Positions 1 through 64,000 of a stretch of DNA of 64,000 bases are shown here, piece after piece. How positions within the stretch are numbered: position 1 is the first letter of the stretch; each line of letters begins with the position of its first letter. The translations under genes were made by a program, and so were the position numbers. Source of the DNA: Natronomonas gomsonensis (GTDB lineage: Archaea > Halobacteriota > Halobacteria > Halobacteriales > Haloarculaceae); NCBI RefSeq assembly GCF_024300825.1, contig NZ_CP101323.1, positions 2,480,001-2,544,000 of the forward strand. Direction: 5' to 3'. The notes below the pieces were generated by a model. The model worked only from the letters and a program-made list of their open reading frames with translations. It was not told the DNA's origin and did no database searches.

Positions 1-415
1 ACTGCACCTCGACGCCGCCGTCCGTCTCGGTGAGCTCCATCCCCGAGGACATCTCGAAGGAGCTGTCCCCGGAGTTACCCTCACCCTCGGCGCGCATCCG
101 TGGTTGGTCCCGCTCTACGATGGTGACCACCGTCTCGAAGGTCGGGTTCACCGGACCGACGCTGACCTGCATCAACGCGGCGTACTGTTGGCCCTCTCGG
201 AACGCCCGCTCCGCGATGGTTTCGGGGTCCCCCGAGAGCTCCTGATCCCGCGTCTCCGCCTCTTCGCCGAGTTCGTCGAAATCGACGTCGCCGTCGACCG
301 CCAGCAGGTACTGACAACCCGGCAGCGAGTCGGCGATCAAGACGGGGTCCGAGAGTGCCAGCCACACTTCCTCGACCGTCGTGTCCTCGAGTTCGAACGT
401 CCCACTGAATTCCAT
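1..415 (-). CDS. CoxG-like SRPBCC-family protein (partial, 3' end outside window)
   Basis: The minus-strand frame starts at the ATG at 415 (MEFSGTFEL) and stays open to the window edge, giving about 138 codons. The N-terminal pattern, including an acidic helix and a DPVLIADSLPGC stretch, matches carbon monoxide dehydrogenase subunit G (SRPBCC fold). Family members help insert or mature the molybdenum cofactor of CoxL-type hydroxylases. The divergent neighbours moeA and a MobA-like gene fit that role. The C-terminus cannot be seen. Function is inferred from family and context. Confidence 0.75.
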   Translation of the reverse strand, partial: MEFSGTFELEDTTVEEVWLALSDPVLIADSLPGCQYLLAVDGDVDFDELGEEAETRDQELSGDPETIAERAFREGQQYAALMQVSVGPVNPTFETVVTIVERDQPRMRAEGEGNSGDSSFEMSSGMELTETDGGVEVQ

Positions 416-604
416 AAGTTCGTGCCCCTCGTGTTAGTGTATCCCACACTACATGCTACCAAACGACTACGTGAACAAAAACATTTGCAATAATCGCCTA
501 AATCAGAAATAAGTAATGGGAAATAGTTATTTCAGATGTCGGTGAAACCGGATTCGGAACACGGGCGACCGAAAGCATAAGCCGATTCTCCGGCGTGATA
601 CGGT

Positions 605-1798
605 ATGGCATCCGACGACACTGTGGCCCGTGTGACGGCGAGTGCACGCCTCCGCGACCGACACGATATTCGGGCCACAGAAGCCGTTTCGGTGGAGCGA
701 AGCGCCATCGCCGGACGAACGGTCGCGTCGGCCGTCACCGCACCCGCCGACGTACCGCCAGCGGACTTCGCGACGATGGACGGGTTCGCCTTCCGGAGCG
801 GCGACGACTACCCCCTAGACATCGTCGACAGCGTTGCCCCGGCCGACGACGCACCGGCGATAGAGGGGGGCGAGGCCGTTCGCATCGCGACGGGCGCGCC
901 GCTGCCGGGCCGTGCCGACGCCGTCCTCCCTCGGGAGGACGCGACGGTAACCGAGGGTCGCCTCTCGGGGCCATCCCTGGAGTCGGGGGCGAACCGGTTT
1001 CTGGCCGGCGCTACGGCGACTGCGGGCGAGGAACTCTTCGCTCCCGGGGCGCGACTCGCACCACGGCACGCCGCCCTCCTCGCGGATGTCGGTGTCGAGC
1101 GCGTGACGGTGTTTCGCCCCCTCTCGGTGGGGGTGCTCGCGACGGGAACGGAGATACACACCGGCGAACAGCCGGATAGGGACTCCGAGATGTTGATGAA
1201 CCTCGTCCGACAGTGGGGCCACGACCCGACCCGTCTGGAATCGGTCCCCGACGACCTCGAGCGGGTGCGAACCGCCATCGAGGCGGCCGCCGCCGACCAC
1301 GACGCCGTGTTCACGTCCGGCGGCACGAGCGTCGGCGCCGGCGATTACGTCGGTCGGACGCTCGCCGACCACGACCCGCTGTTTTCGGGTGTCGAACTCC
1401 GCCCCGGGCGGCCGCTGACCGTCGCGGTGGTCGAAGACACGCTCGTCTGTGCGTTTCCCGGCAAACCGCTGGCGGCTCACACTGCCGCGACGCTCGTGGT
1501 CCGGCCGGCGTTCACCGGCAGCGGTGGCCCGCTCCCGACGGTTCGGGCCGACCCGACTCGGCGGGTCGAACTTCCCGATGCCCCGTTCGAATACGCGATT
1601 CCAGTGACGCTCGAAGACGGGCGAGCGAAGCCGCTCGGCGGGCCCGCTTCGCCGAAGGCAGTGTACGGGGTACGGTTCGCCCCCGGTCGGGTCGCCTCGA
1701 GCACGCGGCTGACGCTGGCCGACGGCGTCGCGGTCACGACCGATCCGCTCGTTCCCGGCCGTCCGGTCGACGTGGTGCCACACGAGGTGGTCGAATGA
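605..1798 (+). CDS. moeA: MoeA-family molybdopterin molybdotransferase
   Basis: A 397-aa protein with MoeA landmarks: the ATMDGFAF block near residues 56-63, GTE at 181-183, SGGTSVG at 238-244 and a FPGKP loop at 284-288. MoeA inserts molybdenum into adenylated molybdopterin to make active Moco in the cytoplasm. The sequence is somewhat divergent: the usual SN(S/G) and PGNP signatures read DSE and PGKP, so it may be a paralogue devoted to one enzyme. Its stop overlaps the next gene's start (ATGA at 1795-1798), indicating translational coupling with the MobA-like gene. Confidence 0.85.
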   Translation: MASDDTVARVTASARLRDRHDIRATEAVSVERSAIAGRTVASAVTAPADVPPADFATMDGFAFRSGDDYPLDIVDSVAPADDAPAIEGGEAVRIATGAPLPGRADAVLPREDATVTEGRLSGPSLESGANRFLAGATATAGEELFAPGARLAPRHAALLADVGVERVTVFRPLSVGVLATGTEIHTGEQPDRDSEMLMNLVRQWGHDPTRLESVPDDLERVRTAIEAAAADHDAVFTSGGTSVGAGDYVGRTLADHDPLFSGVELRPGRPLTVAVVEDTLVCAFPGKPLAAHTAATLVVRPAFTGSGGPLPTVRADPTRRVELPDAPFEYAIPVTLEDGRAKPLGGPASPKAVYGVRFAPGRVASSTRLTLADGVAVTTDPLVPGRPVDVVPHEVVE

Positions 1799-2427
1799 CC
1801 GACGGGGTACCGGTCGTCGACCCGCCGGCGGGAACCGACGCCGACCCCTCCGGCGTCGTCGGCGTCGTACTCGCGGCCGGCACGAGTTCCCGGTTCGGAG
1901 ACGCGAACAAACTCCTCGCGACCGTCGAGGGCGTCCCGCTCGTCCGGCGTGCCGCGCGGACCCTCCTCGACGCCGGGATGGACGTGGTCGTCGTTCTCGG
2001 CCACGACGCCCCCGCGGTTCGGGAGGCCCTCGATGGCTTGGACGTCTCGTTTGCGACGAACGAGGACTACGAGGCCGGCCAGTCGACCTCAGTCGTTCGT
2101 GGCGTCGAGGCCGCGACTGCCTGCGATGCCGACGCCGTCCTCTTCCTCCCGGGTGATATGCCGTTCGTCTCCCCGGGGACGGTCGAGGCGTTGCTCGCGG
2201 CCTACCGGGCCGGCGCGGGGGAGGCCCTCGCCGCCGCCTCCGACGGGACTCGGGGGAATCCGGTGTTGTTCGACCGGGCGTGCTTCGATGCCCTGAGAGC
2301 CATCGAGGGCGATGTCGGGGGACGGTCGGTGCTACTCAACTACGACGACGCGGCGCTCGTCGCCGTCGATGACCCGGGGGTTCGGACGGACATCGATACG
2401 CGCGACGCCCTCGACGCTCATCGATGA
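1795..2427 (+). CDS. MobA/MocA-like molybdenum cofactor nucleotidyltransferase
   Basis: A 210-aa single-domain NTP transferase. The N-terminus has the nucleotide-binding signature LAAGTSSRFG (residues 26-35) with a Lys at 39, and the metal-binding GDMPF at 120-124. Such proteins attach GMP or CMP to molybdopterin. The MocA type makes the cytosine dinucleotide used by CO-dehydrogenase/xanthine-dehydrogenase family enzymes, which matches the adjacent coxG-like gene. It overlaps moeA by four bases. Whether it uses CTP or GTP cannot be read from the sequence. Confidence 0.8.
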   Translation: MTDGVPVVDPPAGTDADPSGVVGVVLAAGTSSRFGDANKLLATVEGVPLVRRAARTLLDAGMDVVVVLGHDAPAVREALDGLDVSFATNEDYEAGQSTSVVRGVEAATACDADAVLFLPGDMPFVSPGTVEALLAAYRAGAGEALAAASDGTRGNPVLFDRACFDALRAIEGDVGGRSVLLNYDDAALVAVDDPGVRTDIDTRDALDAHR

Positions 2428-2608
2428 GCGGTGTGTGCCCGAGCGAGCGGTCGGTCAGAACCCCGGTTCGATCGTGCCGACCGATCACTACACAGGCTGA
2501 TGGACACGTACCCGGTGTGCCGGAGATACGATGTCCCACCGTCCAGCCCCGCCGGTGGTGGTGTACTCCTACACAACATTGAAATACCGAAACGTGACCA
2601 CCGCCGGT

Positions 2609-3325
2609 ATGCCGACGACGACGATCATCGGTGACTGCAACGTCTACGTCGATGGATCACGAGAGAGTCACCAGCGCGGACGCATGCTAACTGTCGTCAA
2701 GCCCGACGACACCGTCCTCGTCCACGACGCCGACGGCTACCAGCCCATCGCGTGGCTCACCCGCCCCGCGGATCTCTCGCTGACCAGGGAGCCGTTGTGG
2801 CTGGTCGCCACCGACGGTCAGGAGACGCTTCGCATCGAGGCTGCCGGCGAGGTGGCCGTGACCGAACACGAGGTGAGCGAAGCCGGTACGCCGGTCGGTA
2901 CGTGTCGCTGCGGCGGCCAACTGATTCGTTCCGGTGGGGCCGTTCTCTGCCTCGACTGTGCCGAGCGTTACTCGCTTCCCTCGGGCGCGTCGACGCTCGA
3001 TTCGGCCTGCGACTGCGGACTCCCCTTGTTTCGAGTCCAACGCGGCGCCGACTTCGAGTTGTGTCTGGACTACGAGTGTGGGTCGCTGCTCGACGCCGTG
3101 GTCGAGCGCTTCGACCGGGAGTGGACCTGCCCGAACTGCGATGGTGACCTCCGTGTTCTCAGACGTGGCGGACTCATCGCCGGCTGTGAGAACTACCCCG
3201 ACTGCGACACCGGGTTCTCGATACCCGACGGAACGGTCGCCGGAAGGTGTGACTGCGGACTTCCACGGTTCGAGACGGCCGGCGGAGAGCGGTGTCTCGA
3301 CTCCGGATGCGGCGCTCCGCCCTGA
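2609..3325 (+). CDS. NucS-N-domain-like protein with four C4 zinc fingers
   Basis: I choose the ATG at 2609 (238 aa). An AT-rich TATA-like element about 27 bases upstream suggests a leaderless transcript. Residues 1-55 (MLTVVKPDDTVLVHD, then GYQPIAWL) resemble the N-terminal DNA-binding domain of NucS/EndoMS nucleases. The rest holds four cysteine clusters (C99/101/114/117, C134/136/152/157, C174/177/193/199, C214/216/229/234) like topoisomerase C-terminal C4 fingers. The NucS nuclease domain is absent. A role in DNA binding is likely; catalysis is not supported. Confidence 0.7.
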   Translation: MPTTTIIGDCNVYVDGSRESHQRGRMLTVVKPDDTVLVHDADGYQPIAWLTRPADLSLTREPLWLVATDGQETLRIEAAGEVAVTEHEVSEAGTPVGTCRCGGQLIRSGGAVLCLDCAERYSLPSGASTLDSACDCGLPLFRVQRGADFELCLDYECGSLLDAVVERFDREWTCPNCDGDLRVLRRGGLIAGCENYPDCDTGFSIPDGTVAGRCDCGLPRFETAGGERCLDSGCGAPP

Positions 3326-3385
3326 TACTCGAATCGCCCGGGCGACCGTAGCGGCTATACGCCCACACCCGCCAACCCTCACACG

Positions 3386-4393
3386 ATGGAAGGACACCTC
3401 ACCGACGGCGTCGTCGAAGTCGGCGCCAACGGCCGCGAGCGCTACTACGACTCTCGCGGCTACGGCCGCCCCCGGGGAGAGGGAGTGGCTCTCTCCCGCG
3501 TCGAGGCTGCCCACCTCCTCTATCGCGGGGACCTCGATTCGGTCGACGGCGAGGCCTTCGCCGGCTTCCTCACCGAACACGACGACATCGTCGTCGACTT
3601 CCTCGTCTACCGGGACCTTCGGGACCGGGGGTTCTATCTCTCGGTCGCCCGCGAGGAGTGGGTCGACGCCGACGAGGCGGTGGACTTCGTCGTTCACCCA
3701 CGCGGGGACGGGCCGTGGGACGGCTCTGTCGAACACCGGGTTCGCGTCGTCGGCGAGCGGGCGTCCGTCGAACTCACGGCGCTCGGCGATGTCGTCTTGG
3801 CGGTCGTCGACGAGGAAAGCGAAATCACGTATCTCGAAACCGACGCTCCCGATGTCACGGGCTCCAGCGACCTCGCTCTCGACGACACTGTCGAGGGGGT
3901 CCTACTCGATGACCGAGTGCTCTGTTGGGACCCACCCGAACCGCTCTACGAGCACGGCTTCTACGGCCAGCGGATGGGTCGCGACGACGACACGCTCCAG
4001 TTGTCGCTTCTGGAGGCCGCCCATCTGGTCGAGACGGACGTTCTCTCGATTGCTGGCGGCACCGAGGCGGTCACCGAGCGCGGCCGGGCCGTCGAAGGCG
4101 AGCGGTTCGACCGTCGTCTGACGGTGTATCGGGAACTCCGACGGCGGGGCGTCGTCCCGAAAACCGGCTTCAAGTTCGGTGCGGATTTCCGAACCTACGC
4201 CGACGTGGAGTCGGTTGATGACCTCGGTCACTCTGAGTTGCTCGTTCGCGTGTTACCGGCGGATACCGAACTGTCGCCGCGGGATTTAGCGCTCGACGTT
4301 CGGTTGGCTCACGGCGTCCGGAAACGGATGGTGTTCGCGCTCGTCAAAGACGGAACGGTGACGTGGCGGTCGGCCGCACGGCTGACGCCCTGA
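3386..4393 (+). CDS. endA: tRNA-splicing endonuclease EndA
   Basis: A 335-aa protein made of two tandem endonuclease units, the haloarchaeal homodimer-type arrangement. The C-terminal unit has the catalytic set: Tyr271 in ADFRTY, His282 in GHSEL and Lys313 in VRKRM. The N-terminal unit (about residues 1-150) keeps the fold but not the triad. The enzyme cuts bulge-helix-bulge motifs in tRNA introns and in archaeal pre-rRNA. Two such motifs occur in this window, around the 16S and 23S genes. The convergent downstream neighbour is a tRNA methyltransferase gene, also for tRNA maturation. Confidence 0.93.
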   Translation: MEGHLTDGVVEVGANGRERYYDSRGYGRPRGEGVALSRVEAAHLLYRGDLDSVDGEAFAGFLTEHDDIVVDFLVYRDLRDRGFYLSVAREEWVDADEAVDFVVHPRGDGPWDGSVEHRVRVVGERASVELTALGDVVLAVVDEESEITYLETDAPDVTGSSDLALDDTVEGVLLDDRVLCWDPPEPLYEHGFYGQRMGRDDDTLQLSLLEAAHLVETDVLSIAGGTEAVTERGRAVEGERFDRRLTVYRELRRRGVVPKTGFKFGADFRTYADVESVDDLGHSELLVRVLPADTELSPRDLALDVRLAHGVRKRMVFALVKDGTVTWRSAARLTP

Positions 4394-4396
4394 GGC

Positions 4397-5350
4397 TCAG
4401 ACGAGGACGTGGACGTACCGCGTCAACGACCGGTGGACGCGGCGGTCGAACCGCGATTCGACGGTCCAGTCGGCGGCTTCGGCGGCGTCGTCCCACGGAC
4501 GGTCACCGACGACGACGGCGCGGTCGGCGACCCGGCGGACTTCCTTGAGGGCGTCGCCGACGAGCGATTCCAGTGAGACGCCCTCGATTTTCGACTGGCG
4601 ACCGTAAGGAGCGTCGAAGACGGCGCCGTCGAACCCCCCGTCGGCAAACGGCAGACGCGTCGCATCGCCGCGGACGACGGCGAAGGAGTCGAGGTAGTGA
4701 GCGAGGTTCTCCCGTGCGCCCTCGACCATCTTCCGTTGGGCGTCGACACCGACGACGTCTGCGCCGGCGAGGCCGGCCTCGACGAGGATGCCGCCGGTGC
4801 CGCACATCGGGTCGAGCAAGCGGGCATCGGGACCGGCGCCGGCGATGTTGGCGAGCGCGCGGGCGTCCATCGGGTCCATGCTCCCCGGTTGGAAGAACGG
4901 CTTGTCGGTCGGCTGTCGGGCCGTGAAATCCCGGGGTGTCTCGGTTTCGAGCCACCCGAGGGCGGCCGTCTCGGAGAACAACGCGACGAGCGTATGGTCG
5001 GGGTCGTCGAGGTCGACCTCGAATCCACGGTCGACGAGTACGGACCCGAGGCGTCGTTCGACGGCCTGGGTGTCGACGCCGGTCAGGCCGCGTACGTCGC
5101 GGGCGCGAACGGCGACGGTGCCGGTTCGGTCGGTGCTCGCGGCGTCGAGCAGGGCGACGGCGTCGTCGACGGTGGGGTCACACGTACCGAGGAGTCGACA
5201 CATTCGTCTGGTGTAGGCCAGCGTTTCGGGTCGAACGCCGCCCCGTGCGGTAGCGAGACCGGGAGCCAGCAGTTCTACTGCCGAACAGCGGCTTTCGGCC
5301 TCCCGAACCGCGAAGCCGTCGTCGTCGCCGGCCAACTCCAGGAGGTACAC
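4397..5350 (-). CDS. trmG10: TrmG10-type tRNA (guanine-N2)-methyltransferase
   Basis: A 317-aa protein with an N-terminal THUMP-like region (about residues 1-130) and a C-terminal Rossmann methyltransferase. Visible motifs are KPFFQPGSM at 150-158, the SAM loop DPMCGTGG at 180-187 and motif IV DAPYGR at 246-251. The motif IV form is typical of the TRM11/TrmG10 group, which methylates N2 of guanosine 10 in tRNA using SAM. It is convergent with endA with only three bases between the stops. The start at 5350 faces tbp divergently. Confidence 0.85.
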   Translation of the reverse strand: MYLLELAGDDDGFAVREAESRCSAVELLAPGLATARGGVRPETLAYTRRMCRLLGTCDPTVDDAVALLDAASTDRTGTVAVRARDVRGLTGVDTQAVERRLGSVLVDRGFEVDLDDPDHTLVALFSETAALGWLETETPRDFTARQPTDKPFFQPGSMDPMDARALANIAGAGPDARLLDPMCGTGGILVEAGLAGADVVGVDAQRKMVEGARENLAHYLDSFAVVRGDATRLPFADGGFDGAVFDAPYGRQSKIEGVSLESLVGDALKEVRRVADRAVVVGDRPWDDAAEAADWTVESRFDRRVHRSLTRYVHVLV

Positions 5351-5430
5351 GTCTGCAGGTGGCTACCGACGGAAAATAAACGGCCCGGTCGGGTGTCGCT
5401 CGTGCGGTGCGTGAGGAACGACCACCCACA

Positions 5431-5448
5431 TTTATAAACCTTAAATAC
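5431..5448 (+). promoter_or_regulatory. TATA elements upstream of tbp
   Basis: Two AT-rich archaeal promoter-like boxes lie in tandem: TTTATAAA at 5431-5438 and CTTAAATAC at 5440-5448. They are 32 and 22 bases before the tbp ATG by box centre, consistent with a short leader or leaderless mRNA. Confidence 0.6.
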
Positions 5449-5465
5449 GTGTTTTAAGTCGAGTT

Positions 5466-6029
5466 ATGCAGGACCCCAAGGAGACTATCAATATCGAGAA
5501 CGTCGTTGCCTCGACGGGGATTGGCCAGGAGCTCGACCTCCAGAGCGTCGCCATGGACCTCGAAGGCGCCGATTACGACCCCGAGCAGTTCCCCGGTCTC
5601 GTCTACCGGACACAGGAGCCGAAGTCCGCGGCACTCATCTTCCGTTCCGGGAAAATCGTCTGTACGGGCGCGAAATCGACCGACGACGTCCACGAGTCAC
5701 TCCGTATCGTCTTCGACAAACTCCGCGAACTGGAGATTCAGGTCGACGAGGACCCCGAAATCGTCGTCCAGAACATCGTCACAAGTGCGGACCTCGGCCG
5801 CAATCTCAATCTCAACGCCATCGCCATCGGTCTCGGTCTGGAGAACATCGAGTACGAACCCGAGCAGTTCCCCGGTCTCGTCTACCGTCTCGACGACCCC
5901 GACGTGGTCGCGCTGCTGTTCGGCTCCGGCAAACTCGTCATCACCGGCGGCAAGAAGCCCGACGACGCCCGCGAGGCAGTCGACAAAATCGTCTCCCGGC
6001 TCGAAGAGCTCGGTCTGCTCGACGGCTAA
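5466..6029 (+). CDS. tbp: TATA-box-binding protein
   Basis: A 187-aa protein with the classical TBP internal duplication. The two halves each carry an EQFPGLVYR block, at about residues 40-48 and 133-141, and each ends in an amphipathic helix. TBP binds the archaeal TATA box and recruits TFB and RNA polymerase. The protein is very acidic, as expected for a halophile. Haloarchaea often have several tbp copies; this one sits in a chromosomal, conserved-looking setting and looks like the housekeeping copy, although that is inference. Confidence 0.97.
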   Translation: MQDPKETINIENVVASTGIGQELDLQSVAMDLEGADYDPEQFPGLVYRTQEPKSAALIFRSGKIVCTGAKSTDDVHESLRIVFDKLRELEIQVDEDPEIVVQNIVTSADLGRNLNLNAIAIGLGLENIEYEPEQFPGLVYRLDDPDVVALLFGSGKLVITGGKKPDDAREAVDKIVSRLEELGLLDG

Positions 6030-6072
6030 CGGAGAGCGGCAACTACTCCCGTGACGGCTCCCTAATTCCGGT

Positions 6073-6423
6073 ATGCTTCCGCTGCAGGTGGAGTTCGTCG
6101 GCGGCGGCCCGCTCGCGCTCGCCGTCGCGTTCCTCGTCGGGACGCTGTTTTCGGCCGTAACGCTACATCTCGCCGCGCTGTGGGTTCTCGGCGACGAACC
6201 GCACCAGCGCGCCGTGAAAGCCGCCCCCGCCCCCGTCGTCGTCGCGATGCTGTTCAGCCAGTACAACGGTGCCGTGATGGTCGCGCTGTCGTTTCTCACC
6301 GCAGTCGCCGTCGTTCGGTACGTCTACGAACTGAACGTCCGCGGAGCGGTGCTCCTGTCGGTGTTTTACTTCTCCATCACCACGATATTCGCCTTCGCGT
6401 TCGGGAATATCTTCCTGACGTAG
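6073..6423 (+). CDS. small multi-pass membrane protein, function unknown
   Basis: A 116-aa hydrophobic protein with three or four predicted membrane segments (about residues 12-38, 50-66, 67-85 and 93-114). A short charged loop (GDEPHQRAVK) follows the first segment. I recognise no enzymatic motif. It follows tbp after 43 bases on the same strand and may share its transcript. Confidence 0.65.
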   Translation: MLPLQVEFVGGGPLALAVAFLVGTLFSAVTLHLAALWVLGDEPHQRAVKAAPAPVVVAMLFSQYNGAVMVALSFLTAVAVVRYVYELNVRGAVLLSVFYFSITTIFAFAFGNIFLT

Positions 6424-6461
6424 GCCGCCCGTGTGTTCGGCGTCGAAGACGGCGCTGGCCG

Positions 6462-7325
6462 TCATCCGGATTCGATATCGACTGTCCGGACCGGCGAACC
6501 GCCACGCCAAACGAGGTGCAGTTCCATCGACGCCGGGTTCTCCATCTCGGCGAGTTCTGAACTGTCGAGGCTGTGGGTGAACTCCCAGTCGGCGGTTTCG
6601 CCCGCGGGAACGTCCAGTCGCACCTCGGCTTCCGGTGCGTAGGCGATTCGCGGACCGACCCGGTTTATGGCACCGACGAACGTCCCGTCGACATCGGCGG
6701 TATTCTCGACGGTCACCGTCGCCGTCACCGTCTCGCCGACCGTCGCCGTGTCGGGCGCCTCGAAAGTCACGTCGAACGCAGCAGGTGGCCGGTTCAGCCG
6801 TTCGAGGACGGCATCGCCGACGGCATGTTCGCCGCCGTCCCACGTCAGCGTCGCCGAGTCGGCATCAAGCGGTTTCGGGACGTACGCCGCAATCCACCCC
6901 GAAGACGGCCTGGCTTCATCGTCCTCGCTGGCGCTGGCACTCGCTGTCGGGGAACTCCCGGAGTTCGGTTCGTAGGGTTCGTCGAACGTTTCGAGTTCGA
7001 ATCCGCCGTAGATGTCCGTCGTGGCCTCATATTGCTTTCCTCCCGCCTCGACGGAAAACGACGAGACCGGATGGCTGCCGGGCGATTCGACCGAGATATC
7101 CGCGATAATCAGTTGTTCGTTTCGGTCACCGTAGGTCCCATACGAATCCGGGGAGTTCAGCGTCACGACGGCTGGCGTCGCGGTGACCTCCTCTACGCTC
7201 ACGCCGCTGTCGCCGCCGTTGCCGTCTTCGTTCGTCGGTTCGTCATCGGAAAGACAGCCGGCGAGTGCCGTCCCCGCGACGGCGGCACCGAACGCTCGAA
7301 GCGCTCGTCTACGTGTCGGGTTCAT
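6462..7325 (-). CDS. Tat-type lipoprotein with CARDB-like domain
   Basis: A 287-aa secreted protein. The N-terminus has twin arginines (TRRRALRAF) and a lipobox ending in ALAGC near residue 23, so it is predicted to be exported by Tat and lipid-anchored outside. A short acidic Gly/Asp/Asn linker follows. The C-terminal part (about residues 175-285, with TVTVENTADVDGTF and WEFTHSLDS) resembles a CARDB/immunoglobulin-like beta domain. Ligand and role are unknown. Confidence 0.7.
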   Translation of the reverse strand: MNPTRRRALRAFGAAVAGTALAGCLSDDEPTNEDGNGGDSGVSVEEVTATPAVVTLNSPDSYGTYGDRNEQLIIADISVESPGSHPVSSFSVEAGGKQYEATTDIYGGFELETFDEPYEPNSGSSPTASASASEDDEARPSSGWIAAYVPKPLDADSATLTWDGGEHAVGDAVLERLNRPPAAFDVTFEAPDTATVGETVTATVTVENTADVDGTFVGAINRVGPRIAYAPEAEVRLDVPAGETADWEFTHSLDSSELAEMENPASMELHLVWRGGSPVRTVDIESG

Positions 7326-7395
7326 ACGTGATGGTCGGGCCCTTTCAGGGGAGGGCTTTGTGTAAGCTAAAACGGCGGTTTCAGTAACGGGGGGT

Positions 7396-8241
7396 TCAGG
7401 GGACCAGCCGCTCGATTTCGGTGACGAGGATGTCGCTGGCGCCGGCGTCCTTCAGGTCCGGGATGACCTCGAACACCTTCCGCTCGTCGACGACGACGTG
7501 GACGGCGAGGGCGTCGCTGCCGGCCACGTCCATCACCGTCGGTCCTCCCATTCCCGGAATCACGTCCTCGACGTCTTCGAGGGAGTCCTCGGGGACGTTC
7601 ATCATCAGATAGCGCTTGTCGTTGGCGTCGAGGACGGATTTGAACGCCGTCTTGACCTGCTGGACCTTCGGGTCGTCGGCAACGTCGGGGTTGGCGAACA
7701 GCCGAACCGACGACGACAGCACCTCGTCGATGACTTCGAGTCGGTTCATCCGCAGCGTCGTTCCCGTCGAGGTAATGTCGACGATGGCGTCGGCGATGTC
7801 GACGTGTGGCGTCAACTCCGTCGCACCCGTCACCTCCACGATGTCGGGCGAGATGCCCAACTCTTCGAAGTACGCCTCGGTGATGTTGGGGAACTCGGTG
7901 GCGACGGTGCCGCCGGTCAACTCCTCGGGCGAGGAGACGCCGCCCTCCTCCGGCGAGGCGAGGACGAGTCGACAGCGACCGAACTCCAAATCCAGCAAAT
8001 CGACCAACTCGACGTTCGATTCCCGCGTCTGGTCGAGACCAGTGATACCGAGGGCGGCGGCGCCGTCGGCGACGTACTCGGGGATGTCGGCGGCGCGGGC
8101 GAAAAGCACCGACACGTCGGGGTCGACGGTGTCGGCGTACAGCTTCCTGTCGGCACCGTTCTGGACGTGTAACCCGGCGCGTTCGAGCAGTTTCAGCGCC
8201 GGGTCGTGGAGACGGCCCTTGTTGGGCACGGCAATGCGCAT
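7396..8241 (-). CDS. hisG: ATP phosphoribosyltransferase (long form)
   Basis: A 281-aa protein beginning [11 protein letters not shown], the signature N-terminus of HisG. It contains [12 protein letters not shown] in the catalytic half, and its length fits the long form with a C-terminal ACT-like regulatory domain (about residues 210-281). It catalyses the first step of histidine biosynthesis, joining ATP and PRPP, and the long form is feedback-inhibited by histidine. No other his genes are nearby, as in other haloarchaea where the pathway is scattered. Confidence 0.95.
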
Positions 8242-8271
8242 ACACCCGGTTGCAGGCGACGGGCCTTTGCC

Positions 8272-8646
8272 CTATCGGACGCCGAGGCGCCGTCGGATGG
8301 CGTCGGTGGCGTACCCCACGCCGGCGACACAGAACGTCGATAGCGACAGCGCGAACAGACCGACTGCGACCGTCTCGAACGGCACCGCATCGAGCGCCGG
8401 TCCCGTCGCGGTACCGGCGGTACTCCCGGCAAGGAGGTACAGGACGGAGACGAGCAGGAAGCCGCCGAAGGTGACTGCACCTGCCGAGACGCCGTATCGG
8501 AGCATCCTGACGCCAGTTGCGTCGTCGGGAAACAGCGATTCGGCGTGGAGTCGGACGGCGTGGCGATACCAGAGATACCCACCGAGGAAGAACAACCCCG
8601 CGAGGGCCGCAAGCAGCACAGCGACGGGCAGGAGGAGGGCGTTCAT
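8272..8646 (-). CDS. small three-helix membrane protein, function unknown
   Basis: Starting at the ATG at 8646 gives 124 aa. That start sits directly before the first membrane segment, while a longer reading would add an unlikely polar leader. Membrane segments are near residues 3-25, 52-73 and 88-111, with a charged loop (WYRHAVRLHAESLFPDD) between the first two. It is upstream of hisG on the same strand. No family is recognised. Confidence 0.65.
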   Translation of the reverse strand: MNALLLPVAVLLAALAGLFFLGGYLWYRHAVRLHAESLFPDDATGVRMLRYGVSAGAVTFGGFLLVSVLYLLAGSTAGTATGPALDAVPFETVAVGLFALSLSTFCVAGVGYATDAIRRRLGVR

Positions 8647-8759
8647 CGTTCGGGGTTCCGAGTCGGCCAGTAAAAACCCACGCACCGATTCACCGGCGAG
8701 AACCGACCGTCGCCCGATGGATTCGGCAGTTTCAACGCCCGGCGTCGACAACGCCGGGT

Positions 8760-10046
8760 ATGAGCACGCTCCAGATTACCGGCGGGCGCGTTCTCCGCCC
8801 CAACCTGGCCGTCGAACGGGCCGACGTACTGGCCGACCGGGAGACAGGCCGCATCGTCGAGGTGGGCGACACCGCCGTCGGCGAGGAGACGCTGGACGCC
8901 GAGGGCTGTCTGGTCGTTCCGGGACTCGTCAACACCCACTGTCACGTCGCCATGACGCTGCTCCGCGGGTACGCCGACGACAAACCGCTCGACGCGTGGC
9001 TCCAGGAGGACATCTGGCCGACCGAGGCCGCCTTCGACGCCGAGGACGTTCGAGCGGGCGCGCGACTCGGACTCGTCGAGATGCTGAAAAACGGCGTCAC
9101 GACGTTCGCGGACATGTACTTCCACGTCCCGGAGGTGGCCGCGGCCGTCGAGGAGGCCGGTCTCCGTGCCCGTCTCGGCCACGGCGTCGTCACCGTCGGG
9201 AAGGACGACGCCGACGCTCGCGCGGACTTCGAGGAGGGATTGGCCGTCGCCCGCGAACTCGACGGGGCCGCCGACGGTCGGATTCGAACGGCGCTGATGC
9301 CGCACTCGCTGACGACGGTCGACGCCGACCTCTTGGAGACCTACGTCGCCCGCGCACGCGAGGCGGGTGTCCCGGTCCACTACCACGCAAACGAGACCGA
9401 AGACGAGGTCGACCCCATCGTTTCCGAACGCGGCGTCCGGCCGCTGGAGTTCGCCGACGACCTCGGAATGCTGGAGTCCGGCGACTTCATCGCCCACGCT
9501 GTCCACGTCGATGAGACCGAAATCGAGTTGCTGGCCGACCGAGAGGTCGGCGTCGCCCACTGTCCGGCCTCGAACATGAAACTCGCCAGCGGCATCGCCC
9601 CCGTCCAGGAGTTGCTCGATGCGGGCGTCACGGTGGGTATCGGAACCGACGGCCCGGCCTCCAACAACGACCTCGACGTCTTCGACGAACTGCGGGACGC
9701 GGCGATGGTCGGCAAACTCGCAGCCGAGGACGCAAGCGCCGTCCCGGCGGAGGCGGTGGTCCGGTCTGCGACCGAACGCGGCGCCGAACTGCTCGGCTTC
9801 GACGCCGGGCGCATCCAGACGGGTGCGCTGGCCGACCTCGCTGTCGTCGACCTTGAGGCGCCGCATCTCACGCCCGAACACGACCTCGTGAGCCATCTCG
9901 CCTACGCGGTCCGCGGGTCGGACGTGCGACACACCGTCGTCGGCGGGGAGGTACTCGTCCGTGACCGTGAGGTGCTGTCGCTTGAGGAAGGTGCCGTTCG
10001 ACGGGAGGCCCAGCGACACGTCGACGCTATTATTCAGGAAGAATAA
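8760..10046 (+). CDS. SAH/5'-deoxyadenosine/MTA deaminase (amidohydrolase)
   Basis: A 428-aa amidohydrolase starting at the ATG at 8760. Metal ligands can be seen: H60/H62 in NTHCHVAM, H209 in HYHANET, H267 in VAHCPASN and D297 in GIGTDGPASNND. This is the MtaD/DadD/SsnA group, which deaminates the adenine base of S-adenosylhomocysteine, methylthioadenosine or 5'-deoxyadenosine to inosyl products. Archaeal members (DadD) prefer 5'-deoxyadenosine and SAH. Adenosylhomocysteinase lies 1 kb downstream, supporting a role in clearing SAM by-products. Exact substrate preference is not readable. Confidence 0.87.
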   Translation: MSTLQITGGRVLRPNLAVERADVLADRETGRIVEVGDTAVGEETLDAEGCLVVPGLVNTHCHVAMTLLRGYADDKPLDAWLQEDIWPTEAAFDAEDVRAGARLGLVEMLKNGVTTFADMYFHVPEVAAAVEEAGLRARLGHGVVTVGKDDADARADFEEGLAVARELDGAADGRIRTALMPHSLTTVDADLLETYVARAREAGVPVHYHANETEDEVDPIVSERGVRPLEFADDLGMLESGDFIAHAVHVDETEIELLADREVGVAHCPASNMKLASGIAPVQELLDAGVTVGIGTDGPASNNDLDVFDELRDAAMVGKLAAEDASAVPAEAVVRSATERGAELLGFDAGRIQTGALADLAVVDLEAPHLTPEHDLVSHLAYAVRGSDVRHTVVGGEVLVRDREVLSLEEGAVRREAQRHVDAIIQEE

Positions 10047-10185
10047 CTTCGTTGTTGAACGACGAGATGCCTCGATGAACCGTATAGCTGTCTCTAAACT
10101 ATTCTCAGCCAACCGACAACCAATCCTGAACGAACTGAACAGGATACTCCATTTATGAGACTTTCCGGTGTTGGTGGGGATACAG

Positions 10186-10950
10186 ATGAGCTCCAAGAAA
10201 CGAATCGTCGCGGTTGCACTGTCGCTCGTCCTCGTCCTGTCGGTGATGGGACCGGGGCTAGCGATGGCACAGGACGGTACGGAAACATCGACGCCGGACA
10301 ATACGGAAACACCGACGCCGACGCCGGATGAGAACGAGACGGACGAGAATGAGACGGACGACGACGACCTGAACGAGACGGACGACGACGACCTGAATGA
10401 AACAGACGACGCGGACGAGAACGAAACGGATGACGACGACCTGAACGAGACGGACGACGACCTGAACACAACGGACGAGAACGCGTCCAACGCGACGGAC
10501 GATGCGTTCGGTCAGCAGGTCTCGGCGTTCGTTCACAGCCTGCTCAACGGCTCGAACGATGAGAACATGACCATCGGTCAGCAGGTCGCGAACTTCGTCG
10601 TCGAGAACAACCCGGGTAACGCACCGGCGAACGCCGGTCCGCCGGCTCACGCAGGTCCGGGTAACGACACCGAGCGTGGTCCGCCCGAAGACGTCGGCCC
10701 GAACAACGACACCGAGCGCGGTCCGCCTGAAGACGCCGGTCCGAACGACGACACCGAACGCGGCCCGCCCGAGGACGCCGGCCCGAACGGTGACGACACT
10801 GACGACGCCGAAACGGACGACACCGAAACCGAGGACACGGAGTCTTCGACCACGGATGACGAGGAGACCGACGACTCGGATGATGACTCCGACGACTCCG
10901 ACGACGACCAAAGCGGTGGCGGCCCGCCGAGCGACCGCGGTAACAACTGA
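10186..10950 (+). CDS. secreted acidic repeat protein
   Basis: I start at the ATG at 10186 (MSSKKRIVAV), giving 254 aa. A Sec signal peptide is predicted, cleaved after GLAMAQ near residue 29. The mature protein is low-complexity: first Asp/Glu/Asn/Thr repeats of the DDDLNETD type rich in N-glycosylation sequons, then a short non-repetitive part (FGQQVSAFVHSLLNG), then three 14-residue units containing DTERGPPED, and an acidic Asp/Ser tail. No C-terminal anchor is seen. It lies between two SAH-metabolism genes but looks unrelated to them. Function unknown. Confidence 0.7.
   Translation: MSSKKRIVAVALSLVLVLSVMGPGLAMAQDGTETSTPDNTETPTPTPDENETDENETDDDDLNETDDDDLNETDDADENETDDDDLNETDDDLNTTDENASNATDDAFGQQVSAFVHSLLNGSNDENMTIGQQVANFVVENNPGNAPANAGPPAHAGPGNDTERGPPEDVGPNNDTERGPPEDAGPNDDTERGPPEDAGPNGDDTDDAETDDTETEDTESSTTDDEETDDSDDDSDDSDDDQSGGGPPSDRGNN
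10654..10779 (+). repeat. three tandem 42-bp in-frame repeats
   Basis: Units at 10654-10695, 10696-10737 and 10738-10779 each encode GP(G/N)xDTERGPPED(V/A). They differ mostly at third codon positions, so the duplication is not very recent. They lie inside the acidic secreted protein gene. Confidence 0.85.
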
Positions 10951-11006
10951 CGACTGCGGACTTTTCCTTCGGTAGCGTTTTCCGCCCCTCGCCCGTTTCG
11001 AGGGGT

Positions 11007-12287
11007 ATGAGTCACCCGACGATAACCGAACAGCTCTCGGACCCCGAGAGCGCTCGGGAATCGGGCCGCAAGAAAATCGAGTGGGCCCGACAGCACATGC
11101 CCATCATGACCGCCGTCGCCGAGGAGTTCGGCACCGAGACGCCCCTCGAGGGCGAGGTTGTGGCGATGGCGATGCACGTCGAAGCCAAGACGGCCGTCCT
11201 GACCGAGGTACTCGCCGAGGCGGGCGCGGAAGTGGCCATCACCGGCTGTAACCCGCTTTCGACCCACGACGACGTGAGCGCCGCACTCGATGCCGTCGAC
11301 GGCGTCACCTCCTACGCCAAACGCGAGGTCGACGACGAGGAGTACTACGCCGCTATCGAGGCGACCATCGACCACGCCCCGACGGTCACCGTCGACGACG
11401 GCGGCGACCTCGTGATGGCCATCCACGAGAACTACCCCGAACTCATCGACTCCATCGTCGGCGGCTGTGAGGAGACGACGACGGGCGTCCACCGCCTGCG
11501 CGCGATGGACGACGACGGTGAACTCCACTACCCGATGTTCGCGGTCAACGACACGCCGATGAAGCGACTGTTCGACAACGTCCACGGGACGGGCGAAGCG
11601 TCACTGTCGAACATCGCCATGACGACGAACCTCTCGTTTGCGGGCAAGAACGTCGTCGTCGCCGGCTACGGCTACTGCGGGAAGGGCGTCGCGATGAAGG
11701 CGTCCGGACAGAACGCCCACGTCATCGTCACCGAAGTCGAACCACGCCGAGCCTTGGAGGCACACATGGAGGGCTACGAGGTCGCCTCGATGGCCGAGGC
11801 GGCCGAGAAAGGCGACATCTTCGTGACGACGACGGGCAACCGCGATGTCATCGTCGAAGAGCACTTCGAGGCCATGCAGGACGGCGTCGTCCTCGCGAAC
11901 GCCGGTCACTTCAACGTCGAAATCGACCTCGACGGCCTCGACGAGATGGCGGTCGGCCGCCGAGAGGTGCGGGACGGCGTCGAGGAGTTCGAACTGCCCG
12001 ACGGCCGACGCATCAACGTCCTCGCAGACGGGCGGTTGGTCAACCTCGCCTCGCCGGTCGCGATGGGCCATCCCGTCGAAGTGATGGACCAGAGCTTCGG
12101 GGTGCAGGCGGTCTGTGTCCGCGAGATGGTCGAGAACAGCGACGCCTACGACGCGGGCGTCCACGAGGTGCCCGACGACCTCGACCGCGAGGTCGCCGAA
12201 ATCAAACTCGAAGCCGAAGGCATCGAGATAGACGAACTGACCGCCGAACAGACCGAGTACATGGACAGCTGGCAGCACGGGACCTGA
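11007..12287 (+). CDS. ahcY: adenosylhomocysteinase
   Basis: A 426-aa protein with the SAH hydrolase fold. The substrate region has MHVEAKTAVL (about 57-66) and HENYPELID, and the NAD-binding loop GYGYCGKG is at 220-227. The enzyme reversibly splits S-adenosylhomocysteine to adenosine and homocysteine with tightly bound NAD, relieving product inhibition of methyltransferases. The C-terminal helix ends in a YMDSWQHGT-type tail. An SAH-type deaminase lies upstream on the same strand. Confidence 0.95.
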   Translation: MSHPTITEQLSDPESARESGRKKIEWARQHMPIMTAVAEEFGTETPLEGEVVAMAMHVEAKTAVLTEVLAEAGAEVAITGCNPLSTHDDVSAALDAVDGVTSYAKREVDDEEYYAAIEATIDHAPTVTVDDGGDLVMAIHENYPELIDSIVGGCEETTTGVHRLRAMDDDGELHYPMFAVNDTPMKRLFDNVHGTGEASLSNIAMTTNLSFAGKNVVVAGYGYCGKGVAMKASGQNAHVIVTEVEPRRALEAHMEGYEVASMAEAAEKGDIFVTTTGNRDVIVEEHFEAMQDGVVLANAGHFNVEIDLDGLDEMAVGRREVRDGVEEFELPDGRRINVLADGRLVNLASPVAMGHPVEVMDQSFGVQAVCVREMVENSDAYDAGVHEVPDDLDREVAEIKLEAEGIEIDELTAEQTEYMDSWQHGT

Positions 12288-12343
12288 CGGCCACAGCCCC
12301 ACGGTGGGTATCGCTTTTAGGGCTTGCCGTCCAAGCGGGGTCC

Positions 12344-13390
12344 ATGTCGAGTGACCTCGTTGAGCGACTCGAACAACCGGAGTACACCGGCGAGAATCGG
12401 TGTACGCCCTGTACGCTTCTCAATCTCCTCATCGCGGCGGGCGTCTCGGCGCTCGTCGGCCGCCGGAACCGTGCGCTGGGACTGTTGACGTTCGTCGGGA
12501 GCGTGGCACTCGTCTCACTCCGGGGGTATCTCGTTCCCGGGACGCCCGAGTTGACGAAGCGGTATCTCCCGCAGTCGGTGCTTGCGGCCTTCGACAAGGC
12601 CGACCCGCCGGGCGAGGACCTGCCCGTCGAACTCGCCGAGCAGGCGGCCGCTCGTGCCGACGAGACCGCCGACTCGGAGGAGAGCGACGACTCCGTGGCG
12701 AACGGTTCCTCCACGACGGAATCCGTCAGGGCCGTCGACGAAAGCGCCGACGCCGACGAATCGGGAGACGCGGAGTCGGGGGTTCTCCCGGAACGGGAGG
12801 CCGTCGAGGAACTGATGGGCCAACCGATGGAGGAGGTGCTCTCGGCGTTCGGGGTCGTCCGACCGACCGTAGACGGCGAGGACCTCGAACTCGTCGATTC
12901 CTTCCGCGAGGAGTGGGAGGGTGCCATCGAGACGCTGGCGGATGAGGGCGACCGCGTCGAGACGCTCGCGGACCTGTTCCAAGAGGACGAGGCTGCGGTC
13001 GAAATCGAGACCCGAGAGGACGGTCGCTACTACGGTCTCGTCGAGGGGAAGGCCCAGTACAACTGGATTACGGAGGCGGCGATGATTTCGGACCTCGCGG
13101 CCCACCGGGCGGTCGCCAGCGAGGACCGACGCTGGAGCGTCCTACTGCCGGAGGAACGGCTCTCGGTTCTCAAGGGGTTCCGCGTCTTCCTCGAGACGTG
13201 CCCGGAGTGTGGCGGCCCCATCGCCCCCACCGACGAGAGTGTTGAATCCTGCTGTCAGAGTTGGGAGGTCATCGCCGTCGAGTGTGCCGACTGCGGCGCT
13301 CGGGTGCTGGAGTTGCCCGCTCCCGACGGCCGCAACCCCAACGAGGGCGGTGCCGGCGCGGCGGGTGTCCCCGGCGGATTCACGAGATAG
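12344..13390 (+). CDS. membrane protein with C-terminal zinc ribbon, function unknown
   Basis: A 348-aa protein. A CxxC pair (C20, C23) precedes two membrane segments (about 25-40 and 45-65). A long acidic linker follows (about 90-150), then a soluble alpha/beta region with DGRYYGLVEGKAQYNWI at 226-242. The end is a cysteine cluster (C286/C289, C303/C304, C314/C317) resembling a zinc ribbon. It looks like a haloarchaeal conserved protein. I do not recognise a function. Confidence 0.6.
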   Translation: MSSDLVERLEQPEYTGENRCTPCTLLNLLIAAGVSALVGRRNRALGLLTFVGSVALVSLRGYLVPGTPELTKRYLPQSVLAAFDKADPPGEDLPVELAEQAAARADETADSEESDDSVANGSSTTESVRAVDESADADESGDAESGVLPEREAVEELMGQPMEEVLSAFGVVRPTVDGEDLELVDSFREEWEGAIETLADEGDRVETLADLFQEDEAAVEIETREDGRYYGLVEGKAQYNWITEAAMISDLAAHRAVASEDRRWSVLLPEERLSVLKGFRVFLETCPECGGPIAPTDESVESCCQSWEVIAVECADCGARVLELPAPDGRNPNEGGAGAAGVPGGFTR

Positions 13391-13630
13391 TCGAACGCGC
13401 CGGCGACGATTCGACGGTAACGCTTTTGTCGACGCCTGCCAAGGCGTCGCGTATGGCGCCCGAACCCACTGCTGCCATCGGTGTCGCGTCCGACCAGTCC
13501 GCAGTCTCTGGGTTCGGTTTCTTTTTCGCTCGGTAGACGGCGTGGACCCGGAGGCGACGCTGTCGCGCCTCCGGCGAAACGCCGTCTTCGAGTCGGAACC
13601 GCTAACAGAGAGCCACGCACACACTCGTCA

Positions 13631-15151
13631 ATGAGATTGCCCGAAACGCAGGTCGCGCTGCTGGAAGCCGCCAGCGCGACCGAAACGAAAACGGTTGCAC
13701 AGCTCGCCGAGGAACTCGGCGAAGACGCCACGGCCGTCACACGGGCCGCCTTCGAACTCGAAGACGCCGGCCTGCTCGCGGTCGACGAACACGTCGCCGA
13801 GGACGTCCACCTCACCGACGAAGGTGAGATGTACCGCGAGGACGGCCTGCCCGAACTCCGCCTGTACGAGGCCGCCATCGACGCCGGTGCCGACGACGAC
13901 CCCGTTCCGATGGGCGAACTCATCGGGGCGGCCGGCCTCGAGGGCCCCGAAGTCGACATCGCGCTGTCGAACTTCGCCCGGAAGGGACTGGGCCGAATCG
14001 ACAGCGGTGAGGTAATCGTCGATACCACAGAGGGGCCGGACGTCGACCCCGACGCCGACCCCGAGACGGAGGCGCTGGAGGCTATCGCCGCGGGCAACGC
14101 CGGATACACCGACCCCGGAATCCTCGACCGACTGGAGACCCGCGGCCTCATCGAGCGCACGGAGACGACCGTCCGGAGCGTCACGCTGACCGACGAGGGC
14201 GTTACCGCGATGATGGAGGGCGTCGAGGTCGCCGAGACGGTCAGCGCAGTCACGCCCGAACTGCTGACCTCCGGGGAGTGGGAAGAGGTAGAGTTCACCG
14301 AGTACAACGTCGAAGCCGACGCCGAAACGGTCCACGGCGGGAAGGAACACATCCTGCGTCAGACCGCAAACCGCGTGAAGGACGTACTGGTCGGGATGGG
14401 CTTTCAGGAGATGGAGGGCCCTCACGCCGACGCGGAGTTCTGGATTAACGACTGTCTGTTCATGCCCCAGGACCATCCCGCCCGCACCCACTGGGACCAG
14501 TTCGGCCTCGACGTGCCGCCGATGGAAGGCCTCCCCGAGGACCTCCTGGAAGCAGTCGAGTCGGCCCACCGCGACGGCGTCGGGGAGGACGGCGACGGCT
14601 ATCACTCGCCGTGGGCGACCGACGTGGCCCGACAGGTCGACCTTCGGGGACACACCACCTCGCTGTCGATGCGGTATCTCTCCGGCGAACAGGTCGGCGA
14701 CCTCGAACCGCCACAGCGGTACTTCAGCGTCGAGAAGGTGTATCGCAACGACACCCTCGACCCGACGCACCTGCTTGAGTTCTTCCAAATCGAGGGATGG
14801 GTGATGGCCGAGGACCTCTCGGTGCGGGATTTGATGGGGACGTTCACGGAGTTCTACGAGCAGTTCGGCATCACCGACATCGAGTTCAAACCTCACTACA
14901 ACCCCTACACGGAGCCGTCCTTCGAGTTGTTCGGCAAACACCCCGAGACGGGCGAACTCATCGAAATCGGCAACTCCGGTATCTTCCGCGAGGAGGTGCT
15001 GTCGCCGCTCGGCGTCGAGTGTGACGTGATGGCGTGGGGACTCGCGTTAGAGCGACTGCTCATGTTGATGTACGGCTTCGAGGACATTCGCGACGTCCAC
15101 GGGACGCTGTGTGACCTCGAGCTGTTGCGGAACGTGGAGGTGGTTCACTGA
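13631..15151 (+). CDS. pheS: phenylalanyl-tRNA synthetase alpha subunit
   Basis: A 506-aa archaeal/eukaryal-type alpha subunit. I chose the ATG at 13631, which fits the family N-terminus (MRLPETQVALLEA). The first 200 residues form winged-helix tRNA-binding modules. The class II catalytic core follows, with motif 2 around FSVEKVYRNDTLDPTHL and motif 3 in GLALERLLML. It charges tRNA-Phe as an alpha2beta2 enzyme with PheT. Its stop codon overlaps the pheT ATG by one base, so the two are coupled. Confidence 0.96.
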   Translation: MRLPETQVALLEAASATETKTVAQLAEELGEDATAVTRAAFELEDAGLLAVDEHVAEDVHLTDEGEMYREDGLPELRLYEAAIDAGADDDPVPMGELIGAAGLEGPEVDIALSNFARKGLGRIDSGEVIVDTTEGPDVDPDADPETEALEAIAAGNAGYTDPGILDRLETRGLIERTETTVRSVTLTDEGVTAMMEGVEVAETVSAVTPELLTSGEWEEVEFTEYNVEADAETVHGGKEHILRQTANRVKDVLVGMGFQEMEGPHADAEFWINDCLFMPQDHPARTHWDQFGLDVPPMEGLPEDLLEAVESAHRDGVGEDGDGYHSPWATDVARQVDLRGHTTSLSMRYLSGEQVGDLEPPQRYFSVEKVYRNDTLDPTHLLEFFQIEGWVMAEDLSVRDLMGTFTEFYEQFGITDIEFKPHYNPYTEPSFELFGKHPETGELIEIGNSGIFREEVLSPLGVECDVMAWGLALERLLMLMYGFEDIRDVHGTLCDLELLRNVEVVH

Positions 15152-16965
15152 TGCCCGTCGTCGATGTCGACCCCGAGGAACTGCGGCAACTGACGGGCCA
15201 CGACGAGAAGAGCGACGAGGAACTGAAAGACGACCTCTTCGCGCTCGGCCTCGAGTACGAGGGTGAAACCGAGGACGGCGAGTTCCAACTGGAGTTCGCG
15301 CCGGACCGACTCGACCGCCTCTCGGTGGAGGGCGTCGCCCGATCGCTGCGGTACCAGTACGGCGACGACCGCGGCGTCTACGTCCCGAAAACCAACGACA
15401 CGGAGTGGACCATCGAAGTCGACGAGAGTGTCCCCGAGGAACGGCCCTACGTCACCGGTGCCGTCGTCCGCGGGGTCGACCTCGACGCCGACGAACTCGA
15501 CTCGCTCATTCAACTGCAGGAGAAACTCCACGCGACGATGGGCCGCAAGCGGGCGAAAGGCGCCATCGGCGTCCACGACCTGACGATGCTGAAGGGGCAT
15601 CCCGGAGACGACCCCGGCGAGAAATCCATCGTCTACCGTGGGGTCGAACCGGACGGCGACACGTTCGTCCCGCTGGACGACGACGAAGAGCGGACGCCCG
15701 CTGAGGTGCTCGTCGAACACGACACCGGCGAGCAGTACGCGCCGCTCGTGGAAGGATTGGAGCGGTATCCGGCCATCTACGACGACATCGGGCTGTTCTC
15801 GTTCCCGCCGGTCATCAACGGCAAGCGGACGGAAGTCGAGGAGGGGTCTCGGGACCTCTTCATCGAGATGACCGGCACCGACCAGTGGACCATCGACAAG
15901 ATGTGTGCCATCGTCTGCTACGCGCTGGACGCCCGCGGCGGGCGAATCGAGGAGGTGACCGTCGAGTACCCCGACCGCGAACTCACTCGTCCCGACCTCT
16001 CGACGACTTCGAAGACCGTCTCCCACGAGCGCATCGAGACGACGCTCGGCATCGACATCGCCGGCGAGGACGTCGTCGACCTACTCGAACGGGCCGGGTT
16101 GGACGCCGAAACGTCGGACGAGGAAGATTCCGACGACGATGCGGTCGAACTGGAGGACGTACCGACCCAACGGCTGGAATCGAGGTCCGAACCCGATGTC
16201 ACGGACTCGTCGGGCGTAGACTCCTCCGGTGAACTGGTCTACGAGGTCGAGATACCGCCGTACCGCGTCGACGTGCTCCATCCGATGGACATCGTCGACG
16301 ACGTGGGACGAGCGTACGGATTCAACGACCTCGAACCGCGGTATCCTGACGTGTCGACGGTAGGTGGCCGCCACGAAACATCCAGACTTGAGGACGCCGC
16401 ACGCGACGCGCTGGTCGGGTTGGGCTTCGAGGACCTGCTCAACTTCCATATGACCAACGAGGCGGAGTTGTTCGAGCGGATGTCGCTGTCACCCGACGAC
16501 GAGGCGCTCGGCGCTCGGGACCCGGCGACCATCACCGAACCGTACAGCGAGGACTACACCGTCGTCCGGACATGGGCGCTGCCGTCGCTTCTGATGGTGC
16601 TGGAGAACAACACCCACCGGGCCTACCCGCAGGACCTCGCCGAAATCGGCCTCGTCGCCGGCGCTGACACCGCGGAACCGACGAACGTCGCCGAAGGCCG
16701 CTCCGTCGCGGGCGTCGTCGCCCGCACCGACGCCTCCTACGAGGACGCCAAGGCGCGTCTGCAGGCCATCGCGCGGGCGTTCGACGCCGAGTTGGAGACG
16801 CCGCCGACGGAGCATCCCTCCTTCATTTCCGGACGCACCGCCGAAGTCGTCCTCGATGGCGAGTCGGTCGGCGTCATCGGCGAAGTCCACCCTGTCGTGT
16901 TGGTCGAACACGACCTCGAAGTGCCGGTTGCCGGCTTCGAGTTCGATTTGAACGGACTGCGCTGA
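15151..16965 (+). CDS. pheT: phenylalanyl-tRNA synthetase beta subunit
   Basis: A 604-aa beta subunit of the archaeal form (MPVVDVDPEELRQL start). The B3/4 editing-like domain spans about residues 90-270, B5 about 275-400 with PPYRVDVLHPMDIVDDV, and the catalytic-like core follows. Between LLERAGLDAE and YEVEIPPYRVDV there is an extra acidic, Ser-rich segment of about 35-40 residues (roughly 320-358) that I do not expect in the family. It is likely a solvent-exposed loop. Together with PheS it forms the heterotetramer. Confidence 0.95.
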   Translation: MPVVDVDPEELRQLTGHDEKSDEELKDDLFALGLEYEGETEDGEFQLEFAPDRLDRLSVEGVARSLRYQYGDDRGVYVPKTNDTEWTIEVDESVPEERPYVTGAVVRGVDLDADELDSLIQLQEKLHATMGRKRAKGAIGVHDLTMLKGHPGDDPGEKSIVYRGVEPDGDTFVPLDDDEERTPAEVLVEHDTGEQYAPLVEGLERYPAIYDDIGLFSFPPVINGKRTEVEEGSRDLFIEMTGTDQWTIDKMCAIVCYALDARGGRIEEVTVEYPDRELTRPDLSTTSKTVSHERIETTLGIDIAGEDVVDLLERAGLDAETSDEEDSDDDAVELEDVPTQRLESRSEPDVTDSSGVDSSGELVYEVEIPPYRVDVLHPMDIVDDVGRAYGFNDLEPRYPDVSTVGGRHETSRLEDAARDALVGLGFEDLLNFHMTNEAELFERMSLSPDDEALGARDPATITEPYSEDYTVVRTWALPSLLMVLENNTHRAYPQDLAEIGLVAGADTAEPTNVAEGRSVAGVVARTDASYEDAKARLQAIARAFDAELETPPTEHPSFISGRTAEVVLDGESVGVIGEVHPVVLVEHDLEVPVAGFEFDLNGLR

Positions 16966-17009
16966 GCGGAAGGGAAACGCCTGTTTCCCCCGACCGTCTA
17001 CACGGCGTC

Positions 17010-17762
17010 ATGACCGAACGTGCTGCACTCGTTACTGGTGCAGGCGGCGGAATCGGACGGGGTATCGCACTGGAACTCGCCGACGACTACGCCATCGCCG
17101 TCAACGACATCGACGAGGAGTCGGCCCGCGAGACGGCCGCGGAAATCCGAGACGACGGCGGTAAAGCGGTTGCCGTTCCCGGCGATGTGGCCGACAGCGA
17201 GGCAGTCAAGGCCATCGTCGCCGAGACGGCTTCGGAACTCGGCCCCATCGAGGTGCTCGTGAACAACGCCGGTATCGAGACGGTGTACCCGTTCGTGGAG
17301 TTGCCCGAGGACGACTGGGACCGCGTTCTCGACGTGAACCTGAAGGGGCAGTTCCTCCTGAGTCAAGCCGTCGTCAAGCAGATGGTCGCCGACGGTATCG
17401 AGGGTGCCGTCGTCAACGTCTCCAGTTACCACGACACCATCCCGCGGACCGAAAAGATGCACTACGACGTCTCGAAGGCGGGCGTGAAGATGCTCACGAA
17501 GGATATGGCCTTGGAGTTGGCCGAGTACGGCATCAACGTCAACTGTGTCGCCCCGGGCGTCATCGAGTCGCCGATGAACGCCGAGATACTGGCCTCCGAA
17601 GAACGGACCGAGACGATGCACGAACGCGTTCCGTGGGGGCGGATGGGAACGCCCGAGGACGTGGCTAACGTCGTGGCATTTCTGGTTTCCGATGCCGCGT
17701 CGTATCTCACTGGCGTCCGGATTCCAGTTGACGGCGGCTTGCGGTTGGACCCCTGTTACTGA
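17010..17762 (+). CDS. SDR-family NAD(P)-dependent oxidoreductase
   Basis: A 250-aa classical short-chain dehydrogenase. The cofactor loop TGAGGGIG is at about 9-16, NNAG at about 88-91, the catalytic Ser in NVSSYHD and the Tyr-Lys pair in YDVSK. The C-terminal GVRIPVDGG motif is typical of FabG/glucose-1-dehydrogenase-like SDRs. An Asp after the second beta strand (NDIDEESA) favours NAD over NADP. The substrate is unknown: ketoacyl, sugar or alcohol are all possible. It follows pheT by 44 bases. Confidence 0.85.
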   Translation: MTERAALVTGAGGGIGRGIALELADDYAIAVNDIDEESARETAAEIRDDGGKAVAVPGDVADSEAVKAIVAETASELGPIEVLVNNAGIETVYPFVELPEDDWDRVLDVNLKGQFLLSQAVVKQMVADGIEGAVVNVSSYHDTIPRTEKMHYDVSKAGVKMLTKDMALELAEYGINVNCVAPGVIESPMNAEILASEERTETMHERVPWGRMGTPEDVANVVAFLVSDAASYLTGVRIPVDGGLRLDPCY

Positions 17763-17768
17763 CGCGGT

Positions 17769-18821
17769 TCAGAGGTCGGCGCCGACGGCGTCTTCGACGG
17801 AGTCGAAGCTGTCCCGTTCGAGCAACTCGAGGAGCCCGCGGTTGATGTCGCGTGCGATGGCGGGTCCCTCGTAGATGAGGCCGGTGTACAACTGGACGAC
17901 GCTGGCGCCGTTGCGTATCTTCCGGTAGGCGCCCTCTGCATCGGTGACGCCGCCGACGCCGACGACGGGTTTGTCGGTGCGCTCGGCGACGAACCGGACC
18001 ATGCTCGTCGCTTTCTCCTCGATCGGCTTTCCGGAGAGGCCGCCCTCTTCGTCGGCGGCTTCGCCCCTGAGCGAGGCGGGGCGGTCCGTGGAGGTGTTGG
18101 TCGCGATGACGCCGTCCAAATCGAGGTCGTCGACAACGGCCAGGGCGTCCTCCGTGGCGGCGTCGGTGAGGTTCGGCGAGAGTTTCACCAACAGCGGCGA
18201 GGCGCCGGCGTCCTGTAGCGTCCCGAGGATGGATTCGAGGCGGTCGCGCTGTTGGAGTTCGCGGAGTCCGGGGGTGTTCGGCGAGGAGACGTTGACGACG
18301 AAGTAGTCGCCGCCCTCGCGGACGCGCTCGAAGGTGTAGCGGTAGTCGGCTTCGGCCTCGTCGTTCGGGGCCGATTTCGACTTGCCGATGTTGACGCCCA
18401 CGGGTACCTTGCAGTCGGTGGCTTCGAGGCGTTCGCCGACGATGTCGGCGCCGTCGTTGTTGAATCCCATGCGGTTGATGAGGGCTTGGTCCTCCGGGAG
18501 TCGGAACATCCGAGGCCGTGGATTGCCCGCCTGCGGCTCGGCGGTGACGCCGCCCACCTCGACGTGACCGAAGCCGAGTGCCGCGAGCGTGCGGGGTATC
18601 TCGGCGTTCTTGTCGAAGCCGGCGGCGACACCGACCGGGTTGTTGAAGCGCTGGCCGAAGGCCTCGATGGAGAGTCGGGAGTCGACGACGGTGTAATGGT
18701 CGGCAAGCAACCGCTCGACGGCCGTTCCCTCGATGGCGCCGAGGAGTTCGTGGACGCTTCGGTGGGCGGTTTCGGCGTCTAGCTGAAACAGAATCGGTTT
18801 CGCCAGGTCGTAGAGACGCAT
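17769..18821 (-). CDS. pyrD: dihydroorotate dehydrogenase (quinone type)
   Basis: A 350-aa class 2 DHODH. Visible features are the N-terminal amphipathic region for membrane and quinone contact, NNPVGVAAGFDKNAE, the NRMGFNNDG block and NVSSPNTPGLRELQ, in which a Ser serves as catalytic base in class 2 enzymes. It oxidises dihydroorotate to orotate with FMN and passes electrons to quinone, the fourth step of pyrimidine biosynthesis. It is convergent with the SDR gene with six bases between them. Confidence 0.94.
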   Translation of the reverse strand: MRLYDLAKPILFQLDAETAHRSVHELLGAIEGTAVERLLADHYTVVDSRLSIEAFGQRFNNPVGVAAGFDKNAEIPRTLAALGFGHVEVGGVTAEPQAGNPRPRMFRLPEDQALINRMGFNNDGADIVGERLEATDCKVPVGVNIGKSKSAPNDEAEADYRYTFERVREGGDYFVVNVSSPNTPGLRELQQRDRLESILGTLQDAGASPLLVKLSPNLTDAATEDALAVVDDLDLDGVIATNTSTDRPASLRGEAADEEGGLSGKPIEEKATSMVRFVAERTDKPVVGVGGVTDAEGAYRKIRNGASVVQLYTGLIYEGPAIARDINRGLLELLERDSFDSVEDAVGADL

Positions 18822-18884
18822 TACCGAGAGAGGCCGCCGAAATCGCTTAAATACGGCGGTCTCGGGGCTTGGTGACTCCCGATT

Positions 18885-19082
18885 TCAGAACTCGTGTTCG
18901 AGTTCGTCCGGGTCCGCCTTCTGGATGATTATTTTCCCGTCTCGGACGCGGACGAACACTTCGTCCCCGATCTCCATGCCAGCGACGGCGAGTTCGTCCT
19001 CGTGGAGATTGACGTGTACGTTGTGGTACTCGCCGTCCTCGTCTTTGGCGCCACTCGGGCTGAGCTTCTTCTTTCGCACCAT
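18885..19082 (-). CDS. small AbrB/SpoVT-like protein
   Basis: A 65-aa protein with a basic N-terminus (MVRKKKLSPSG) and a beta-rich body. The pattern VHVNLHEDELAVAGMEIGDEVFVRV resembles the swapped-hairpin AbrB/MazE fold, and KIIIQKAD closes it. Such proteins bind DNA as dimers, often as regulators. A TATA-like CTTATGTAT lies about 35 bases upstream on the minus strand. No toxin partner gene is adjacent, so an antitoxin role is not supported. Confidence 0.65.
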   Translation of the reverse strand: MVRKKKLSPSGAKDEDGEYHNVHVNLHEDELAVAGMEIGDEVFVRVRDGKIIIQKADPDELEHEF

Positions 19083-19273
19083 CGGGCTGTATTGTGCCCG
19101 TCACCGTACGAGATACATAAGTGTACCGTGCGCGCGGTGTGGCCCTCCGGCGCGCGCGAGTGCTGAGGGACGAAAACTACACCGGTTTGACGGGTTTCAT
19201 CCCCCATTTTCGCCCGACGCCGCGGCCCTGTTTATAAATTTAGTGGCCGGAATTACCTCGTTCGGGGGATATA

Positions 19274-19310
19274 TTTATATCAACGTGTGTGCAGAACTCA
19301 CACGGAGGAG
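19274..19310 (+). promoter_or_regulatory. TATA box and Shine-Dalgarno for mc1
   Basis: TTTATATC at 19274-19281 lies 37 bases before the start codon. GGAGGAG at 19304-19310 sits seven bases before the ATG. The gene therefore has a short leader with a strong ribosome binding site, unlike the leaderless look of several neighbours. Confidence 0.6.
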
Positions 19311-19317
19311 AGAAACC

Positions 19318-19632
19318 ATGGCACGTGACGACGATGGCAAGCGAAACTTCGCGCTTCGAGACCAGACAGGTAACGAGACGAGTGTGTTCTCCGGTCGGAC
19401 GCCTCGGCAGGCGGCACTGAAGGCGGCACGCCGACTTGACCCGGCGGACAGCGAGCAACACGCCGAGCACAAAGAGCTTCGACTCCGGGAGAAGGGGACG
19501 AAGAAGGTCCACATCTACGACGGGTGGGCGTGGGAAGAGGAGTCCCCGAGTGACAGTCCGGACTGGATGCCTGAGGAGATAACCGAGGCCAACGTCTCAA
19601 AGCAGGGCATCGAACACCTCGAAGAAATCTAA
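19318..19632 (+). CDS. MC1-family non-histone chromosomal protein
   Basis: A 104-aa protein matching archaeal MC1 along its whole length: KRNFALRDQTGNE, SVFSGRTPRQAALKAARR, LRLREKGTKKVHIYDGW, DWMPEEITEANVSKQ. MC1 is a monomeric architectural protein that sharply bends DNA. This halophilic version is more acidic than the methanogen type, but the basic DNA-facing residues remain. The strong ribosome binding site suggests high expression. It is the last gene before the rRNA promoter region. Confidence 0.93.
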   Translation: MARDDDGKRNFALRDQTGNETSVFSGRTPRQAALKAARRLDPADSEQHAEHKELRLREKGTKKVHIYDGWAWEEESPSDSPDWMPEEITEANVSKQGIEHLEEI

Positions 19633-20090
19633 GCTCCTACGTTTTTCCGAACGGCTATGGGTCACCCGCCGTTAGCGACAGGTGCGCGGCAACTCACCCG
19701 TGCCCGACCACGCGTGTGTGCGTACGGAATGAGGGCTACGACTTCCGACCGCGCGACATTTCATATCTGAACACGGACACGTTTCTCGCTCTTGGTCGTC
19801 GACTGCGCGCGCCAACATTGGTGACTCACGGGCTCGAGGAGTGAGCTGTCGGCCCGGTGTGTCGTGAGTCCGCTTGCCAAGGCCTGAGAGCCATGAAAAC
19901 GCGTGACGTAGCGGGTTCACTTCGACGGGCTTAAGGTGAACACTCCCATCTGAACGAATGCGAACAACACGGGGCGTGATGCCCCGGCCGGGACGGCCCT
20001 CCGGGTCGTCTCGTCTCGACATCTCGACTGTGGAGGAAGTCGGATTGGAACACACCGCTCGGTCGAACATCACGTTCGACCCGAGCGGGA

Positions 20091-20136
20091 TTCCGACGCC
20101 CTTAAGTGTAATAGGGTGTTGGTGTTGAAGTACGAT
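20091..20136 (+). promoter_or_regulatory. rRNA promoter repeat P2
   Basis: The CTTAAGTG TATA element at 20101-20108 is preceded by TCCGACGCC and followed by a GAAGTACGATGG initiation-region motif shared with P3. This is the known organisation of haloarchaeal rRNA promoters. Confidence 0.7.
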
Positions 20137-20170
20137 GGGCGACGTGGAATCGCATTCCGGCGTCGTCCTG

Positions 20171-20220
20171 AATCCGGTGCCCTTAAGTGTAATAGGGCAC
20201 TCGGATTGAAGTACGAGGGT
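20171..20220 (+). promoter_or_regulatory. rRNA promoter repeat P3
   Basis: The CTTAAGTG element at 20182-20189 lies 81 bases after that of P2. The downstream GAAGTACGAGGG motif matches P2 closely. Confidence 0.7.
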
Positions 20221-20250
20221 CGCACCGAAGTGGTTCGGTGCGACGCCCCA

Positions 20251-20290
20251 ATCCGACGCCCTTATCAGTACGAGGGTGTTCGGGAATAAC
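20251..20290 (+). promoter_or_regulatory. rRNA promoter repeat P4 (proximal)
   Basis: The TCCGACGCC box is conserved but the TATA element reads CTTATCAG (20261-20268). GTACGAGGGTGTTCGG follows directly, so the copy is compacted compared with P2 and P3. Confidence 0.6.
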
Positions 20291-20436
20291 ACGACGTGGT
20301 TGAGTTCGGTTCGAACCCGAACTCACTCACGGGCCAACGTGTTCCGGTGGGTTTATGACCCATCGCGGAATACGATTAGGTCCGAAGGAAATGAGGATTT
20401 CACCCCTGCGGTCCGCCGTATAGATGAAATCTGATG

Positions 20437-20492
20437 TTAGCCTTGGCAGTTCGGTGACACTCGGTCGGTCCGATGTCGCCGAACGTCGATAG
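20437..20492 (+). other. 5' strand of pre-16S processing stem with bulge-helix-bulge
   Basis: TTAGCCTTGGCAGTTC (20437-20452) pairs perfectly with 22112-22127. GGTG (20453-20456) pairs with CACC (22105-22108), three-base bulges ACA and TTT flank that helix, and CTCGGTCGGT (20460-20469) pairs with 22095-22104. The outer part continues with CGAACGTCGATAG (20480-20492) against 22073-22085. The 3-4-3 geometry is the EndA substrate used to excise 16S rRNA. Confidence 0.9.
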
Positions 20493-20563
20493 CATAGGAA
20501 ACACACCATCTTGGTGTGTTCCCGCCAACCCTCCCCGAGCCGGGAATCAGGCACGGGGAATAC

Positions 20564-22029
<1,466 letters not shown>

Positions 22030-22072
22030 ACTGATCGGGATCGGGGCGTTGTCCCCGACCCACCTTTGGCGT

Positions 22073-22127
22073 CTATCGACGTTCGTCGACGGTGACCGAC
22101 CGAGCACCTTTGAACTGCCAAGGCTAA
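22073..22127 (+). other. 3' strand of pre-16S processing stem with bulge-helix-bulge
   Basis: This is the complement of the stem upstream of 16S. CTATCGACGTTCG at 22073-22085, ACCGACCGAG at 22095-22104, CACC at 22105-22108, bulge TTT at 22109-22111 and GAACTGCCAAGGCTAA at 22112-22127 all pair with the 5' strand. It ends six bases before tRNA-Ala. Confidence 0.9.
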
Positions 22128-22132
22128 TGGTA

Positions 22133-22204
22133 GGGCCCATAGCTCAGTGGTAGAGTGCCTCCTTTGCAAGGAGGATGCCCTGGGTTCGAATCCCAGTGGG
22201 TCCA
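22133..22204 (+). tRNA. tRNA-Ala (anticodon TGC)
   Basis: The 72-base sequence folds as a cloverleaf with acceptor GGGCCCA/TGGGTCC, D-stem GCTC, anticodon arm CCTCC-TTTGCAA-GGAGG and T-arm CTGGG-TTCGAAT-CCCAG. The anticodon TGC reads alanine. Position in the 16S-23S spacer is the standard archaeal arrangement. CCA is not encoded. Confidence 0.97.
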
Positions 22205-22221
22205 TCTCACGTACCCGACTT

Positions 22222-22302
22222 CGAACCGTGTCCCTTAAGTGGGAAACGGTGATTCGTCTGGGTACGAAGAACCGATGCACCACTCCGTGCAAACGTGAGT
22301 GG
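22222..22302 (+). promoter_or_regulatory. putative internal promoter in the 16S-23S spacer
   Basis: CCCTTAAGTGGG (TATA core CTTAAGTG at 22234-22241) matches the upstream rRNA promoter elements. A downstream GGGTACGAAG resembles their initiation motif. An inverted repeat (CCACTC at 22280-22285 with GAGTGG at 22297-22302) follows. Spacer promoters are known in haloarchaea; activity here is inferred. Confidence 0.55.
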
Positions 22303-22350
22303 GAAGGGTGGATGCTCCCTGTTGTCAGCAGGGTGCGTATGAGACCGTGT

Positions 22351-22391
22351 GTACGTGCGATCCAGACGCTCACTGGACCCGTTTCATCGGG
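22351..22391 (+). other. 5' strand of pre-23S processing stem with bulge-helix-bulge
   Basis: GTACGTGCGATCCAG (22351-22365) pairs with 25365-25379. ACGC (22366-22369) pairs with GCGT (25358-25361), bulges TCA and AAA flank it, and CTGGACCCG (22373-22381) pairs with 25349-25357 with one G-U pair. It continues into the 23S end helix. This is the EndA cleavage motif for 23S maturation. Confidence 0.9.
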
Positions 22392-22410
22392 TTTATGAGC
22401 GATCTATCAT

Positions 22411-25333
<2,923 letters not shown>

Positions 25334-25348
25334 CTCCGCCCGATGAAG

Positions 25349-25379
25349 CGGGTCCGGGCGTAAACTGGATCGCACGTAC
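25349..25379 (+). other. 3' strand of pre-23S processing stem with bulge-helix-bulge
   Basis: CGGGTCCGG (25349-25357), GCGT (25358-25361), bulge AAA (25362-25364) and CTGGATCGCACGTAC (25365-25379) pair with the strand upstream of 23S in the 3-4-3 geometry. Confidence 0.9.
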
Positions 25380-25439
25380 ATACGGAATTCACCACCGACG
25401 CACGGTTGCGTTATCGTGGTTCGACTCCACGAGTCGGCG

Positions 25440-25561
25440 TTAAGGCGGCCATAGCGGCGGGGCGACTCCCGTACCCATCCCGAACACGGAAGATAAGCCC
25501 GCCAGCGTTCCAGCGAGTACTGGAGTACGAGAGTCTCTGGGAAATCTGGTTCGCCGCCTAC
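25440..25561 (+). rRNA. rrf: 5S ribosomal RNA
   Basis: A 122-base sequence starting TTAAGGCGGCCATAGCGG and ending TTCGCCGCCTAC, with the conserved CCCATCCCGAACACGGAAG loop. The terminal helix AAGGCGGC/GCCGCCT closes it. Confidence 0.96.
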
Positions 25562-25572
25562 CATTCATTCAA

Positions 25573-25607
25573 CCCTCGACCAGCAGCGCGCTGGTCGGGG
25601 GTTTTTT
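25573..25607 (+). terminator. rRNA operon terminator-like hairpin and T-tract
   Basis: CCCTCGACCAGC and GCTGGTCGGGGG form a 12-base-pair stem (one T-G pair) around the loop AGCGC, followed by TTTTTT at 25602-25607. It lies 12 bases after 5S. The T-run alone fits archaeal termination. Confidence 0.75.
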
Positions 25608-25681
25608 GCATTTATTTCACCGAGAGTGGCAACACGGAGAGTCCTCTCGAATAAACTCTCAAGACGTGGTTAGTTGCATAG

Positions 25682-25689
25682 TTTAAGTG
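25682..25689 (+). promoter_or_regulatory. TATA box of the acyl-CoA dehydrogenase gene
   Basis: TTTAAGTG centred 27 bases before the ATG at 25712 predicts a leaderless transcript independent of the rRNA operon. Confidence 0.6.
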
Positions 25690-25711
25690 GTTCCGGTCCC
25701 GAGGCGTGTGT

Positions 25712-26905
25712 ATGACGGTATCACAATCCTCACAGCCGGGGTTCGAAGAGACCCAAGAGTTGGAGATGATTCGACAGACGGCCCGCGATATCGCGTCGGA
25801 TTACGACGACGACTACTGGCTCGAGGTTTCCGAGGGGCGAGAACCGACGGAGTTCTGGAACGACTGTGCCGACGCGGGATTCCTCGGTGCCGCGATTCCC
25901 ACCGAGTACGGCGGCGAGGGAATGGGTTTCTGGGAGCTGTCCGCCATCGTCGAGGAGCTGTGTGCCAACGGCTGTCTCGGTGCGGAGATGCTGTTCGTCG
26001 TCAACGTCTGCTTCGGTGGCATCACCCTCACCGAGAACGGGAGCGAAGAGCAAAAAGAAGAGTGGCTTCCGGGCATCTGTGACGGTTCCGTGAACTTCGC
26101 GATGGCGCTGACAGAACCCGACGCCGGTCACAACGCGCCGAACATGACGACGTTCGCAGAGGAAGACGGCGACGAGTACGTCGTCGACGGGACGAAACAG
26201 TGGATTTCCGGCGTCGACGTGGCCGACCAGATGCTGCTCGTCGCCCGAACGTCGCCGAAGGACGACTCCGCGAAGATGCAGGGGGTCACCCTGTTCCTCG
26301 TCGACCCCGACGACCCGGCTATCGAAGCGCGAGAACTCGACGTGGGTATCCCGACGCCCGAAAAACAGTTCGAACTGTCGTTCGACGGTTACCGCGCCCA
26401 CGAGGAGGACATCATCGGGACGAAGGGCATGGGTCTGTACCAGTTGTTCGATACGGTCAACCCCGAGCGACTCCTCGGTGCTTCCGGCGCCATCGGTGTC
26501 GGCAAGTGCGCTATCAACCGCTCAGTCGATTACGCCAACGAACGTGAAGTCTTCGACCAGCCCATCGGTGCCCACCAGGGCATCCAACACCCAATCGCCG
26601 ACTCGTGGGCGAAACTGCAGTCCGCGGGGCTTCTCGTCCGGAAGGCCGCTTGGATGGTCGACAACGAATCCAACCCGAAGAAGACCGCCGAAGTGTCGAA
26701 CATGGCGAAACTTCGCGCCACCGAAGTCGGTCACGACGCCACCGACGTGGCGGTCCAGACCCACGGTGGAAACGGCTTCTCGCGTGACTACACCGTCATC
26801 GAGATGTGGAAGGGCTCCCGGCTCGGGAAGGTCGCTCCGGGCTCGACCGAGATGATGCGCAACCACGTCGCCGAACACACGCTGGGGCTGCCCCGCAGTT
26901 ACTGA
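25712..26905 (+). CDS. acyl-CoA dehydrogenase family flavoprotein
   Basis: A 397-aa ACAD. The N-terminal helical domain has GAAIPTEYGGEGMG (about 55-68), the middle domain MALTEPDAGHN, and the C-terminal domain the family blocks QPIGAHQGIQHPIADSW and QTHGGNGFSRDY. It would oxidise an acyl-CoA with FAD, passing electrons to ETF. At the place where MCAD-type enzymes carry the catalytic Glu (YEGT), this reads APGST, so either the base comes from another position, as in isovaleryl-CoA dehydrogenase, or the reaction differs. It sits between 5S and tRNA-Cys. Confidence 0.88.
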   Translation: MTVSQSSQPGFEETQELEMIRQTARDIASDYDDDYWLEVSEGREPTEFWNDCADAGFLGAAIPTEYGGEGMGFWELSAIVEELCANGCLGAEMLFVVNVCFGGITLTENGSEEQKEEWLPGICDGSVNFAMALTEPDAGHNAPNMTTFAEEDGDEYVVDGTKQWISGVDVADQMLLVARTSPKDDSAKMQGVTLFLVDPDDPAIEARELDVGIPTPEKQFELSFDGYRAHEEDIIGTKGMGLYQLFDTVNPERLLGASGAIGVGKCAINRSVDYANEREVFDQPIGAHQGIQHPIADSWAKLQSAGLLVRKAAWMVDNESNPKKTAEVSNMAKLRATEVGHDATDVAVQTHGGNGFSRDYTVIEMWKGSRLGKVAPGSTEMMRNHVAEHTLGLPRSY

Positions 26906-26987
26906 GGCCCCTCCGCTTTCGGAGCCGTCGCCGTCGAATACGACGTACCGCTACGCTTAAACCGACCACTCCGTTACTGATAATTGC

Positions 26988-27063
26988 GCCAAGGTGGCAG
27001 AGTCTGGCCTTACGCGGTTGCCTGCAGAGCAGCTCTACGCCGGTTCAAATCCGGCCCTTGGCT
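26988..27063 (+). tRNA. tRNA-Cys (anticodon GCA)
   Basis: A 76-base cloverleaf: acceptor GCCAAGG/CCTTGGC, anticodon arm GTTGC-CTGCAGA-GCAGC with anticodon GCA, T-arm GCCGG-TTCAAAT-CCGGC, discriminator T. In haloarchaeal rRNA operons this tRNA normally follows 5S closely. Here a protein gene and a terminator separate them. Confidence 0.95.
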
Positions 27064-27071
27064 TTTCGTTA

Positions 27072-27974
27072 TCACAGCCGCCGAGCGCCGAGTACCGCGA
27101 GCGCGATGGAGACGACGGCGACGGCACCGACGACCGCAAGTGGGTCAACTCCGAAGACGGTCGACGCCGACGGCGGGTCGCTGTTCGGTCCGCTCTCGGT
27201 TTCGGTCGGCGTCCGTGTGTCCTCGGGTGTGGCAGTGGCCGTTGGCTGCTCCGTCGCCGTCGGTTGTGCGGTGGCTGTGGTGGTCGGCTCCGGTGTCGGT
27301 GTGTCGGTCGGTTCGGGTGTTGCCGTCGGTTGTGGCGTCGGCTCCGGCGTCGGCGTCGGGTCCGACGGTGCCGGGCCGAGTTCCTGCCGTGCATCGTCGT
27401 CGCTCTCACAGCCCTCACAGAGCCCGAAGTAGTGTGACTGGTCGGTGAAACTGATGTTCCGACCGGTCGGAGATTTTCCCTCCACACGGACGGCGGATTG
27501 ATACCATCCCTCCGAATCGGCGTTCCCGACACAGCCCTCTAATTCGAGTTCCAATTTGTCGTCTTGACCGTACTCAGGTTGGTCTTCGGTGTCGAATCGG
27601 AATTGGACGGCACTTCCGTCCCACGTGGCACTTTGAACTTCGTAGGCTTGGAACTGGTAGCCGCTTTCCGTCGATTGGTTCACGCCGAGTCGGTAGTTAT
27701 CGCCCGTGATGTCGCCTTCGCACTCGTTGAGGTTCGCATCCGCTATCTGGAAGACGACCTCCTCCGGGTATTCGATGGTCGGCGAGCGGTCGACGGTATC
27801 GGTCAACTCCGCAGACAGGACGTAGGTCGTCCCGCTGGCACCGGGCGTACGGTCGCTCGGCGTCGTGGTGAAATCCGTCGGACTGCCACCGTGGTTGGCA
27901 CCGACGCCGGCGGGCAACAGCCAAAGGGAACACACGACGACGAGAAGGAGGGCAAGTGTCGATTCGTGCTTCAT
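27072..27974 (-). CDS. secreted four-cysteine protein with Thr/Pro stalk (divergent paralogue)
   Basis: A 300-aa protein with a Sec signal peptide (about 1-26), an ectodomain with four cysteines (C85, C148, C186, C189), a stalk rich in PTPTPEPT-type repeats (about 203-262) and a final membrane helix (about 276-297) ending in ARRL. The EGWYQSAVRV and CEGCESDDDARQELGP blocks align with PGWYQxQ and CDCDSxxEAxEQLGP of the four tandem proteins at 33.3-38.0 kb, so it is a distant member of that family. Unlike them it lacks a PGF motif. It lies just downstream of the ABC transporter genes, with its own AT-rich upstream box. Confidence 0.75.
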   Translation of the reverse strand: MKHESTLALLLVVVCSLWLLPAGVGANHGGSPTDFTTTPSDRTPGASGTTYVLSAELTDTVDRSPTIEYPEEVVFQIADANLNECEGDITGDNYRLGVNQSTESGYQFQAYEVQSATWDGSAVQFRFDTEDQPEYGQDDKLELELEGCVGNADSEGWYQSAVRVEGKSPTGRNISFTDQSHYFGLCEGCESDDDARQELGPAPSDPTPTPEPTPQPTATPEPTDTPTPEPTTTATAQPTATEQPTATATPEDTRTPTETESGPNSDPPSASTVFGVDPLAVVGAVAVVSIALAVLGARRL

Positions 27975-28061
27975 TAGCGTACTCTGTCAACGGAGCGAAT
28001 AAAACGTTTCGACAGTTGGTGGTTTATTCTTCGCCGCGATGTCTCGACCCCGAAGACGGAG

Positions 28062-28835
28062 TTACCCGCCGAGGTAGGACTCGCGGATGTAGTCGTCTCC
28101 TTTCAGCTCGCCGGGCGTCCCTTCACGGACTACGTCGCCGTTCTCCAGCAGGTAGATGCGGTCGGCGTGTTTCAGGGCAAACGTCACGTTCTGCTCGGTG
28201 AGCATGATGGTGACGCCCTGTTCTTGGATTGGGTCGAACGCCTCGGCGATGTCCTTCAGGATGACGGGCGCGAGGCCAAGCGTCGGCTCGTCGAGGATGA
28301 GCAGGTCCGGGTCGCCCATCAGCGCACGCCCGATGGCGAGCATCTGCTGTTCACCGCCGGACATCGAGCGAGCGTTCTGCTCGCGCCGTTCGTCGAGTCG
28401 CGGGAACAGGTCGTAGACGAACTCCTTGCGCTCTTCGATGACGGCGTCGTCCTGCAGGTAGCCGCCCAACTCGAGGTTGTCTTCGACGTCCATGTACCCG
28501 AAGAGGTCCCGCTTCTCGGTGCAGTGAATCATGCCTTGGTCGACCAGTGCGGTCTGACCGACATTCGAGACCTCTTGGTCCCGGTAGCGGACGCTGCCGT
28601 TGTACGGCAGGAACCCGGAGGCAGTGTTGGCGAAGGTAGTCTTGCCGGCACCGTTGGGACCGATGAGCGAGACGATTTCGCCCTCGCGAACGGTGAGGTC
28701 CAACCCGCGAAGCGCTTGGACCTTTCCGTAGGACACCGAGAGGTCTTCGGCCTCGAGTACCGCGTCGGGCGTCGGTTGGGTGTCCGTGGCGGGTTGGAAT
28801 TCGCTTTCGAAGTCGTCCGTGCTATCCGCACTCAT
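28062..28835 (-). CDS. HAAT-type ABC transporter ATPase, LivF-like
   Basis: A 257-aa ATP-binding protein. Walker A GPNGAGKTT (about 58-66), signature SMSGGEQQMLAIGRALM and Walker B LLILDEPTLGLAP can be seen. The sequence order and size match LivF/UrtE, one of the two ATPases in branched-chain amino acid or urea/amide transporters. Its ATG overlaps the stop of the upstream LivG-like gene (ATGA at 28832-28835). The substrate cannot be deduced from the ATPase. Confidence 0.88.
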   Translation of the reverse strand: MSADSTDDFESEFQPATDTQPTPDAVLEAEDLSVSYGKVQALRGLDLTVREGEIVSLIGPNGAGKTTFANTASGFLPYNGSVRYRDQEVSNVGQTALVDQGMIHCTEKRDLFGYMDVEDNLELGGYLQDDAVIEERKEFVYDLFPRLDERREQNARSMSGGEQQMLAIGRALMGDPDLLILDEPTLGLAPVILKDIAEAFDPIQEQGVTIMLTEQNVTFALKHADRIYLLENGDVVREGTPGELKGDDYIRESYLGG

Positions 28836-29620
28836 ATCTCATCACCACCCAGGTAAGCCTCTTGAACCTTCGGGTCGTTCTTGATTTCATCCGGGTCTCC
28901 CTCCGCGATTTTCGACCCAAACTGGATGACGAACGCGCGGTCGATGAGGTTCAGCAGGCCGCGCATGTTGTGGTCGACGACGATGAGCGTCATGCCGTGC
29001 TGTCGGAGCGACTCCATCACTTCCGAGAGTTCCTGAACCTCCTTCCCGGAGAGGCCGGCGAAGGGCTCGTCGACCAACATCACGTCCGGCTGGGTCGCGA
29101 TGGCCCGGCCTAACTCCAGTTTCAACATTCCGGCGTGTGGGAGTTCCGAGGGCGTCTGGTCGAGGACGTCACCCAACCCGACGCGCTTTGCGATTTCGGT
29201 GGCGAGGGCTTCGCTCTCGCCGCCGACGCCCGCGAGCGTGAACAGTTCGTCGGGTGCGAGTGCGAGTTCGATGTTCTTGACGACGGAGCGGTCCCCGAGG
29301 GGGGCGAACTCCTGGAACGTTCGCGCCATCCCCTTTTTGACCATCTCGTGGGCGGGGATGCCGGTCACGTCCTCGCCTTTGAAGTAGACGGTGCCGTCGG
29401 TCGGCGGGTACGTTCCCGTGACGGAGTTGAACGTCGTCGACTTCCCCGCGCCGTTCGGCCCGATGAAGCCGAGGATTTCGCCCTCCTGAACCGCAAAGGA
29501 GAGGTCGTCGACCGCCACGAGACCGCCGAACTCCTTGCGGAGGTCGTTGGCGACGAGGATGCCGTCGTCGGGGCCGTACGACCGGTCTTCGACGTCGGCT
29601 CGTTCGCTATCAGTGCTCAT
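28832..29620 (-). CDS. HAAT-type ABC transporter ATPase, LivG-like
   Basis: A 262-aa ATPase with Walker [10 protein letters not shown] (about 54-62) and Walker [14 protein letters not shown]. The signature loop reads [14 protein letters not shown], the degenerate form usual in LivG/UrtD. It pairs with the LivF-like protein. It overlaps its neighbours on both sides by four bases, so the four 3' genes are translationally coupled. Confidence 0.88.
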
Positions 29621-30843
29621 TTGTTATCACGTCCGATGATATCGTTGATTTCCTCGCGGTACTTCTGGATGGTACTTTGGACGGGTGAGTTCCCACCGGT
29701 CGGTTCCGGTTCGGGCACCTCCTCGCCGCGGTAGCGGGCGCGCATCCGACGACCGCGTCGAATCGCTTCGGGCACGACGCCGTCGGGGAGATACACCAAC
29801 ACCAGCATGGCGAGCAGGAACGTCGGAAGCGGGTCTAGTGCGGCGAACTCGATGCCGAGGACCGGAATCGTGAACGTGAGCGCATTGACGAGTTCGGTCG
29901 TCAGCGCGAACAGCAACGCGCCGGCGACTGCGCCCACGATGGTCCCCATGCCGCCGATAATCGCCATGATAATCACCTGAATGCTGAGGTCGATTCGACC
30001 GGGACCGAGCAGGTTTTCGGTGTTCGGGAAGCCGCCGGCATGGACGAACATCGCTCCGGCGAACCCACCGACTGCGCCTGCGAGGACGAACGCGAAGATT
30101 TTGAACTTCGCGGGATTGAGTCCCGAGGAGCGAACCGCGTTTTCGTCCTCACGAATCGCGGTGAACACCGTTCCGGCCGAAGAGCGGGTCACGGCGTAAC
30201 AGACCGCCAACACGAGGAGGAACGCGGCGAAGGCGGTGTAGTACCGCCCGAGCGCCCACGACATGTTGCCAGTCACCGTTATCAGGGCGTCCTGTGCGAA
30301 GCCGACGACCTGCGGTGGCTGGGTCGGCAGCCCACCGGTTCCACCGAGTCCCTGCGGGGCGAACAGCGGCAGACTCTCACTGAACAGGATGAACGTCTGA
30401 TACAGCAACAGCGGCGCGATGAGGGTGACAAGCGAGAGGTACGGCCCTTCGAGTCGCAGCGCGGGGATGCCGATGAGCAGTCCGCCGAGCGCCGCAACCA
30501 CCGTCGCGAGCACGATGCCGACGATGACGGGCAGGCCGTGCTGTGTCGTCACCACCGCGCTTCCGTAGCCGCCGATGGCGAAGAAGAACGCGTGACCGAA
30601 ACTGAGTTGGCCGGTGTAGCCGGAGACGACGTCCCAACTCATCGCGAACATCATGAAGAACAACACGGGCCGGAAGGCGTCGAGTTCTAACGGCGTCAGG
30701 AACGTGGGGAACAGCCCCAGCAGCACGACTCCGTACACGCCGATTCGGTGTCGCAACGCCAGTTCGCTGAACTGGAGTTTCTCTTTGACCGCCTCGCGGC
30801 GCCGTTCCTTGGTGTTGCCTTCGAAAGGTGTTTTCGTAGCCAT
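29617..30843 (-). CDS. HAAT-type ABC transporter permease, LivM-like
   Basis: A 408-aa integral membrane protein with about ten hydrophobic segments. The SYTGQLSFGHAFFFAIGGYG-like block near residues 94-112 and the cytoplasmic TAIREDENAVRSSGLNPAKFK coupling region (about 231-250) are LivM hallmarks. The N-terminal 35 residues and the C-terminal 40 are polar extensions. It forms the channel with the LivH-like protein. Confidence 0.88.
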   Translation of the reverse strand: MATKTPFEGNTKERRREAVKEKLQFSELALRHRIGVYGVVLLGLFPTFLTPLELDAFRPVLFFMMFAMSWDVVSGYTGQLSFGHAFFFAIGGYGSAVVTTQHGLPVIVGIVLATVVAALGGLLIGIPALRLEGPYLSLVTLIAPLLLYQTFILFSESLPLFAPQGLGGTGGLPTQPPQVVGFAQDALITVTGNMSWALGRYYTAFAAFLLVLAVCYAVTRSSAGTVFTAIREDENAVRSSGLNPAKFKIFAFVLAGAVGGFAGAMFVHAGGFPNTENLLGPGRIDLSIQVIIMAIIGGMGTIVGAVAGALLFALTTELVNALTFTIPVLGIEFAALDPLPTFLLAMLVLVYLPDGVVPEAIRRGRRMRARYRGEEVPEPEPTGGNSPVQSTIQKYREEINDIIGRDNK

Positions 30844-30845
30844 TG

Positions 30846-31645
30846 TTATTCTGCAGCCTCCCGTCCGAACAGTCCTTCGGGCTTCACGAGCAGGAACACG
30901 AGCAGCAGGACGAGCGAAGAGATGCCCGCGAGCTGTGAGCCGCCCGGTGCGAACGTGACCGTGAAGGTCTCGAAGAAGCCGATGATGTAGGCGCCGACGA
31001 CGCTACCCTTGATGGAACCGAGGCCACCCAAAATGACGATAGCGAACGACAGCACGAGCGGTGCCGGCGGTTCGATGGACATGAGCCACGACCCGCCGCC
31101 GAGGCTGCCGGCGAGCAACACGCCGGCGTACCCGGCGAAGGCGCCCGCCAGCACCCACGTAATCAGGTTGATGCGCTCGGAGTCGATGCCGACGAGCGAG
31201 GCGCCCTTGTCGCTCATGCTGACCGCGATGATGGCACGCCCCGTCCGCGTGTAGTTGACGAAGTAGAACAGCGCGCCGATGAGCAGCCACGACGTGGCGA
31301 AGATGAACACGTCGTTGGCGAAACTACTGAAGCCGATGACAGGGTCGACCGGGATGTTGAGCGGGTCGATATCGTCACCGGGCGCGTCCGAACGTAGCGG
31401 ATGACGCCCAGGTACGTCGCGCCGCCGATGGCGGCCCCGACGAGGGTACCGGCCAAGAGACCCACGAAGATGGGCAACCCGAAGTATCCTGAGGCGATGT
31501 ACGCGCTGAAGGCGCCGAGCGTGATGAACCCGCCGTGGGCGAAGTTCAGGATGCCACCGACGCCGAAGATGAGCGTAAAGCCGATGGCGATGACGGCGTA
31601 CAGTGCGCTGATGAACGCTGCTGAGAGTATCGTGTCGAGAACCAT
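30846..31645 (-). pseudogene. HAAT-type ABC transporter permease LivH-like, frameshifted
   Basis: Two overlapping reading frames make one LivH. The first (start 31645, MVLDTILSAAFIS) reads well through TYLGVIRYV. The continuation (SDAPGDDIDPLNIP, then a full set of LivH membrane segments to the stop at 30846) is in another frame. The span is 800 bases, one short of a multiple of three, so a single base is missing near 31388-31397. The rest is intact, so this is a very recent mutation, a sequencing error, or a programmed frameshift. The start overlaps the binding-protein stop (TAATG). Confidence 0.82.
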
Positions 31646-33099
31646 TAGTTATTCACCCATTCTGGAATCGTTTTGTCCGCGCTCTTGTTCTGTGGCGGTG
31701 CAAAGGAGTGCATTGTCCCGTAGTCTTCGCGGACCTCGGGGTCCATCTGCCACTGCTGGAAGACCGGGACGCCGGTCTCCTCGATGGAGGTCCACTGCGG
31801 TTCGTGAGCGTACGTCGCGTCCGCGGGCGTGAACTGGAACTCGCTGAGAACCGTACTCCCCGTGAACGTGCCGTCTTCGAGGTACGGAATCAGCGTGTTG
31901 CTGTCGGGAATCTCTTCGAGTCCCTCGCCCTCGACGGCCGCGGTAATCGCCTGCTCGGCGAGCGTAATCACGTCGTAGGTGAGCGCCCCGCTGTAGATGG
32001 GCACCGAGTCCCACTTCTCGCGGTAGGCCTCGACGAACGGCTGGGTCTGTTCGGTGTTCGAGGTCTGGGGCGTCATCGCGTTCATCGTGAACACGTGTTC
32101 GACGTTGCCGCCGGTGGACTCCCAGTAACTGAACGCCTGGCTGGGGACGTGGATGCCGCCGAACTCGAAATCCCGCTCTTGTTGGGCCCACTGGTTGACC
32201 GCAGTGGTGCCGATGAGTGCCATCCCGACGATGGCCACGTCGCAGTCGGTGTCCTCGATTTCGTTGAACAGCGGCGACCAGTCGCTGACGCCGCCCGGTC
32301 GTTCCGAAACGGGGACCTCGATGACGTCGCTGAGCCGCTCCTGAAGTCGGTTGGCGTACGGCGTGAACTCTCCGAGGTTCTCGGTCAGAAGTGCGGCCTT
32401 CTCCCAGCCGTACTCTTCTTTGTTGCTCTCGACGAACTCCAACATCGCATCGGCGAGGTCGAGCAAGTGCAGCGGTCCGGCGCGGAAGTGGTACTTGAAC
32501 CGCTCGTACTCGGATTCTCCGCCCTCTCCGGTGATGTCGTCGTTGGTCTTCGAAACCAGTTTGCCGGCGCGGGGGTCGGCCGAAGCGCTGGTGATGTGGA
32601 TGGTTTCCTGGTTGGCGATAGAAGGTAGCGTCTGCAGCAGCGCCGACCCGAGGAAGATGCCACAGGTCATATCGCAGTCCTCCTGCAGGACGAGCCGTCG
32701 GTGCTCCGATTGGGCCTTCCCCGGCGACACTTCGGTGTTACCGAGTTTGACGTTGACGTTGGCACCGAGGATGCCACCGTTGTTGTTCAGTTCCTCAGCC
32801 GCCTGTCGGGCGCCGTTCCACATCGACCGCCCGAGTGGGAGGTTCATCGGCGCGAGGACGCCGACGTTCAGTGTCTCTCCCGAGAGAACGCCGTCGCCTA
32901 CAGATTCGCCGTTGCCGTTTCCGGGTGGGGTTTTGTCGCCCTGTCCGCGGAACGGGAACCCGGGTGCGGGGTTCTCCGGCGACTGACAGCCGGCGAGACC
33001 GGCGGTCAGCGCGCCGGCCCCTCCGTACTTCAGAACCGAACGCCTGTCGAGGCGCCCGTCTTCTTCATCACTCTGTTCGTTAGCTGGCAGGTCTGCCAT
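31645..33099 (-). CDS. HAAT-type ABC transporter substrate-binding lipoprotein, LivK/UrtA-like
   Basis: Starting at the ATG at 33099 gives 484 aa. A twin-arginine signal (LDRRSVLKYGG) with lipobox TAGLAGC indicates Tat export and lipid anchoring. The mature part is a type I periplasmic-binding fold: NVGVLAPMNLPLG at the start, NNNGGILGANVNV, and GALTYDVITLAEQAI in the C-terminal lobe. The family binds branched-chain amino acids, urea, amides or aromatic acids; I cannot choose between them. A TATA-like TTAAATAT (33112-33119) lies just upstream, so the transporter has its own promoter downstream of the PGF-CTERM array. Confidence 0.85.
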   Translation of the reverse strand: MADLPANEQSDEEDGRLDRRSVLKYGGAGALTAGLAGCQSPENPAPGFPFRGQGDKTPPGNGNGESVGDGVLSGETLNVGVLAPMNLPLGRSMWNGARQAAEELNNNGGILGANVNVKLGNTEVSPGKAQSEHRRLVLQEDCDMTCGIFLGSALLQTLPSIANQETIHITSASADPRAGKLVSKTNDDITGEGGESEYERFKYHFRAGPLHLLDLADAMLEFVESNKEEYGWEKAALLTENLGEFTPYANRLQERLSDVIEVPVSERPGGVSDWSPLFNEIEDTDCDVAIVGMALIGTTAVNQWAQQERDFEFGGIHVPSQAFSYWESTGGNVEHVFTMNAMTPQTSNTEQTQPFVEAYREKWDSVPIYSGALTYDVITLAEQAITAAVEGEGLEEIPDSNTLIPYLEDGTFTGSTVLSEFQFTPADATYAHEPQWTSIEETGVPVFQQWQMDPEVREDYGTMHSFAPPQNKSADKTIPEWVNN

Positions 33100-33269
33100 G
33101 TGTGTCCTCAATATTTAACAGGTACAAATGTGTGTTGTGGTGGTGTTGTCCGGCCGTTTAAGGCGGATACGACGAATCGACGGTCCATTCATCAGGGACG
33201 AACTATCAGATTCGATAGAAATGGTCGGTGCAGACGGTGCATCCTCTCGACTGTTGATGCCGAGTGGCG

Positions 33270-34364
33270 CTACGTCCGCCGGTTCGTGAGCAGTGCGCTG
33301 GCGAGCAACGCGAAGACGGCGACCGCGGCGCCGAATCCGGGGCCGGAACCGGCTGTCGGCGTCATGCCAGTGTTGCTATTCCCGCCGTTGTCGCCACCGC
33401 CGCCGCCCGTGTTGCTGTCAGTCACCGTCGGCGCGGCGGTGTCCTCGGGAATGTCCGTGGGCTGTGGCGTATCCTCGGGCGTTGCGGTCGGTTGGGGTGT
33501 GTTCTCCGGCGTTTCGGTGGGTTCGGTGGTGGCGGTGTCGTCGGGTTCCGCCGTCGGCGTCGGTGTGGGTTCTGGGGTTGCGGTCGGTCCCGGCGTGGCG
33601 GTGTTTTTCGGCTCCTCTCCCGGCGGTGGGCCGAGTTGCTCTTCGGCTTCGGCGCGACTGTCACAGTCACAGACGTAGAGATAATTCGAATTCACCTTCA
33701 CGCCCGCGGTGCGTGCGCCCGACGACGGCTGTTCGTCGGGGCCGTTGTCGGCGACGGTGCCATTGAGAAAGCCCTGTATCTGATACCAACCGGGTTCGCT
33801 CGTCACCGTCAGGCAGGTGCCGTCCTGGGAGCCGGCGCCCTGTGCGGCGACGATGGCGTCCTCGGGAGCCATATACGGTGGGTCACCGGCGAAGTCGCTC
33901 CAATCGTAGAGATTGATGGTGATGCCGTCGTCCCGGAAATCGGTGTTCTTCTGTTTCTGGACAAGGTCCTCGTCGACTTGCGTACCGGGGTTGTCGCCAC
34001 CGCGGTCGATACCGAAGGCCTTCGTGTTCGGGATGTCGCAGGCGGAGTAGTCTATCCACTGGGCGTCGATGATGACGTAATCGAGGAAGATGCCCTCCTC
34101 GGCGTCGAGTTCCTCAAAGGCCTCCGCGCCCGAGGCGAAGTACTCGATGCTACCGTTTTCTTCGTTCTGGTCGCCGGGATAGTGGTCGGTCGCATACGGG
34201 AAGTTCACCGTGAGATTCGCCTGTCCGTCGAAGTTCGCTGCCTGGTCTTTGGTGTGTTCGTCCGCAGCTGCGGTGCCGGTTGCGACGGCGAGAACCGAAA
34301 CGCCCGCGAGCGCCCCCGCGATGACGAGGACTGCGAGCGACGTTGCACGTCTCTGTCTACCCAT
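33270..34364 (-). CDS. PGF-CTERM surface protein, tandem family copy 1
   Basis: A 364-aa secreted protein. A signal peptide covers about 1-34. The ectodomain (about 35-245) holds DHYPGDQN, WIDYSACD, FRDDGITI, PGWYQIQGF and YLYVCDCDS with cysteines at 109, 184, 232 and 234. A Thr/Pro/Glu stalk (about 252-315), a Gly/Asn linker and a C-terminal PGF motif (342-344), hydrophobic helix and NRRT tail follow. PGF-CTERM tails are recognised by archaeosortase A, which replaces the helix with a lipid anchor. The ectodomain family is not one I know. A TTATAAAC box lies about 60 bases upstream. Confidence 0.8.
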   Translation of the reverse strand: MGRQRRATSLAVLVIAGALAGVSVLAVATGTAAADEHTKDQAANFDGQANLTVNFPYATDHYPGDQNEENGSIEYFASGAEAFEELDAEEGIFLDYVIIDAQWIDYSACDIPNTKAFGIDRGGDNPGTQVDEDLVQKQKNTDFRDDGITINLYDWSDFAGDPPYMAPEDAIVAAQGAGSQDGTCLTVTSEPGWYQIQGFLNGTVADNGPDEQPSSGARTAGVKVNSNYLYVCDCDSRAEAEEQLGPPPGEEPKNTATPGPTATPEPTPTPTAEPDDTATTEPTETPENTPQPTATPEDTPQPTDIPEDTAAPTVTDSNTGGGGGDNGGNSNTGMTPTAGSGPGFGAAVAVFALLASALLTNRRT

Positions 34365-34487
34365 TCGTGGGAACGCTGTACCGACTTGACGCTAACCGTA
34401 TTGCAGGGTATTCGAGGCAGTTTATAACACTCGCCGGCTGTCTCCGTGGCTCGCCCTCGACGCGATAAAACGGATGTGGGCGTCGGG

Positions 34488-35594
34488 TTATCGTCGCCGA
34501 GTTGCCAGCAGTGCGCTGGCGAGGAGGGCGAGGATTGCGACGGCGGGTCCGAAGCCGGGGCCACCGCCGGAGGTCGGCGTCATGCCTGTGTTGCCGTTGC
34601 CACCGTTGCCGCCATTGTTACCGCCCCCGTTGTTGGGTTGAGTTGCGGTCGGTGCGGCGGTGTCCTCGGGCGGTTCGGTTGGTTCGGGGGTGTCTTCAGG
34701 GGGTTCGGTTGGTTCGGGGGTGTCCTCGGGGGGTTCAGTTGGCTGGGGGGTGTCGTCGGATGCTTCGGTCGGCGTCGGAGTCGGTTCCGGTGTCGCAGTG
34801 GGTTCGGGTGTGGACTCGGAGCCACTGTCGTCCTCGTTCGGCGGTGGGCCGAGTTGTTCGCGGGCCTCCTGTTCGCTGTCGCAGTCACAGACGTAGAGGT
34901 AGTTCGACTGCAGTCGGAGTCCCTTCTCCTCGGCGCTGTCGGAGGGTTCTTCGTCGGGGCCGTTGTCGGCGACGGTACCGTTGAGGAACGCCTGCAACTG
35001 ATACCACCCGGGTTCGCTCGTCATCGTCAGGCAGGTGCCGGCCTGCGAGCCAGCGCCCTGTGCGGCGACGACCTGGTCTTCGGGAGCCATGTACGGCGGG
35101 TCGCCCGCGAAGTCGCTGAAGTCGTAGAACTTGATTTCGATGCCGTCATCGAGGAAGTTCGTGTTCCGCTGTTTCTGGACGAGGTCCTCGTCGAACTGAG
35201 TGCCGGCCAAATTACTGTCTCGGTCGATGCCGAAGGCCTTCGTGTTCGGGATGTCGCAGGCGGAGTAGTCTATCCACTGGGCGTCGATGATGATGTAGTT
35301 GAACCAGACGCCCTCCTCGGCACCAACATCGTTGAACGCCTCCGAGCCGACGGCGTAGTACTCGATACTACCGTTCTGTTCGTTCTGGTCGCCGGGGTAG
35401 TGGTCCGTCGCGTACGGGAGATTGACCGTGAAGTTCGCGGCATCTGTCTTATCCGGTGCTTCGTCTCGCGTAACGCTGTCCTGTGCCGCAGCCGGCGCGG
35501 CGGCCGCGGCGAACAGCGTGACCCCGGTGACCATCGACGTAATCAACGCGATGGACAACAGGGTCGCAGTCCGTTGTCGGTTTGCGGGTCCCAT
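34488..35594 (-). CDS. PGF-CTERM surface protein, tandem family copy 2
   Basis: A 368-aa paralogue with the same plan: signal peptide ending near APAAAQD, four-cysteine ectodomain (DIPNTKAFGIDR, AQGAGSQAGTCLTM, YLYVCDCDSEQ), Glu/Pro/Thr stalk and the C-terminal tail GPGFGPAVAILALLASAL with terminal arginines. I use the ATG at 35594; a TTG nine bases upstream is possible. The stalk includes three 10-residue EDTPEPTEPP-type units encoded by 30-bp repeats. A TATATAAAC-like box is about 60 bases upstream, so it can be transcribed separately. Confidence 0.8.
   Translation of the reverse strand: MGPANRQRTATLLSIALITSMVTGVTLFAAAAAPAAAQDSVTRDEAPDKTDAANFTVNLPYATDHYPGDQNEQNGSIEYYAVGSEAFNDVGAEEGVWFNYIIIDAQWIDYSACDIPNTKAFGIDRDSNLAGTQFDEDLVQKQRNTNFLDDGIEIKFYDFSDFAGDPPYMAPEDQVVAAQGAGSQAGTCLTMTSEPGWYQLQAFLNGTVADNGPDEEPSDSAEEKGLRLQSNYLYVCDCDSEQEAREQLGPPPNEDDSGSESTPEPTATPEPTPTPTEASDDTPQPTEPPEDTPEPTEPPEDTPEPTEPPEDTAAPTATQPNNGGGNNGGNGGNGNTGMTPTSGGGPGFGPAVAILALLASALLATRRR
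34661..34750 (-). repeat. three tandem 30-bp in-frame repeats in the stalk
   Basis: Units at 34661-34690, 34691-34720 and 34721-34750 are nearly identical and encode a proline-rich decapeptide of the stalk of copy 2. High identity at the DNA level suggests recent slippage or recombination. Confidence 0.85.
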
Positions 35595-35713
35595 CGAAGG
35601 CAACGGCGGACAGTACTTTCTTATCCTTGGTGCCAGTCATATTCGGGTGTTTATATCACACACGGGGACGGTACACGAACAACTGAATAAACGGAAGAAA
35701 ACAGGTAGAGGGG

Positions 35714-36808
35714 TTATCGACGGCGATTAGCGAGGAGTGCGCTGGCGAGGAATGCGAGGATGGCGATGGCGGGGCCGAAGCCGGGACCACTACCGGAGGT
35801 TGGCGTCATACCGGTGCTTCCACCACCGGCGCTGTTGCCGCCACCGCCCCCACCGCCGTTGTTTGGTTGAGTCGCTGTGGGTGCGGTCGTCTCTTCGGGC
35901 GGGTCCGTTGGCTGTGGTGTATCGTCCGGTGGATCGGTCGGTTCGGGTGTGGATTCCGGCGGTTCGGTCGGCGTCGGCGTGTCGTCGGGCGCCTCCGTGG
36001 GAGTCGGTGTCGAGTCGCTGCTCTCCGTGGGTGTCGGCGTCGACTCGGGTTCCCCTCCCGGCGGCGGGCCGAGTTGCTCTTCGGCCTCGGCGCGGCTGTC
36101 ACACTCACAGACGTAGAGGTAATTCGAGTTGACGTTCACGCCGACGAACTCCTTGTTTTCCGGCTCACAGTCGGAGTTGCCCTCCTCTTTGCATCCGGTC
36201 GCGATGCTGCCGTTCGCGAACGCCTGAACGTTGTACCAGCCGGGTTCGTTGGTGACGGTGAGACACGGACCGGAGTTCGACCCGGCACCCTGTGCCGCGA
36301 CGATGGCGTCCTCCGGGGAGAGATACGGCGGGTCGTTCGCGAAGTCGTCCCAGTTGTACATCTCGATGGTGATGCCGTCGTCCCGGAAGTCCGTTCGAAT
36401 CTGGTGTTCGACGAGGTCCTCGTCGATGTTCGTCCCCGTGTTGTTGTTGCCACGGTCGATACCGAACGCCTTTGTGTTGTCCGTCGAACACGCGGAGTAG
36501 TCTATCCAGTCGGCGTCGACGATGACGTTGTCGACCCAGATACCTTCCTCTGCGCCCTGTTCAGTGAACGCTGCACCACCGGCGGCGAAGTACTCGATAC
36601 TTCCGTTTTCGGTGTTTTGGTCGCCGGGGTAGTGGTCCGTCGTGTACGGGAGGTTCACCGTGAAGTTCATCTCCTCGTCGAAGTTCGGCGCCTCGTCTTT
36701 GGTGTGTCCATCGGCAGCGACGGCGCCGGCGGTCGCACCGATTGCGACCATCGACACGACGACGAACGTCGCCAGCACCGTCGCGGCTGTCTGCCTTGCG
36801 CTGTGCAT
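35714..36808 (-). CDS. PGF-CTERM surface protein, tandem family copy 3
   Basis: A 364-aa paralogue. The ectodomain keeps DHYPGDQN, WIDYSACS, FRDDGITIEMY, EPGWYNVQAF and YLYVCECDS but contains an extra short insertion with two further cysteines (CKEEGNSDCEPENKE, about 205-220), giving six in the mature protein. It has a Pro/Thr stalk, a Gly/Asn-rich linker and the PGFGPAIAILAFLASAL tail with final RRR. A TTATAAAC box is about 55 bases upstream. The insertion might add a disulfide and alter ligand choice. Confidence 0.8.
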   Translation of the reverse strand: MHSARQTAATVLATFVVVSMVAIGATAGAVAADGHTKDEAPNFDEEMNFTVNLPYTTDHYPGDQNTENGSIEYFAAGGAAFTEQGAEEGIWVDNVIVDADWIDYSACSTDNTKAFGIDRGNNNTGTNIDEDLVEHQIRTDFRDDGITIEMYNWDDFANDPPYLSPEDAIVAAQGAGSNSGPCLTVTNEPGWYNVQAFANGSIATGCKEEGNSDCEPENKEFVGVNVNSNYLYVCECDSRAEAEEQLGPPPGGEPESTPTPTESSDSTPTPTEAPDDTPTPTEPPESTPEPTDPPDDTPQPTDPPEETTAPTATQPNNGGGGGGGNSAGGGSTGMTPTSGSGPGFGPAIAILAFLASALLANRRR

Positions 36809-36912
36809 GTAGGTACGACTGCAGAATCACCGCTCCTAACGCTGTTGCTGGCTATTCGCTGGGGTTTATAATTATTGTTAATGTCCGGTAGAAACCGGAA
36901 AACGGGGGGTGT

Positions 36913-38004
36913 TTATCTGCGCCGGATGGCGGCGAGGGCGCTGGCGAGCAACGCGAGGACAGCGACGGCGGGGCCGAATCCGGGGCCTTCGCCGGCGGTC
37001 GGCGTCATGCCCGTCGAGTCGTCGTCCGACTGCGCCTCGGTGTTCTGGGGCGCGTCGGTCGACTGTGCCGTGTCCGCGGGTGCGTCGGTCGGTTCGGGGG
37101 TCTCCTCGGAGTCCGAGGTGTCGGGCGTTGCAGCCGGTTCGGGCGTCGCGGTCGGCTCCGGTGTCGCCGTCGATTCGGACGTGTCCTCGGGTGTCGGAGT
37201 CGGTTCGGGCGTCGCGGTCGGCTCCGGCGTGGCGGTGGACTGGGTGTCCTCGTTCGGCGGCGGGCCGAGTTGTTCGCGGGCCTCCTGTTCGCTGTCGCAG
37301 TCACAGACGTAGAGGTAATTCGAGTTCAGTTTGAAGCCGACTTCTTCGGCGCTGTCGGAGGGTTCTTCGTCGGGGCCGTTGTCGGCGACGGTGCCGTTGA
37401 TGAACCCTTGGACCTGATACCAGCCGGGTTCGCTCGTCATCGTCAGGCAGGTACCGGCCTGCGAGCCAGCGCCCTGTGCGGCGACGATGGCGTCTTCGGG
37501 GGCCATGTACGCCGGGTCACCGGCGAAGTCGCTGAAGTCGTAAATCTCGATGGTGATGCCGTCGTCCCGGAAGTCGACGTTCTTCTGTTTCTGGACGAGG
37601 TCGACGTCGGTCTGGGTTCCGTCGTTGTTGTTGCCACGGTCGATACCGAAGGCCTTCGTGTTCGAGACGTCGCAGTTGGAGTAATCTATCCACTGGGCGT
37701 CGATGATGACGTAGTCGACCCACAGCCCCTCCTCCGCTCCGACTTCGCCGAAGGCGTCGCCGCCGGCGGCGTAGTACTCGATGCTACCGTTGGCTTCGTT
37801 CTGGTCGCCTGGGTAGTGGTCCGTCGAGTACGGCAACACGACCTCGAAGTCGGCCTGCTCGGTGAGGTCTTCGGCTTCGTCTTTCGTGTGGTCGCTCGCA
37901 GCGGCCGGCGCGACGGCAGCGCCGAATAGCACGACGCTCCCGACCATCGTCGCGACGACCGCGATGGAGAGCAACGTCGCACTCAGTTGTCGTGTCTGAC
38001 TCAT
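36913..38004 (-). CDS. PGF-CTERM surface protein, tandem family copy 4
   Basis: A 363-aa paralogue, starting at the ATG at 38004 (MSQTRQLSATLLS) because the signal peptide begins there and a CTTATATC box lies about 40 bases upstream. Ectodomain blocks are DHYPGDQN, WIDYSNCD, FRDDGITIEIY, PGWYQVQGF and YLYVCDCDSEQ. The stalk mixes TPEPT repeats with Ser/Asp, and the tail is GPGFGPAVAVLALLASAL plus RRR. It is first in transcription order of the four tandem genes, all on the minus strand and leading towards the ABC transporter. Confidence 0.8.
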   Translation of the reverse strand: MSQTRQLSATLLSIAVVATMVGSVVLFGAAVAPAAASDHTKDEAEDLTEQADFEVVLPYSTDHYPGDQNEANGSIEYYAAGGDAFGEVGAEEGLWVDYVIIDAQWIDYSNCDVSNTKAFGIDRGNNNDGTQTDVDLVQKQKNVDFRDDGITIEIYDFSDFAGDPAYMAPEDAIVAAQGAGSQAGTCLTMTSEPGWYQVQGFINGTVADNGPDEEPSDSAEEVGFKLNSNYLYVCDCDSEQEAREQLGPPPNEDTQSTATPEPTATPEPTPTPEDTSESTATPEPTATPEPAATPDTSDSEETPEPTDAPADTAQSTDAPQNTEAQSDDDSTGMTPTAGEGPGFGPAVAVLALLASALAAIRRR

Positions 38005-38185
38005 CGTGTGACGTTCTCGTGAGCCAACTAATACAGTTGGCGATATAAGCCTCTCATATGTGGTCACTTATACCGTGGCTAGCTCTGTCATGCGCCCTCG
38101 CGTGCCCGTGGGTCTATACCGGTCCGAACGAGGTGGATGAGAAGAGTTAGTAACGCCTATACGCGGGGCTTTCGTCCCTCCGCGT

Positions 38186-38980
38186 ATGCAACGACGATGG
38201 GCGGCGATATACATCGCCTTCTTCCTCGTCATGGCCGCCAGCTCCTATTCGGTGATGGCGGTGGCCGAGGAACCGACTATCGATGTCGAAGGGGACACCT
38301 TCCAGCAGGGAGACACCGTCGAATTCGGCGGCACGACGTACACGTTCACCGAAGTGTCGAACGGGAGTGCGACCGCCGAATACAGCCAAACGAGCCAAGG
38401 ACAGACGACGTTCGCCAACAACTCCGTCGTCGAGTACGACGGTGGGCAGTACAACGTCACGACAGCCGCGGGCGAGCAGTCGTTCACGCTCGTCCAAGAG
38501 TTCGACGTGCCGACGCTGCTCGAAAACGACCCCGAGGTGGACAACAGTACCTACACGGGCGACGACGGCACCGAGTTCGTTCGCTACCGCAACGGGACGA
38601 CCCAACCGGTCGATGAGTACCTCCCCGAACCGGACCGTGAGAGCTTCGCCGTCGGCGACGCGATAGAACACGCAAACACCTCGAAAACCGTCGACAACGT
38701 CACCGCCTCGGAGGCGGTCTTGACGTGGGAAGAAACGACCACGCAGTCGATTGGGTTCGCCGAGGGCGACACCACGGAACTCGGCGGAACGCAGTACGTC
38801 TCGACGTTCGACGGCGGTGACACGCTCGTGTTGTCGACCGACGTCGAGGGGTATCAGGCCGGACTCGACAACCAGGACTACTTCCAAGAGCGTATGTCGA
38901 GTCTCATGTACATCATCGTCTACTGTTTCGGTGCCGCGTTCCTCCTCGGTGCAGTCGCGTTCCTCCCCCACCGCGGCTAA
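38186..38980 (+). CDS. membrane-anchored extracellular beta-rich protein, function unknown
   Basis: A 264-aa protein with an N-terminal hydrophobic segment (about 8-27), a large polar part (about 28-235) and a C-terminal membrane helix (about 240-260) ending PHRG. The polar part has two similar modules starting near GDTVEFGGTTYTF (residue 42) and GDTTELGGTQYVSTF (near 195), suggesting an internal repeat of a small beta domain. No catalytic motif is seen. It is divergent from the PGF-CTERM array. Confidence 0.65.
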   Translation: MQRRWAAIYIAFFLVMAASSYSVMAVAEEPTIDVEGDTFQQGDTVEFGGTTYTFTEVSNGSATAEYSQTSQGQTTFANNSVVEYDGGQYNVTTAAGEQSFTLVQEFDVPTLLENDPEVDNSTYTGDDGTEFVRYRNGTTQPVDEYLPEPDRESFAVGDAIEHANTSKTVDNVTASEAVLTWEETTTQSIGFAEGDTTELGGTQYVSTFDGGDTLVLSTDVEGYQAGLDNQDYFQERMSSLMYIIVYCFGAAFLLGAVAFLPHRG

Positions 38981-39087
38981 TTGAGCCCGCGCATTTTCGC
39001 TGTCCGTTCGCTTCGCTACGACACACCGTCTCAGGTCGGGTCGGCTTCGAAGCCTTTATCCACGGACTCAACCACATCTGACGTACT

Positions 39088-39621
39088 ATGAGTGACAAGC
39101 CCGCCTCTATGTACCGGGACATCGACAAGCCCGCGTACACGCGACGGGAGTACATCACGGGCATTCCGGGGTCGAAGGTCGCCCAGTACAAGATGGGCCG
39201 AATCGACGCCGAGCCCGACGATTACCCGGTCCAGATTAGTCTCATCGTCGACGAGGAAGTCCAGATTCGACACGGTTCGCTTGAGGCCGCGCGCCTCTCG
39301 GCGAACCGCCGAATGCTGAAGGAACTCGGCGAGGGCGGCGACTACAAGATGATTCTCCGGAAGTTCCCCCACCAGGTCATCCGGGAGAACAAACAGGCGA
39401 CCGGCGCCGGCGCAGACCGTGTTTCCGACGGGATGCGACAGGCCTTCGGGAAAATCGTCGGCACGGCCGCCCGGATTCCGAAGGGCGAACGGCTGTTCAC
39501 CGTCTGGTGTAACCCCGAGGACGCCGCCGTGGCGAAGGACGCCTTCCGTCGCGCGTACAACAAGATTTCCCCGCCGTGTACCGTCAAAGTCGAGCGCGGC
39601 GAGGAACTCCTCATCGCGTAA
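39088..39621 (+). CDS. rpl10e: 50S ribosomal protein L10e (uL16)
   Basis: A 177-aa protein matching the archaeal L16/L10e family: [21 protein letters not shown] at the start, [27 protein letters not shown] and [14 protein letters not shown]. It lies at the central protuberance near the A-site. The length is normal. A TTTATCC element lies about 35 bases upstream. Confidence 0.96.
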
Positions 39622-39714
39622 GGCGGGCTTTCCTCCGCTCTCGCTGCCCGGCGAGCGACCGCGTTTTTCGAGTCCAACCACCGCTTACAAGCGCCACTGG
39701 CGCTTGTGGTCTGT

Positions 39715-40440
39715 ATGAACCTCCCAGAGTCGACCTGGACCGACGTCCGGGACGCCGACACCGACCTCGCAGTCCTCCCGGTCGGAAGCACCGAACAGCA
39801 CGGCCCTCACGCGCCGTTGGGCGTCGATTACATGACCGCCGAAGTGATTGCGGAGGCCGGCGTCGAGCGGTACGCCGCCGACTTCGACGGTGAGGCCGTC
39901 GTCGGGCCGACCATCCCCGTCGGCATCGCCGAGGAGCACCGCGACTTCGACGGCACGCTGTGGGTCAGCGAGGATACCTTCCGCGCGTACGTCCGTGAGA
40001 CGATGGAGAGCCTCGCCCACCACGGCTTCGACCGAATCGTCGTCGTCAACGGCCACGGCGGCAACGTCGACGCTTTACGCGAGTGTTGCGGCCGAATCAG
40101 CCGCGACGGCGACGGCTACGCGGTGGCCTACACGTGGTTCGACGCCGTCGCCACCGAGGAACTGGGTCACGGCGGCCCCGCGGAAACGTCGTTCATGCGG
40201 CATCTGCGGCCGGAGTTGGTGCACGAAGAGCGAACCGAGGAGGCGGCCGAGGGTGCCGCCGAGCAGTGGGGCGAGTGGCTCAACGGGACGAACCTCGCTT
40301 ATGACTCCGCGGAGTTCACCGAATCGGGCGTCGTCGGCGACCCTCGGAACGGTTCCGAGGAACTGGGCGAGGAACTGCTGGAGGAAGCCGCAGGAGCGCT
40401 CTCGGAGTTGCTCGATGCGGTCGCGGTGCGGGCGGTCTGA
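39715..40440 (+). CDS. creatininase-family metal-dependent hydrolase (ArfB-like)
   Basis: Starting at the ATG at 39715 gives 241 aa. Metal and catalytic residues of the creatininase family are present: E27 and H29 in STEQHG, D38 in GVDYM, H114 in NGHGGN and E157 in HGGPAETS. Archaeal members include ArfB, the deformylase acting on the FAPy nucleotide in riboflavin and F420 biosynthesis. Since this organism has F420 genes (cofE, mer), an ArfB role is plausible, but creatininase or another amidohydrolase activity cannot be excluded. Confidence 0.8.
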   Translation: MNLPESTWTDVRDADTDLAVLPVGSTEQHGPHAPLGVDYMTAEVIAEAGVERYAADFDGEAVVGPTIPVGIAEEHRDFDGTLWVSEDTFRAYVRETMESLAHHGFDRIVVVNGHGGNVDALRECCGRISRDGDGYAVAYTWFDAVATEELGHGGPAETSFMRHLRPELVHEERTEEAAEGAAEQWGEWLNGTNLAYDSAEFTESGVVGDPRNGSEELGEELLEEAAGALSELLDAVAVRAV

Positions 40441-40854
40441 TTACTCGTCGTCTTCGTCGTCAGCGCTTTCGGCGTCTTCGAGCGCGCCGCGGAGTTCCGG
40501 CACCGTCGAGGCGAGTTCGCTCACCTGTTCGTGGGCGGTGACGATGTCCTCGAGGAGGTCCTCCAGTTCCGCGATGTCGGCTTCGAGGTCGTCGGCATCC
40601 TCGAAGGCGTCGGCCTTCTTGCCCATCGCGAACCACTTCTTGGCGTCCCGGAGGTGGTCTTCGGCGTCGCCGGTGTCCAGTGCCCCTTTCAGCGCGTTCA
40701 ACACGCCGAGGGTGTTGTCGGCGTCGGTGTCCCAGACGGCATCGGCCCCCGGGAGTGCCTCACGGGCGTCCGCGAGACTGGACTCCACGTCCTCGCGCAT
40801 CTCTGTGGCCGCCTCGTCGAACAGCTCGTCGTCGTCGAGCGTTGCCTGACTCAT
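40441..40854 (-). CDS. acidic helical protein, haloarchaeal conserved family
   Basis: A 137-aa, strongly acidic and mostly helical protein with heptad-like stretches (about 85-130), suggesting a coiled coil. It probably belongs to a haloarchaeal DUF family (DUF5790 by recall, not checked). Its stop directly abuts the stop of the convergent ArfB-like gene. Function unknown. Confidence 0.65.
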   Translation of the reverse strand: MSQATLDDDELFDEAATEMREDVESSLADAREALPGADAVWDTDADNTLGVLNALKGALDTGDAEDHLRDAKKWFAMGKKADAFEDADDLEADIAELEDLLEDIVTAHEQVSELASTVPELRGALEDAESADDEDDE

Positions 40855-40937
40855 ACCTCACCTTTCATCCCGTGTGGGTTAAAAACACGCCGCAAAGCGA
40901 AAGTGAAACACGCGAGCAGACGGCGTGATACCTCTGA

Positions 40938-41921
40938 TTACTCCGAAGGCGCGGCCGCCTCGGCGTCTGCTCCGTCGAGGGTCGACCGTCGGTCGGACAG
41001 AAAGTCGAGGTCGGCATCGACCGCCCCCAACACGAGCAGGGCGTAGTACCGGAGGAAGACCTGTAGGACCGCGTAGACGACCGCACCGACGAGTATCGCG
41101 CCGAGTATCCCGACGGCCAACGCGACGACCACGCCGGAGACGCCGACCGCAGTGGCTGCCACCGCGAGGCCGACGAGTCCGCCGACGATAGCCGCCGCGA
41201 GGAACCCGACCACCGCCGCGATTGAGACGAGGATGCCGCCGACGGTCGCGAGCAGTGCGACGCCGACCGCGTAGGCGAGGAACTGCTTGGGTGCGGCCGT
41301 CAGCGTCGACCAGAAGCGCCGCCACCCGCCGAGGACGCCGCGCTCGGTCAGCACCATCGTCGGGACGACGAACGCCGTCGTGAACGCGGCGACGATGCTG
41401 GTCGGAATCCCGACGAGCGCGAGGACGATTCCGTACTCGCTCAGCGCGAAGAGGTAGTCCGTCGGGGTCGGAGTCGGTCCCGTCGCGGTTGCGACTAACG
41501 CACCGAGGGCGGCGAACCCCACGAGCGAGAGTGCGACCCTGAACGCTGCCAGTCCGAGCGCCTGTCTCCAGTGGGCGGCTATCTCCTCTATTGTCGTCCG
41601 CTTGCCGTCTCGGAGCCACCGGAGGAAGGGGAACTCCAGGAGCGCGCCGAGGACGACGAAGCCGAGCCAGACGACGCCGAGTGCGGCGACCACGAGCGGC
41701 ACCCACTCGGGGAGCGTCGCCGGCAGCGCCTCCTCGAGTGCGCTGCGCTGTTCGGGTGTCACACCGCCGCCACCGGTCCCGCCGGTCGGGATGCTGATGC
41801 CCGGAGTGGCAACGAGTGCGGCGACGACGGTCACCCAGATCCACTCGAATAGGCCGCGTGGCCGGAACCGTCGCGTGGCGGTCAGTGCGTCGTCTATCGC
41901 GTCGAGGGCGTGGAGGGCCAT
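40938..41921 (-). CDS. multi-pass membrane protein, function unknown
   Basis: A 327-aa protein with about six membrane segments; the last third (about 225-290) is extremely rich in Ala, Gly and Val. A cytoplasmic-looking basic loop (LRDGKRTTIEEIAAHWRQ, about 105-122) and RRFWSTLTAAPKQF are the most distinctive parts. This layout resembles other haloarchaeal DUF membrane proteins related to bacterial YesL/DUF4013-like families, but I cannot assign one. Confidence 0.6.
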   Translation of the reverse strand: MALHALDAIDDALTATRRFRPRGLFEWIWVTVVAALVATPGISIPTGGTGGGGVTPEQRSALEEALPATLPEWVPLVVAALGVVWLGFVVLGALLEFPFLRWLRDGKRTTIEEIAAHWRQALGLAAFRVALSLVGFAALGALVATATGPTPTPTDYLFALSEYGIVLALVGIPTSIVAAFTTAFVVPTMVLTERGVLGGWRRFWSTLTAAPKQFLAYAVGVALLATVGGILVSIAAVVGFLAAAIVGGLVGLAVAATAVGVSGVVVALAVGILGAILVGAVVYAVLQVFLRYYALLVLGAVDADLDFLSDRRSTLDGADAEAAAPSE

Positions 41922-42053
41922 GATGAGTTCTCAACGCGACTGAGGAATAAAACACCGGGTGAATCCGGGGGTTCTGTCGGTGTCGACTTCCTCGACGTTT
42001 GGACGGATTTGTCAGAACCCTTCTTAGTAAGTGTTTGACACTGTGAGGTAGCA

Positions 42054-44282
42054 ATGAAAGACAACATCGACGAACTCGGCGCGAAGACGAGGCGGTCGGT
42101 GCTGAAGGCCATCGGCGCGACGCTCGGCGTCGGCGCGATGGGACAGGCGGCGGGACATCGCTGGAGCGGGTCGAACAACACCACCGACGGACCGCAGGCC
42201 GACACCACCGATGACGGGATTCCGGAGAACGTGGGGCTATCGAAGAACAGCGAGGTGTTCGGCTATCACAGCCTCGGCGACGAGGGACCGGCCCGAACGG
42301 GCGGTCGCGCCCGGTCGCCGCACTTCGGCGGCATCACCGAAATCGACGTTCACGGCGACTACGCCTACGTGAGCATGTTCTCCGCTCGCGGTTCGAGCAG
42401 CGGTCGCGGCCTCGCAATCGTCAATATCGCACAATTCAACCGGGCGAAGACGCTCGAGGAACTCGACCAGGCCGAACTCGTCGTCGAGTCGTTCCTCCGC
42501 AACCAGAACCCCGCGACGGCGATGATGGACGTGAAAGCCGACGACACGGGCGATTACGTCTTCGTCGGCACCCAACCCATCACCGCGCTGTTCGGCGAAC
42601 TGGGCGCCGACCAAGAACTGAACGACCGCGATTCCTCTTCGAGCGGCCCGAACACCGGCAGCCTGCTCGCAATCGACGTCTCCGACAAGCGCCGTCCCAA
42701 ACTCGTCGATACGGCAGAGGGCTTCTCGACGGGGATCCACAACTGCTTCCATCACCGCATCGACGGACAGGACTACGTCTTCGCGTGTAAGGACATCAAC
42801 GAGGGCGAAGCCGGGTTGTACGTGTTCCGATTCGACCGACAGGAACTCGGGTTGACGCTCGTCAACCGCTGGACGCCGTCGGGCGACGACGCCCAAGGCG
42901 ACACCGGCTTCGGCGGACTCAACTTCTACTGCCACGACGTCCACGTCCAGAACGACCCGAAGAACGGCACGCCGACCATCTACCTCTCCTATTGGGACGG
43001 CGGCACCGTCATCCTCGATGGTTCGGACCCGATGGACCTCGAACAGATAGGACTCTTTCCGATGCTGCAGGGCCACTACGCGGTGCCGGCTCCCGATACG
43101 GTCACCGTCGACGGCGAGGAGCGTCGGGTCGCCTTCGCCAGTCACGAGGAACCGAGCGTCGACTTCGAAAACCCCCGCGAGGGCAAGCCCAACCCCGGCA
43201 GTACGGGCACCATCTACCTCGTCGACACCGACGACATCTACGACACCGACGGCGTCGTCGAGTGTGGCGAACTCGCCAACTACACGTGGCAAGACGAGGT
43301 GAAATTCGAGGGCTTCGAGTTGAGCCCACACAACTCCGACCCCGCCTTCCACGACGGGGAGTTGTGGCTCCACGTCGGTCACTACCACGGCGGAACGCGC
43401 TTCCTGAAAGTGACCCCGGACTCCGACCGCGGAACGACCATCAGCGACGACCCCGAACTCGGCGACGGTGTCTACGTCGGGACTAACGGCCGCGGCAACA
43501 CCGCGGGCGTCACCGCACCGGCCAGCGCCGGTTCCTGGCAGGTCGTCGACGGCGTTCCGACCGACCGCGCTAACGACGCCACCGACTGGGAGCTCTCGGA
43601 GCCGAACGGCGCCGACTTCGCCCGCCCCGTCGAGGATGTCCCCGAGGAGTCGAAGATGACGGGCCTCTCCAGCGCCCAACCGAACGTCTGGGGCGCCATC
43701 AACCACCGCGGCATCACGTACTCGGCGGACATCAATCAGGGCGTCTTCGCCATCAAACACGACGACATCGGCGCACGGGGAGCCATCCCATTCGTCGACG
43801 TCGAGCGCGACGCCGGCCGGTCCGTCTACACCGCAGACCAGGCCGGCCGCATCCGCCTCACGGTCGCCGACGCCGACGAGGACGTTTTCCTCCGTGACCG
43901 CATCCCAAGCGACTGGGAGGTCGTCGCTGGCGACGACCACGAAACCTACGACCTCGGCGGGCAGGTGGCCGTCGAGTTCGATGCGACGGCCGCGCCCGGC
44001 GAGACGCTGACGTACTTCGCCGAATCGCCGAACGAGGGTCCCGGCGACACGGGAACGCAAATCTTCGGCCCCGTCGAGTTCAGCGACGACGGCGGCGAGA
44101 CGTGGCGGGCGCTCTCGGGGACGATGAGTTCGCCAGTGTTGGCGGGTATCGACCAGAACGACCCGACCGCAGCAGTAGGTGGGCTGACGGCCGGCACCGC
44201 GGCCGGCCTCACCGGGTTCACCTACACCCAACGCGAACGGCTCCGTGAACGTGCCGCGGAGTTCTTCGACCGCGAGGAGTAA
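42054..44282 (+). CDS. Tat-exported LVIVD-repeat beta-propeller protein
   Basis: A 742-aa protein. The N-terminus has a twin-arginine signal (KTRRSVLKAIGAT), without a lipobox Cys. Repeating units of about 60-70 residues with GDYAYVSMF, LAIVNIAQF, GDYVFVGTQP and LLAIDVSDKRRP are LVIVD-type propeller blades. His-rich spots (HNCFHHR, CHDVHVQND, VGHYHGG) may bind metal. A final hydrophobic stretch (about 705-722, GLTAGTAAGLTGFTY) could be a weak anchor. Substrate is unknown. The next gene, 53 bases on, is another exported protein on the same strand. Confidence 0.75.
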   Translation: MKDNIDELGAKTRRSVLKAIGATLGVGAMGQAAGHRWSGSNNTTDGPQADTTDDGIPENVGLSKNSEVFGYHSLGDEGPARTGGRARSPHFGGITEIDVHGDYAYVSMFSARGSSSGRGLAIVNIAQFNRAKTLEELDQAELVVESFLRNQNPATAMMDVKADDTGDYVFVGTQPITALFGELGADQELNDRDSSSSGPNTGSLLAIDVSDKRRPKLVDTAEGFSTGIHNCFHHRIDGQDYVFACKDINEGEAGLYVFRFDRQELGLTLVNRWTPSGDDAQGDTGFGGLNFYCHDVHVQNDPKNGTPTIYLSYWDGGTVILDGSDPMDLEQIGLFPMLQGHYAVPAPDTVTVDGEERRVAFASHEEPSVDFENPREGKPNPGSTGTIYLVDTDDIYDTDGVVECGELANYTWQDEVKFEGFELSPHNSDPAFHDGELWLHVGHYHGGTRFLKVTPDSDRGTTISDDPELGDGVYVGTNGRGNTAGVTAPASAGSWQVVDGVPTDRANDATDWELSEPNGADFARPVEDVPEESKMTGLSSAQPNVWGAINHRGITYSADINQGVFAIKHDDIGARGAIPFVDVERDAGRSVYTADQAGRIRLTVADADEDVFLRDRIPSDWEVVAGDDHETYDLGGQVAVEFDATAAPGETLTYFAESPNEGPGDTGTQIFGPVEFSDDGGETWRALSGTMSSPVLAGIDQNDPTAAVGGLTAGTAAGLTGFTYTQRERLRERAAEFFDREE

Positions 44283-44335
44283 TCGCCGTCTGCTGAACCA
44301 GAACCCACATCTCAAATGCGCTCGAATCCCGACCG

Positions 44336-45418
44336 ATGAACAGGCGGACGTTCCTGACGGCCAGCGCCGCCGCCGTCGGGTCGTTGGCTGGCTGTGCCGG
44401 CGGCGAGTCGGCGCCGGAGTCGACCCCTCGGTCGATGGATTCGCCGCGGCCGACCGGGACGCCGCCGTACTACGAGGGCGTCGACCTCCCCGACGGCGTG
44501 TACGTCCAGCCCTTCGAGAACGCGATGTCGATGCAGGGGCGGGCCGAAGCCGGACCGTATCGCATCGCGCTGATGTACGCCGCCCCGCATCGCTTCTGGC
44601 TCGTCGAGGGCGATCGCGCCAGCGAGCGACCCATCCGCCCGGCTGACGACCTACATCTCATGGCCGTCGTCTGGGACGCCGAAACCGGGCAGGTGGTCCC
44701 CGAGACGGGGCTGTCGGTCGAGATAGCCAGAGATGGCGAGACGGTCAGCGAGGAGGTCATCTACCCGATGCTCTCCCAGAGCATGGGCTTTCACTACGGC
44801 GGGAACTTCATCCTCGACGGCGACGGCCGCTATGAGGTCGAGGTGACCGTCGGCGGCCTCCCGATTCGGGCGACAGGCGACTTCGAAGGTCGGTTCGATG
44901 CACCACAGTCGGCTACTCTTTCGCTTTCCTTTACTGAATCCGAACGAGAGGCCGTCGCCGTCGAACGGCTCGAAGAATACGGCGAACGCGGCGCTGCGTC
45001 GCCGACGCGGATGGATGCTCTCCCCTCGCCGTTGACCGTCGAGGACGTTCCGAGAGAGGCACTCGACACCGCCTCGACGCACGACGCCGAGGTCGTCCCG
45101 ACGGTACTCGACGGCGACGCGGCGCCGGTCGGAGACCGGTATCTCGCCGCGTACCTCCGGACGCCGTACAATCGGATGGCGATTCCCGGAGCGGCGTGGT
45201 CGGCGACGGTTCGCCGCGGTGGTGGGGTTCTCACGGAGGTGGACCTCCGGCGGACGTTCGACCCCGAGGTAGGGTATCACTACGGCGCCGAACTGTCGAC
45301 TGCGCTTCGGGCGGGCGACGAGGTCGTCTTCACGCCGGCAACGCCGCCGCAGGTCGCCCGCCACGAGGGCTACGAGCGGGCGTTTCTGGAGTTGGAGTCA
45401 GTGTCGTTCACCGTCTAA
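44336..45418 (+). CDS. Tat lipoprotein with Tp34/P19-like metal-binding domain
   Basis: A 360-aa protein with signal MNRRTFLTASAAAVGSLAGC (lipobox Cys at 20) and a Ser/Pro linker. Residues about 45-190 (MSMQGRAEAGPYRIALMY, MGFHYGGNFILDGDGRYEV) resemble the Tp34/P19 family of iron- or copper-binding periplasmic proteins; Met and His residues match the expected ligands. The second half (about 235-358) is another beta-rich domain. A role in metal or redox work with the upstream propeller protein is inferred from adjacency. Confidence 0.7.
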   Translation: MNRRTFLTASAAAVGSLAGCAGGESAPESTPRSMDSPRPTGTPPYYEGVDLPDGVYVQPFENAMSMQGRAEAGPYRIALMYAAPHRFWLVEGDRASERPIRPADDLHLMAVVWDAETGQVVPETGLSVEIARDGETVSEEVIYPMLSQSMGFHYGGNFILDGDGRYEVEVTVGGLPIRATGDFEGRFDAPQSATLSLSFTESEREAVAVERLEEYGERGAASPTRMDALPSPLTVEDVPREALDTASTHDAEVVPTVLDGDAAPVGDRYLAAYLRTPYNRMAIPGAAWSATVRRGGGVLTEVDLRRTFDPEVGYHYGAELSTALRAGDEVVFTPATPPQVARHEGYERAFLELESVSFTV

Positions 45419-45774
45419 GGGCCACGCTCTCCTTCGACGCTCTCGACGCGCATGCGCGGGTAGTCGCCGTCCATCGCCATCGACGCGCGGACGCGACAGC
45501 CCTCGTAGTCGATGTCCATCTCGACTTCCATGAACCGGCCGGTCAGTTCCGTGTAGTCGGCCGATTGCCCGTCGAGTTCGGCGGCCAGCGCGTCGTCGAG
45601 GATGTCGACGGTGACCGACGCACAGAACGGCTGGTTTTCGATTGCCTCCTCGATTGCGGTTTCGAGGCTCGCGCTGCTGGTCGGCGAGACGGGCGTGCCC
45701 GCAAACTGGTGATACAGCGTGCCGAACTTGATGCCGGCCTCGAAGCAGGCCTCCTGTGGCGTCGTCGGGTCCAT
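45415..45774 (-). CDS. mptD: archaeal dihydroneopterin aldolase
   Basis: Starting at the ATG at 45774 gives 119 aa beginning MDPTTPQEACFEAGIKFG, the signature of the archaeal MptD family. A YHQFAGTPVSP block follows. MptD converts 7,8-dihydroneopterin to 6-hydroxymethyl-dihydropterin in methanopterin/folate synthesis, and forms an oligomer unrelated to bacterial FolB. Its stop region overlaps the convergent lipoprotein gene end by four bases. Confidence 0.88.
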   Translation of the reverse strand: MDPTTPQEACFEAGIKFGTLYHQFAGTPVSPTSSASLETAIEEAIENQPFCASVTVDILDDALAAELDGQSADYTELTGRFMEVEMDIDYEGCRVRASMAMDGDYPRMRVESVEGERGP

Positions 45775-45851
45775 GTTTCGGGGTCGTCGGGCGGCGAAAA
45801 GAGCGTTTCCCGTCTCGGAACCCATTTAGGTCACGGTCGCTTCGAAAGGGT

Positions 45852-46463
45852 ATGGAGTACGAAGCCAGCCTCGACCGAGCGCTGGACGCCGTCCCCGACA
45901 TTCAGTCGGGTGGCGACCGGCTCTCGGTCCCCGACGCCCAGGCGCAAGCGGACGGCGCCTTTACCCGGTTCAACAACCTCGATGCGGTCGCCGACGCGCT
46001 GGCCCGCGAGACGGACCACCTCCACCGGTTCGTCCAGCGCGCCCTCGCGACCTCCGGGAAACTGGAGGAGGGCGTCGGCCGCTACAACGGCAACTTCGAC
46101 GAGCGGGACTTCGAGGCCGCCGTCGAGGACTACACCGAGGAGTACGTCCGCTGTAGCGAGTGTGGCCTCCCGGACACCCGACTCGTCCAGGAAGACCGGA
46201 CGATGATGCTTCGCTGTGACGCCTGCGGTGCGTTCCGACCGGTGAAGAAGGGCGGCGGCTCTTCGAGCACCCGACAGCAGCGCGACGAAGTCAAGCCCGG
46301 CGAGACGTACACGGTCGAAGTGACCGACACCGGCCGGAAGGGCGACGGCGTCGCCCACCGCGGCGATTACACGATTTTCGTTCCCGGCGCCAGCGAGGGC
46401 GACGTGGTCGAGGTGTACATCGAGAACACGAGCGGCAATCTCGCCTTCTCCAGAATCGCCTGA
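45852..46463 (+). CDS. translation initiation factor aIF2 beta-type protein with TRAM domain
   Basis: A 203-aa protein starting MEYEASLDRALD. The aIF2-beta core has the helix-turn region (about 40-98) and a C4 zinc finger (C101, C104, C122, C125). A TRAM domain is fused at the end (about 148-203, KPGETYTVEVTDTGRKGDGV). aIF2 carries initiator tRNA to the small subunit; TRAM domains bind RNA. Haloarchaea carry such fused beta-subunit proteins, sometimes beside a second, unfused copy. Confidence 0.9.
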   Translation: MEYEASLDRALDAVPDIQSGGDRLSVPDAQAQADGAFTRFNNLDAVADALARETDHLHRFVQRALATSGKLEEGVGRYNGNFDERDFEAAVEDYTEEYVRCSECGLPDTRLVQEDRTMMLRCDACGAFRPVKKGGGSSSTRQQRDEVKPGETYTVEVTDTGRKGDGVAHRGDYTIFVPGASEGDVVEVYIENTSGNLAFSRIA

Positions 46464-46610
46464 CAGGTCGACTTTTCTCCCCGCGCCGGAGCCAGAATCA
46501 ATCGTTCGTCAAAAAACGTTAACGAATATTAGTCAAAAAGCCACAACTGTTAGGTGCGAATATTGCCAAATCGGCCGATGGCGGCCGCAATACGTGGCAA
46601 ACACGCCGGA

Positions 46611-46618
46611 TTTATATC
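46611..46618 (+). promoter_or_regulatory. TATA box of the aconitase gene
   Basis: TTTATATC is centred 29 bases before the ATG at 46644, predicting a nearly leaderless mRNA. Confidence 0.6.
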
Positions 46619-46643
46619 TTGTGAGGGACCACCTACGGACGTT

Positions 46644-48629
46644 ATGGGACAGACGATTGCAGAAAAAATCCTCGACGACCACCTCGTCGAGGGCGAACTC
46701 GAGACCGGTGAGGAAATCGGAATCGAGATCGACCAGGTTCTGACACAGGACACGACGGGTACGTTCGTGTGGCTGCAGTTCGAGGCGCTCGGGATGGACG
46801 AAGTCCAGACGGAACTCGCCGCGCAGTACTGCGACCACCAGACGTATCAGTTCGACTTCAAGAACACGGACGACCACCGCTTCCTTCGCTCGGCGGCCGG
46901 CAAGTACGGCGCGTACTTCAGCCGCCCCGGCAACGGCATTTGTCACAACGTCCACAAGGAGAACTTCGCCGCGCCCGGCAAGACGCTCCTCGGTTCGGAC
47001 AGCCACACGCCGACGCCCGGCGGGCTCGGCCAGCTCGCCATCGGTGCCGGCGGTATCGACATCTCCGTCGCCATGGGTGGCGGCGCCTACTACATCGAGA
47101 TGCCCGAAGTCGTCAACGTTCGCCTCGAGGGCGAACTCCCCGAGTGGGCGACCGCAAAGGACATCGCGCTGCACCTGCTCGGCGAACTGTCCGTGAAGGG
47201 CGGCGTCGGCAAAATCTTCGAGTACACCGGCCCCGGCGTCGAGAACCTCACCGTCCCCGAGCGGACGACGATTACGAACCTCGGGACGGAACTCGGCGCG
47301 ACCACCTCCATCTTCCCGACCGACGAGAAGACCAAGGAGTGGCTCTCGCTGTTCGGCCGCGAAGACGAGTACGTCGACCTCGAACCCGACGACGACGCCG
47401 AGTACGCCGACCAGATCACGGTCGACCTCTCGGAGCTCGAACCGCTCATCGCGTGTCCGAGCATGCCCGACAAGGTCGTGCCCGTCCGCGAGGTCGCCGG
47501 CACGGACGTCGACCAGGTCATCATCGGCTCCTGTACGAACGGTGCCTACGAGGACATCCTCCCCGGCGCGAAGATGCTCGAAGGCCGCACCACGGACAAG
47601 AAGACCGAGATGATTGTCGCGCCCGGTTCGAAGCAGGCCTCCGAGATGCTCGCCCGTGAGGGCTGGACCGCCGAGATGATGGCGGCCGGCGTCAACTTCT
47701 CCGAGGCGACGTGTGGTGCCTGTATCGGCATCGGCCACGTTCCCGCCTCCGACTCCGTCTCGCTGCGGACGTTCAACCGCAACTTCGAGGGTCGCTCCGG
47801 CATCGAGAACGACAACGTCTACCTCTGTTCGCCGGAGGTCGCCACCGCGGCCGCCATCGCCGGCGAAATCGTCGACCCGCGTGACCTCGCCGACGAACTC
47901 GGCGACCTCGAGGACCCCGGCTTCGAGATGGGCGACAAGTACGGCCCCGGTATGGCCCAGGACGACCCCGACCTCATCGCGCCCGACGAGGCCGTCGACG
48001 ACGAGCTCATCAAGGGCCCCAACATCGGCGACGTGCCGCTGAAGGACGAACTCGACGCCGAACTGTCGGGTCCGGCCCTGCTGAAGATGGAGGACAACAT
48101 CACGACCGACCACATCATCCCTGCGACGCAGGACATCCTGATGTACCGGTCGAACATCCCGAAGCTCTCGGAGTTCACGCTCTCGCGTGTCGACGACACG
48201 TTCGCACAGCGTGCTCTCGACAGCGACGGCGGCTTCCTCGTCGCCGGCGAGAACTACGGACAGGGCTCCTCGCGTGAGCACGCGGCGCTGTGTCCGATGT
48301 ACCTCGGCATCGAGGGCGTCCTCGCACAGAGCTTCGCCCGCATCCACAAGGCGAACCTGTTCAACTTCGGTCTCATCCCGCTGGAAATCGACGAGGCCGA
48401 CTACGAGAACATCGAACAGGGCGACGACATCGAAATCGTCGACGACGTCGCAGAGGCCGTCCGCTCCGGTCAGGAAGAGTTCACGGTCCGCGTCAACGAC
48501 GACTGGGAACTCACCGCGTCGCTGGACGCCTCCGAGCGCGAGCGCGAAATCCTCGCCAACGGTGGCAAGCTCCCCCACGTCAAGAAGCAGCACGACGAGA
48601 GCTCCGGCGCCGCTCCTGCGGACGACTGA
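46644..48629 (+). CDS. acn: aconitate hydratase
   Basis: A 661-aa protein, the shorter mitochondrial-like archaeal type. I start at the ATG at 46644 (MGQTIAEKILDDHL), matching the TATA box spacing. The [4Fe-4S] ligands are C297 (GSCTNG), C357 and C360 (ATCGACIGIG). Substrate residues lie in GSDSHTPT (117-124), and the swivel domain has NYGQGSSREHAA near residue 545. It interconverts citrate and isocitrate in the TCA cycle. The C-terminus has an acidic low-complexity tail. Confidence 0.95.
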   Translation: MGQTIAEKILDDHLVEGELETGEEIGIEIDQVLTQDTTGTFVWLQFEALGMDEVQTELAAQYCDHQTYQFDFKNTDDHRFLRSAAGKYGAYFSRPGNGICHNVHKENFAAPGKTLLGSDSHTPTPGGLGQLAIGAGGIDISVAMGGGAYYIEMPEVVNVRLEGELPEWATAKDIALHLLGELSVKGGVGKIFEYTGPGVENLTVPERTTITNLGTELGATTSIFPTDEKTKEWLSLFGREDEYVDLEPDDDAEYADQITVDLSELEPLIACPSMPDKVVPVREVAGTDVDQVIIGSCTNGAYEDILPGAKMLEGRTTDKKTEMIVAPGSKQASEMLAREGWTAEMMAAGVNFSEATCGACIGIGHVPASDSVSLRTFNRNFEGRSGIENDNVYLCSPEVATAAAIAGEIVDPRDLADELGDLEDPGFEMGDKYGPGMAQDDPDLIAPDEAVDDELIKGPNIGDVPLKDELDAELSGPALLKMEDNITTDHIIPATQDILMYRSNIPKLSEFTLSRVDDTFAQRALDSDGGFLVAGENYGQGSSREHAALCPMYLGIEGVLAQSFARIHKANLFNFGLIPLEIDEADYENIEQGDDIEIVDDVAEAVRSGQEEFTVRVNDDWELTASLDASEREREILANGGKLPHVKKQHDESSGAAPADD

Positions 48630-48652
48630 AGCCTCGTTTCACAACATCCGTC

Positions 48653-48660
48653 CATTTTTT
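48653..48660 (+). terminator. T-tract after aconitase gene
   Basis: A run of T residues lies 24-31 bases after the stop codon, matching the U-tract signals used in archaeal termination. There is no obvious hairpin. Confidence 0.35.
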
Positions 48661-48904
48661 CGACGCTACACGGACAGCAGCGGCTCCGAACCTGTCGCGA
48701 TTGATAATAAACCGAACTGGCAGTGCAGCGGCTATCTGTCGTGTAAAAGCGGGGTGGGGGGTGGGGATGCACCCAAACGGGTGCAACTGACTGTAACTCC
48801 CGCGGGTAAATGAATCTTCTGGCCCTCCCTTAGATTCCAAGTACTGGTTTTATCAATGGTACCGCGGCCGGTAGGCATATGGCGCCGTCTGCGTAAGTGA
48901 AAAC

Positions 48905-49393
48905 GTGACTACGACGGCGCCGCAGGCCGACGTGGGGGTGCGTCAGGCAACTCGTGGGGACCTCCTGTCGGTGTTCCGCATCGAGAAGCGGTCGTTCCCG
49001 CAGGCGTGGCCCTACGCGGCGTTCGAGCGATTTCTGGACGAACCCGGGTTTCTGGTCGCGGAGGCGACCGAGGAAGCCGACGGCTCGAACCCGGGCGAAA
49101 TCGTCGGCTACGTCGTCGCCGACAGCGTCCCGAATCACGGTGTTTCCATCGGCCACGTCAAGGACCTCGCGGTCACCCCCGAACGCCGGGGCGAGGGTAT
49201 CGGCCGCCTACTGCTCTCGCGTGCGCTCGCGACGCTTGCGACCCAGAGCGTCGGCCGCGTGAAACTGGAGGTCCGAGAGAGCAACGATGCGGCGCTGTCG
49301 CTGTATCGGGAGTTCGGCTTCGAAATCCACCACGCCGTTCCGGGGTATTACGACAACGGCGAGGACGCGTACGTGATGGTCCGCGAGTTGTAA
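48905..49393 (+). CDS. rimI: GNAT acetyltransferase, RimI-like
   Basis: A 162-aa GNAT protein with a GTG start at 48905 (no ATG fits). It has IGHVKDLAVTPERRGEGIG (about 80-98) with the acetyl-CoA loop RRGEGIG, and the C-terminal SNDAALSLYREFGF motif typical of RimI. Such enzymes acetylate protein N-termini, originally ribosomal S18, and archaeal versions act broadly on co-translational N-termini. The AT-rich GGCATATGG about 33 bases upstream may be its promoter. Confidence 0.88.
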   Translation: MTTTAPQADVGVRQATRGDLLSVFRIEKRSFPQAWPYAAFERFLDEPGFLVAEATEEADGSNPGEIVGYVVADSVPNHGVSIGHVKDLAVTPERRGEGIGRLLLSRALATLATQSVGRVKLEVRESNDAALSLYREFGFEIHHAVPGYYDNGEDAYVMVREL

Positions 49394-49397
49394 CCGG

Positions 49398-49823
49398 TCA
49401 TTCTACGAACCCGTCGCTTTGCCGTACTGTGGCGAGGGCACGCTCAAAGAGACACGTCACCGAGAGAAACACACCGAGGAGCATCGGTGGTAGGCCGGCG
49501 AAGAACACCCCGCCGCTGCTCAGGTTCAACACCAGAACCGCGTATCCAGCCGTGACAACGACGAGCGATGCGAGGACTGCTTTCGCGAGCCGGAGAATTC
49601 CCACGGCGCCGGTCCGTCGATACCTGCCGACGGCGACGGCGAGGACGACGGCCGCGAGCGGCACCGGGTACAGCGACATCGGTGGCAGCGTCACGGGGCC
49701 GAGATCCCACCAAGGGTTCAGCAGGTTCGTTTCGAGACCCACTACCGTCGACAGCAGGGCGGCCACGGCCAGTGGGAGTTCGAATCGCCGGAGTCGTTCG
49801 TCGCGACCGGGAGGGGCGGTCAT
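49398..49823 (-). CDS. small membrane protein, four helices, function unknown
   Basis: Starting at the ATG at 49823 gives 141 aa (MTAPPGRDERLRRFEL). Four hydrophobic segments are visible (about 16-32, 44-66, 80-100, 106-126). I recognise no family. It is convergent with rimI with four bases between stops. Confidence 0.6.
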   Translation of the reverse strand: MTAPPGRDERLRRFELPLAVAALLSTVVGLETNLLNPWWDLGPVTLPPMSLYPVPLAAVVLAVAVGRYRRTGAVGILRLAKAVLASLVVVTAGYAVLVLNLSSGGVFFAGLPPMLLGVFLSVTCLFERALATVRQSDGFVE

Positions 49824-49902
49824 AGCCGAACGTCTCCCCGGTAGGAGATAAAACGTCGACCGTAGGCGCAGGCGTTTTGCCGCTGGAACGCCGATTCGGG
49901 GT

Positions 49903-50349
49903 ATGGGATACGCCTGCCCCGTCTGTTCGGATCCACAAGCCGACGCGGGCCACCTCGCCAACCACCTCGCCTTCACCGCTATCCTCGGCGATGCCGACCA
50001 CGAGACGTGGCTCGACGAGCACGTCCCGGAGTGGGACGGGATGGGTGAGTCGGAACTCGCCGCGGTCGTCACCGACTACGTCGAGGAGACGGAGTTCCCG
50101 CAGGTGTTCGAGGACACCGTCGGCTCACCCGAAGACCCCGAAGACCCCCTCGAGGAGCGCTCCGGGGCGCTGTTCGACGAATCCGGTCACGGCCACGACC
50201 ACCCCGGCGGTCACGACCACACTCACGGGGACCACGCCGCCGACACCTCGGGGCCGGTCGACTCCGAGACTGAAGCCATTCTCGAGGAGGCACGGGAGAT
50301 GACCCGCGAGATGCTTCAGGACGGCGACGACGAAGCCGAAAACGAATAA
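49903..50349 (+). CDS. haloarchaeal zinc-finger protein with His-rich linker
   Basis: A 148-aa protein. The N-terminus holds a CPVC...HLANH pattern (C5, C8, H17, H21), a likely C2H2-type zinc site. The middle is acidic, followed by a His/Gly/Asp run (GHGHDHPGGHDHTHGDH, about 95-111) that could bind metal, then a helix. It probably belongs to a haloarchaea-only family (DUF5810 by recall). It leads a run of four same-strand genes. Confidence 0.65.
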   Translation: MGYACPVCSDPQADAGHLANHLAFTAILGDADHETWLDEHVPEWDGMGESELAAVVTDYVEETEFPQVFEDTVGSPEDPEDPLEERSGALFDESGHGHDHPGGHDHTHGDHAADTSGPVDSETEAILEEAREMTREMLQDGDDEAENE

Positions 50350-50364
50350 CGGCGCCCGCCCGTT

Positions 50365-50793
50365 ATGTCAGGTATGGACACCGAAGGGACGTTCGCCCCG
50401 GAGTCGTGGGCCGACGCCCGAAACCGGTACGAGGCGCTCGGACCGACGGCACAGACCGTCGTTCGTGAGGTCACCAAAGCCATGGAGTTCGACCGCCAGG
50501 AGTACGACGACCGCGTGACGAGCGAGGTCGTCGAGACGGCCCGGCAGGCGACGTTCGCCGAGACCCTTGCGGTCACCGTCGGGTCCGCCGAGGAGTTCGA
50601 CGCCTGGCGGGGGGACTTCGACGGCGACGTACACGTCGTCGGTAGCGACAACGTCGAGCGGGTGGCCTGGCACGCCGGCCCCGACGACGCCGCCGTCGCG
50701 GCGACGTTTCAGAACGAACCCGAGGCGGCGGTGGCGACGCTCCGACGGGTCGCGTTCAACTGCATCTACCGGGAGGAGCTATGCGACGGATAA
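50365..50793 (+). CDS. haloarchaeal conserved protein, function unknown
   Basis: A 142-aa mostly helical acidic protein starting MSGMDTEGTF (a second ATG at 50374 is equally possible). Probably DUF5809 by recall. Residues 70-115 alternate beta and loop, ending in WHAGPDDAAVAATFQNEP. It overlaps the next gene's start by 13 bases and follows the zinc-finger gene by 15 bases, so these are likely co-transcribed. Confidence 0.65.
   Translation: MSGMDTEGTFAPESWADARNRYEALGPTAQTVVREVTKAMEFDRQEYDDRVTSEVVETARQATFAETLAVTVGSAEEFDAWRGDFDGDVHVVGSDNVERVAWHAGPDDAAVAATFQNEPEAAVATLRRVAFNCIYREELCDG
50773..50779 (+). promoter_or_regulatory. Shine-Dalgarno inside the upstream gene
   Basis: GGAGGAG at 50773-50779 stands one base before the ATG at 50781, very close. 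It supports coupled translation of the membrane protein that follows, and a start at 50781 or slightly downstream. Confidence 0.35.
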
Positions 50794-51209
50794 CGCGTAA
50801 CCTCGTCGTCTTCCTGTTGGCGCTGGTGGTCGTCCTGCTGGCGTTGGGTGCCCTTCCCAGTTACATCCAGACCGGCGACCCCTACTACGTCGAGGCGACG
50901 GCCGTCGAGGAACCGGGGCCGTCGGTCGACGCGAACAACCTCACCGACCGGCGGTTCCCTTACAGCATCGCCGCGCTGGAGGCCGCCGAAGCAGGCGAGA
51001 CGCCGGCCCGCTCGGAGGCCTACTACACCGGCCCGGTCGGGTTCAAGGAGGCGTTCACCCACACGCCCTTCGACGAGTTCGGCGAGTTCCGGACCAGAAA
51101 CGCGAGCGCGGTCGAACGCGGCGCCGAGTCGCCGGTCGGGGACAGAGCCTACGTCGAACGCGACGGCCAGCGATATCGCCTCGAAATCGTCCGCCTGGAG
51201 GCCGAGTAG
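50781..51209 (+). CDS. membrane-anchored extracellular protein, function unknown
   Basis: A 142-aa protein: a basic start (MRRITRN), one membrane helix (about 8-26), and a polar outer domain of about 115 residues with no cysteine. No family is recognised. Its stop TAG directly abuts the ATG of the NUDIX gene, so the two form an operon with the preceding genes. Confidence 0.6.
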   Translation: MRRITRNLVVFLLALVVVLLALGALPSYIQTGDPYYVEATAVEEPGPSVDANNLTDRRFPYSIAALEAAEAGETPARSEAYYTGPVGFKEAFTHTPFDEFGEFRTRNASAVERGAESPVGDRAYVERDGQRYRLEIVRLEAE

Positions 51210-51791
51210 ATGGCCGACCCGAGTCCCTCCGACCACGACTGGCACGTCGTCGAGTCCGTCACCGAGTACGAGACGGGGTGGTACACCGGCGGCTACGACC
51301 TCGTCGAGTTACCGGACGGCCGCGAGAAGCGCTACTACTGGGCGGAGTTGCCGCCGGCGGTCGTCATCCTCGCGGTCGTCGACGACCCGGCGTCGTTTGG
51401 GCTTCCCGGCGAGGGACGCTCGGTCGCGATGGTCGAGCAGTTCCGGCCCACCATCCGGGAGTTGTGTTACGAACTCCCGGCGGGCATCGTCGAGGACGGC
51501 GAGAGTTACGCCGAGGCGGGCGCCCGCGAGTTGGAAGAGGAGGTCGGCCTCGTCGCGGAATCGGTCGAACTCATCGAGGACTTCTGGTGTTCGACTGGCG
51601 TGTTGCGTCACGAACGCGGCATCGCGTGGGCCGAAGGGTTCTCTGTCGGCGCCCGGGAACTCGACGGCAACGAGTTCCTCGACGTGAAGACGGTGCCCGT
51701 CGAATCCGCACTCGACCTCGCTCGGTCGGGGCCGGCAAACGACGCGACGCTCGAAGGGCTGTTGTTGGCCGAGGCCGACGGGCTGTTGTGA
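51210..51791 (+). CDS. NUDIX hydrolase, ADP-ribose pyrophosphatase-like
   Basis: A 193-aa protein with the Nudix box at about 92-114 (ARELEEEVGL core). The N-terminal beta domain and QFRPTIRELCYELPAG before the box are typical of ADP-ribose pyrophosphatases. These split ADP-ribose or related nucleoside diphosphates using Mg. Final gene of the operon starting at 49903. Confidence 0.85.
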   Translation: MADPSPSDHDWHVVESVTEYETGWYTGGYDLVELPDGREKRYYWAELPPAVVILAVVDDPASFGLPGEGRSVAMVEQFRPTIRELCYELPAGIVEDGESYAEAGARELEEEVGLVAESVELIEDFWCSTGVLRHERGIAWAEGFSVGARELDGNEFLDVKTVPVESALDLARSGPANDATLEGLLLAEADGLL

Positions 51792-51838
51792 GGTCGTCCA
51801 GTCCTGCCGTTTAATACGCTCGTCGCCTACCCAACGGT

Positions 51839-52207
51839 ATGGACGGCGAGATTTCTGCAGCGGAGTTACGGGAGCTACTCGACGACGGCGAGGACGTTCG
51901 TATCGTCGACATCCGGTCACCTGCTGCCTTCACCCGTGGACACATTCCGGGCAGCGAGAACGTCCCGTTTCAGGAGCTGACGACGCGAATCGAGGAGTTC
52001 GCCGACGCCGACCGCGTCGTGACGGTGTGTCCTCACGGGCAGGCGAGCCAGCAGGCCGCCCGACTCATCGGCTCCTTCGAGGGGTTTTCCGGCCGGGTCG
52101 ACTCGCTTGCGCCCGGAATCGAGGGCTGGGAGTACGAACTGGCGTCCGGCGAGGAGGCGGCGTCGGGAATCGCGGCCGGCGACGACGGCCCGGACGCGCC
52201 GTTCTGA
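51839..52207 (+). CDS. rhodanese-domain protein
   Basis: A 122-aa single rhodanese domain: RIVDIRSPAAFTRGHIPGSENVP (CH2A/CH2B-like blocks) and the active-site Cys64 in VTVCPHGQAS. It can carry persulfide sulfur. A GTTTAATACG box centred 27 bases upstream predicts a leaderless transcript. The Gly/Asp/Ala-rich tail (about 100-122) is non-conserved looking. Confidence 0.87.
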   Translation: MDGEISAAELRELLDDGEDVRIVDIRSPAAFTRGHIPGSENVPFQELTTRIEEFADADRVVTVCPHGQASQQAARLIGSFEGFSGRVDSLAPGIEGWEYELASGEEAASGIAAGDDGPDAPF

Positions 52208-52278
52208 ACGGTACTCCGTAGCCGCCGCTGGTCGAGTGGGTGCTCGAAAAACGGACTCGACGTGCGGTTCAGAGGGCG

Positions 52279-52572
52279 CTACGCAACGTTGAACCCCTTC
52301 TCCTGAAGGAAATCCTCGATGCGTCCGAGGTGATTACCCTGTAGTTCGATGACGCCGTCCTCGACGGTACCGCCGCAAGCGAACTTCGATTTCAGGTCGC
52401 TCGAAAGCGAGTCGAGATCGACGTCTCGGGGGTCGAACCCCTCGATGACCGTTACCTCCTTACCGTATCGGCGCTCGTCGATGCGGATGTTGATCTCCTG
52501 GGACTCCTTGGCGACGTCTTCGCAGACGCAGAGTTCCTCCGGGAGACCGCACGTCGAGCAGACTTCCGACAT
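52279..52572 (-). CDS. translation initiation factor aSUI1 (eIF1 homologue)
   Basis: A 97-aa protein starting at the ATG at 52572. The N-terminus carries four cysteines (C5, C8, C15, C17) forming a small zinc site, and the SUI1 domain follows with [24 protein letters not shown] and IELQGNH. aIF1 helps start-codon selection on the small subunit. The fold and length are normal. Confidence 0.93.
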
Positions 52573-52607
52573 TACAATCCGGGTGTACACGACGGCCGTA
52601 TTAAACA

Positions 52608-54803
52608 CTATCGGGACCGTGTATCCCGCTTTTCCACCAGATGGGGCAGTCGAGACCGCTCCTCGAGCAGGTCAGCGAGGTCGGCTCTGGCGGCCGCAGC
52701 GTCGGCCGCGTCGACGCCGTGGCCGTAGCGGGCCTGCTCGTACAGTCGGCCGACGCGCTCGATTCGGTCGTCGCCAGCGAGGAACTGCCGGGGAGTCTCG
52801 CCGGGGCCCTTCTGCCGGCCGTCGCGCTCTTCGAGGTGGACGACGCGGTGATAGACGCCGGCGACGACGTCCTCGGGGTCGTCGGCCGGGAGGCGCCTGA
52901 GCCACAGCTCCCGGTAGAGTCGCCGATCGGTACCGGTGCGTCTGAGGCCGGCGACGACGCCGGCGAAGATGAGCAACCCGAAGCCGGCCTCTTCGGGCGT
53001 CGGAACCGGTATCGTCGGCAGCGAGAACTCGCCGTCGTCGTCGGCTCCCGGCGGACCGTCGGTGGGTGTCGTCTCGGTGCCGTTCGGTTCGGTGTCCGTC
53101 CCGTTCGGCCCCTCGGGTGTCGTCGGGTCGGGCGTCCCTTGGTCGAAATCGGAGTCGAGGGAATCGTCGGTGTCGATGTCGCTGTCGTTGTCCGAGCGGG
53201 CGTCCGCGAGGATTTCGCGCTCCTCGGCGATGCGGGGGTCCGAGGGCGTGGGGTCGAACTTCACCCAACCGTGTTCCGGGAAGTACACCTCGACCCAGGC
53301 GTGGGAGTTGTACCCTCTGACGACCCACTCGCTGTCGTCGACCTGTTGGCCGGGTGTGTAGCCGACGACGAACCGCGCCGGGATGTCCTGGGTTCGGAGC
53401 ATCGTCACCATCGTCGTCGCGAAGTACGTACAGTAGCCCGCGTCCATCTCGAAGAGGAACTCGTCGGCGATGTTCCCGCGCGGCCGTTCGATATCCAGCG
53501 AGTAGTCGTAGCTGTTCTGGAGCCACTGTTCGAGGACGCGAGCGGTGTCGTAGGGGTTTTCGGCGTTGGCAGTGAGTCGGTCGGTCCGCTCGGTCACGCG
53601 GGCGGGCGTACTGGACGGCAACTGCGTGTACCGCTCGGTGACGGCGTCGGGGTAGTCGGTGCCGGCACTCCGGAGCTCCGCCGGCGGGGCGACGGGCACC
53701 TCGCTCGTGGCGGTGTAGGATTCGCCGGCCTGTAGCGGACTGGCGGGCTGGAACGCGCCGCTGTCGGTCACTTGGACGGGAACGGGAACGTCGTCGATGT
53801 CGACGGGCGTGTTCGCCGCCGGGAGCGTCGCGATGTCGGTTTCGGCGGTGTAGCGCTGTTCGAGCGTCCGGCTCTCGCCGGGGGGCGGCGGCAGCGACCC
53901 GCCGTAGTTGCGCATCTCGCCGCTTTGGACCCATCCCCCGCCGGTGTAGCGGTCGTAGGTGCCGACCCGCCAGTACGCCTCGGCGTCGGCTTCGACCGTG
54001 TAGCGTACTTCCGGGGAGAGTTCGACGGGGCCGGTGACGGCGAGGCTGTCGCCGGCGTGGACGAGACTCGACTCCATCGTCGAGGTCTGGGTACCGACGC
54101 CTTCCGTGGAGATGAACGACCCGGCGGCGCCGGGGACAACTCCGATGAACAGCGTCAACACGACCATCGTCGCGAGCAAGACGACGACGCCGTCGGCGTT
54201 TCTGAGTGACTCGCCGCGGCGGTCGCAGTCGCCGAAGGCCAACGCGAGGGTGACGCCGACGACGCCGACGAGCGTGGTCGGCGTCGTCGCGTCGCCGGTC
54301 AACACGACCACACCGAGGGCGCCGCCGGCGACGGCGCTGGCGGCGACGTAGTTGCGACGCAACGCGAGGTAGGTGGCCAGAAAGACCGGGCCGGGGGCGG
54401 CCGAAAGCGCCCACACGTCGGCGTTGACGATGCGGAGCACCGAGAGGCCGCTCAACAGCGCGAACACGTCGCTCACCATCGGCCCGACCAACACGAGGAA
54501 GCCGAATCCGCCGGGGAGCGACTGGATGTAGAGGTAGGTGCCAATGACGACGGCCGCGGCGCCGATGCCGAAGGCGGTTCGCGGGCGAATGAGCCACGCC
54601 AGCACAGCGCCGGCGAGTGCGGCCCCACCGACGACGTAGTACAGAAGCGTCGCGTCGCCGGTGATGACGAGTATCCGATAGAGGACGTAACAGAACGCCC
54701 CCAGCGTGGTCGCGACGCCACCGAGCGCGAGGAGGCGGGCCGGGGCGACCGGAGCCTCGACGGCACCGAGGGCGTCGCGAACCGACCTGTCGGTCGTGCT
54801 CAC
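52608..54803 (-). CDS. TgpA-like membrane transglutaminase
   Basis: A 731-aa protein with a GTG start at 54803 overlapping the DUF58 stop. About six membrane helices (25-225) form a TgpA-like N-terminal region. The extracellular part has the transglutaminase triad C458 (AGYCTYF), H501 (NSHAWVEVY) and D517 (KFDPTP). An acidic Pro/Thr linker (about 540-590), another helix (about 605-620) and a cytoplasmic DUF4129-like tail follow. Such proteins are encoded with MoxR and DUF58 genes, as here. Confidence 0.87.
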
Positions 54804-55795
54804 GCCAACACCTCCCGACTCCGGTTGCCCCCCGAAAGTCCCTCGAAGTCGACTTCGCGGTTGGCGAACGTCACGGTCGCACTGCCACCTCGCCCGAGGA
54901 CGTATACGTCGGCGTTCCGCCGTCGTTCGGGGTCGACCCACCCGTCGTCGGTGCGTGCGAGGAGTCGAAGCACCGAAACGATGTCGCCGGGGTGGGCGAC
55001 GGTGCTCCCGTCGGGGACCGTCACGGCGACGGTGACGCCGATGTCGTGGAGGTGGGAGACGAGCGAGGCGACGCTTTCGGCCATCGCGTCGGCGCTGCCC
55101 AACGCCGATTCACCGACAACTTCGAGTTGGGTCGCCTCCGAACGGCTCTCGTATTCGGCGACGACGAACTCCTCGTCCGTTCGCTTCGCGCTCGCCCGCC
55201 AGTGGATGTCCCGCATCGTGTCGCCGGGGCCGTACTCACGGAGGCGGTCGAACGACGAGCGGTCGTCGCCGAGGACGCGACTCACGAGCGACCCCAACGT
55301 GTCGTCTTCGAGTCCGTACACGTCGGGATAGACGAGCGCCGTCGTCGTCCCCGCCGTCTCCACGTCGGTCCTGAACAGGCCGAGTGAGTCGGTCACCCGG
55401 CAGGTCGCCGGTCCGAGGTCGTGTTCGCCACGGCGGCGCAACTCGATGTGGTACTCGAAGATCCCGCCGTGGCCGACGGCCGCTTCAGTTGTGTCGGCGT
55501 CGACTCCGTCGGCGAGCGACTCGGTGACTGTACAGGGAACGTCGGCGTCGACGCTCAGGGTGACGGTTCGAGACTCGCCGGGAAAGCCCGCCTCGGGCGT
55601 CGAGCGCTCGACGGTCGGCGGGTCGGCCCGGAGGAGTTGGACGGCGCCCGCGCCGAGGCCGACCAAGGCGGGGACGACGACGGCGTTCAGCGACCGAGCG
55701 CCCGCGCCGGCGCCCAACAGAAACGCCAACAGCGCCACCGTGAAGACGGTCAGTCCCCGCCGCGTCGGCCGCAGGTTTCGGACGTTCGTGAGCAT
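54800..55795 (-). CDS. DUF58 family protein
   Basis: A 331-aa protein with two N-terminal hydrophobic segments (about 15-52) and a beta-rich domain. The DUF58 signature appears as GDTMRDIHWRASAKR (about 195-209), and a vWA-like region follows. It is the middle gene of the MoxR-DUF58-transglutaminase operon, nine bases after moxR. The family is thought to work with MoxR chaperones in the cell envelope; exact function is unknown. Confidence 0.88.
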   Translation of the reverse strand: MLTNVRNLRPTRRGLTVFTVALLAFLLGAGAGARSLNAVVVPALVGLGAGAVQLLRADPPTVERSTPEAGFPGESRTVTLSVDADVPCTVTESLADGVDADTTEAAVGHGGIFEYHIELRRRGEHDLGPATCRVTDSLGLFRTDVETAGTTTALVYPDVYGLEDDTLGSLVSRVLGDDRSSFDRLREYGPGDTMRDIHWRASAKRTDEEFVVAEYESRSEATQLEVVGESALGSADAMAESVASLVSHLHDIGVTVAVTVPDGSTVAHPGDIVSVLRLLARTDDGWVDPERRRNADVYVLGRGGSATVTFANREVDFEGLSGGNRSREVLA

Positions 55796-55804
55796 CGCCA
55801 GTTC

Positions 55805-56776
55805 TCACTCCTCGACGGCGACGGATTCCAGCGCCCCCTCGACGACGGCCTCGCTGTCCTCGTCGCCGGGTGAGGTCCGCATCCGGTGGGGGAAGACGAC
55901 CGGGGCGGCGGCCTGTACGTCGTCGGGAATCACGTAGTCGCGGGAGTCGAGTACGGCACGGCCCTGTGCGGCCCGCACCAAGGCGATAGAGCCGCGGGGG
56001 CTGACGCCCAACTCCGCGTGCTCGCGGGTGTAGTTCGCCAATCGAGTGACGTACTGCCGGAGCGGGTCCCGAACCTCGACGTTTCCGGTCACTTCGCGGG
56101 CCTCCCGGAGCGCTTCGTCGGTCGCGACCGACGAGATGTCGTCGATGGCGTGGCCGCCGACGGCGCGGTCGATGACCTCCGACTCGTCGTCGGGGTCGGG
56201 GTAGCCGAGATGCAACTTCAACATGAAACGGTCCAACTCCGCGGCCGGCAGTTCGTAGGTGCGCTCGCGCTCGATGGAGTTCTGCGTCGCGATGACGACG
56301 AAGGGGTCCGGCACCGGGTGGCTCTCGCCGTCGACGGTCACCTGCCCTTCCTCCATCGCCTCCAGCAGGGCGGCCTGTGTCTTCGGCGGCGCACGGTTGA
56401 TTTCGTCGCCCAAGACGACGTTGGCGAAGACGGGGCCGGGGCGGAATTCGAAGGTGCTCGTCTGTTGGTTGTAGACGTTCGCGCCGGTGATGTCGGCCGG
56501 AAGGAGGTCCGGCGTGAACTGGACGCGCTTGAACGAGCAGTCGAAAGATTCGGCGACCGACCGCGCGAGCATCGTCTTGCCGACGCCGGGAACGTCCTCT
56601 AGGAGGACGTGGCCGCCGCCCAACAACGCGGTGACCAGATGCTCGATTGCGTCGTCGTTGCCGACGATGACCCGCTGGACGTTGTCGATAACGTCCCGTG
56701 CGGTCTCGCCGGCACGCTGTACGTCGACCGTCCGCTCGGCCGGCGGCGCGGCCGATGACTCGGTCGTGTCAGTCAT
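55805..56776 (-). CDS. MoxR-family AAA+ ATPase
   Basis: A 323-aa ATPase with Walker A PGVGKTM (about 60-67), Walker B LGDEINRAPPKTQ and the sensor blocks ATQNSIERERTYELP and SPRGSIALVRAAQGRA. MoxR proteins are chaperone-like and act on metal-containing or vWA-domain partners. First gene of a three-gene operon with DUF58 and transglutaminase. Confidence 0.92.
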   Translation of the reverse strand: MTDTTESSAAPPAERTVDVQRAGETARDVIDNVQRVIVGNDDAIEHLVTALLGGGHVLLEDVPGVGKTMLARSVAESFDCSFKRVQFTPDLLPADITGANVYNQQTSTFEFRPGPVFANVVLGDEINRAPPKTQAALLEAMEEGQVTVDGESHPVPDPFVVIATQNSIERERTYELPAAELDRFMLKLHLGYPDPDDESEVIDRAVGGHAIDDISSVATDEALREAREVTGNVEVRDPLRQYVTRLANYTREHAELGVSPRGSIALVRAAQGRAVLDSRDYVIPDDVQAAAPVVFPHRMRTSPGDEDSEAVVEGALESVAVEE

Positions 56777-57008
56777 GGAGGGCGTACCGGGTACCCGGAG
56801 AAACGCGGCATACGTCTTGTGGTCGCGGTACGGCTGTCATTACCTGTCGATGGGGCCGAAGCGATGTAAGCACTATGGGGGTTGGAGTATGGACCACACA
56901 GTGGGTTCTTCGAGTGCGTGAGTCGGATACTAAAACGCCGTCGCTCGTCGTCGGAAAATACGGAAAAGTCAGTTCAGTCGCTCGAAGCGAGTGTGGAAAG
57001 CGGGAGCC

Positions 57009-57203
57009 TTACAGGCGCGTGACGTTCGTCGCGCGCGGGCCCTTCTCGGCTTCCTCGATATCGAACTCGATTTCCTGACCCTCTTCGAGGTCGGGGCCGC
57101 CAACGTCCTCCATGTGGAAGAAAACGTCCTCGTCCGCGTCGTCAGTCTCGATAAATCCGTAGCCGCCAGTGTCGTTGAAGAAGTCAACCTTACCGTTTGC
57201 CAT
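57009..57203 (-). CDS. cold-shock domain protein, copy 1
   Basis: A 64-aa CSD: GKVDFFNDTGGYGFIETDD (RNP1-like) and EDVFFHMEDV (RNP2-like). These single-stranded nucleic acid binding proteins act as RNA chaperones. The RNA-facing aromatics (F10, F11, Y16, F18, F29, F30) are kept, while the usual Lys/Trp start is replaced by acidic residues. It is 84 percent or more identical by eye to the second copy 187 bases upstream. A CTTATACG element lies about 35 bases upstream. Confidence 0.93.
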   Translation of the reverse strand: MANGKVDFFNDTGGYGFIETDDADEDVFFHMEDVGGPDLEEGQEIEFDIEEAEKGPRATNVTRL

Positions 57204-57389
57204 TGCGAATAGAGAAAGATGGTGGGCACGTATAAGCCTCTCGTATTCGTTTTCTTCGTGACAACTCAGACACGCGAGAATTTTCCCCGCCGTTTCCGGT
57301 CGAGAGCGCCACCGAAACGCGTCGCTGTCCGGTGAAAAATACTCGGTATTGTGGTAGTTCTGTCGCTCGTTGCGACGTATCGCTCGGAT

Positions 57390-57584
57390 TTACAGTCGGG
57401 TCAGGTTCGTCGCGCGGGGGCCCTTCTCGGCCTCCTCGATGTCGAACTCGACCTCCTGCCCCTCTTCGAGGTCGTCGCCGCCGACGTCTTCCATGTGGAA
57501 GAACACGTCCTCGTCTGCGTCGTCAGTTTCGATGAATCCGTAGCCGCCAGTGTCGTTGAAGAAGTCAACCGTGCCAGTCGCCAT
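57390..57584 (-). CDS. cold-shock domain protein, copy 2
   Basis: A 64-aa CSD nearly identical to copy 1, differing mainly at the start (GTVDFF) and in GGDDLEEGQEVEF. The ATG at 57584 gives the family length; longer in-frame extensions are antisense artefacts. Tandem duplication with separate promoters (CTTATGACC upstream) allows different regulation. Confidence 0.92.
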   Translation of the reverse strand: MATGTVDFFNDTGGYGFIETDDADEDVFFHMEDVGGDDLEEGQEVEFDIEEAEKGPRATNLTRL

Positions 57585-57648
57585 TACGAATGAACTGAAC
57601 GGATAATCGGTCATAAGGGTTCCGACCGAGCGTCCCCCTCGTGAGCGT

Positions 57649-57903
57649 TCACCACGTTTTGCAGTCGAAACAGACGAGTTCGCCGTCCCCGTCGTCGCTT
57701 CCGTCCCGCCAGCGGCGCTCGACGACGGCGTCACAGCTCGTACACGTCGCGCCCGTCGGGGTCCAGTCGTACGTCGAAACGGCGGGGCTGACGCCATCGA
57801 CGGGGTCGTCCGCCTCGGCGTCCGGGTCGCCGTCGGCATCGCTGTCGCCGTCGGCCTCACTGTCGTCGCCCCCGAGGAAATCCTCCAGCGAGCTATCGCG
57901 CAT
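57649..57903 (-). CDS. small acidic zinc-finger protein, function unknown
   Basis: An 84-aa protein: short N-terminal helix (MRDSSLEDFLGG), an Asp/Ala/Gly linker, and a C-terminal cysteine cluster (CTSCDAVVERRW, then CFDC near the end) resembling a zinc ribbon. Many haloarchaea carry such tiny zinc proteins; no function is known to me. Confidence 0.65.
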   Translation of the reverse strand: MRDSSLEDFLGGDDSEADGDSDADGDPDAEADDPVDGVSPAVSTYDWTPTGATCTSCDAVVERRWRDGSDDGDGELVCFDCKTW

Positions 57904-57981
57904 ACCCGCAGTGGGGACGCGGCGGGCTTATAATCGGCGGCGGACGGACACACACAAGTAGGAGGCGTCGAACGGTAGTGT

Positions 57982-58206
57982 ATGGTTGACATCCAGACCG
58001 GTGTATCGGACAACACGGTCGGTCTCATCGAACGGTTTGCAGAGGTCGCCGCGACGGACCCCCTCGTCGCCGCGATGATGCTGTCGGGCGCCGTCTTCGT
58101 TACACTCGCCGCCGGCGTCTTCGGCGTGTTGACGCTCGGTGGGGTTCTCGCCTCCGTCAAGCGTCTGCTTCCGACCGGGCAAGGACCGCCCCAGAAAGCT
58201 CGATAG
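57982..58206 (+). CDS. small single-helix membrane protein, function unknown
   Basis: A 74-aa protein with an amphipathic start, one long hydrophobic stretch (about 26-56) and a basic tail ([17 protein letters not shown]). The gene overlaps the end of the convergent mer gene by 50 bases, which is unusual but keeps both frames intact. Confidence 0.55.
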   Translation: MVDIQTGVSDNTVGLIERFAEVAATDPLVAAMMLSGAVFVTLAAGVFGVLTLGGVLASVKRLLPTGQGPPQKAR

Positions 58207-59146
58207 CGTCTTCGAGGTCGGGGCCGAGCGGCGCGCCCGCGACGAAACTGTCGGCGTACTCCAACACGCCTGCGATTTTCTCTTCGACGGCTTCCGGTCG
58301 CCCAGCGATGCAGAAGGCGTCTATCATCTCCTCGCTCACCGTCTCGAACGCCTCGGTGAACTCCCCCGCTGAGATGTGGGTTCCGATGCGGTCGGCACGG
58401 TCGCCGTCGAGGCCGTGGCGGTCCAACACCGGCGGTGCCGCCCCGGCAGCGATGAACGCCACCGGCGGCCGTGCGGCCTCGCGTGCAGCCTCGGCGTCTT
58501 CGGACACCGACACTGCGGCGTAGGCGGCAAAATCGAACCCGCCGCGCTCTTCCGGCCGCTCGTCGAGCCCCTGCTCGACTTGCTCGGCCGCCCACGCGAA
58601 GTCCCGGGGGTGTGAGCCGTTCAACAGGACGCCGTCGGCGTGTTTTGCGGCCATCCGTATCATGTGGGGTCCCTGTGCGCCGACGTAGGTCGGAATCTCG
58701 CCGACGGCATCGGCGTAGTTGAGGCCGGCGTCCTTCGCGAGGAACGTGCCGTCGTGGTCGACGCGCTCGCCCGCGTAGAGGTCGCTTGCGACTTTGAACG
58801 TCTCTAGGACGCGTCGGAGCGGCCGGTCACGGTCGTAGCCGAGGTTCGACAGCGTCGATTTGTCTCCCGCGCCGACGCCGAAGACGGCCCGGCCGCCGGA
58901 GGCTTCATCGAGCGTCGCCACGCGGGAGGCCAGCGTCACCGGATGTGTCTCGTAGGGGTTGGCGACGCCGGGGCCGATTCGGACCGAGTCGGTACGACGG
59001 GCGATTCTGTCCAGCGCGACGAAGGGGTCGCGGTTGTTGTAGTGACACGTCGTGAAGACGGTGCCGAAGCCGTTGGCTTCGGCCGCTTCGCCGAGGTCGG
59101 CGATGCGACTGACTGGGTGTTCGGGGGTGAGTTCGATTCCTATCAT
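58157..59146 (-). CDS. mer: F420-dependent luciferase-like reductase (Mer family)
   Basis: A 329-aa protein of the bacterial-luciferase-like fold: [47 protein letters not shown] and [11 protein letters not shown] match methylenetetrahydromethanopterin reductase. Haloarchaea lack methanogenesis, but Mer is kept and may reduce methylene-tetrahydrofolate using F420. The nearby cofE gene supports F420 use. The exact pterin in this organism is unknown. Confidence 0.87.
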
Positions 59147-59191
59147 GGTTCGGAGTCGGTCGCGGGGGACTGTTCGACGGCGAACATCGCG

Positions 59192-59944
59192 TTATCGCTC
59201 GAACTTCCACTCGCGAAGGGCGTCTCGGACGAGGTCGTCCTCGTCGGTTCGAAACAACTCGTCGCTGCCGGCGTGGTCGCCGAACTCCCAGCCGCGAACG
59301 ACGACTGCGGGAGTGCCGCCGCCGCCCTCGCCGGCGACGAGGTTCGCGGCGGCGGCGAGTTCGTCGACGACGGCCTGGACGGTCACGTCGAGTTCCCGGC
59401 CGTCGCGGTCGGATTCGCCGCGCCAGTCGCGGGCGGCGGGGAGTCCGGCCCACCCGATGGCGACGCCGCGTTGGCCGTAGCGGAACGGCCGCCCCGAGGT
59501 GTCGGTGACGACGACGGGGACGCCGAGCGCCTCGGAGAGTCGTTCGGCCGATGCGGTGGGGTCTTCGGGCAACAGTAGCAACTCCGCGCCGGGGACGTTC
59601 GAGCGGTCGATGCCGGCGTTGACCGTCACGTGGCCGAAGCGAGTGACGGCGAGGAGAAACGGCGCCTCGATGACGAGCTCCTCGCTTTCCGCCAAGACGG
59701 CCTGTGCGAAGCGGGGGTCTTTCGTCTCGCCGGTGACGGATTCGAGGCGCTCGGCGATGGCCTCCGCACGTGCGCTCGCGGGAAACTCCGCGAGGTCGGC
59801 CTTCCGGCCTTCGGCCTTCGAGACGACCGTGCTGGCGAGACACAGTACGTCACCATCCTCGAAGTCGACGCGCTCGTCGATGAGCGTGGCGAGGTCGTCG
59901 CCTGCGCGTATTTCCGGCAGTCCCTCGACGGCGAAGGCCTCCAT
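59192..59944 (-). CDS. cofE: coenzyme F420-0:L-glutamate ligase
   Basis: Starting at the ATG at 59944 gives 250 aa. Family blocks are [42 protein letters not shown] and [21 protein letters not shown]. CofE adds glutamates to F420-0 using GTP, finishing F420. It lies 45 bases downstream of mer on the opposite side of its start, same strand, so the two may be linked in function rather than in one transcript. Confidence 0.93.
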
Positions 59945-60016
59945 ACCTCGGGATTGGCCCGTCCGGACAAAAAGGGGCGAGATACCGGAGATGTCCGCCA
60001 CCCCGTCGCAGTCGTC

Positions 60017-60510
60017 TCATTCCCGTCGGAGTTCGACCGTACAGTCGCCGCCGTCTACCTCGGCAACCATCAGCGTCGCCTCCTGTGCCGGAAAGGCGCC
60101 GGTCGCGCTCCCGGGATTGAGCAGTCGATAGCCGTCGACTTCCTCGTCGAAAACACGGTGTGTGTGACCCGACACCCCGACGGTCGGGACGGTCTCTGTG
60201 ACGTTGTTCTCGACGACATCGAGTACGCGCTCGCGATAGCCGTCGTCGGGGCCGTTCCGTGAGTGACGACGAACCGGACGCAGCCCAACTCGACGGTTGC
60301 GACCTCGGGCAATCCCAACGCGCGGTCCATGTTCCCCGCGACGGCGGTCAACTCGCCGGCGAGGTCGGCTATCTCCTCGTAGGCTGGCCGGGAGTCGAAG
60401 TCGCCGGCGTGGATAACGTGGTCGGCGTCTTCCAACGCCGCTTTCACCCATTCGGGGAGCGCGGCGGCGCGGGACTTGACGTGCGTATCGCTCATCAGGA
60501 CGACGCGCAT
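60017..60510 (-). pseudogene. YfcE/MJ0936-type metallophosphoesterase, frameshifted
   Basis: The first frame (start 60510, MRVVLMSDTHVKSR) holds the metal motifs DTH, GDFDS, GNMD and VVTHG. After that the family pattern resumes in another frame (GPDDGYRE, then GHTHRVFDEE and LLNPGS) to the stop at 60017. The span is 494 bases, one short of a multiple of three, placing a missing base near 60256-60257, at the VTHG site. Otherwise intact. Either a recent mutation or a sequence error. Family members are Mn/Ni phosphodiesterases. Confidence 0.82.
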
Positions 60511-60562
60511 ATCGTGGCTACTCCGACCGGACGTATAAGCGCTCGGCGACCGATTGGTCAGT

Positions 60563-61801
60563 ATGGACGAACGGTCCGTCATCACCTGTTTTCTGCGCCA
60601 CGGCACCGAAATCCTTCTCGTCCGCCGGAGCGATGCGGTCGGAACTTACGCCGGCCGTTGGGGCGGCGTCTCCGGGTACGCCGAGGGGACGCCCGACGAG
60701 GCCGCACGGTGGGAAATCGACGAGGAGGTCGGACTGCTCGAATCCGCGACGCTCGTCCGGAGCGCCGACCCCATCGCCGTCGCGGACGACGACCACGAGG
60801 TCCAGTGGTTCGTCCACCCGTATCTCTTCGATTGCGACTCGACCGACGTGACGCCAAACGATGAACTGGCCAACTACGAGTGGGTCCAACCGCCCGCCAT
60901 CCTCGACCGCGAGACGGTGCCGAAGTTGTGGGAGACGTACGCGGCCGTTGCACCGACGGTCGACTCCGTCTCGGCGGACACGGACCACGGTGCCGCGTAC
61001 ATTTCGGTTCGCGCACTCGAAGGCCTCCGGGACCGCGCCGCCGTCGCCGCCCAGAACGGCGACGACTACGAATCGGTCGCCGATACGGCCCGGCGGCTTC
61101 GTGACTGTCGTCCGAGCATGGGCGTGGTGTCGAACCGCATCAATCGCGTGATGGCGTCCGCCGACCGCTCGGTCGCCTCCGTCCGCGACCGTGGTCTCGA
61201 AGCGTGTCAGCAGGCCGTCGCCGCCGACGCCGCGGCGGCCGCCGAGGCCGCCGAACGCATCGGCGACCGAGTGCTCACGCTGTCTCGGTCCGGGACCGCT
61301 CTCGATGCGCTACTAACAGCGGCCCCCGATGCGGTCTTCGTCGCCGAATCCCGCCCGGCTCGGGAGGGCGTCGGCGTCGCCGAACGTTTGGCGGACGGCG
61401 GCATCGACACGACGCTGTGTGTCGACGCCGCGATGGGTAACGTTGTGTCAAAGGACATCGATACGGTGCTCGTCGGCGCGGACTCGGTGTTGGCCGACGG
61501 GGCCGTGGTCAACAAGGTCGGGACGCGGTTGGCGGCGCTGGCCGCGACGCGGGCCAATATCGACTGTTATGCGGTCTGTGCCCGCGACAAAATCGTCCCC
61601 GAGACGGAGGTCGATGCTGCTCTCGGTTCTCCCGATGCGGTCTACGACGGTGAGGCGGCGGTCTCCGTGTACAACCCGACGTTCGAGGCGACGCCCGGCG
61701 GGCTGTTCACCGCCGTCGTCACCGAGGATGGCATCTACGATACATCTGATATCGAACGCGTCGCCGAACACGCCGACCTCGCGGCGTGGGATGACCGCTA
61801 A
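60563..61801 (+). CDS. NUDIX-eIF2B-like fusion protein
   Basis: A 412-aa protein starting at the ATG at 60563. Residues 1-135 form a NUDIX domain (GGVSGYAEGTPDEAARWEID, then EEVGL). Residues 140-412 form an eIF2B-alpha/ribose-1,5-bisphosphate isomerase fold: RPSMGVVSNRINR, LTLSRSGTALDALL, CVDAAMGNVVSKDIDTVLVG and VVNKVGT. The combination suggests a nucleotide- or sugar-phosphate-salvage enzyme whose NUDIX part produces the sugar phosphate for the isomerase-like part. Both active-site blocks look intact. The exact reaction is unknown. Confidence 0.85.
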   Translation: MDERSVITCFLRHGTEILLVRRSDAVGTYAGRWGGVSGYAEGTPDEAARWEIDEEVGLLESATLVRSADPIAVADDDHEVQWFVHPYLFDCDSTDVTPNDELANYEWVQPPAILDRETVPKLWETYAAVAPTVDSVSADTDHGAAYISVRALEGLRDRAAVAAQNGDDYESVADTARRLRDCRPSMGVVSNRINRVMASADRSVASVRDRGLEACQQAVAADAAAAAEAAERIGDRVLTLSRSGTALDALLTAAPDAVFVAESRPAREGVGVAERLADGGIDTTLCVDAAMGNVVSKDIDTVLVGADSVLADGAVVNKVGTRLAALAATRANIDCYAVCARDKIVPETEVDAALGSPDAVYDGEAAVSVYNPTFEATPGGLFTAVVTEDGIYDTSDIERVAEHADLAAWDDR

Positions 61802-61802
61802 C

Positions 61803-62225
61803 TCAACAGCAGTACATGAACGGGTACATCAGCGACACCCGGTCGTCGTCTTCGAGTTCGGTGTCGAGGCCGTCGAGGTGTTCGTTGAATCGGCCGTTGA
61901 CGGCGACGCGGGCGAACGCACGGGTCTGTTCGCCCTCGGGGTTCTTGTTCCACGTTCCGGGCGGGTCGCCGTTCGACCGCACCCAGCCGTGAGCGGCCGC
62001 CTCGTCTTCGGTCTCGGCGATGAGTAACTCTGCCACGTCGTACGCCTCGAAGAAGGACTCGAGGAACGCACGGAGCGTCGACCCCTCGAAGGTGTACTCC
62101 AACTTCGGCTGGCCGACGGCGCTGCGGACGTGTCCCGTACAGTGAACTCTGACGGTCGTCGTCTCCGATTGCTCGGTCGTACTCGTCTCCGACTCCTCGC
62201 CGGTGAGGACGCCTGTATCGCTCAT
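61803..62225 (-). CDS. MoaD/ThiS-like beta-grasp protein ending in Cys-Cys
   Basis: Starting at the ATG at 62225 gives 140 aa. An acidic Ser/Thr/Glu leader (about 1-25) precedes a ubiquitin-like fold: TTTVRVHCTGHVRSAVG, LRAFLESFFEAYDV, ARVAVNGRFNEHLDGLDTEL and EDDDRVSLMYPF. This pattern matches MoaD/ThiS/SAMP family proteins, but the C-terminus is MYCC instead of the diglycine needed for adenylation. It is convergent with the NUDIX-IF2B gene, stops adjacent. Confidence 0.75.
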   Translation of the reverse strand: MSDTGVLTGEESETSTTEQSETTTVRVHCTGHVRSAVGQPKLEYTFEGSTLRAFLESFFEAYDVAELLIAETEDEAAAHGWVRSNGDPPGTWNKNPEGEQTRAFARVAVNGRFNEHLDGLDTELEDDDRVSLMYPFMYCC

Positions 62226-62328
62226 GTTTGAATGTAGGCACTCCGCACCCAAACGAACGGCCCCGAACATGTTCGGAACAGTCGACGCCTCACCGAGGGC
62301 TTATTTCCCGTCCGTCCTACGTCGGGAC

Positions 62329-62433
62329 ATGGGCGATAGAGCCTGCAAGCGCCGATTCTGTCCGGTCTGTGACGCGCCGGCGACGGACCTCGACCAGGAG
62401 TGCCCGGAGTGCGGCGAACCACTGGACGGTTAG
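62329..62433 (+). CDS. 34-residue zinc-finger microprotein
   Basis: The ATG at 62329 encodes a tiny protein with two CPxC pairs: FCPVCDAP and ECPECGEPLDG, separated by eleven residues. This fits a zinc ribbon or rubredoxin-like knuckle, a type of microprotein common in haloarchaea. A GCTTATTT box lies about 29 bases upstream, predicting a leaderless transcript. It overlaps the convergent HPP gene by four bases. Confidence 0.65.
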   Translation: MGDRACKRRFCPVCDAPATDLDQECPECGEPLDG

Positions 62434-62939
62434 CGGTAGGCAGGGTGGCTCTCGCCGACGACGCGCTCGAAGAGCCACATCACCGACAGGTGGACGGCAA
62501 CCAAACCAACGACGCTCGCGACGATGATGGTCGCCTGCAACGGCGTCGACAGCAGTCCGAGCGAGACGATGAGCGTCGTCGCACACGCCGGCGCGTGATT
62601 GGTGTCGGTCGCTATCATCGCCCAACTGGTCGCGACGATAGAGAGGACACCGCTCGTGGCCAACCGCAACCCGTCGGTCGACAGCGCGGGCGGCAGCGTC
62701 GTCAGCGTGACGCCCGGTGCAACGGCCCAGTACGCGCCCAATCCCGCGATGGCACCGATGACGTGACTTCCGACGACGCGGTAGGCGTGGGTCCGCTCGC
62801 CGCGGCGGTCGAATGCGAGGATGTACGCCGACGGGCCGAGACTCGGGAAGACGAACGGCTGGCCGCTCGCCCACGCGACGGCGCCCAACACCGTAAACAG
62901 TAGTCCTGCGTAGAGACTCGTCCCGACTCGGCGTCGCAT
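62430..62939 (-). CDS. HPP-family membrane protein
   Basis: A 169-aa protein starting at the ATG at 62939. Motifs of the HPP family are seen: FVFPSLGPSAYILAF, RTHAYRVVGSHVIGAIAG and ATDTNHAPACATTLIVSLG. Four or more membrane helices follow each other. HPP proteins have been linked to nitrite transport in plants and cyanobacteria, but function in archaea is unknown. Confidence 0.85.
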   Translation of the reverse strand: MRRRVGTSLYAGLLFTVLGAVAWASGQPFVFPSLGPSAYILAFDRRGERTHAYRVVGSHVIGAIAGLGAYWAVAPGVTLTTLPPALSTDGLRLATSGVLSIVATSWAMIATDTNHAPACATTLIVSLGLLSTPLQATIIVASVVGLVAVHLSVMWLFERVVGESHPAYR

Positions 62940-63124
62940 ACCTCGCCGTCCGTCGCCGTGGTTCAAAACCCTCCGATTCTCGGCCGGAAAACTGACCGAC
63001 TCTGAAACCCAACCGACGGAACCACTGGTGGCTGCACCTCCCGAACTAAATACGCTTCGCCGGTCCACGGTGGCTGTGGCTCGTCGGGTGTTTATAACCG
63101 GTACCGGCGTGAAGGCGGAAACGG

Positions 63125-64000
63125 ATGAAACGAAACACCCCCGCTGACGCCCTCTCTCGCCGACGAGTCCTGTCGTCGGTCGTGGCTGCCGGAGCGATTT
63201 CCGTGGCCGGCTGTACGACGACGCTCCCGCCGTTGGGCCAGCGCGTCCGGTTCGGCCGCATCGACTTCCCACCGTCGGACCCGCCGGCGTACCGCAGGTG
63301 GATTCCCACCCGGTCGGCGCTTCCCGAGGACCACGCGGCGGCGACCCACGCCGCTCGTCCCGGAACCCTCCCGCCGGGGACGATCGGTCGCGGGCTATTC
63401 GTCGGCCCGTCCGATTACCTCGGCACCGACTTCGACGAGTACGAACGTGCGGTCGCCGCCGGTGGTGCGTTCGTCTTCGAGGGGTCGACCGGTCCGGATG
63501 TCGTCGCCGACGCTCTCGACGGCACCGGTTACGAACCCGCCGGTAGCTACGAATCCTACACGCTCTACGACAGAGACGACACGCCGCGTGCGGTCGCCGT
63601 CACCGACGGGGCCGTCATCTGGGCGCAGGGTGAGAACCGTCACCGCTCCATCGAAGTCGCCGCCGACGTCGGCGCTGGCCGCATCGACCGTCGGCACGAG
63701 ACCGACGACGACTTCGAAGCGATGACGAACGCGATGGGGACGAACGATTTCGACATCATCGACGGTCTCGATCTCGGGTTGGAGTCGACTGCCGACGCCC
63801 TCGTCACCGGCACGTCCCACGCCTACCGGGAGGACACTGCGTACTTCCGGAGTCAGCACCTCTTCGAGAGCGCCGAGTCGGTTCCGGAGGAGTCGATCAA
63901 ACGGGAACTCCGTGCCAGCGAGACCGCAGTCAGAGCCGAGGCTGTCGACGTGCGAACGGAGGGACGGCGTGTGATCATCGAGACCAGAACCGACGGTTCG
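63125..64000 (+). CDS. Tat-exported lipoprotein (partial, 3' end outside window)
   Basis: An open frame from the ATG at 63125 runs to the window edge (292 codons). The N-terminus carries twin arginines (ALSRRRVLSSVVAAG) and a lipobox ending SVAGC near residue 30, so it is predicted to be a lipid-anchored exported protein. The mature part starts TTTLPPLGQRVRFG and is a mixed alpha/beta domain with two similar-looking stretches around VAVTDGAVIWAQGENRH. No family is recognised. Confidence 0.8.
   Translation, partial: MKRNTPADALSRRRVLSSVVAAGAISVAGCTTTLPPLGQRVRFGRIDFPPSDPPAYRRWIPTRSALPEDHAAATHAARPGTLPPGTIGRGLFVGPSDYLGTDFDEYERAVAAGGAFVFEGSTGPDVVADALDGTGYEPAGSYESYTLYDRDDTPRAVAVTDGAVIWAQGENRHRSIEVAADVGAGRIDRRHETDDDFEAMTNAMGTNDFDIIDGLDLGLESTADALVTGTSHAYREDTAYFRSQHLFESAESVPEESIKRELRASETAVRAEAVDVRTEGRRVIIETRTDGS

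Follow-up and report, generated by a model that had tools for sequence, protein, structure and literature searches.

The window analysed here is a stretch of 64,000 nucleotides from the genome of Natronomonas gomsonensis, and close to one end it contains a gene, which we call NZ, whose product combines a domain of the NucS_N family with four putative zinc ribbons (Table 1). A scan of named genomes retrieved 57 relatives, all haloarchaeal by record title, which together with the window protein form an alignment of 58 sequences, and the start codon of NZ is consistent with these homologues. NZ is a real gene. The initial annotation, made from the sequence of the window, had described a NucS DNA-binding domain followed by four C4 fingers and devoid of a nuclease, an architecture borne out by the Pfam assignment, by the structural match to EndoMS and by the presence of 16 invariant cysteines.

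Table 1. Features of the NZ locus, in positions of the window.
Feature	Position	Strand	Basis
TATA-like box TTGAAATA	2579..2586	+	-30 to -23 from ATG; 53 homologous upstream regions
Conserved element	2596..2600	+	around -13 to -9, consensus GGCCA; 53 upstream regions
NZ gene (238 aa), NucS_N and four putative zinc ribbons	2609..3325	+	ORF, Pfam, homologue alignment, model
NucS_N (EndoMS N-terminal-like) domain, residues 1-89	2609..2875	+	Pfam, alignment, structure match
Putative zinc ribbon 1, Cys 99/101/114/117	2903..2959	+	58/58 conserved
Putative zinc ribbon 2, Cys 134/136/152/157	3008..3079	+	58/58 conserved
Putative zinc ribbon 3, Cys 174/177/193/199, most topoisomerase-like	3128..3205	+	58/58; Pfam
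Putative zinc ribbon 4, Cys 214/216/229/234	3248..3310	+	58/58 conserved
endA, tRNA-splicing endonuclease	3386..4393	+	both tRNA-intron-endonuclease domains; directly 3' of NZ

The region upstream of NZ was compared across 53 non-redundant sequences, leaving aside L051 (no ATG found), L044 (ambiguous start) and near-identical rows. A TTTAAATA box occupies positions -30 to -23 relative to the ATG, with T-30 conserved in 96%, T-29 in 87% and A-27 in 89% of the sequences, followed by a second conserved block, about CCGCGGCCA, at -17 to -9, in which the C at -11 is present in 98%. These positions support a putative promoter of the leaderless type, as for leaderless haloarchaeal mRNA, and the leaderless transcript proposed in the initial annotation is consistent with the location of the box. 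The adjacency to endA was also correctly recognised, as the next gene encodes both tRNA-intron-endonuclease domains, and endA lies directly downstream of NZ in 55 of the 57 named loci, the two misses being L025, which ends just past NZ, and L043, which shows no endA.

A 34-codon remnant of the 5' part of NZ is present outside the window, 10.4 kb upstream (G000:C1:2472085-2472186; L059:1501-1602, L154:2586-2687). The region upstream of it is the ancestral one (93% identity to Natronomonas gomsonensis), and the first part of the intact NZ has diverged, being 76% identical to the remnant. Between the two copies lies a cluster for a CO-dehydrogenase-like molybdenum hydroxylase, together with moeA and mobA (window part 605-2427), so this segment entered at the 5' end of NZ.

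The N-terminal domain of NZ is matched by PF21003 (NucS_N) over residues 6-89 (E-value 7.2e-8, 32.7 bits against a cut-off of 23.9). Full-length NucS models match NZ in the N-terminal part only and far under their cut-offs, the NCBIfam NucS model giving 34 bits against a cut-off of 216, and PF01939, the RecB-like nuclease, has no match in NZ, where residues 97-238 are occupied by the putative zinc ribbons. In the AlphaFold model of NZ (mean pLDDT 83.8), a structure search superposed the predicted residues 1-91 on EndoMS (5gkj_B) with Z 11.9, rmsd 2.2 and 90 aligned residues, and the best match outside NucS/EndoMS reached Z 6.9. The assignment of the N-terminus to NucS therefore stands, with no sign of unrelatedness in the structure search, but the domain is nearer 90 residues than the 55 first proposed. 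Residues invariant in all 58 sequences include C10, K31-P-D, H39-D, G43-Y-Q-P, W49 and T51-R.

In the C-terminal part, all 16 cysteines, arranged in four C4 groups, are invariant in the 58 sequences. The topoisomerase I ribbon model PF01396 recognises finger 3 only, and does so under its cut-off (25.7 against 32). As the structure search with the whole model covered well only residues 1-87, a separate model of the finger array was made (pLDDT 87) and used as a query of its own; its best structural match is human TOP3B. This match is weak (Z 4.7, rmsd 3.5, 75 aligned residues; Foldseek E-value 0.27), and, together with the fully conserved cysteines, it agrees with the earlier suggestion that the fingers are of the kind found in topoisomerases.

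A profile of NZ (A1), built from 56 of the 58 proteins, was searched against 391 Halobacteria genomes and also against 294 genomes from across the phylum, where outside Halobacteria it matched two kinds of large protein. In seven genomes of family f12, which we take to be 'Hikarchaeia', the whole finger array is found at the C-terminus of a Ski2-like helicase (E-values 2e-40 to 5e-37). One of these helicases (G391) has 979 amino acids and DEAD, Helicase_C and Sec63 domains, and all 16 NZ cysteines are aligned at its C-terminus. Used as a query, the f12 helicase splits in the window genome into two matches, residues 4-761 corresponding with 46% identity to a helicase that we call helB, and residues 836-978 corresponding with 43% identity to NZ. 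The helicase gene of G391 diverges from a neighbouring endA-type gene, beyond which lies a class-I W/Y tRNA synthetase, a relative of which is present downstream of the haloarchaeal NZ in 45 of 57 loci. In family f19, presumably 'Methanocella', two helB orthologues (47-48% identity) carry a NucS_N domain that passes the Pfam cut-off, and then an HRDC domain resembling that of RecQ DNA helicases. The domains of NZ are in this way divided, with fingers only on the helB of f12 and NucS_N plus HRDC only on that of f19, and none of the four non-haloarchaeal helB proteins found combines NucS_N with the four fingers. Two genomes of f19 (G398 and G425) encode a free NucS_N plus HRDC protein (L128:1186-2028 and L130:1261-2070) and no helB, which indicates that the tail can exist without helB.

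The initial annotation had considered NZ as a decoy, a targeting subunit or a mismatch sensor. The fold of the EndoMS N-terminal domain and the invariant W49 (58/58) speak for such a role linked to NucS, be it as a sensor of mismatches or branches, a targeting subunit or a decoy, but three lines of evidence make it very improbable. First, of the positions named as base-binding in PMC6829318 (Y41, R44, N76 and W77 in Tko EndoMS), the Y-R-N-W set is complete in 14/14 NucS and in none of 10 sampled NZ proteins, which retain the W in 10/10, the Y in 2/10 and the R or N in 0/10; at these positions the f19 helicases have Y-R/K-N-Y. Second, a maximum likelihood tree of 28 NucS_N domains separates the 10 NZ and 4 helicase or tail domains from the 14 NucS domains with support of 99/98, and each of the three sets holds together as a group; as this tree has no root and covers a short domain, calling NZ the sister of the helicase tails assumes a root outside that side. 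Third, of the 12 genomes among 145 that have no NucS, 10 carry NZ, a phylogenetic profile that fits a mismatch role poorly. The decoy and the mismatch sensor are both disfavoured on these grounds, and a NucS-linked function was rejected as the main reading. The idea of a targeting subunit fits the data better, although the target would be a helicase rather than NucS.

The true NucS of the window genome is encoded tail to tail with a gene that by eye is mutS-like (L062:1057-2142 and L062:2151-3119), so that both mismatch systems adjoin at one locus. Some genomes of family f2 have two NucS-like proteins (L084 and L085 in G010; L087 in G012), one beside mutS-like DNA and the other beside a ribonuclease-HII-like gene (names given by eye), and the latter kind forms its own branch in the NucS_N tree.

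In the window genome, helB is a separate gene (at C1:2224620) whose 788-aa product ends without a tail, and full-length matches to helB occur in 386 of the 391 Halobacteria genomes. The Hel308 model gives helB 382 bits against a cut-off of 887, and the Hel308 of the same genome reaches 1192. Two Pfam models exceed their cut-offs on helB, SNRNP200_wHTH for the Brr2-type winged helix (39 against 27) and Sec63 Brl (51 against 25); the model for the Hel308-type winged helix does not. Calculated per cassette, the phmmer bit scores of helB with Slh1 (259/265) and ASCC3 (230/271) are close to that with Hel308 (248), and Slh1, ASCC3 or Brr2 score about equal to Hel308; the view that helB is nearer to Brr2/ASCC3, derived from whole-chain phmmer scores, was dropped, because Slh1 and ASCC3, having two cassettes, match twice. 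The type of helB was therefore taken from the domain models, which assign it to the Ski2-like helicases of the Brr2/ASCC3 type and not to Hel308. Hel308 was likewise rejected as the partner of NZ, since the helicase in the fusions is a different one by family cut-offs and domains. The Haloferax HVO_0136 was also rejected as helB, as the two papers listed with this tag concern translation initiation.

With these domains and scores, helB could be viewed as an archaeal equivalent of Brr2/ASCC3/Slh1, with NZ as its Rqt4/TRIP4-like zinc-finger partner, the pair remodelling RNA-protein complexes or stalled ribosomes. The neighbours of NZ, endA and the W/Y tRNA synthetase, are RNA- and translation-related, and TOP3B is the best match of the finger array. 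Nevertheless, we consider this reading unlikely, given that NucS_N binds DNA in EndoMS, that the f19 HRDC is RecQ-like, that Slh1 and Brr2 have two cassettes where helB has one, and that no domain was found in common between Rqt4/TRIP4 and NZ. Rqt4/TRIP4 presumably include an ASCH domain, and neither this family nor the C2HC5 or PWI-like families appear on NZ in the Pfam listing at E-values up to 10. In PMC9938168, Rqt4/TRIP4 are described with a C2HC5 zinc finger and a PWI-like domain, and the yeast RQT complex as Slh1 with Cue3 and the zinc-finger protein Rqt4.

Across the 391 Halobacteria genomes, the NZ profile matches at E-values of 1e-30 or lower in 377, spread over the families, and of the remaining genomes 12 have weak matches only and 2 have none; NZ is near-universal in this class. 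The 377 include reduced or broken cases: in G361 (L169:4524-5021) only NucS_N and a single finger are left, the NZ of G338 looks the same, and in G302 there is only the last third of the gene, with two in-frame stops. A strong NZ match is missing in 9 of the 386 genomes with helB. No traces of NZ were found near the intact endA of G002, G129, G180, G183, G293 and G340, all of which have helB; G183 is a sister genome of G361 and, like G361 and G338, belongs to g12, G293 has a transposase-like gene (by eye) at the place of NZ, and G340 a HAD-like gene (by eye) between helB and endA. Three losses are less certain, because G304 is fragmented, the endA of G377 is at a contig end and that of G389 was not found. 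The absence of NZ from genomes that carry helB indicates that NZ is dispensable in some lineages.

The two genes are nonetheless associated in both occurrence and position. All 5 Halobacteria without helB are also without NZ (391 genomes; hypergeometric probability 2.7e-8, ignoring kinship), and this value is inflated by kinship, as the joint losses fall in few lineages, 3 of the 5 in family f11 and another in a genome that is 85% complete. No strong NZ match without helB was found among the 377 NZ-positive Halobacteria. Pairing by hand was carried out in 94 genomes, among the best-scoring matches listed for both genes, and in 70 of these helB is within 10 kb of NZ, with about 0.6 expected, and within 3 kb in 41. 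In all 70 of the former, helB is upstream, and in 68 it is on the same strand; in 8 of the 94 the two genes are unlinked, including 4/4 from the genus of the window. In the named loci, which have flanks of at most 6 kb, helB is observed in 20 of 57, always upstream and in 19 cases on the same strand; in L152 the gap between the two genes is 39 bp.

This pattern bears on the possibility that NZ is a free-standing binder of single-stranded or branched nucleic acid that serves several helicases or topoisomerases, or endA, and not mainly helB. Such a role would agree with the helB-less tail proteins of G398 and G425, with the frequent position of NZ nearer to endA than to helB and with the loss of NZ where helB is kept, but we regard it as quite unlikely, considering that none of 391 genomes has a strong NZ match without helB and that both domain types of NZ are found fused to helB.

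We propose instead that NZ is probably the detached C-terminal nucleic-acid-binding tail of helB, working as an accessory subunit, a reading suggested by the sequence comparisons. The four ribbons would once have been part of the helicase tail and would now be provided by a separate gene, NZ, in the service of helB, to which its product would bind. The NucS_N barrel, of whose mismatch pocket only the stacking tryptophan is consistently kept, and the Top1-type ribbons would hold single-stranded or branched nucleic acid, and this grip would load or aim helB. The process involved would most likely be a DNA transaction, such as the processing of forks or recombination intermediates; we favour DNA over RNA, as this is the substrate of NucS_N, Top1-type ribbons and RecQ-like HRDC domains in known proteins. 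Against a helB tail stand the genomes in which helB is kept without NZ, the tail proteins of G398 and G425, which occur without helB, and the unlinked position of the two genes in the genus of the window. More tentatively, and with somewhat less than even confidence, the data may point to an undescribed helicase machine of haloarchaea and two neighbouring lineages, formed by a one-cassette Ski2 helicase of the Brr2/ASCC3 type and a mobile grip module, in which a mismatch reader without its pocket was turned into a helicase clamp, in parallel to the RQT/ASC-1 design. The module would then occur fused, split or rebuilt, as helicase with NucS_N and HRDC, helicase with four ribbons, NucS_N with four ribbons, and NucS_N with HRDC.

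If the helB-tail reading holds, a near-universal haloarchaeal gene gains a concrete and testable partner and role, the reader domain of EndoMS is seen to be reused beyond mismatch cutting, and a second Ski2-like helicase is brought in for haloarchaea. A pair acting on DNA would join the enzymes of recombination and gene conversion of the polyploid haloarchaeal cells, and a pair acting on RNA or ribosomes could reveal an archaeal root for the ASCC3/Slh1 design. A search of the open PubMed Central subset found nothing in print on helB, NZ, a link to a helicase or a function. The consulted part of a review of repair in Haloferax volcanii lists Hel308 and Hef and does not mention a second Ski2-like helicase (PMC7776575). 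Two archaeal 'topoisomerases' had been noted in 2017 to contain a stand-alone NucS N-terminal region (PMC5290159), and the part of that work cited here gives them no helicase link or function.

The systems to which NZ and helB can be compared each share some of their parts. With RQT/ASC-1 (Slh1/ASCC3 with Rqt4/TRIP4) they have in common a Ski2-like helicase of the Brr2 type and a separate zinc-finger protein, but NZ-helB, known here from sequence only, has another type of zinc finger, another companion domain and one cassette. Hel308 and helB share the Ski2-like core and the helix-hairpin-helix, whereas helB has neither domain 4 nor the winged helix of the Hel308 type and falls under the family cut-offs. 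Tandem C4 ribbons are common to NZ and to the C-terminus of type IA topoisomerases (PF01396; TOP3B 9cah), and finger 3 also has their CPxC...GC.nYPdC pattern, but NZ is without the topoisomerase core, and fingers 1, 2 and 4 are of CxC types missed by the Pfam model. With the N-terminal domain of EndoMS/NucS (PF21003; 5gke, 5gkj, 2vld), NZ shares the fold and the KPD...H core, its W49 being equivalent to the stacking W77; in contrast to EndoMS/NucS, it has no nuclease, does not keep Y41, R44 and N76, occupies its own branch of the tree and is present in the absence of NucS. The helB proteins of the two other families also share parts with NZ, that of f12 carrying the same four ribbons and that of f19 a NucS_N domain of the same subgroup, whereas haloarchaea encode helB and NZ separately.

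Follow-up and report, generated by a model that had tools for sequence, protein, structure and literature searches.

How poorly soluble or large substrates are brought to ABC importers in archaea that carry an S-layer and lack an outer membrane is largely unknown. A locus of Natronomonas gomsonensis poses the question in a concrete form. Within the 64-kb stretch of DNA that was analysed (the window), a family of related surface proteins flanks an importer of the HAAT (Liv) type, and the original prediction was that these proteins capture a ligand for the transporter, present it or sense it. The family, comprising four tandem paralogues and a fifth protein, is given the working name SURF. The best reading of the evidence is that the SURF proteins are lineage-restricted surface binders, predicted to be lipid-anchored, and that one branch of them would serve Liv importers. 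A surface family repeatedly and specifically tied to one importer class is a concrete genetic handle on uptake, and an unnamed ectodomain family is added to the archaeosortase substrates.

The open reading frames and coordinates first proposed for the locus were borne out, as was the placement of the SURF copies, the Liv genes and the fifth protein on a single strand. Read along the minus strand from position 38004 to 27072, the order is SURF copy 4 (36913–38004), copy 3 (35714–36808), copy 2 (34488–35594) and copy 1 (33270–34364), the LivJ-type substrate-binding lipoprotein (31645–33099), the permeases LivH (30846–31645) and LivM (29617–30843), the ATPases LivG (28832–29620) and LivF (28062–28835), and the fifth SURF-family protein, P0005 (27072–27974). 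LivJ has a Tat signal and a lipobox and matches Peripla_BP_6 at 91.6 bits against a cut-off of 31.7. Together with LivM, LivG and LivF, this confirms the pairing of surface proteins with a HAAT-type transporter set. The gene set is that of a HAAT/Liv importer (a Peripla_BP_6 lipoprotein, two permeases and two ATPases), with LivH intact in relatives and broken in the 64-kb window. On the plus strand, the block is adjoined by dn1 (38186–38980), a membrane protein gene without a Pfam or NCBIfam match.

Two close relatives, Natronomonas sp. CBA1123 (L038) and N. gomsonensis YCN60 (L039), served for comparison. The LivH gene of the window is a remnant from which 73 internal base pairs, present in both relatives, are missing, and its frame is broken. 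This lesion is either a recent loss of the importer in this strain or an assembly error; unless it is the latter, the importer is probably disabled here. Copies 1, 2 and 3 each have their own TATAAAC box on the minus strand (34420–34427, 35649–35656 and 36864–36871, respectively), lying 61–62 nt before the start codon, and the orthologues are alike. These boxes argue for separate transcription units, and the 11 kb are probably not one operon.

The four tandem paralogues have in common a signal peptide, an ectodomain of approximately 200 residues, a Thr/Pro stalk and a PGF-CTERM tail, as had been predicted. The full-length identity of the tandem copies to copy 1 is 65–69%, and the PGF-CTERM tails of all four pass the NCBIfam cut-off of 24.5 bits (28.5, 38.3, 30.1 and 29.4 bits). 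The four-cysteine layout described for them stands for copies 1, 2 and 4 and fails for copy 3, the ectodomain of which has six; four cysteines are found in 100 of 111 ectodomains examined. Among the sequence blocks described as near-invariant, FRDDGITI does not hold for copy 2, which reads FLDDGIEI. The invariant or nearly invariant columns among 67 diverse members include all four cysteines, GWY, the LGPPP end and the glycine of FGIDRG.

The fifth protein, a marginal match to copy 1 by BLASTP (E = 0.005), proved to be the true relative it had been taken for, as a profile built from the other subfamilies alone matches the entire ectodomain at E ~1e-20. It has four cysteines, a Thr/Pro stalk and, in place of PGF-CTERM (to which no match was found in this protein), a conserved C-terminal membrane anchor. 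The subtype to which it belongs, P5, forms one clade in the tree with full support. The tail conserved in the fifth protein and its relatives, FGxDPLxVVG...GARRL, looks like a tripartite sorting signal that lacks the PGF motif.

In Haloferax volcanii, PGF-CTERM proteins are known to undergo cleavage and lipid attachment (PMC7157517). Two genes exceed the cut-off for archaeosortase A (TIGR04125) in every one of ten genomes. Judged from sequence, the SURF copies are archaeosortase A substrates and are predicted to be lipid-anchored. The two archaeosortase genes lie approximately 1–3 kb apart in every SURF-positive genome examined (ten genomes), and the pair is found within approximately 5–15 kb of a stand-alone SURF gene in G118, G066, G067 and G047, among others. 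The copies of this strain are one-to-one orthologous to those of L038 and L039, with dN/dS of 0.10–0.18, from which it follows that each copy has been kept. Two further gene structures were noted. At L076:7264-9000, a single SURF chain with two tandem ectodomains adjoins LivJHM. A stand-alone paralogue of the present genome is split over two reading frames (L043:9462-11117 and L043:10084-10614; G000:C1:3226135-3227096), and its orthologous matches at L062, L066 and L071 occupy one frame each.

The ectodomain had been described as an unrecognised family, and it remains without an accepted sequence match in Pfam, NCBIfam or the PDB. A Pfam scan of 67 ectodomains gave no accepted match (best E 0.0046, in single members), a PDB profile search was empty up to E = 10, and no account of the family turned up in literature searches. 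A viral fold search returned no usable result. As a first AlphaFold model (pLDDT 62.7) was too weak, a second construct was taken; the model of a Haloglomus member (pLDDT 72.4, pTM 0.72) is an Ig-like beta sandwich. The closest solved structures are TTHA1873 (Z 10.2, rmsd 3.5 over 142 residues), UafA (Z 9.6) and ClfA (Z 9.0), each with 10% identity or less to the model. The model suggests, with moderate confidence, an Ig-like ectodomain resembling those of bacterial adhesins, a statement about fold and not function. NEAT, SusD-like and other known transport-relay domains are absent from the fold-search lists, an absence that proves nothing.

The fold matches bring in the strongest rival to a receptor model, namely adhesion without hand-over. 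The SURF proteins would then be general Ig-fold adhesins or surface-coat proteins, some of them sticking to particles, droplets or other cells, and the linkage to the importer would reflect co-regulation, the cell first attaching to its food and then importing it. Besides TTHA1873, the top matches are adhesins and pilins, SdrC and SdrD among them (Z 8–9.6), as this explanation would have it, and an Ig fold is just as common among adhesins, which counts against the receptor model. The distant relatives and the deep branches of the family also speak for adhesion. Close SURF relatives are restricted to four genera (Natronomonas, Haloglomus, g9 and g21) among 392 genomes from 95 genera of the order; elsewhere in the order, distant surface proteins lacking the cysteines score 30–47 bits and share the GIDRGND segment, and these are ordinary haloarchaeal surface proteins. 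Most deep branches of the SURF tree, the deepest included, consist of stand-alone genes, and the Liv-linked types are nested groups; the domain is thus older and broader than its link to the transporter. Adhesion is a possibility to be taken seriously, if less likely than a receptor role. Taken alone, it leaves unexplained why every array of three or more SURF copies adjoins Liv genes, a pattern that recurs with different LivJ types.

The case for a functional tie rests on this linkage. LivJ relatives and SURF genes were mapped against each other in ten genomes totalling 39.7 Mb, with 48 LivJ matches and 47 SURF regions, and the neighbourhoods were read out over 20 kb. LivJ falls within the 20 kb in 16 of the 47 regions against approximately 1.1 expected (Poisson ~2e-13); since the regions are not independent, the number of arrangement types weighs more than the count. 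Four types are distinguished. The first, SURF(2-5)-LivJHMGF-SURF on one strand, is that of Natronomonas. In the second, found in g6, g9 and g21, one to five SURF genes are divergent from LivJHMGF, and in the third SURF is convergent with a LivJHMG set that has a second LivJ type (L074, L077-L080). Single SURF-Liv cases (L076, L059 and L137) make up the fourth. The SURF-linked loci comprise at least three distinct LivJ types in several geometries, and the proposed physical tie between the ectodomain and HAAT-type importers recurs well beyond this locus.

This tie is not exclusive. On the question of whether homologues lie mostly away from ABC transporter genes, the answer is divided: a gene count over the ten genomes puts approximately 60% of SURF at Liv loci, whereas a count of loci puts only about a third there. 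The remaining two thirds or so of the loci have no nearby Liv gene, so the domain is not exclusively part of a transporter. Conversely, Liv operons without SURF are found at L044, L131-L135 and L140. Both observations count against a receptor role.

Many single SURF copies adjoin HTH_10 regulators, FecCD importers, ABC-2 exporters or acyl-CoA genes. Regulators that combine HVO_0513_N with HTH_10 directly adjoin stand-alone SURF genes in several non-orthologous contexts (L042, L063, L067, L072, L081-L083, L085-L087, L089, L092, L094, L096 and L100). Such neighbours are what would be expected if the surface proteins formed a sensory arm, reporting a ligand or the state of the envelope and driving the linked importer with HTH_10 proteins as partners. 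This is very unlikely, as PGF-CTERM tails leave no cytoplasmic part for signalling and HTH_10 genes were not seen at the main Liv-linked arrays.

In all four genera, the gene dn1 lies next to the SURF-Liv block. It was considered as a specific SURF partner and ruled out, since 110 of the 146 family genomes carry it and its linkage is local. Within Natronomonas, dn1 is found in exactly the ten genomes that carry the SURF-Liv block. In the SURF-free genus g7, dn1 has the same flank as in g9 (c130-c17-c131-c21-c25) and the block is absent. In G084, an orphan LivF (371 bits; L129:8833-10590) directly abuts dn1, which is what deletion of the rest of the block, from LivG to SURF, would leave. The SURF-Liv block is therefore gained and lost as a whole beside dn1. 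This behaviour would also follow if SURF and Liv merely shared a mobile or recombination-prone block and had unrelated functions, an explanation helped by the orthology of regions within a lineage, through which the counts overstate the number of independent events. Neighbourhood by descent is nonetheless unlikely, given that the linkage spans at least three LivJ types and several geometries.

The reading preferred here, although held tentatively and at somewhat less than even confidence, is that the SURF proteins are archaeosortase-anchored, stalked Ig-fold proteins, one branch of which is tied to Liv/HAAT importers as an accessory receptor set. It draws on the frequency and varied geometry of LivJ linkage, on the confinement of the larger arrays to Liv loci, on the gain and loss of the block as a unit, on the constraint on the copies, on the PGF-CTERM tails with their archaeosortase A genes, and on the resemblance of the predicted fold to ligand-binding adhesin domains. 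The copies would be held out through the S-layer on their Thr/Pro stalks, where they may bind a substrate or raise its local concentration. They would hand it to the membrane-tethered LivJ lipoprotein, which would in turn deliver it to LivHM/GF. Several tandem copies could provide a wider range of ligands or a higher binding capacity. Two features of the window speak against such an accessory receptor set. The frame of LivH is broken while copies 1–4 look intact, and copies 1–3 have TATA boxes of their own and may be expressed apart from LivJHMGF.

Which substrate an accessory receptor set would collect is a further matter. The original prediction implied nitrogen sources, and this finds no support, as LivJ, LivF and LivG all fall short of the cut-offs of the branched-chain amino acid and urea models. 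LivJ scores 24.3 bits or less against the NCBIfam LivJ/UrtA equivalogs, for which approximately 477–495 are required; LivF reaches 234.6 of 441 bits and LivG 184.7 of 362. As phmmer detected no relative of LivJ in the PDB at E <= 0.001, the substrate could not be read off. Other hints come from neighbouring genes. A short-chain dehydrogenase, an enoyl-CoA hydratase, R2lox, an acyl-CoA dehydrogenase and a hydrolase share an operon-like run with the second Liv type. Genes with an SCP2 domain lie close to SURF in three genera, with one genome in each; two genera have a phasin-like gene there, and acyl-CoA dehydrogenases are enriched only about twofold near SURF; the R2lox and SCP2 evidence comes from three or four regions each. 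Binding of a fatty acid is described for R2lox proteins (PMC6399176), one of which has been reported to oxidize alkanes (PMC10867098). These neighbours point weakly to acyl-CoA and lipid metabolism, with a lipid-like substrate as a lead only.

Wax synthase in the Haloarculaceae has been reported mainly from Natronomonas, Haloglomus, Halorarius and Halovenus (PMC11948995). Of the SURF-positive genomes, 17 of 18 carry it, as do 9 of 128 others. The RpoB tree groups all SURF genera in a single clade; this association is thus confounded by shared ancestry and its Fisher value inflated; wax synthase and SURF are absent together in three sublineages, and two genomes are discordant (G121 and G122). 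A bolder proposal sees in the SURF-Liv block an archaeal system dedicated to the uptake of hydrophobic substrates (alkanes, long-chain fatty acids or waxes). The anchored Ig-fold proteins would bind lipid at the surface of the S-layer and hand it on to the Liv importer, which would feed acyl-CoA metabolism and wax-ester storage. As a whole, this chain of steps is rather improbable.

Among known systems, the SURF proteins are closest in their anchoring to the PGF-CTERM/archaeosortase A substrates (TIGR04126, PF18204), such as the haloarchaeal S-layer glycoprotein, with which they share the PGF motif, a hydrophobic stretch, a basic tail and a Thr-rich stalk. The SURF ectodomain is unrelated to them by sequence, and the S-layer glycoprotein models TIGR04216 and NF041335 match the SURF tail only (10.5–24.7 bits against cut-offs of 400 and 1100). 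The substrate-binding protein of TIGR04281 is likewise PGF-CTERM-anchored and transporter-linked; its model also matches SURF in the tail only, at 17.2–22.9 bits against a whole-protein cut-off of 325. The importer matches HAAT-type (Liv/Urt) ABC importers in the set and order of its genes LivJ, H, M, G and F. It differs in that its proteins stay below the cut-offs of the curated branched-chain amino acid and urea models, and in the anchored Ig-fold proteins at its locus.

In the NEAT haem relay of the staphylococcal Isd system, several anchored surface binders stand beside a binding-protein-dependent ABC importer. The SURF-Liv layout is similar by analogy only, the PDB search having found no sequence relation. 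With adhesins and pilins of the MSCRAMM type (UafA, ClfA and SdrD), SURF shares a predicted beta sandwich and a stalked, anchored display. It differs from them in its 5–12% identity, its four conserved cysteines, its anchoring by archaeosortase instead of sortase, and its linkage to an importer.
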